DNA from: a virus
IMG/VR virus record: IMGVR_UViG_3300025669_000219
Coordinates: 1-21,528 of that record
Length of the DNA stretch: 21,528 bases
Direction: 5' to 3' (one strand)
In this document: one piece after another, positions 1-21,528 of the stretch
Position numbering within the stretch: position 1 is the first letter of the stretch
Layout of the letters: each line of letters begins with the position of its first letter
Translations under genes and position numbers: made by a program
The notes under the pieces: model-generated
What the model saw: only the letters and a program-made list of their open reading frames with translations
Told to the model about the DNA's origin: nothing
Databases searched by the model: none

Positions 1-191
1 GGTTCCGTTCTGTCTTTTGTTACCCGCACAAGTTCAATCAGTCTGGACAACAGTTCCCCCGCGTGTGTTTCCTCGTCAATGATTCTTGCGATTCTGTCCA
101 TACTCATATCGCGAAACGGCGTGAAAACTTCGTCTATTAAGATAAGTTTCTGCGCGGCATTCTTTGATCCGTCTGTTGGTGTCGTTGGCAT
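1..191 (-). CDS. Hypothetical small protein, 3' end outside window
   Basis: Unrecognised. The reading frame starts with ATG at 191 (minus) and stays open to the window edge, giving at least 63 residues beginning MPTTPTDGSKNAAQKLILID. An AAGGAG ribosome binding site lies about 8 bases upstream and decides the start. The protein is acidic and helix-prone, with a segment 'MDRIARIIDEETHAGELLSRLIELVRV' type pattern of alternating hydrophobic residues. No catalytic motif is visible. It is the last visible member of the run of small minus-strand genes and begins two bases after the stop of the preceding one, so the two are probably co-translated. Frame, binding site and spacing are seen; function is unknown. 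Confidence 0.75.
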   Translation of the reverse strand, partial: MPTTPTDGSKNAAQKLILIDEVFTPFRDMSMDRIARIIDEETHAGELLSRLIELVRVTKDRTE

Positions 192-193
192 GG

Positions 194-403
194 TCAGGTC
201 TCCTTGGTTGCGGCGGTTTTCTTAAATTCATCAAATCGGCCATCGACATAAGCGTTCATATAAACAAGCCGTTTGATTTCTGCGTTTAATTCGTCTATTT
301 GTGGATGGTCAGCTTCCCATACTTTAACTTGTTCATTAGCATCATGCCACCATTCACGCCGTCTTTTATCGGCATTCTTTATTTTTTGTGTTATGCTCTC
401 CAT
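194..403 (-). CDS. Hypothetical 69-aa helical protein
   Basis: Unrecognised. I start it at ATG 403 rather than the upstream GTG at 472, because an AAAGGAG site lies about 8 bases before 403 and nothing comparable precedes 472. The product (MESITQKIKNADKRRREWWH...) is charged and mostly helical. It has a basic, Trp-rich stretch near residues 11-18 followed by an amphipathic region with heptad-like spacing (around residues 30-47), so a small coiled coil or nucleic-acid-binding protein is possible. No family is identifiable. Its stop lies two bases before the next start at 191. It belongs to the minus-strand small-gene cassette, which is probably expressed early. Confidence 0.7.
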   Translation of the reverse strand: MESITQKIKNADKRRREWWHDANEQVKVWEADHPQIDELNAEIKRLVYMNAYVDGRFDEFKKTAATKET

Positions 404-496
404 GGTATCGCTCCTTTTGTCTCTCTGTTGCTTCCCGTTCCCCCGTTGTTTGGCGGGCTGTTGGAGGCTCACCTGTTCCGGCGCGGGCCGGGGTTG

Positions 497-676
497 TTAG
501 TAATTCCAAATCATACGGGATTGTCCGTCGCGGTTTTCAATAATCTGTTCGCGCCGCCGCGCTTTTTCTGCGGCTTTGAAATTATCCCAATGTTTTTGTG
601 TGATGGTATAGCCATCTGGCCCGATCAAGAAATGCCGGCCATTTTCATTCCCAATCTGGATTTTACCTGTTTTCAT
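497..676 (-). CDS. Hypothetical 59-aa protein
   Basis: A short frame with start ATG at 676 and stop TAA at 499-497. The start is supported by AGGGAGGG about 5-8 bases upstream, one of the strongest binding sites in the cassette. The product begins MKTGKIQIGNENGRHFLIGP and ends GQSRMIWNY. The first half looks like short beta strands ('HFLIGPDGYTIT') and the second is a basic helix rich in Arg and Lys (around residues 33-46). This resembles many small phage proteins of unknown role; a nucleic-acid-binding job is only a guess. It fills what would otherwise be an unexplained gap between neighbours on the same strand. Confidence 0.72.
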   Translation of the reverse strand: MKTGKIQIGNENGRHFLIGPDGYTITQKHWDNFKAAEKARRREQIIENRDGQSRMIWNY

Positions 677-765
677 GCTCCGCCCTCCCTTTGGTTTTTG
701 TTGCGTTGTGCTATGTTAAGCCAGTCGCGCCGGGTTAACATGAGTTAAGTTTTGTGCTGTGGTCG

Positions 766-951
766 TTATGCTGTTATCCCATGATTATTCAAAACGCGTC
801 TTGCGGCTGGTGATAAATCATCCCATGATGCAAAGGCAATCCGCTTTCCTGCTGGCGTTGCACTGCCTTTTTGATTGCTCCAACCGCACAACTCCACAAC
901 TGCCAAGCGTGTCGGAGCTTCTGAAGTGTTCCATTTGATGTTTTCTTGCAT
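766..951 (-). CDS. Hypothetical 61-aa protein
   Basis: Unrecognised. It starts at ATG 951 with GGGAGG about 8 bases upstream. The sequence (MQENIKWNTSEAPTRLAVVE...) suggests two or three short strands followed by a helix ending 'SPAARRVLNNHGITA'. There is one Cys and no zinc-binding pattern. It lies in the minus-strand cassette of small genes, about 90 bases from its upstream neighbour, and that spacer contains two adjacent GC-rich hairpins (991-1030). Small size, good ribosome binding site and strand consistency support a real gene; function cannot be inferred. Confidence 0.68.
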   Translation of the reverse strand: MQENIKWNTSEAPTRLAVVELCGWSNQKGSATPAGKRIAFASWDDLSPAARRVLNNHGITA

Positions 952-990
952 GTATCGTCCTCCCTTTTGCTATTGTTTGCGCCTCATCGG

Positions 991-1030
991 ATACGCCTTC
1001 GAGCGTATGACCGGCCAGGGTGGGCCGGTT
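991..1030. other. Two adjacent short hairpins in an intergenic spacer
   Basis: ATACGC (991-996) pairs with GCGTAT (1003-1008) across a six-base loop. Immediately beside it ACCGGCC (1010-1016) pairs perfectly with GGCCGGT (1023-1029), also across six bases. They lie between two minus-strand genes. Neither is followed by a run of T on either strand, so intrinsic termination is not supported. An mRNA-processing or stabilising role, or a protein binding site, is possible. Confidence 0.45.
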
Positions 1031-1039
1031 TCGGCGTGG

Positions 1040-1300
1040 TTATTCTTGGCACATTACATTCCCGCGCATTACATATCCAAGCGGGATATTTGCTGCGTTT
1101 GCTGCCCATTTCATGGCATCTTTCCATCCTGGCTTAGCAAGGATCAGCTTGTGATCCTGTCTTATTTCCATGATCCATTTACCGAAAAAATCCCCTATTC
1201 GTCGGCATTTTCCGCATCGTTTTAACTCGGCATTTTCGCATCGGCGTTTGTAACTATCCCATTGCCGATAGGATACAAATTTATTTTTCGTTATGTTCAT
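1040..1300 (-). CDS. Hypothetical 86-aa Cys-containing basic protein
   Basis: Unrecognised. ATG at 1300 has AAAGGAAA about 7 bases upstream. The N-terminal half is strongly basic and carries CENAELKRCGKC (three Cys within 12 residues, about positions 21-32), which could be part of a small zinc site, although a clear fourth ligand pairing is not evident. A tryptophan-rich stretch follows (FFGKWIMEIRQDHK, then GWKDAMKWAANAA). It sits in the minus-strand small-gene cassette, and its upstream spacer holds two tandem copies of AACCCGCGC (minus strand). A DNA-binding role is a guess from composition only. Confidence 0.68.
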   Translation of the reverse strand: MNITKNKFVSYRQWDSYKRRCENAELKRCGKCRRIGDFFGKWIMEIRQDHKLILAKPGWKDAMKWAANAANIPLGYVMRGNVMCQE

Positions 1301-1348
1301 TTTGTATTTCCTTTCCCCGCCTCTGCGCGGGTTGCGCGGGTTATTGTA

Positions 1349-1639
1349 TTACATTAACTCCGCCGGACATTGCGCTGTGATATAGTCCGCAATCCCGCGA
1401 TTGATTGCCGTTGATGGCGTGGTCGCTGATCCGCTCCAGTAATTATTAACATTGCAATCGATGCCAACCTGTCGCAATGCCCGTGCCCAATATCCCCAGC
1501 CGCCTCTTGACATGCCGCCCATGTTGGCCGCGTTTGTGCCACCCCGCGGACAGCCAGTCATAGGCACTCGCGCTGCCTCGATCTCTGCCTTGTGTGCCGT
1601 CGCCCATGCTGCCCGCTGATCTGTTCGGTTGATCCTCAT
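1349..1639 (-). CDS. Hypothetical 96-aa Gly/Ala-rich protein
   Basis: Unrecognised. ATG at 1639 is preceded by AAGGAGGG at ideal spacing. The N-terminal ~25 residues are an Arg/Ala-rich helix (MRINRTDQRAAWATAHKAEI). A glycine-rich segment with several aromatic residues follows (GGMSRGGWGYWARALRQVG), then a Ser/Thr/Asn-rich tail with one of its three Cys residues near the end. An overlapping frame on the same strand exists but lacks a comparable binding site, so I prefer this one. It is a member of the small-gene cassette. No enzyme motif is visible. Confidence 0.65.
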   Translation of the reverse strand: MRINRTDQRAAWATAHKAEIEAARVPMTGCPRGGTNAANMGGMSRGGWGYWARALRQVGIDCNVNNYWSGSATTPSTAINRGIADYITAQCPAELM

Positions 1640-1679
1640 CGTTTCCCTCCTTGCGCCCGCGCGCGGTTAGTGTGATACA

Positions 1680-1835
1680 TTATCTAATCGGCGTTGCGTA
1701 GCTTGAAGGTATCCATACTGGAATCAGCATCCAGGTTTTTCCGTCGTCGCAAAGTGGTAAAAACATGTGGTCTGCCAGCATAATACCTTTGAAGGTTTTT
1801 CCGTGATCGTTTGTCCATTGTCTGTTTGCTTTCAT
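1680..1835 (-). CDS. Hypothetical 51-aa protein
   Basis: A short frame from ATG 1835 to TAA at 1682-1680. A GGAGGG site lies 6 bases before the ATG. The product (MKANRQWTNDHGKTFKGIML ... TPIR) contains two repeated 'DHGKTF / DDGKTW' turns and reads like a small beta-rich domain. It fills the space between two accepted minus-strand genes. Upstream lie three perfect tandem copies of AACCACG on the minus strand (1847-1867 region). The first residues MKAN recur in a 13-codon frame at 2200-2159, so the start region may have been duplicated. Function unknown. Confidence 0.65.
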   Translation of the reverse strand: MKANRQWTNDHGKTFKGIMLADHMFLPLCDDGKTWMLIPVWIPSSYATPIR

Positions 1836-1865
1836 CGTCTGCCCTCCGTGGTTCGTGGTTCGTGG

Positions 1866-2162
1866 TTACTGAAAGAATGTTTGCCCTGTTATCTCTTTAC
1901 CCTTGCCGGATATAGCTTCTTCGTTTGCCCTTGCCTGCTTTGCTTCGTCTATTGTGTCGAACGTCTTGGCTTTCATTGTAAACCTGCCAAAACATTTAGA
2001 AACCAAAACGTGCTTATATACTACCTTGCCGGATAGATATTCTTTGCATATTCTGACATAATGCTTTCCGGCTTCCGGCGCAACGGCTTTTAGTCCATGT
2101 TCGGCTTCCATCTTATAATTAAACACTTGCCGCGCTTGTTTTACTTGCTGTGGTATGTTCAT
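1866..2162 (-). CDS. Hypothetical 98-aa protein, possibly AP2-like DNA-binding fold
   Basis: ATG at 2162 with GGGAAG upstream. The middle of the protein (roughly residues 33-80) has the strand-strand-strand-helix feel of AP2-like phage DNA-binding domains: 'HYVRICKEYLSGKVVYKHVL' is followed by 'RFTMKAKTFDTIDEAKQARA', where a threonine-aspartate turn leads into an Ala/Lys/Arg helix. That resemblance is by eye and weak. It is the first gene of the minus-strand small cassette and so the nearest to the repeat-rich region, as would suit an early regulator. A 13-codon frame (2200-2159) overlaps its ATG by ATGA, but it is probably not an independent gene. Confidence 0.68.
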   Translation of the reverse strand: MNIPQQVKQARQVFNYKMEAEHGLKAVAPEAGKHYVRICKEYLSGKVVYKHVLVSKCFGRFTMKAKTFDTIDEAKQARANEEAISGKGKEITGQTFFQ

Positions 2163-2208
2163 AGTGTGCTTCCCGTGGTTACTGGTTTATTTGCTTTCAT
2201 GGTATCCT

Positions 2209-2217
2209 TATATAGCA
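2209..2217 (-). promoter_or_regulatory. Possible extended -10 promoter for the small-gene cassette
   Basis: On the minus strand the sequence reads TGCTATATA (2217 to 2209), matching an extended -10 element (TGnTATAAT-like). No good -35 hexamer lies at 16-18 bases. An inverted copy of the TGGCAC repeat motif (2229-2224) sits just upstream, where a repeat-binding protein could influence the promoter. It would give a leader of about 40 bases for the gene starting at 2162. Confidence 0.35.
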
Positions 2218-2223
2218 TCAAGC

Positions 2224-2448
2224 GTGCCAACTATCCGTAAATACCGATTCGGAGCAAGCGGGCATTGAATAAATAAATGCAATTATTATTTGTGGCACAC
2301 TTCCCGGCCATTTGGCACACCTTGGAGTAGACAATAACAAGGATTATGGCACACTTTATCTGATCATGTCACACTTGCTATGAAAATTGTCACATTTTTG
2401 CGCCGATTTGGGGCGTTATGGCACATATTCGCTCGAAAAGTAGTGCCA
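2224..2448. repeat. Helically phased TGGCACACTT iteron-like array
   Basis: Six direct copies related to TGGCACACTT start at 2293, 2313, 2347, 2367, 2388 and 2419 (the 2367 and 2388 copies read TGTCACA). Their offsets from the first are 0, 20, 54, 74, 95 and 126 bases, all close to whole turns of B-DNA, so they lie on one face of the helix. Inverted TGGCAC copies occur at 2224-2229 and 2443-2448. This is the pattern of iterons in plasmid or phage origins, or of a cooperative operator. The surrounding DNA (2163-3311) has no credible gene. Confidence 0.6.
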
Positions 2449-2505
2449 CGGCGCGATTCTACGTCGCATAATATCTCAAGAAGTTATGATCCAGGCTTGA
2501 TATGA

Positions 2506-2530
2506 CCTGCTATATCATACATATAACAGG
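2506..2530. repeat. Near-perfect inverted repeat, 10-bp arms
   Basis: CCTGCTATAT (2506-2515) and ATATAACAGG (2521-2530) are inverted copies with one mismatch, separated by CATAC. It could be an operator for a dimeric repressor or a small cruciform. It lies between the phased TGGCACACTT array and the TGTTGATAA elements in the non-coding region. Confidence 0.45.
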
Positions 2531-2731
2531 ATAATGAGGCTTGGATGTTCAAGCGGGTGTTGATAACAGGCTTGCAAGATGTGATATGTAATGCGTCACT
2601 CATACACGCCACCAGCCTTGGCGCACGGGAAAGCACCAGACCCCCGCTCCATAAAGTAATGGTTTGCAACACGTTAACAGGGGTCATGTCGCATAACCAT
2701 TCTTATGTCTACTAATTGAATATGTATAAGG

Positions 2732-2746
2732 TGTTGATAATCAACA
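2732..2746. repeat. Perfect 15-bp palindrome containing a DnaA-box-like 9-mer
   Basis: TGTTGATAATCAACA reads as TGTTGAT, a central A, then ATCAACA. Each half resembles a DnaA box with one mismatch (TTATCAACA against TTATCCACA). A further TGTTGATAA occurs at 2558-2566 and TTGATAAT at 2771-2778, so the element recurs locally. It could be an operator or part of an origin. Confidence 0.45.
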
Positions 2747-2793
2747 AGCTATAGATAATCAGACGAGTTATTGATAATGCAAACCGTTGAAAA

Positions 2794-2829
2794 GCGTACG
2801 CAATCGCGTACATGATCGCATACAATAGG
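2794..2829. repeat. Three tandem imperfect 12-bp repeats
   Basis: Units at 2794-2805, 2806-2817 and 2818-2829 share the core GC(G/A)TAC: GCGTACGCAATC, GCGTACATGATC and GCATACAATAGG. Copies one and two also share the A-T-C ending. The exact 12-base period suggests a small iteron cluster, separate from the two larger arrays. Confidence 0.4.
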
Positions 2830-3139
2830 CAACAAATAACATAGGCACGGGGTATCCGGCACGCCCGCTCGCCCAGGCCCGCCCGTCTACACGTATATAT
2901 TGCATGTCCTCTGCGTGCTGTCGTCGATTTAATAAACCTATTGCCTGACTTACCGCCCTAATACACCTGACGATCACGCTGGACAGCCGTGAGCGGGTTA
3001 AAACCACCAAAAGACATAGGAGTACCATTTCTGGCATTAACTCGTTTTCAGGGCATTCAGAGGCTTTCAGTGGGAAATAAAGAGGGTGGGGGTATTTTGA
3101 GGGTAAAAGCTGAAATTTTTTTTCTTGTCGTATATAAAT

Positions 3140-3304
3140 CGTCCACACCGTCCACGATCGTCCACGCGGGGTCAAATGGACGATGCCGTTTTCGTATCGT
3201 CCACGCGTCCACACCCCTTAAGGGTGGACGTGGACGAACGGGCATGTCCATGACGTGAAAAACGACGGCAATTTGAAGAGGTATGAATGGACGAGTTGTG
3301 GACG
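3140..3304. repeat. CGTCCAC / GTGGACG array next to the helicase gene
   Basis: CGTCCAC occurs at 3140, 3149, 3159, 3198 and 3206. Its complement GTGGACG occurs at 3224, 3230 (sharing one base with the previous copy) and 3298. ATGGACG, one base off, occurs at 3176 and 3287. That is ten copies in 165 bases, five in each orientation. The centre can fold: CGTCCA (3206-3211) pairs with TGGACG (3225-3230) around the palindrome CCCTTAAGGG. Such a two-sided array fits a replication-initiator binding site; the last copy lies 8 bases from the helicase stop codon. Confidence 0.6.
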
Positions 3305-3311
3305 ATTTTGG

Positions 3312-4730
3312 TCATTTAGCGTCTCGTGGGTACCACTTACCGACCATAGATTTTGAACAATGTAGCTGTTCGGCTATTTTGGAATAGGACATTGTTGGGT
3401 TTTGGAGGGCAAGATTGATAACTTTTTTGCCCATTTCGGTTGCGGCGGCTGGTTCTTCCTGCGATTCTGACACTTCCCAATACGGTTCGTGCATGGAAGG
3501 CGAGTGTTGAATCATCAAATCCCTCACAAGCCCGCCAGAATCCGAGACAAGTCCGGTGCGTTCGGCGTTTTTGCCGAAGCGGAGGCGGTATTTGGAGTCA
3601 TCGTCCTTGAATCCGGTGATTTCGGCTGAAGTACGTGCCCAGGCGGCAATGGCTTGGGAGCCGACAGCCATGTATACGGACTCGCGGGCAGTCCAACTGT
3701 CACGATCACGGGGCTTGGGCGTGTGGGTAATGAGCAAAAAGGCGCAATTATGCTCTTGGATGATGCGGTTCAGGTTGAAGTTGAAGGCGAGGAAGGTGCC
3801 AGCATCGTTGATATTCATGCCGGATGGGATGAAGTCCTGGTACGGGTCGAGGATTAGGAGGTCGGTGCGTTGTTTGGTAATTTGGTTTTCGATCCACGAG
3901 TCCAAGGCCACCCCTGACAGTCCGTAGAGGTGATGGATGGCCAGATTCTCTTGGACAAGGGCTGTGTCAGCGTCGACGTGCTTAACGATGGAGAGGATGT
4001 CACGCTGGAGGGTTTCTTCGTCGTTTTCGGCTTGGAGGTAGGTAACACGCATTGGAGAAGGAACTTGAATACAACCAAGGATATTTTTACCTGAAGCCAC
4101 AGAAACTGCAATCTGCGATGCCAAGATTGATTTTCCCAACGATGTTCCGCCAGTAAGTAAACAACCCGCGCTCCGCCGCAACCAACCTCTACCTGCAATA
4201 ATGTGCCCTTCGGGGACTTTATAGTCCACAAGGTCTTGGTATCTGATTTCTGGGAAGCGTTCGGCTTGTTCCGAGGCTTGTTCGTGGTCGGTGAGCATCG
4301 TCTTGATTTGCGAGTTGATTCGGTTGCATTCATTAATATCCCCCTTTTTAATGGCCTCTTTCTGTTCTGTTTCGAGTGTAGCAATACGGCGGATGGTGCG
4401 CCAATGGCACACAATGTCGATGTAGTATTCGGCGTGAGCTGCTATTGGGACGGAATCTGGGTCAAGAAGGCTGTTTAAGTAAGTATTCCCGCCTATTTTG
4501 TCCAAGTTTCCGGCCTTGGTGAGTTGTTCGGATACCGTTAATACGTCTATTGGGCGCGAATCAGCTGACATCTGCATCATCGTCTTCCAGATAACCGCGT
4601 GGACTGGGTTGTGAAAGGAGTCGGGGAGCAGGTGCTTGCGGTTGATGGCGAAGGCTACGACCTTTTCGGCGTCGAGAAGCGAAACGCCAAGTACTCCGCG
4701 CTCGGCGTCGTTGTTTGATAATTGACTCAT
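3312..4730 (-). CDS. DnaB N-domain / RepA-like replicative helicase with C-terminal HTH
   Basis: Predicted replicative DNA helicase of 472 residues. Residues 5-92 look like the DnaB N-terminal helical domain (AERGVLGVSLLD..., DVLTVSEQLTKAGNLDKIGG, then a 'YLNSLLD' helix). A linker follows. Residues 165-400 form a RecA-type ATPase of the RepA/AAA_25 group: Walker A GGTSLGKS at 194-201, YLQAEND at 231-237 with a likely catalytic Glu, Walker B LLILDP at 291-296, and the LLITHTPKP strand at 332-340. Residues 448-466 (SYSKIAEQLHCSKSMVGKWY) are a helix-turn-helix. ATG 4730 has AGGAG 7 bases upstream. Domain calls are by family knowledge, read by eye. It probably loads at the repeat-rich region beyond its 3' end. 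A DnaB-type N domain on a RepA-type motor with an HTH is an uncommon combination. Confidence 0.85.
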   Translation of the reverse strand: MSQLSNNDAERGVLGVSLLDAEKVVAFAINRKHLLPDSFHNPVHAVIWKTMMQMSADSRPIDVLTVSEQLTKAGNLDKIGGNTYLNSLLDPDSVPIAAHAEYYIDIVCHWRTIRRIATLETEQKEAIKKGDINECNRINSQIKTMLTDHEQASEQAERFPEIRYQDLVDYKVPEGHIIAGRGWLRRSAGCLLTGGTSLGKSILASQIAVSVASGKNILGCIQVPSPMRVTYLQAENDEETLQRDILSIVKHVDADTALVQENLAIHHLYGLSGVALDSWIENQITKQRTDLLILDPYQDFIPSGMNINDAGTFLAFNFNLNRIIQEHNCAFLLITHTPKPRDRDSWTARESVYMAVGSQAIAAWARTSAEITGFKDDDSKYRLRFGKNAERTGLVSDSGGLVRDLMIQHSPSMHEPYWEVSESQEEPAAATEMGKKVINLALQNPTMSYSKIAEQLHCSKSMVGKWYPRDAK

Positions 4731-4748
4731 AAGCTACTCCTGAAAAGC

Positions 4749-4838
4749 AAGGCGGACACCCAGGAGGAATCCACGGGCGCGAGCGGAGGTCTCCTGTTCG
4801 GAGAAGTCGATACGCCGTGAACGTCTGGGTGCCGCCTT
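4749..4838 (-). promoter_or_regulatory. Long structured leader element upstream of the helicase gene
   Basis: The ends form a 14-bp stem: the arm at 4749-4763 pairs with CTGGGTGCCGCCTT (4825-4838) with only one bulged base. On the minus-strand RNA the enclosed sequence folds further: UUCACGGCG (just inside the 5' arm) pairs with CGCCCGUGGA near the 3' arm with one bulge, and UCUCC-GAACA-GGAGA makes an inner hairpin. It ends 18 bases before the helicase ATG. Neither end has a U run, so it is not a standard terminator. A cis-acting RNA or protein-binding leader is the most likely role. A small element bounded by inverted repeats is an alternative. Confidence 0.5.
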
Positions 4839-4902
4839 AAAATCGTCATGCTGGTACTCCGCTATGTACAGGGATTTCCTCTTTCCCTAAACAACTGCAT
4901 CA

Positions 4903-4931
4903 AGTGTCGCACACATTTGGGGATTTGTCAA
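4903..4931 (-). promoter_or_regulatory. Candidate minus-strand promoter for the helicase gene
   Basis: On the minus strand TTGACA (4931-4926) is followed after 17 bases by GACACT (4908-4903). The -35 is perfect; the -10 is poor (three of six), so an activator or a different exact site is possible. It would transcribe a leader of about 165 bases that includes the folded element at 4749-4838. Confidence 0.4.
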
Positions 4932-4962
4932 GCACAAAGTTTATTTTCTTTTTATTTTTCGC

Positions 4963-4991
4963 TTGACATATTGGCGGGAATAGTGTAGAGT
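4963..4991 (+). promoter_or_regulatory. Strong sigma-70-type promoter for the packaging operon
   Basis: TTGACA (4963-4968), 17-base spacer, TAGAGT (4986-4991). The -35 is perfect and the -10 matches four of six. Transcription would start near 4998, leaving a short leader with AAGGAG (5001-5006) before ATG 5012. The eight bases GCTTGACA here are the exact inverted copy of TGTCAAGC at 4926-4933. Confidence 0.6.
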
Positions 4992-5011
4992 GTTTGGGAA
5001 AAGGAGTAAAT

Positions 5012-5599
5012 ATGCCTTCAACAGCCGTAACCAAACCAAAAATCGAACGCCTAAAGAAAAAAGACGACATGCCGCCAGACGCCATCGCACACCTGATGAA
5101 CATGGACGAGACGAAGAAGTATTTTTACGGGCCGAAAAAGGATAAGGCGGCACGTGAACAGCAGTTACGGCTGATGGCGCTGATGTGTACGATTGATCCG
5201 CCGGTGAAGGTGGCGGAGAAGTTTGGGGTCGGCCATGAGATTGTGAGGCGTGCGTGGCGGAAGTATCGGGGCGAGTTGCAGGATGCTACGATCACGCGGA
5301 ACAAGATTGTGGCAGGGCTGGCCGAACGTCGAGCGATTCAGGCGTTGCAAAGCCTGGACGTGACGAAGATAGCGGACGACAAGAAGGCTCGTACCGTGAA
5401 GGACTTGATGGATTCGTCATCGCTGGCGAATGAGAACGTGAAACCGGCTGATGAAAAGAAGGATGAATCCACGATGGAGTTGATATTCAGAATCAAGAAG
5501 CGCGGCTCAACACCCCTTCCAAAGCCCTCCGAATCCGAAGATGATGTGGTGGATGGCGAGTTTGAGGAAACTAAGCAGATACCGAAGGAGACGCCATGA
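5012..5599 (+). CDS. Probable terminase small subunit
   Basis: A 195-residue basic protein placed directly before the large terminase, the usual position for the small, DNA-recognising subunit. Residues about 63-85 (PPVKVAEKFGVGHEIVRRAWRKY) read as a helix-turn-helix. Basic N- and acidic C-terminal tails (ending with many Glu/Asp) flank it, and the C-terminal part may contact the large subunit. I start at ATG 5012 because AAGGAG lies 5 bases upstream; the in-frame TTG at 4994 has no binding site. It ends in an ATGA overlap with the next gene. Role from position and fold; no strong signature motif. Confidence 0.65.
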   Translation: MPSTAVTKPKIERLKKKDDMPPDAIAHLMNMDETKKYFYGPKKDKAAREQQLRLMALMCTIDPPVKVAEKFGVGHEIVRRAWRKYRGELQDATITRNKIVAGLAERRAIQALQSLDVTKIADDKKARTVKDLMDSSSLANENVKPADEKKDESTMELIFRIKKRGSTPLPKPSESEDDVVDGEFEETKQIPKETP

Positions 5600-5829
5600 A
5601 TATATTGTTTATGTCAAAAAAGAAACTGACAGAGTTAATTGAGGCTGTAGCGTTTAAGTTTTGGTATGAGCATATAATTAAGAGGGTTAATCATTTGGAA
5701 TCTTGCCAAAAAGATAATGAAAATAATTTTGGAGACACGGTGAATACTATCAACTACCTCAAAAGCGAGGAGTTTATTGGAGAGCTTGTTTCTCGTATTA
5801 ATAAACTTCAGTTAAAGGGAAAGCGATGA
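5596..5829 (+). CDS. Hypothetical 77-aa AT-rich protein between the terminase genes
   Basis: Unrecognised. It overlaps the previous stop and the next start by ATGA on both sides, with GAAGGAG before its ATG, so it is certainly in the translated operon. The product is highly helical and charged (MSKKKLTELIEAVAFKFWYE..., later EEFIGELVSRINKLQLKGKR) and could form a small coiled coil. Base composition is clearly more AT-rich than both neighbours, with codons such as aaa, ttt and att favoured. That suggests late acquisition. Its fixed location between the two terminase subunits hints at a packaging accessory role, but nothing in the sequence proves it. Confidence 0.75.
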   Translation: MNILFMSKKKLTELIEAVAFKFWYEHIIKRVNHLESCQKDNENNFGDTVNTINYLKSEEFIGELVSRINKLQLKGKR

Positions 5830-7553
5830 CCGACGAAGGCCAAGAAAAAGTATATGAATTATGGTTAGGAAATGATAAAATTTCTTACCCATACTCCGTC
5901 ATCAAATCCGACAAACAGCTTGAGCGCGACTTGAAGGATTTGGAGCGGCGTAAGGCTGAGTGCGAGATACAGTTCTTTGCTCCGCATGGGGCATCGCGGA
6001 TGGGGTACGATTGCGGGTTCCAGTTAGTGTCAATGGCAGACTGGATGAATGATCGCGAGCATACGATAGCCATTAACTGCGCCCCAAACCAAGTTGGAAA
6101 AACCTGCCATGCTGTGGTGAAGAAGTCGCTAAAGATTATTCCGTGCGATCCTAATTGGCAGATATTCAAGAACGGGATCAACTATAATGATTGGCAGGGG
6201 AAGAAGACGTTGGTGGTGCTCGGTTACGACAAGGGCCAGTTGCGCGACGTGCTCTGGCCTGAACTTCAAAAATGGATTCCTGCGGCAGAGCTTGGTGAGT
6301 TTCGTCCAACATCGCTCGGTGGCACACGCGAACCGTCTTGGGAGCGTAACGCACGGGTTAATTTGAGGTGTGGTAGCAGGATTATTTTTCTAACGTATGA
6401 CCAGAAGGCGAGTGTGTGTGCGGGCGTTAAGTGCGAAGAAGTGTTGCCGGACGAGCAGATGCCACTATCGTTTTTTAACGAACTGGATCAGCGTGGCCGC
6501 ACCCGTGGTGGTATCTGGTGGGACTTCCCGTTCACGCCTCACAAAGTCGAAGGCCGCGTGGATACCGGTATGACTTCATGGCTGTATGATTTATGGACAG
6601 GCCACAATACTCGCGGGCATAATATTTTGCGAACACGCATATCAGTTGACGACGTACCTGACCACATCTATTCAAAGCGAGAGAAGCGCAAGGCTTATGT
6701 TCAGTGGGTGGAATCGCCGGAGAAGACTGGTGACAGGGAAGCAATCCGCGAGGGCAAGGCGCGATACTACGGACTATTCCAAAGCGTTTCTGGTCTTTTC
6801 TACCCTGAGATTAACCCTGACGTTCACTACATCGATTGGACATGGGATGACATCAAGGGCAAGGGCTGGACATGTTATCGGAGCATGGACTACGGGTATA
6901 ACAACCCTACGGCCTGCGGCATGTGGGCGGTGAATCCGAGTGGCGACTTGTTCATGTTCGATGAGTATTACAAGACTGGGTTGGACGCCATTCAACACGC
7001 TCCGGCGATTGTTGAGTATTGCGGGAACGAGCGGCGGCTGGTAAAGAAGATGCACGACAAGAATACTGGTGTGCATTATGATGTGTACGAAGAAGTGGAG
7101 ATACGGCAGAAGTATGTGCGGACGTGGCTCGACTGGCACTCGTTTCAAACGGCTGGCGGGGTCGGGCGTCCGGTGAGTTTTTTCTTCCAGATTGGCGGGC
7201 TGAATGTGTGCGAAAGCTCCAAGCTGGGGCAGGAGGCGAGGGCGCAGAACTTACGTGCCTTACTTAAGATCGACCCGCAACGCAAGCACATGGTTACTGG
7301 CAAGATGGGTGCGCCACGCATGTATATCTCGCGTAAATGTGCCAAGATGATTTGGGAGTTTGAGCGGTGTGTCACCGATACGCGAGCGTTTGGCAATGAG
7401 AGCAAGAACGCCAAGGAAACTAAACGCAATAAAGACGACCATCTTATAGATTCGACCGAGTACCTTGCTTGCGAGGTGCCGAGGTATTTGGGCGATTACG
7501 CAAAGAGGAAACCGAACGAGATGCAGAATATAAGCAGGCACGGGGGGTACTGA
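5826..7553 (+). CDS. terL: Terminase large subunit (ATPase-nuclease)
   Basis: The 575-residue packaging motor that pumps DNA into the procapsid and cuts the concatemer. The ATPase domain carries a Walker A CAPNQVGKT (residues 85-93) and a Walker B-like LPDEQ (207-211) with the catalytic Glu at 210. The nuclease domain begins around 340: RSMDYGY (352-358) supplies the first acidic residue, FDEYY (378-382) and WLDWHSF (434-440) further acidic residues, and RNKDDHLIDSTEYLA (534-548) the last. Length is normal for the family. It follows the small gene with ATGA overlap. Motif assignments are by eye but consistent with a TerL fold. Confidence 0.9.
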   Translation: MTDEGQEKVYELWLGNDKISYPYSVIKSDKQLERDLKDLERRKAECEIQFFAPHGASRMGYDCGFQLVSMADWMNDREHTIAINCAPNQVGKTCHAVVKKSLKIIPCDPNWQIFKNGINYNDWQGKKTLVVLGYDKGQLRDVLWPELQKWIPAAELGEFRPTSLGGTREPSWERNARVNLRCGSRIIFLTYDQKASVCAGVKCEEVLPDEQMPLSFFNELDQRGRTRGGIWWDFPFTPHKVEGRVDTGMTSWLYDLWTGHNTRGHNILRTRISVDDVPDHIYSKREKRKAYVQWVESPEKTGDREAIREGKARYYGLFQSVSGLFYPEINPDVHYIDWTWDDIKGKGWTCYRSMDYGYNNPTACGMWAVNPSGDLFMFDEYYKTGLDAIQHAPAIVEYCGNERRLVKKMHDKNTGVHYDVYEEVEIRQKYVRTWLDWHSFQTAGGVGRPVSFFFQIGGLNVCESSKLGQEARAQNLRALLKIDPQRKHMVTGKMGAPRMYISRKCAKMIWEFERCVTDTRAFGNESKNAKETKRNKDDHLIDSTEYLACEVPRYLGDYAKRKPNEMQNISRHGGY

Positions 7554-7554
7554 C

Positions 7555-8007
7555 ATGAAAAAAAACAGTAGCATTGCGAAGTTAAAGATGAGCGATATTT
7601 TATGCGGCGAGTATGAAAAACCAAAAAGATTTTCTGATAAATTCTTGGACGAATACAGCTCCAAGGAAGACTGCGTGCTTGGTATTGTATATACCAGAAA
7701 ACTTATAGAATATTACAATGGGTCTAATCCAGTTACATATATTGTGGGTGATTCTTCAGACGCTCCTACCGAAGAAAGATATTTTAAAATATATATTGAG
7801 GGCGATAGTGTGAGAGAGGCTGAAGGTGTTTTGTTATGTCTTTTACAGGAATACAGGAAAAGGTCAATCAAAAATGGTAAAAAGTTTTTGTATTGGAGAA
7901 TGCGGCCTTGTTTGAGTAGCATTGAAGATGGCAAGTGGCTGGGAAGGGCGAGATTATTGTATAGCAAAAAAGATGCGCGTGTAACCATTAGACAAAGGGG
8001 TGTTTAA
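7555..8007 (+). CDS. Hypothetical 150-aa AT-rich protein
   Basis: Unrecognised. It begins one base after the terminase stop, with a G-rich run about 6-12 bases upstream. The protein (MKKNSSIAKLKMSDILCGEY...) is alpha/beta in character. Likely strands are at 'DCVLGIVYTRKLIEYY' and 'VTYIVGDSS...RYFKIYIEGD', and there is a basic tail (RARLLYSKKDARVTIRQRGV). It has no clear motif. Composition is AT-rich compared with the terminase gene before it and the co-chaperonin gene after it, which suggests acquisition by a different route. It lies in the late operon. Confidence 0.75.
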   Translation: MKKNSSIAKLKMSDILCGEYEKPKRFSDKFLDEYSSKEDCVLGIVYTRKLIEYYNGSNPVTYIVGDSSDAPTEERYFKIYIEGDSVREAEGVLLCLLQEYRKRSIKNGKKFLYWRMRPCLSSIEDGKWLGRARLLYSKKDARVTIRQRGV

Positions 8008-8008
8008 C

Positions 8009-8251
8009 ATGAATCCAAAAACAACCGAAAACGATCTGCGCGAGGTGGGGCTGGTAATTGACGAGCCAGGGTTTAAGATTATTGAGAACATGATATACGA
8101 GCACCTGAAAGGGTTGAACGATTTAAGTCGGCTCAAGGGTAACCCCTTTGACGATGGTGCGTGTAAGGGCGAAGTGGAAGGGCTAAAGTATGTTACGTGT
8201 ATGTTCGAGTATCTACGGAAGACGCTCAAAAACAAAAAGGGGGATGAATGA
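8009..8251 (+). CDS. Hypothetical 80-aa protein
   Basis: Unrecognised. I start at ATG 8009, one base after the preceding stop, with AAGGGG about 8 bases upstream; the in-frame GTG at 8000 lies inside the preceding gene and is less likely. The product (MNPKTTENDLREVGLVIDEP...) is helix-rich and includes a C-terminal basic helix (KYVTCMFEYLRKTLKNKK). Small helical proteins in this position, before the head genes, are common in phages and lack a known function. It ends with an ATGA overlap with the co-chaperonin gene, so the two are translationally coupled. Confidence 0.72.
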   Translation: MNPKTTENDLREVGLVIDEPGFKIIENMIYEHLKGLNDLSRLKGNPFDDGACKGEVEGLKYVTCMFEYLRKTLKNKKGDE

Positions 8252-8799
8252 GTAATATTGATGGAACCAACTTCAAACCACTCCGCGCTCTTATTCTTGT
8301 CCGGCGCGACGATCCCGAATCCGAGGACGGTGGCATTATCATACCTGATAGCGTGCAGACGTATGGGTGGCGAGCGACGGTGATACGGTCAGGGCCGAAG
8401 GCGAGCGACTACAAAGAGGGTGACGTTATCTTATTCCAGAAGGAATTTACGGTGTTGCCGTTCAAAGACCGGACACTGGCGTTGACCGAGGCCGAACATG
8501 TGCTGGCTAAATTAAAGGCTATCGGCAAAGTGGAGTGTATTATCCCGCAGAACAAGTTTGTTTTGGTTGACCCATATCCAATGCCAATCAAGGTTGACGG
8601 ACTGTTCTTGGCTGACAAGTCCAAAGCCCCGCCGAAAACAGGATGTGTCAAGATGGTTGGGCCTGACTGCCGCGAAGTCAAGATCGGCATGGATGTATGG
8701 GTTGAAGGCAACGTGGGCGTCAACTGCGTGGAAGATGGCGAGGGCTACAAACTGATTGACGAGTCGAATATACTGGCAATGCGAATTGGCGAGGAATAA
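8248..8799 (+). CDS. Tandem (double) GroES-like co-chaperonin
   Basis: A 183-residue protein made of two Cpn10 folds. The first (about 8-91) reads PLRALILVRRDDPESEDGGI then IIPDSVQ, with a GGIII mobile-loop motif (residues 28-32), then a GDVILFQKEF strand and a C-terminal 'LTEAEHVLAKL'. The second (about 97-181) begins PQNKFVLVDPYPMPIKVDGL, with LFL (119-121) where GroES has its hydrophobic tripeptide, and ends 'YKLIDESNILAMRI'. Both copies show the GroES order: beta strand, mobile loop, GP turn, valve-like strand. It would cap GroEL to fold phage proteins, as T4 gp31 does. Its position among the head genes points to the capsid protein as client. The tandem form resembles plant Cpn20. Confidence is high for the fold, lower for the client. 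Confidence 0.8.
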   Translation: MSNIDGTNFKPLRALILVRRDDPESEDGGIIIPDSVQTYGWRATVIRSGPKASDYKEGDVILFQKEFTVLPFKDRTLALTEAEHVLAKLKAIGKVECIIPQNKFVLVDPYPMPIKVDGLFLADKSKAPPKTGCVKMVGPDCREVKIGMDVWVEGNVGVNCVEDGEGYKLIDESNILAMRIGEE

Positions 8800-8800
8800 C

Positions 8801-9088
8801 ATGAAACCAATTGAATCATATCCTGACAAGAGGCGTTGCGAGATGTGTGGGGCATTGCGGGTGGACGACGACGCTGATTCCGGCATAGAACATGAAGCGT
8901 CGGAGGTTGTCAGACGATTAGCGTTTGTTGCTGACAAATCTCCGTCGCTGGCTATTTTGATGATACATTATATTGCCGGACAGACCGAGCGGGATATTGC
9001 CGCGAGTTTGGGCATTACTCATCAAGCCGTTCACCGGAAGATAGCCAATGCCAAAAAAGCTATGTTGCCAATTAAAAAGCTGAAATAA
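8801..9088 (+). CDS. Sigma-region-4-like HTH regulator
   Basis: A 95-residue protein starting at ATG 8801, one base after the co-chaperonin stop, with GAGGAA upstream. An in-frame ATG at 8756 lies inside the previous gene and is rejected. Residues 13-16 are CEMC, a lone CxxC that may bind metal. Residues about 50-83 (LAILMIHYIAGQTERDIAAS and LGITHQAVHRKI) match the helix-turn-helix of sigma-70 region 4 / RNA polymerase sigma-like proteins. It could be a late-gene activator or an anti-sigma-type adaptor. A partial sigma factor lacking region 2 is the alternative. It is the last gene before a structured gap, and so well placed to regulate what follows. Confidence 0.6.
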   Translation: MKPIESYPDKRRCEMCGALRVDDDADSGIEHEASEVVRRLAFVADKSPSLAILMIHYIAGQTERDIAASLGITHQAVHRKIANAKKAMLPIKKLK

Positions 9089-9138
9089 TCAATAGTGCCA
9101 GCAGCAATAATGACTTTTTTCTTTTTCTACGTTGCCAA

Positions 9139-9169
9139 GCTCCCCTATTAGTAGGGGGGCATACTGCCC
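9139..9169 (+). other. Competing hairpins between the regulator and the portal gene
   Basis: GCTCCCCTA (9139-9147) pairs with TAGGGGGGC (9152-9160), nine base pairs with one G-T pair and a TTAG loop. GGGCA (9157-9161) can instead pair with TGCCC (9165-9169). The two share bases, so they are mutually exclusive. No T run follows. Together with the pair CCCC (9203-9206) and GGGG (9219-9222), which would cover the portal ribosome binding site, the spacer resembles a small translational control region. Confidence 0.4.
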
Positions 9170-9227
9170 AGCCACGACGGTTTGTCAAAACTTTTAGGGC
9201 ATCCCCTCTCTAATTTATGGGGTGGAT

Positions 9228-11432
9228 ATGCCAGATTTGAACGTGACAGACCAGTTCCAAGCTCCCCCGCTCGCTAATCAGGCTGATGAACCCACCGATA
9301 GCTTCTTTGAGGTCGATACACCTGCACTTGACGAAGGCGTTAATTTGATGGATATGTTCCCGAATTACGCCGAGAAGGACGATATTGTTGAGAAGACGAA
9401 GATACGGCTCAAACGCATATTCTCAAACCTGCGTGACCGCTCCGACTTGGAAGACATCTGGGAAAAGAACGACAAGATGTTCCGGTGCAAGCCGGATGAC
9501 AGTTTAGACTCCAAGCACAGGGCGAACGAGGCTACTGGCGTATTCCACATATCAGTCAATCAGTTGCAGTCAATGGCGTTTAAGACGTTCACGGATAACC
9601 CAGAAAACTATACCTATGGGTTTCGTGGGGCTGTTGATGATGACGTGACGAACACCATCCGAGCCAAGAACGCCGAGATAATGACGCTATTATTTCGCAA
9701 GGCGCAGTCCAACAACGACTTCAAGCTGAACCTTAAACGCGCTCTGCATGACTGCTATAAGAATGGAACGTGCTTTGTCGGTGTGCCGTGGGAAAAGAAG
9801 ATCACGGACTTAGTGTATCGTGACAAGGCTTCTGGTGATAGGAAGACCAAGGAGTTTGTAAAGAACTACCTTCCGGGCTTCCAGTTCATTCCGATTGATA
9901 AGCTGTGGCTGGACGAGAATATTGCTGACATGGAAGACCAGCCGGGGGTATTCATTGATAGTCCGATTACTTGGAGCATGTTGCTCAAGGACAGCAAGAA
10001 CAAGAAGATAGCCATATTCAAACCTGACGGGCAGGAGAGTCTGCGGAATAAGTTTGCCGGATATATTGAACACACTTCTTCTTCAGAGTTTAGCACTCCC
10101 AAGAGTGACCGCATGGATAACGCTGGCAGGCCGATACAGGACAGGACGAGCGAGCGTTACCAGCATTGGTATGTTTGGATTGATTTGCCGATAGACAAGG
10201 ACAAAAACAAATGGGACGAGGATGGTCAGGATGTTAAGTGCAGGGTTAGGATCATTGGTAGTCCAGAAAGTTGCGAGGTAGTTGAGATCCGTGAGAACGT
10301 GTTTCCAGGAGGCATCCCCATCCTCGTTGCCCATCAGACAGAAGATGACGTTGGAATGTATCACATCAGTCTGGGCGAAAAGACTGAAACGTATTACGAC
10401 CAGATTTGCACGTCGGTAAATCAGCTTATTGATAACCGCTCCAAGAACTTGCGGCGTCCGATAGTGGCGGATTTATTGCGCGTGGATATGGATAATTATG
10501 ACTTCGGCCATTCAAACGTAATCCCGTGTAATGGCGATGTGCGGTCTGCCTTTGCGGAAATGCAGATCATTGATATGACAAATACAATCATGGCCTCTAT
10601 CCAGTATTTTGAGCAGAAGATACGCGAGATAATGAACACGACTGACGCCGTTATGGGCGTGGCTATGGGCGGCCGAACAAGCGCGAGCGAGTTTATGAGC
10701 GCCAAGGCTTCGGCTACAACGCCTATTTACAGTGATATGGCGAGCATCGAGGACATGCTGATTGGCGAATATATGCGCCGGTTTGCTCAGTACATTCACA
10801 CGTTTATGACGCTCGAAGATATTGTGGCTCAGGTGGGGGTTGTTGGTTCTGAGTTTCAGTTTGACCTTGTGGATATTTATTCCGTGGAGTTGCGTGGTGT
10901 GAGCGAGGCGATGGACAAGGCCACCAAGATTCAGAACCTTCTGCAGCTCTTAGGCTTTACTCAGGATGCTGGAGCGCGGGCGAAGATTAAACTGCGGTTG
11001 GTGGAGGCAATGGGCATCGAAAATCCGGCAGAGGTTGTCACGGTTCCGGCTAAGGATCAGGCGACGAAAGCGGCCCTGTGGGAAAACAATGAGATAATGA
11101 CATTCAGCAAGTGGGATGAGCCGGAGATGGGCGAGATGCACGATGTTCATATTGCTATTCACTCGCAGCGCTTGTGGCAGGGTCAACGCGAAGACCCGCC
11201 GAACAAAAGCATTCCGTTAATGGCCCAACATATTTCTAAACATCAACAGATGCAAAAGATGGAACAGGCTCAGGCAGGAGCATCATCTGGTTCAATCCCG
11301 TCAAACGGGCAGACGGCGAATCAGGGGGACTCTCTGCCTGGGCTTGAATCTGGCGCACAAATTTCAGGAGATTTAGGAAACATGCAGGCCGGTTCGCCCG
11401 TATCGGTAATGGCTGATTCGGAGCAGTTATAA
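9228..11432 (+). CDS. Portal protein (head-tail connector)
   Basis: Predicted portal of 734 residues, forming the dodecameric vertex through which DNA enters and leaves. Evidence is position after the terminase genes, ahead of a scaffold-like gene and the major capsid gene, and typical length. Sequence features fit the family: an N-terminal helix bundle (KIRLKRIFSNLRDRSDLEDI, about residues 56-75), a central region with IPIDKLWLDEN, and a long helix-rich C-terminal half (STEM-like YFEQKIREIMNTTDAVMG, RRFAQYIHTFMTL). It ends in a Gln/Ala/Gly-rich tail. I start at ATG 9228, not GTG 9222, because GGGGTGG lies just before the ATG. No single diagnostic motif exists, so family choice rests on context and overall character. 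Confidence 0.8.
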   Translation: MPDLNVTDQFQAPPLANQADEPTDSFFEVDTPALDEGVNLMDMFPNYAEKDDIVEKTKIRLKRIFSNLRDRSDLEDIWEKNDKMFRCKPDDSLDSKHRANEATGVFHISVNQLQSMAFKTFTDNPENYTYGFRGAVDDDVTNTIRAKNAEIMTLLFRKAQSNNDFKLNLKRALHDCYKNGTCFVGVPWEKKITDLVYRDKASGDRKTKEFVKNYLPGFQFIPIDKLWLDENIADMEDQPGVFIDSPITWSMLLKDSKNKKIAIFKPDGQESLRNKFAGYIEHTSSSEFSTPKSDRMDNAGRPIQDRTSERYQHWYVWIDLPIDKDKNKWDEDGQDVKCRVRIIGSPESCEVVEIRENVFPGGIPILVAHQTEDDVGMYHISLGEKTETYYDQICTSVNQLIDNRSKNLRRPIVADLLRVDMDNYDFGHSNVIPCNGDVRSAFAEMQIIDMTNTIMASIQYFEQKIREIMNTTDAVMGVAMGGRTSASEFMSAKASATTPIYSDMASIEDMLIGEYMRRFAQYIHTFMTLEDIVAQVGVVGSEFQFDLVDIYSVELRGVSEAMDKATKIQNLLQLLGFTQDAGARAKIKLRLVEAMGIENPAEVVTVPAKDQATKAALWENNEIMTFSKWDEPEMGEMHDVHIAIHSQRLWQGQREDPPNKSIPLMAQHISKHQQMQKMEQAQAGASSGSIPSNGQTANQGDSLPGLESGAQISGDLGNMQAGSPVSVMADSEQL

Positions 11433-12058
11433 TGATTGAGGAGTTTCGTAAGTGTGCTCGTTGCGGAGAAAAGATAGGGCATAGATCAAAAAAATATTGT
11501 TCTATCCGATGTGCTCGTGAAGCACGGAAAGATAATTCAAGAGTTGTGCGTGTTTGCTCTTATTGCAAAAAAGAATTTGAACGGAGATATAGTGAAACAA
11601 GATATCAGAAACATGATTTTTGCTCTAAAAAATGTATGGGGTTATTTTTGAGATTACAACCTACGCCTAAATCTGAAAAAGGGATTGACAAAATAGTTTG
11701 GAGAAGTCATCGGACTGGTTATTTTATTGGGACGGTTGATGGAGCAGTAGTTCGTAGGTCGCGTTATACCGTAGAAAAGTCATTAGGAAGAAAACTTCTT
11801 CCAGAAGAAAGCATACATCATAAAAATGGCATAAGAAACGATGACTGTATAGAAAATCTTGAATTATGGAGTTGCACGCATCCTTACGGACAAAGAGTGA
11901 GCGATAAAATAGTTTGGGCAATAGATTATTTGAAAAAATATAATTATAAAATTACACCGCCATATAATGATTTGGAGATTTGCAAGGTGGTAGCACCAGT
12001 AGAAGAAACTGCCGTTAGCCCCACGGCTCAACCTGAGGCTTCGCCCGAAGCACTCTAA
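11432..12058 (+). CDS. HNH homing endonuclease with two N-terminal zinc fingers
   Basis: A free-standing endonuclease of 208 residues. Two Cys4 sites are at C8-C11-C23-C27 and C42-C45-C64-C68. A nuclease core follows: IHHKNGIRNDDCIENLEL (residues 128-145) contains the HH pair, the catalytic-loop Asn and the ENL ending typical of HNH. Its DNA is markedly AT-rich until about codon 185, after which the last 23 residues (VVAPVEETAVSPTAQPEASP...) become GC-rich and Pro/Glu/Ala-rich. ATG overlaps the portal stop by one base. Like phage HNH genes elsewhere, it probably spreads by cutting alleles that lack it. The tail may be leftover from the gene it landed in. Confidence 0.8.
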   Translation: MIEEFRKCARCGEKIGHRSKKYCSIRCAREARKDNSRVVRVCSYCKKEFERRYSETRYQKHDFCSKKCMGLFLRLQPTPKSEKGIDKIVWRSHRTGYFIGTVDGAVVRRSRYTVEKSLGRKLLPEESIHHKNGIRNDDCIENLELWSCTHPYGQRVSDKIVWAIDYLKKYNYKITPPYNDLEICKVVAPVEETAVSPTAQPEASPEAL

Positions 12059-12070
12059 CAGGAGAACGCA

Positions 12071-12886
12071 ATGACAGTAGAAAAAGACGGAAAGCCCACC
12101 GTTGAAAATCCGCCCGAAGTGCTCGAAACGACAGAGACAGATGTAACTACCGAACAGCTTGTCAAGCCGCCGGAAACATTGCCCGATGAAAAGCCGAGCG
12201 AGGTGGAAACACTAAAAGCTGAACGCGACGAAAACGCCAAACAAGCAAAGGAAGCTAAGGAAGCAAACGAGTCGCTTGAAAAACGGCTCAAGGATAACCA
12301 GGAGTATATCAGTCGAACTCGCAATGTTGAGAAGGAGTCTGAACCTCCAAAGCCTGCTAAAAGTTTTGAGGAATATATCGACGATATAAAGAATAAGTTT
12401 TCCGAAGACCCGTCTGCTGGTCTGGAAAAGGTAGTTCGTGACCTCGCTTTTAATCAGGAGTTGGATCGGCAGAAATACGAGGAACGCATTACACAGTCTG
12501 AGGACAGAGCGTTTAAGAAGATGCTGGCGTTAAATCCTGAATCTAACAAGGTTCTTAAAGATGTTGAAAAGCTCGACGAGGAATGCCCCGACATGAAGGG
12601 GTTATCGTATGAGCGTAAGGTAGAGTTTATTAATTTGAGGAAGTCCGGCGTTACCAAGCACGAAACCGATGCACGCGACAAGATAAACCGCGAGGTTGAG
12701 ATAGCTGGCGGTGTTGGCGGTAGCGGTGTGCGTGGCACAAGGGAGAAAACTCCGGCATGGGTGAATGACCCAGAAGTAGTTAAGGATGCTCAGGGTAGGT
12801 TTAAAACAAAGCAGGAATTGCTTAATTGGGCTGACCCCGACAAGGCAAAGGCAATGTATGAGCAATCTAAACAAAAGGCTGGATAA
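12071..12886 (+). CDS. Probable capsid scaffold protein
   Basis: Predicted scaffold that directs procapsid assembly and is later removed. The 271-residue protein is very acidic, lacks aromatic-rich core regions, and is dominated by a long Lys/Glu/Ala helix (around residues 47-76: LKAERDENAKQAKEAKEANE) that fits a coiled coil. A second helical stretch includes the 'VVRDLAFNQELDRQKYEERI' region. A Gly-rich hinge (EIAGGVGGSGVRG) precedes the last part, and a short basic C-terminal tail (DKAKAMYEQSKQKAG) could bind coat protein, as in other scaffolds. CAGGAGAACGCA precedes the ATG. It lies between portal (past the HNH) and the capsid genes, the normal place. No diagnostic motif exists; role from composition and position. 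Confidence 0.65.
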   Translation: MTVEKDGKPTVENPPEVLETTETDVTTEQLVKPPETLPDEKPSEVETLKAERDENAKQAKEAKEANESLEKRLKDNQEYISRTRNVEKESEPPKPAKSFEEYIDDIKNKFSEDPSAGLEKVVRDLAFNQELDRQKYEERITQSEDRAFKKMLALNPESNKVLKDVEKLDEECPDMKGLSYERKVEFINLRKSGVTKHETDARDKINREVEIAGGVGGSGVRGTREKTPAWVNDPEVVKDAQGRFKTKQELLNWADPDKAKAMYEQSKQKAG

Positions 12887-12902
12887 CTAAAAGGAGATAC
12901 CC

Positions 12903-13394
12903 ATGAGCGAAGAAACAAAAGATTTGAATGTGATCGATGCACCGAAGAAGCGCGGAAACCCCAACTGGGTTAAACACAAAGATGATGTTGTAAAGGCAAA
13001 CGTCACCTTTGAGAACAGGGCTAAGAACGATAGATGGTCGGTTTGGAATAAAGACCCTGACAAGCATTATGTTTGGGGAAGCAAATCGCGTGACGGTGAA
13101 ATGGATGATTTTTATGGCAAGGGTTATGTCCAAGCGGTTGGCAACGAGAAGATTATGGGAAACCCCTTCGAGGCCGACAAGGATACAACCGGCGAAACGA
13201 AAGAACGTGGAGATCGTATATTGATGTGTTGCCCGCAAAAATTGGTTGACGAACGTGAAGCTATACGCTCGAAGCGTCACGTCGGAGCCAAGGAAGCTGC
13301 TCAATCTGACGCCCGAAAGATGAGCAGAGGTGGTGCGGTTGTAGAATCCGATTCCACGGAAGTAACAAAGCGAGAAAGCATAAACGAATTGTAA
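12903..13394 (+). CDS. Hypothetical 163-aa protein of the head operon
   Basis: Unrecognised. Good AAAGGAG site and close spacing to both neighbours. The protein is basic and hydrophilic, has a Trp-rich middle (NPNWVKHKDD, DRWSVWNKDPDKHYVWGSKS) and two adjacent Cys (ILMCCPQ), and a Lys/Arg/Ala-rich C terminus (residues about 120-150: DEREAIRSKRHVGAKEAAQS). A structural or maturation role is suggested by position between scaffold and decoration genes only. Not a classic protease: no Ser-His-Asp pattern is evident, and I did not find a head maturation protease elsewhere in the window. Confidence 0.7.
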   Translation: MSEETKDLNVIDAPKKRGNPNWVKHKDDVVKANVTFENRAKNDRWSVWNKDPDKHYVWGSKSRDGEMDDFYGKGYVQAVGNEKIMGNPFEADKDTTGETKERGDRILMCCPQKLVDEREAIRSKRHVGAKEAAQSDARKMSRGGAVVESDSTEVTKRESINEL

Positions 13395-13405
13395 AGGAGT
13401 AGATT

Positions 13406-13900
13406 ATGGCTACGACACGTGTCATGAAAACTATGGCGATTTATCGCCAAGAGGGAAAAGATGGCATAACTATTGAGGATGCTGTCGGTGAAGATGTTGG
13501 TGAAACATGGAAAATGGGTGCGCCCCTTTCCCGTGAAACAGGATCAACGGGGTCTATTGTAGAATGGCCCGGAGGTGCGGATGCCACACTTCCGATAGGG
13601 ATTGCGGCAAAAGATGCGACAGGAGTTACTGGTGCCGCCATTCCGTATTATGAAGCCAATGATTACACTCTGTTTGAAGCCTCTTTGATTAACAACACTA
13701 CTGCCCATGTACTTGCGGTAGGTAATTTGGGTGTAGCATATTCACTGATCAAATCAGGAACTAATTGGTATGTTGATATTGCCGATGCAGTCACAAAACT
13801 CGTCGAAGTTGTTGGGTTTATTGATCCCGTTGGTGACACAAATCCCAGAGTCATTGTGCGATTCATTGGGGATCATCAGGCGAATGTATTGCAGGCGTAA
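13406..13900 (+). CDS. Capsid accessory (decoration-like) protein, copy 1
   Basis: A 164-residue beta-rich protein that is clearly a paralogue of the next gene (14012-14506). Shared blocks include MATTRV, AIYRQEGKDG, GAPL, PYYEANDY, HVLAV, WYVD, and the ending DTNxRVIxRFxGxxQAxVLQ. About half of the positions look identical. Location just before the major capsid gene fits a cement or decoration protein, often present in many copies. AAAGGAG precedes the ATG. Duplication is seen; the decoration role is inferred from position. A minor head or plug protein is the alternative. Confidence 0.7.
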   Translation: MATTRVMKTMAIYRQEGKDGITIEDAVGEDVGETWKMGAPLSRETGSTGSIVEWPGGADATLPIGIAAKDATGVTGAAIPYYEANDYTLFEASLINNTTAHVLAVGNLGVAYSLIKSGTNWYVDIADAVTKLVEVVGFIDPVGDTNPRVIVRFIGDHQANVLQA

Positions 13901-13943
13901 TTTGTTGAAACGCATTGCCCAGTGCGTGTTAATTGCCCATTGG

Positions 13944-13973
13944 TCATTCTATTTAAGCCCATAAAAAGAATGA
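13944..13973 (+). other. AT-rich hairpin between the duplicated genes
   Basis: TCATTCTATTTA (13944-13955) and TAAAAAGAATGA (13962-13973) are inverted with one mismatch, loop AGCCCA. Nearby ATTGCCCA occurs twice (13913-13920 and 13932-13939). The stem is AT-rich and has no U run after it. An RNase III processing or translation-ratio element is possible; a promoter overlap cannot be excluded. Confidence 0.45.
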
Positions 13974-14011
13974 TATGTGTTTGAAACTTAATTGAAATAA
14001 GGAGAAATGTT

Positions 14012-14506
14012 ATGGCGACAACTCGTGTAAAACGAACATTCGCTATTTACCGCCAGGAGGGTAAAGACGGCGCAATAGTTGATAAGACTGGTGCCGTTGG
14101 CGAAGCGGCGAGCCAAGACTATAAGCTTGGTGCTCCGTTGAAATATACTGCTGGCACTATCGAAGCTCTTGCAACCGGCGGTGCTGACACCGGACAGGTT
14201 ATTGGTATTGCTCTTAAGGATGCTACTGAAACCACGGGAGCTGCTGTTCCGTACTATGAGGCTAATGATTATAACCTGTTCGCAGGAACATTGGTTGCAA
14301 CCGCGAGCGATCATGTATTGGCAGTAGCTAACCTTGGTGCAGTGTATGGGATACTTGATTCCGGCGATGACTGGTATGTTGACGTTGACAATACAAGCCA
14401 GAAGAAAGTGGTGATTGTTGGTTGCATTGATCCCATCGGCGATACCAATGCCCGCGTGATATTCCGCTTCTTGGGCGGTATGCAGGCCAGGGTGCTCCAG
14501 TCCTAA
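14012..14506 (+). CDS. Capsid accessory (decoration-like) protein, copy 2
   Basis: The second copy of the duplicated pair, 164 residues, homologous along its entire length to 13406-13900. The conserved core is KDATxTTGAAxPYYEANDYx and DPIGDTNARVIFRFLGG. The middle section differs most (residues about 20-60), as expected where the two would contact different partners. AAGGAG precedes the ATG at about 7 bases. It lies 37 bases before the major capsid start. A head decoration, vertex or plug function is inferred. Either the pair gives two copy-number-regulated proteins, or one copy has moved to a new role. Confidence 0.7.
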   Translation: MATTRVKRTFAIYRQEGKDGAIVDKTGAVGEAASQDYKLGAPLKYTAGTIEALATGGADTGQVIGIALKDATETTGAAVPYYEANDYNLFAGTLVATASDHVLAVANLGAVYGILDSGDDWYVDVDNTSQKKVVIVGCIDPIGDTNARVIFRFLGGMQARVLQS

Positions 14507-14543
14507 ATGACAGAAACAGGAAAACGTAAAAAGGAAATAAGTT

Positions 14544-15458
14544 ATGGCTATTATATCTCCAAGTATGGCGAACCTTTATGATGCTCGCATCAATAAGGCG
14601 TTCTATCAGTATCTCGGCCTGTATGCCGAGGAATACAGCAAGTGGTGCGAAACGATGGGATCGACGAAGCAGTATGAGAAGGTTTCGCTGTATGGCGAAC
14701 TTCCTATGCCTGCTCTGTTGGGTGAGTATGAGAACGCGGCTGAGACCAGCTTCAAACCTGGCCCGGTTCGTACTTGGACTCACGTCAAGTATGGCTACAC
14801 GCTGATTGCTTCCGAGGAATCTATCGAAGACGAATTGTTCCCCGTGATCGAAGCTACGGCTGGCAGCATGGGAATGGCGATGAAGCATCGTATCGAAACG
14901 CAGGGTGCTTATGACCTGAATGGTGCGTTTACAGTGCTTACGGTTGGTGCGGCTGATACGGCAGACGAGTATCTGATTCAGCGCAGTCACGCGACTTTCA
15001 CGGGCGCGGGTGGTGCGGCGCAGCACAATGCTCCGTCCACTGACGTAACGCTTGGGCCTGACTCTCTGTGGGCGGGTGTGGATAACTTCAGCGGTCTTAA
15101 CGACCATGAAGGCAATCCGGTGATGGCTATTCCGCAGACACTTATCGTCAATGCGGCGAACGAACGCACGGCTACCGAGATTCTTGAATCGGTAGACATT
15201 CCGTACAAGACCACGAACGAGACCAATGCTATCCGCAAACGGAAACTCAGCTACACTATCGGTCATTACCTTACCAGCTCAACGGCGTGGTTCTTGGTGA
15301 CTGACAAAAAGCCGATTCGGTTCTATATGCGGCGTAGCCCTTCCGTGAAACCTGATAAGACCATTCGCAATGACTCGCGTAGCTGGACGATTACCTGTCG
15401 TCTGAGCCATGCGCCGTATGACTGGTATCAGATTTACGGCACAGATGGTGCGGCCTAA
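14544..15458 (+). CDS. Major capsid protein (HK97-like)
   Basis: Predicted shell subunit of 304 residues. The position after scaffold and decoration genes, the length, and features of the HK97 fold support this: an N-terminal arm (MAIISPSMANLYDARINKAF), a spine-helix zone with IASEESIEDELFPVIEATAG (residues about 89-108), the pattern GSMGMAMKHRIETQGAYDL, and a beta-rich C-terminal half with RFYMRRSPSVKPDK and RSWTITCRLSHAPYDWYQIY. The 'YGYTLIASEE' block is typical of several Mu-like and podovirus coat proteins. AAAAGGAAATAAGTT precedes the ATG. Family call is by eye. A folded sequence lies right after the stop (15481-15528). Confidence 0.8.
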   Translation: MAIISPSMANLYDARINKAFYQYLGLYAEEYSKWCETMGSTKQYEKVSLYGELPMPALLGEYENAAETSFKPGPVRTWTHVKYGYTLIASEESIEDELFPVIEATAGSMGMAMKHRIETQGAYDLNGAFTVLTVGAADTADEYLIQRSHATFTGAGGAAQHNAPSTDVTLGPDSLWAGVDNFSGLNDHEGNPVMAIPQTLIVNAANERTATEILESVDIPYKTTNETNAIRKRKLSYTIGHYLTSSTAWFLVTDKKPIRFYMRRSPSVKPDKTIRNDSRSWTITCRLSHAPYDWYQIYGTDGAA

Positions 15459-15480
15459 ACGACCAAGTAACAAACAAGGT

Positions 15481-15528
15481 TAGGGCTGGGTCGGCGTAAA
15501 AACTGACCCAGCCTACCCCTTAAAAGGG
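15481..15528 (+). other. GC-rich hairpin after the capsid gene
   Basis: TAGGGCTGGGTC (15481-15492) pairs with GACCCAGCCTA (15505-15515) with one bulged G. A second palindrome CCCTT-AA-AAGGG lies at 15517-15528. No U run follows, so it is not an intrinsic terminator. The ribosome binding site of the next gene is immediately downstream. It may protect the capsid mRNA 3' end or limit expression of later genes. Confidence 0.45.
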
Positions 15529-15538
15529 AGAAAAGGTT

Positions 15539-16237
15539 ATGATGGGTAATGAAGTAAAAGAAAAAGAAAAAGTTAAAAAGGATGTAACACCTGATCTTAC
15601 CAAACAGTTGGCGAGTGTTGCATTTATGGTTCGCAAGATTAAGAACTGGATGGAGGAAAAAATGGGTGCTGACCTCGATGGCGATGGCCGTGTTGGTAGC
15701 GGCCCGTATAACAAGGTTAAGAAACTCGGTGTCCTTCTGGCGATTGCTGGATTGGCGACGGTTTGTTCGGCGGCTCCGTATAATACGAATAACACGGTGT
15801 TTGTTGGCCCCATAAGTGCGCCTGTATCCTACGTTGATGAAAGCGGCAATCTTGTTGTTCCAAACATAACTGTTGGAGCCATCACTGCTTCTGGACTAAT
15901 CAACGGTGTTACCATTAACACAACGATGATAACCAACGTGATTACGGCTGGGCAGGTATTGCCTGCAGTCGACGGTTCGGCTATCACCAACATGTCGGCG
16001 GCACAATTGGCAGCGGCCACGGTGTTACTGGCGGTTGATGGGTCGGCTGTTACTAACATTGGCGCGGCTAATATAGCTGCGGCTGGCGTATTGAGTGCTG
16101 TTGATGGTAGTGCAGTAACGAATATGGCTCCGGCGACTGCATTCCCTGATTATGGTGTTGTTGTTGTGACAAATCTCGATATTGATGGTACGACAAACAT
16201 CATTACGTATATCGGAACTGTATCTCGTAATCAGTAA
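15539..16237 (+). CDS. Exported-like repeat protein with EF-hand-like motif and membrane segment
   Basis: A 232-residue protein, unusual for a virion operon. Residues 45-54 are DLDGDGRVGS, a Ca-binding-type loop (the usual final Glu is absent). Residues 60-79 (VKKLGVLLAIAGLATVCSAA) are a basic-hydrophobic segment like a signal peptide or membrane anchor. A low-complexity beta-prone region follows, with three 22-residue-period units around VLPAVDGSAITNMSAA, VLLAVDGSAVTNIGAA and VLSAVDGSAVTNMAPA (residues 140-199). ATG 15539 or 15542 has AAAAGG upstream. The internal ATG 15662 (residue 42) has a far better site, GGAGG five bases upstream, so a shorter product starting just before the Ca loop is likely. 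Similar repeats occur in tail-fibre proteins; the actual role is unknown. Confidence 0.7.
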   Translation: MMGNEVKEKEKVKKDVTPDLTKQLASVAFMVRKIKNWMEEKMGADLDGDGRVGSGPYNKVKKLGVLLAIAGLATVCSAAPYNTNNTVFVGPISAPVSYVDESGNLVVPNITVGAITASGLINGVTINTTMITNVITAGQVLPAVDGSAITNMSAAQLAAATVLLAVDGSAVTNIGAANIAAAGVLSAVDGSAVTNMAPATAFPDYGVVVVTNLDIDGTTNIITYIGTVSRNQ

Positions 16238-16255
16238 CGACACGATTAAACCAAC

Positions 16256-16280
16256 GGGGGCGCAGGCCAATCCTGCCCCC
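16256..16280 (+). other. GC-rich hairpin before the signal-peptide gene
   Basis: GGGGGCGCAGG (16256-16266) pairs with CCTGCCCCC (16272-16280) around CCAAT, with a two-base bulge. A GGGAGG ribosome binding site lies just downstream. No U run follows. Confidence 0.4.
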
Positions 16281-16296
16281 CAGCGGGAGGAATATA

Positions 16297-16698
16297 ATGA
16301 AACGATTTCTACTCATAGCGATTGCTATGTCATGTGCTACCAGTTTGTTGTTTGCTGGTATTGATAAGGTAGTTGCAAAAGTTACTGGTGCGGAATCTCT
16401 GGCGGCTGTTAGCAATGTGAAAACTACGTCAAAGGTTACAGGGTATATCAACCGTATTGACATTACAGTTGCAAATGCTATATCTATGGATTCTGTTGTT
16501 GTGTCGTCATCCAACGCGCTCACTGGTGTTGTTACTACGTTAAAGACAGCTACGGACGTATCGGCTACTGCATCATATATGTTGACTAATTATGTTCAGC
16601 GGATATGCTTGCTTGACGAACCGATTTATCTGACTGTTACTAATTCTGCGGTTACTAATCAGAGTGTTATGGCGACGGTGATTTATGAGCGGCCATAA
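16297..16698 (+). CDS. Small secreted or periplasmic protein with signal peptide
   Basis: A 133-residue protein that starts MKRFLLIAIAMSCATSLLFA, a classical Sec signal peptide with two basic residues, a hydrophobic core, and a likely cleavage after residue 20. The mature part (GIDKVVAKVTGAESLAAVSN...) is Val/Thr/Ser/Asn-rich and beta-prone, with an 'NRIDITVANAISMDSVVVSS' section. GGGAGGAAT precedes the ATG. A phage operon gene with a signal peptide is unusual: it may be exported to the host envelope, possibly to block superinfection or alter the surface, or it may attach to virions. Function unknown; signal peptide is the only strong inference. Confidence 0.7.
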   Translation: MKRFLLIAIAMSCATSLLFAGIDKVVAKVTGAESLAAVSNVKTTSKVTGYINRIDITVANAISMDSVVVSSSNALTGVVTTLKTATDVSATASYMLTNYVQRICLLDEPIYLTVTNSAVTNQSVMATVIYERP

Positions 16699-16718
16699 GA
16701 CTGCCGCAAGGGGGTTTT

Positions 16719-17384
16719 ATGTCGGTTCAATCGATCTACCAAAGTGCCTTGCTTAAATTTGGCCAAGCGCCTAACAATGCCAGATTTTCTGATGACTATT
16801 TTTCGGCCATAAACGACGCGCAGAATGACATCTGCACTTCTCGTTCGTGGGGATTCCTTCGCACGTCTGCTACGGTAACGGCAACTACTTCCACGCGTGC
16901 AACAGCTCTGCCATCCGACTTCGGAAAAGCGTATGATATTGCTGGTGCGTTTCGTATTCTTACGCCATCAGCAAATGCTGGTGGAATTGTAGAACTTATG
17001 AGCTACGAGAATTGGTTGTCGAACGAGTATGATGATGGCACGTCCGAGGGAACTCCCGAATATGCCTATATCTTGGGAAGTTCGATTTACTTCTCGCCTA
17101 TACCGGATGCAGATTATACTGCCTCGCTTATATACTATAAGCTCCCCGCTAACATTGCGGACACATCGTCAACGATTACTGTGCCTGACGTGTATGCGGA
17201 ATTGCTAAAAACTATGATTTATAAAAGACTTCAGACTCAGGGATACGCATCGCTTCAAGAAATTCAGATAAGCGACCAAGAAGTCAATAGATTAATGAGT
17301 AATGCCGCAAGAGACGATTGCAGAAAATATGGGTCACCTACATTTAATTTAAATTCTTCTACCTATACGCGCCGAACGGTTTAG
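16719..17384 (+). CDS. Head-tail adaptor protein (SU10/podovirus type)
   Basis: A 221-residue protein resembling the adaptor that rings the portal and joins the short tail. The N-terminal part has the pattern SIYQSALLKFGQ, then DDYFSAINDAQNDICTSRSW (residues about 25-44), which is characteristic of adaptor-type connectors. This is followed by the beta-rich segment (TVTATTSTRATALPSDFGKA) and a final helical part (EIQISDQEVNRLMSNAARDD). AAGGGGG precedes the ATG. Its place after the capsid module, ahead of tail genes, fits. The family call is by eye from its helical-beta layout, so moderate confidence. It is also where a homing endonuclease gene follows immediately. Confidence 0.65.
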   Translation: MSVQSIYQSALLKFGQAPNNARFSDDYFSAINDAQNDICTSRSWGFLRTSATVTATTSTRATALPSDFGKAYDIAGAFRILTPSANAGGIVELMSYENWLSNEYDDGTSEGTPEYAYILGSSIYFSPIPDADYTASLIYYKLPANIADTSSTITVPDVYAELLKTMIYKRLQTQGYASLQEIQISDQEVNRLMSNAARDDCRKYGSPTFNLNSSTYTRRTV

Positions 17385-17387
17385 ATT

Positions 17388-18107
17388 ATGATTACTAAGA
17401 TATATGTTTTATGTGAACCCAATGGCGGTGAAATAAGATATATCGGGAAAACCGGTCAATCTCTTTCCAGAAGATTTGGTGTTCATTTAACGGATGCACG
17501 GCGTCTAAATCTAACGTCCCATCTTGCTAATTGGTTGCGATCTATATTATCAACCGGACATCTTCCTGCCATATTGCTTATTGGCGAAATAGAAGGAGAT
17601 GGTTGTAAAGAGGAAATTGCCTGGATTGCTTATGGCCGGTCAGAAGGATGGCGTTTGGTTAATGGAACAGATGGCGGGGAGGGAGCGTTAGGGCATAAAG
17701 TTTCAAAGGAGGCACGCGAAAAAATAAGCAAGGCGCTTAAAGGGCGTTGTATTTCTGAGGAACGGAAAATTAAAATAGGTAATTTCCATAGAGGTAGACA
17801 TATGTCTGTTGAATCTCGTCGCAAATTAAGTGAATCTCGCAAGGGAATATTGCCTTGGACTACAGGAAAGCATCTTTCGCCGGAAACAAGATTTAAAATA
17901 AGTGAATCAAACAAGGGCAACATTCCTCAAATGAAGGGAAAACATTTTTCTGCGGAAATATGCAAAAAAATGAGTAATGGAATAAAAATGGCATGGAAAA
18001 AACGGCAAGAACTTGGGTCAAATAAAGCATCTTTTGAAACTCGCAAAAAGATGAGTGAGACACACAAAGATATTTGGGCTAAACGCAAGCAACTAAAGGT
18101 AGCATAA
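17388..18107 (+). CDS. GIY-YIG homing endonuclease with NUMOD3 repeats
   Basis: A 239-residue free-standing endonuclease. The GIY-YIG domain covers about residues 3-100: IYVL (5-8), RYIGKT (17-22), the Arg at 28-29, a Glu at 75-76, and the terminal NGTDGGEG (92-99). Six NUMOD3-type DNA-binding units then follow at about 105-119, 122-136, 139-153, 163-177, 187-200 and 215-228, each with the pattern [S]xExRxKxSxxxKG. The gene is AT-rich compared with both flanking genes and has no clear ribosome binding site, so translation may be coupled to the preceding gene (3 bases apart). Cleavage target unknown, most likely the adaptor or tail genes of related phages. Confidence 0.9.
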   Translation: MITKIYVLCEPNGGEIRYIGKTGQSLSRRFGVHLTDARRLNLTSHLANWLRSILSTGHLPAILLIGEIEGDGCKEEIAWIAYGRSEGWRLVNGTDGGEGALGHKVSKEAREKISKALKGRCISEERKIKIGNFHRGRHMSVESRRKLSESRKGILPWTTGKHLSPETRFKISESNKGNIPQMKGKHFSAEICKKMSNGIKMAWKKRQELGSNKASFETRKKMSETHKDIWAKRKQLKVA

Positions 18108-18108
18108 C

Positions 18109-19194
18109 ATGGCTGAAAGAGGACAATGGGCGTCAAGCTGGGTTTCTCTTGCCGAGAAATTCCCGCATACATTAGCCAAGGACATTGCGCCTGAGGCTCT
18201 TGAGAACGGGCAGACGCCTGACGCCTACGGGATGGGTATAGATAAAAAGGGTTTTTTATACGTTGAATCTTCCGTGCCTGACGGGACAGTCTGGAATGGG
18301 ATAGCGACTGTATCCGCACCAACCTACGCACCTACTACCGCAACGTGGCGTTTTGCCCATAATAGGTTGTGGGGATTTGCGACTACTGGCACAAAGTTGT
18401 ATTACGGTGCGTATGGATATACCAATGACTATTTGATTCAAGGGCTGGGTTATGTTCCGGTTGATAGCCAGGAGTCGGCTGACATAGTTCAGGTAGTGCC
18501 TTTTGGAAGAAGCATCGCCATCTTCAAAGCATCTGCGCTTTATGTGATTAAAAACGCTGACGCGCCAAGTGGAAACTTCATAGCTGAGTACGTCAAGCAG
18601 AGCAACGGAATTTCTGTTGTTGGCGAAGTGGTGGCGATGAACGATGTATTGTACTGGTGCAACGCTTCGGGAGTGTGGTCGTTTGACGGCAATCAAATCG
18701 TTGAACTCACCAAAATGATACGGAATAATTTAGGCACATTTGCGAGCGACCAGATTGTTACACTCAGAGCCGATTTCTCGCGGAACGAGATTATAGGGCG
18801 TGGTGCGAGTGACACGAAGTTTATCATCGTGCCGAGCGCCAAGCCCGAACTCTACGATTACTCTACAGACGGATTTAAGTTTGTGACGCGGACGCTTGTG
18901 GGCGAGGAAGGGGAGCCATTACTTGTGGATAAAATTGGTTTTATTTATCAATACAGTACGAGCGAGCAGGCTACTGTGGACTTTGGCGTAAAGATTAACG
19001 ATAAGTGGAAGAACGAAGATCAGCTTAAAATCCGTCCTGCAAACGATAATGGGTGGGCTGAGATGGGGTTGACAAATGTTCTGGCCTGCCGCAAGTTCGC
19101 ATTGCGAATTACCGGTATGAGTTCTGGCCTATACATTTCAAAGATTTTAATACACGTAAAACAAGGCGGCGGCAGGGGATACTCTGCGAAATAG
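18109..19194 (+). CDS. Beta-propeller-like tail protein (nozzle candidate)
   Basis: A 361-residue protein starting one base after the endonuclease stop, with AAAGG upstream. It is rich in strands, Trp, Tyr and Gly; short repeated turns such as 'NRLWGFATTGTKLYYGAYGY', 'GRSIAIFKASALYVIKNADA', and 'NDVLYWCNASGVWSFDGNQI' resemble blades of a propeller. Podovirus nozzle (T7 gp12-type) proteins and similar tail proteins contain such folds, but those are usually longer. It follows the adaptor directly (apart from the endonuclease), which supports a tail-hub place. Alternative: a receptor-binding or tail-needle chaperone. No catalytic residues are obvious. Confidence 0.6.
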   Translation: MAERGQWASSWVSLAEKFPHTLAKDIAPEALENGQTPDAYGMGIDKKGFLYVESSVPDGTVWNGIATVSAPTYAPTTATWRFAHNRLWGFATTGTKLYYGAYGYTNDYLIQGLGYVPVDSQESADIVQVVPFGRSIAIFKASALYVIKNADAPSGNFIAEYVKQSNGISVVGEVVAMNDVLYWCNASGVWSFDGNQIVELTKMIRNNLGTFASDQIVTLRADFSRNEIIGRGASDTKFIIVPSAKPELYDYSTDGFKFVTRTLVGEEGEPLLVDKIGFIYQYSTSEQATVDFGVKINDKWKNEDQLKIRPANDNGWAEMGLTNVLACRKFALRITGMSSGLYISKILIHVKQGGGRGYSAK

Positions 19195-19203
19195 GAGAAC
19201 ACA

Positions 19204-19806
19204 ATGGCTGGTTTAACCAACAGATTAAGAATGCCCGTTCCCAAGTGGGGTAGTCCATACACTTCAGGGCAAGCAGTGTTGCAAAGTGGGTTTGCGCCAT
19301 CGCCGCCGGGGAGTCCTATACCTCCAAGACCGCCAGGGCCGAAGGGGCCGTTTCCGACGCCTACACCTGTACCGCCCAGAGTGCCAGAACGCGAGTCTTT
19401 TGCTGGAAGGGCTGCTACTCCACCTACCGAACCAGTGGCCAAGCAGAAGGTAGAGATCACTCCATTCATGCAGACTATTTATGGGTCGATAAAAAATATA
19501 GACCCTGAGCAGAGAGCGGATTATTTGTCAAACACGGCGTCAAGCATTAAAAGCCGCTTAGACCGTTACGAGTTCCGGCTGGCACGTGGTATCCCGCTAT
19601 CGCCAGAACAGCAACGGAGATACGAAAGTATCAGGGCGGCATATAACGACATCCAGAAGTATATCAACGATCCGAAGCCGTATGATGATTACTTTGGGCA
19701 GGTCAGCGCGAACGTGGCGGGGGGGCCGTTGACAACTAACCAGCAAGTATCGGCAAATGTTGGCGGGTTACAATCTTCACCGTATGACTATTACAAGACA
19801 AGGTAG
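19204..19806 (+). CDS. Proline-rich virion-associated protein, 200 aa
   Basis: Unrecognised. AGGAG lies 6 bases upstream of the ATG. The N-terminal part (residues about 14-80) is an extended Pro/Gly-rich run (GSPIPPRPPGPKGPFPTPTP); residues 85-145 are a charged helical region (ASSIKSRLDRYEFRLARGIP ...). Two near-identical units QVSANVAGG and QVSANVGG lie near the C terminus (about 166 and 181). An extended Pro-rich spacer and a helical domain could make it a virion internal or tail-tip protein. The Pro-rich stretch is coded with more GC than its surroundings. Confidence 0.65.
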   Translation: MAGLTNRLRMPVPKWGSPYTSGQAVLQSGFAPSPPGSPIPPRPPGPKGPFPTPTPVPPRVPERESFAGRAATPPTEPVAKQKVEITPFMQTIYGSIKNIDPEQRADYLSNTASSIKSRLDRYEFRLARGIPLSPEQQRRYESIRAAYNDIQKYINDPKPYDDYFGQVSANVAGGPLTTNQQVSANVGGLQSSPYDYYKTR

Positions 19807-19811
19807 AGGTT

Positions 19812-20831
19812 ATGGCTAATAAGTGGCGTGCATCTGTAGAAGATGCCTATTGGGTATTCGTGCGGTACAGCATCAATCCGTCTGACGCTCTGACGGAAAC
19901 GCTGGTACGCAAGATTACTGGTATTGATAAGAGCGTTTTGGCTACGCTGATTACGGCACAGAAGGCCATAACAACTGTTACCGATCCGGTGGTTGATAAT
20001 CAGATTTATTCTGGCACATGGACGGTAAAGACACTTGACCCTAACCCCGATGAAAGCGGCAACACGGCGGGGTCGGCTGATATTGTGCAGGTGTTGATAA
20101 AGGGATTCACAACTGCAAATCCCGATAATCTCAAGATAGCCAGATCAAGAGCCTATCCGTTTGAGCAGAATGAAAACTCATGGATGTATTACGAGCGGTT
20201 CAAGTCGGAGATAACTTCAAAGTGGAGCAATATTGCGGCGGCTAATATTGAAGATGAATATGATAAAGTAAGAAGAATTTTCAATACCTCAGAACAACAC
20301 GGTCAGGTTGTCATACAAGAAAACCATCGTTATACTATTTATTACTGTGATGATGGCGTAAGAGTTTTTAATTATGTTGGTGATACAGGTTCGTATTATG
20401 AGCCAACATTAGACGCAACATCTCCGTATTATGTTAATGACAGAGTTTTGATCGATAATCCCATTATCCGTGAAGCATGGTATGAGCAGAACGGCGATGG
20501 TACTTATGACCTCTACCGTACTCTTGAAACGACCAGTGACACGGCTATCATGCGAACTCGCGCCTTGCAATATGCTGGCATGACGCTGATAAGCGGTTCA
20601 CCGATATTGGACGATACCGTGTTGACAATCACAGGGCTTGAGAATGAAACCGAAGTGGTGTACAAAAATGCACGGTTTAGAATTGGGAGCGATACTTACA
20701 GGGTGCTTGGCGATTCTACGGCGGTCGGCGGAACAGTAACAGTGGACGTGAATCCTGCGGTAACTCAGGCGACTGAGGATGCTTGCGATGATAACGCCAA
20801 CAATGTTCAATGCTTCTGGGATGCGCTCTAA
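19812..20831 (+). CDS. Hypothetical 339-aa virion-module protein
   Basis: Unrecognised. Good spacing with a TAGAGG-type site before the ATG. The N-terminal part (MANKWRASVEDAYWVFVRYS...) is mixed alpha-beta; the C-terminal third is beta-rich (TVLTITGLENETEVVYKNAR, then AVGGTVTVDVNPAVTQATED). DNA in the middle (about 20240-20470, residues ~143-220) is clearly more AT-rich than the flanks, and the protein there is Tyr/Asn/Asp-rich (YTIYYCDDGVRVFNYVGDTG). Possible host-range mosaic. Role most likely tail, since it lies between tail and fibre-type genes. Confidence 0.7.
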   Translation: MANKWRASVEDAYWVFVRYSINPSDALTETLVRKITGIDKSVLATLITAQKAITTVTDPVVDNQIYSGTWTVKTLDPNPDESGNTAGSADIVQVLIKGFTTANPDNLKIARSRAYPFEQNENSWMYYERFKSEITSKWSNIAAANIEDEYDKVRRIFNTSEQHGQVVIQENHRYTIYYCDDGVRVFNYVGDTGSYYEPTLDATSPYYVNDRVLIDNPIIREAWYEQNGDGTYDLYRTLETTSDTAIMRTRALQYAGMTLISGSPILDDTVLTITGLENETEVVYKNARFRIGSDTYRVLGDSTAVGGTVTVDVNPAVTQATEDACDDNANNVQCFWDAL

Positions 20832-20834
20832 ACC

Positions 20835-21392
20835 ATGCAACGCTCAAATGACAATCAGAATCAGTCTATAGAGGAAATGAAGCGCACTACGGCGTTGTTA
20901 GGCCAGCGTGTCAACCAACTCGAACGCTTGCTGGATCAGAAAAGTATTAACGAGGCTAAGGTGGAGAGCGGGACGGTCTATCAGCGTGAGAGTAGGCTGT
21001 CGTTGAGTAATGGGATGATGAGACCGAATTGGCAGACGACGAGCGTGGCGGGTAGCGGTGCTACTGTTATGGACTACTCTGACTTCGCCTTCGGGTTCTC
21101 GATCAGCGGAGCGGTGGTGACTGTGACTTGTGGTACGTTGAGGCATGGCATAAGAACGCCGATTTTAGTAGGACCGACAGATATAACAATCGTCGCTGAT
21201 AACACCTATATTTTTTGTACTTATGTCTTTGGTAGTGGTTATGCGGTGAATACATGGTCAACAGCCGAACCATTAACTACAGAAGAACGACTTAATTATC
21301 CTTTACATCTATGGGGGGTTACTGATGGAGAGGTAGGTATTAAAAGAATCTTACACTTGGGCGATATAATTATTCCAGGAACATTTGCGTAA
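20835..21392 (+). CDS. Tail-fibre-like protein with N-terminal coiled coil
   Basis: A 185-residue protein. Residues about 8-38 (NQSIEEMKRTTALLGQRVNQ, ending LERLLDQK) form a heptad coiled coil suitable for trimerisation. The rest is beta-rich (TVYQRESRLSLSNGMM..., then SISGAVVTVTCGTLRHGIRT and TDITIVADNTYIFCTYVFGS). This is the layout of short fibres or spikes that bind receptors. The C-terminal ~70 residues are coded by AT-rich DNA (from about 21180), unlike the first part, consistent with a swapped receptor-binding tip. Ribosome binding site is weak, and the gene begins 3 bases after the previous stop. Placement as a fibre is inferred. Confidence 0.6.
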   Translation: MQRSNDNQNQSIEEMKRTTALLGQRVNQLERLLDQKSINEAKVESGTVYQRESRLSLSNGMMRPNWQTTSVAGSGATVMDYSDFAFGFSISGAVVTVTCGTLRHGIRTPILVGPTDITIVADNTYIFCTYVFGSGYAVNTWSTAEPLTTEERLNYPLHLWGVTDGEVGIKRILHLGDIIIPGTFA

Positions 21393-21528
21393 TGAGTTTT
21401 CAAACCACAGCAATCAAATATGGGTGGATGTATCTGACCGCATTAGGGGTCATCACTGGCACGACCATATATGTTGCCAACAATACCCGAAAACAGGTTT
21501 TGCCTGTAGATATTATTCAAATTCCATT
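21392..21528 (+). CDS. Membrane-segment protein, 3' end outside window
   Basis: The ATG overlaps the preceding stop (TAATG). The visible 45 residues (MSFQTTAIKYGWMYLTALGV...) contain one hydrophobic span at about 12-30 flanked by basic residues on both sides (K9; R34, K35), so a small membrane protein or N-terminal anchor is likely. A holin is possible from its position after tail genes, but only one span is visible and the gene is incomplete. No lysis partner is seen. Confidence 0.55.
   Translation, partial: MSFQTTAIKYGWMYLTALGVITGTTIYVANNTRKQVLPVDIIQIP

Follow-up and report, generated by a model that had tools for sequence, protein, structure and literature searches.

A tandem Cpn10 (double GroES-fold) gene in the packaging and head gene block of an uncultured phage and its relatives

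The window analysed here is a 21,528-base stretch of uncultured phage DNA (positions 1 to 21,528 of the IMG/VR record IMGVR_UViG_3300025669_000219). Between a terminase gene and a portal candidate it carries an open reading frame which runs from ATG to TAA without interruption and encodes two Cpn10 domains in a single chain (Table 1). A purine-rich, Shine-Dalgarno-like stretch lies immediately 5' of its start, and AGGAGG-like sites are found in relatives. GroES, the protein after which this fold is named here, is the lid of the bacterial protein-folding barrel GroEL, which is seven-fold.

Table 1. Coordinates of the features discussed, with the evidence for each.
Feature	Position	Strand	Evidence
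Terminase large subunit	5826..7553	+	PHROG 10250 E 4e-7; PHROG 5653 E 1.5e-6
Small ORF directly 5' of the tandem gene	8000..8251	+	homologue in G001, L047, L049, L070, L072/L076
Tandem Cpn10 (double GroES-fold) gene, 183 aa	8248..8799	+	PF00166 52 bits in two stretches; AF2 model; CPN20 fold match
First Cpn10 domain (residues 8-88)	8269..8511	+	PF00166 29.9 bits alone; genome search match at 8269-8511
Domain 1 mobile loop (residues 21-33), GGIII-P	8308..8346	+	family alignment; pLDDT <50 at residues 25-33
Domain 1 invariant motif T-x-L-P-F-x-x-R (residues 68-75)	8449..8472	+	family alignment
Second Cpn10 domain (residues 98-178)	8539..8781	+	PF00166 26.4 bits alone; genome search match at 8539-8781
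Domain 2 mobile-loop region (residues 109-122), DGLFL	8572..8613	+	family alignment; hydrophobic-x-Leu in 8/9 phages, degenerate in L070
Cys141, invariant, at GroES roof-loop position	8668..8670	+	family alignment
Portal candidate	9222..11432	+	position; PHROG 332/1216 matches in relatives only
Major capsid protein candidate, 304 aa (~33 kDa)	14544..15458	+	PF10124 22.9 bits (cut-off 20.1); PHROG 371 E 4e-8

The terminase, the portal candidate, the capsid candidate and an SU10-type adaptor (PF24175, E 3e-22) together confirm a packaging and head block, so that the tandem gene does lie among head genes, ahead of the portal candidate and the capsid candidate, as a preliminary description of this DNA had proposed. 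The adaptor suggests that the phage is podovirus-like. In the family of the portal candidate, three of seven members match PHROG 332 'head-tail adaptor' (best 3.8e-10) and one matches PHROG 1216 'portal protein' (0.0024); the AF2 model of the candidate (pLDDT 33) gave no structural support, the portal matches in a PDB profile search were insignificant, and the GenBank phage collection held no similar protein, so that no taxonomic placement follows from it. The small ORF directly 5' of the tandem gene, to which an ORF of similar size corresponds in L053-L055, has no match in Pfam or in PHROGs. Neither an Rfam match nor a tRNA was found in the window.

Several other genes of the window were compared with G001, the single group (three contigs of one phage) returned by a first search for relatives. 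Directly 3' of the tandem gene lies a small helix-turn-helix or sigma-70 region 4-like gene (8801-9088) with no G001 match, and L047 has a helix-turn-helix-like ORF at the equivalent place (5256-5600). An HNH endonuclease-like gene (11432-12058), with the portal candidate on one side and the next conserved gene on the other, likewise has no G001 protein match. Two paralogous small proteins encoded 5' of the capsid gene (13406-13900 and 14012-14506), which may be decoration proteins, share 93% and 96% identity with their equivalents in G001, well above the values for the capsid (81%) and the terminase (62%). The product of 15539-16237 has three VLPAVDGSAITNM-type repeats after a hydrophobic segment and may be a fibre-like or surface protein. 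A NUMOD3 homing endonuclease-like gene (17388-18107) has its G001 homologue at another site (G001 26129-26653), and has thus moved. Finally, positions 1-2700 hold few convincing ORFs, are strongly AT-skewed (-0.32 in 1-1500) and resemble G001 DNA around 13.2 kb in short stretches; this region is possibly non-coding or regulatory.

Pfam, profile and fold comparisons agree on the two Cpn10 domains, which the preliminary description had read from the letters. The whole protein matches the Pfam Cpn10 family (PF00166) in two stretches (E 7e-14) and PHROG 3188 'co-chaperonin GroES' (E 4e-17); when the halves were scored separately, each exceeded the curated PF00166 cut-off of 21.1 bits on its own (Table 1). 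BLASTP of the first half of the window protein against the second returned no significant alignment; a profile built from nine first halves, compared with one built from nine second halves, aligned over 81 columns (E 5.8e-10, probability 96.6%). Chance is excluded as the source of the double match. The AF2 model (from a 16-row alignment; mean pLDDT 81.9, pTM 0.76) has two Cpn10 barrels, and its best PDB fold matches are GroES/Cpn10 proteins. Foremost among solved structures is Chlamydomonas CPN20 (7ekq_R; 182 columns, E 2e-8, TM 0.67/0.64), the only solved Cpn10 protein to cover the model at full length; this chain is labelled 'CrClpP-S2c' in the fold search and 'Cpn20 co-chaperonin subunit' in the sequence search. 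In a sequence search of the PDB the same protein again comes first, aligning co-linearly from residue 10 to residue 178 (E 5.5e-7) and outranking every single-domain GroES; this bears out the resemblance to Cpn20 suggested earlier.

Both domains have a mobile loop with a hydrophobic tripeptide: III within the GGIII of residues 28-32, and LFL at residues 119-121, each as previously described. The difference between the two loops is consistent across the nine phages in which we found the gene. In domain 1 the tripeptide is I-x-[IVL] followed by Pro in all nine (III, III, III, IAI, IFL, III, IVV, IVI, IVV), and the loop is disordered in the AF2 model. In domain 2 eight phages have LFL, IEL, VVL, VYL, IIL, IEL, IAL and IEL, with Glu at the middle position in three of them, and the ninth (L070) is degenerate. 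Judging from its loop, domain 1 probably does most of the docking. Halves with different loops might, as the preliminary description proposed, bind different GroEL subunits or different chaperonins. The roof β-hairpin, a typical though not obligatory Cpn10 feature that is missing in T4 gp31 and many phage members, is absent from both domains, the GP-to-GD linker being 11 residues long vs 20 in the roofed homologue L015; many single-domain phage Cpn10s are roofless too, so rooflessness is not special to the tandem protein. Within the motif of domain 1, T68, L70, P71, F72 and R75 are invariant in the nine phages. Besides Cys141, present in every one, Cys160 is kept in all phages except L072/L076.

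The same tandem gene, which the preliminary description had proposed to look for in related phages, is a constant of this group. Using the terminase as bait, we recovered 12 related contigs from eight further phages (G001 included), which makes nine distinct phages with the window, and in all 12 the tandem gene sits between the terminase and the portal candidate; the tandem protein as bait returned nine of the same 12 contigs and none that was new. Identity to the window protein ranges from 59% (G001) down to 24-29%. In the nine phages, which come from several assemblies, the gene is one uninterrupted frame coding for about 175-183 aa, and this refutes an origin by the joining of two adjacent GroES genes through an assembly or frame error, to which we give practically no credence. 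Several of the relatives come from metagenomes (3300025642, 3300025586 and 3300035698) of Antarctic lake origin (PMC8542988).

In a tree of the separate domains, the nine first domains form one group (98/97) and the nine second domains another (99/95), which places the fusion before the split of these phages. Codon comparison of four pairs of sequences gave dN/dS of roughly 0.05-0.18 for the first domain and 0.12-0.25 for the second, values that are approximate since dS often exceeds 1, several pairs being close to saturation at synonymous sites; by this measure purifying selection acts on both halves. Of 45 pairs, 39 show greater similarity in the first domain than in the second (mean identity 44% vs 35%). 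Between the window and G001 the figures are 78% for domain 1 and 44% for domain 2, and in the three most distant phages the similarity to the window is about equal for the two domains.

Beyond this group, peptide patterns drawn from the tandem protein led to no viral contigs other than those of the G001 group, and in genome contigs to unrelated bacterial single GroES (L015, L016); when five tandem proteins were compared by tblastn with 50,697 phage records, no tandem match appeared, and the other viral Cpn10 loci that were sampled are all single-domain. No further Cpn10 was found in the window or on the related contigs, nor any GroEL gene on the latter, all of which are partial. Since the related contigs bring no chaperonin of their own, host GroEL is the likely partner.

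A search of a viral structure library with the AF2 model returned four proteins which match almost all of it (TM-score 0.56-0.70, normalised by query length; 16-21% identity): gp096 of Cellulophaga phage phi18:3 and the BFVD entries A0A516LTQ1, A0A516LJK4 and A0A516L046. Going by the predicted folds, these are probably double Cpn10 proteins as well; tblastn with the tandem family of the window did not recover any of the four. The gp096 protein of this cultured phage (KC821620.1, L081 2959-3561; 200 aa) is annotated 'chaperonin cpn10'. Pfam Cpn10 recognises its C-terminal half only, the N-terminal half being Cpn10 by fold and a GLEL loop only, and its profile link to the window family is weak. 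The same phage encodes a single Cpn10, gp080 (KC821620.1, L062 6001-6255), so that a single and a tandem-like protein are paired as chloroplast Cpn10 and Cpn20 are. The adjoining gp081 was considered as a split second domain and rejected, its sequence not being Cpn10-like and a Pfam search of the genome being silent there.

The statement in the preliminary description that known phage co-chaperonins are single-domain thus stands for the described ones and is weakened by deposited proteins, gp096 among them, that match nearly the whole tandem length. To our knowledge, the tandem GroES design has been described so far mainly from plant and malaria-parasite plastids, and a literature search, with subscription journals mostly outside its reach, brought up no account of a phage tandem Cpn10. 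Because tandem-like phage proteins are already deposited, the window protein does not define a new kind of system; it represents a new family, which is well supported, of a tandem pattern previously unrecognised in phages.

Chloroplast and apicoplast Cpn20 (Chlamydomonas CPN20 in 7ekq, Arabidopsis, Plasmodium) also has two head-to-tail Cpn10 domains per chain, and identity to CPN20 is 27%. The differences are several: both halves of apicomplexan Cpn20 have roofs (PMC3542282), whereas neither half of the phage protein does; the invariant TxLPFxxR and Cys141 set the phage family apart; and Cpn20 is a plastid protein with an N-terminal transit peptide, for which the viral protein, whose first barrel starts at residue 8, has no room. 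The domain tree did not recover a clade with the CPN20 halves, and topology tests (AU p 0.11-0.37) reject neither a single duplication nor a common CPN20 origin. At most, the phage tandem works like Cpn20, and we do not class it as a member of the plastid family. T4 gp31 is, like the tandem protein, a phage Cpn10-fold protein without roof loops, which gives it a wider opening (PMC6318259); it differs in being a single-domain protein that forms a heptamer with a 22-residue loop, and is 14% identical in the fold alignment. The single-domain phage GroES proteins (PHROG 3188; Bacteroides phages SJC03/DAC, Cellulophaga gp080, IMG/VR loci) belong to the same family with one domain only; most have a GIIIP loop, and many are roofless, as the tandem is.

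Our preferred reading, which we regard as probable, is that the fused pair of roofless Cpn10 domains serves as a co-chaperonin lid on host GroEL, which it would redirect to phage structural proteins. The lid on the host GroEL ring would be made of three or four chains, hence six or eight domains, or, alternatively, of three chains and one host GroES-type subunit, giving seven domains. Contact with GroEL would run mainly through the canonical first-domain loops, assisted by the weaker and more variable loops of the second domains, and the host chaperonin would thereby be turned to the phage structural proteins encoded in the same gene block. That lids with an even number of domains can work is indicated by precedents: Cpn20 is mostly tetrameric, Plasmodium Cpn20 substitutes for GroES in E. 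coli, and GroES concatamers of six and eight domains function with GroEL (PMC5780408, PMC3542282). GroEL binding and the oligomeric form are, for the phage protein, what we infer from this evidence, and the substrate is suggested by the position of the gene in the packaging and head block. Against the lid reading stand the degenerate domain 2 loop of L070 and the central Glu that three phages have in the domain 2 tripeptide, and also the fragmentary contigs, since a phage GroEL or a single Cpn10 may lie elsewhere in these genomes. T4 gp31 is needed for the folding of T4 gp23, an argument from cage size. The earlier proposal that the tandem helps to fold the major capsid protein keeps the support of gene position and loses that parallel, because the capsid candidate, at only ~33 kDa, is far under the size that makes gp31 necessary and has no obvious need of an enlarged cage.

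The tandem may instead act only as part of a seven-domain ring that it shares with host GroES (three tandem chains and one single), hijacking the host lid and not replacing it, which is a serious but less likely possibility. Seven-domain hetero-rings of chloroplast Cpn10 and Cpn20 are described in PMC3542282 (citing Tsai 2012) and PMC5780408; no single Cpn10 was found on the related contigs, and phi18:3 has the single gp080 beside the tandem-like gp096. PfCpn20, on the other hand, works alone, and the related contigs are incomplete. We think it rather unlikely that the lid is asymmetric, with domain 1 docking and domain 2, its loop weakened and Cys141 standing at the missing roof, forming a rim that is open and may respond to redox state or metals, an even homo-oligomer or a 3+1 ring altering what GroEL accepts, and an origin separate from plastid Cpn20. 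Recruitment of the fold to a role in the virion or in assembly, such as at the portal vertex, with loss of GroEL binding, would accord with the fixed position beside the portal candidate and with the invariant TxLPFxxR motif and Cys141; the clear PF00166 scores and a first mobile loop that is canonical in 9/9 phages, and predicted disordered as expected of a free docking loop, make it improbable. Slightly less credible still, in our judgement, is an inhibitor or decoy which binds GroEL via domain 1 and acts mainly by stopping host protein folding or a host process that depends on GroEL, with the lid blunted by domain 2: the relaxed domain 2 loop and the faster divergence of this domain in the close relatives of the window (see the G001 comparison) would fit, whereas the location in the packaging and head block and the purifying selection on both domains would not.

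Co-chaperonin lids of the Cpn20 type raise the question of how a barrel of seven-fold symmetry can be closed by a lid made of an even number of domains, and the phage tandem, which we favor as such a lid, is a viral case of it. Being small, shared by a whole group of phages and presumed to work on bacterial GroEL, this homologue offers a simple bacterial test system, and the cultured Cellulophaga phages with single and tandem-like Cpn10 genes would allow the hetero-ring idea to be examined during infection. If the asymmetric arrangement were true, the tandem lid would have arisen separately from plastid Cpn20. More generally, our results suggest that tandem Cpn10 proteins may sit unrecognised in phage databases.
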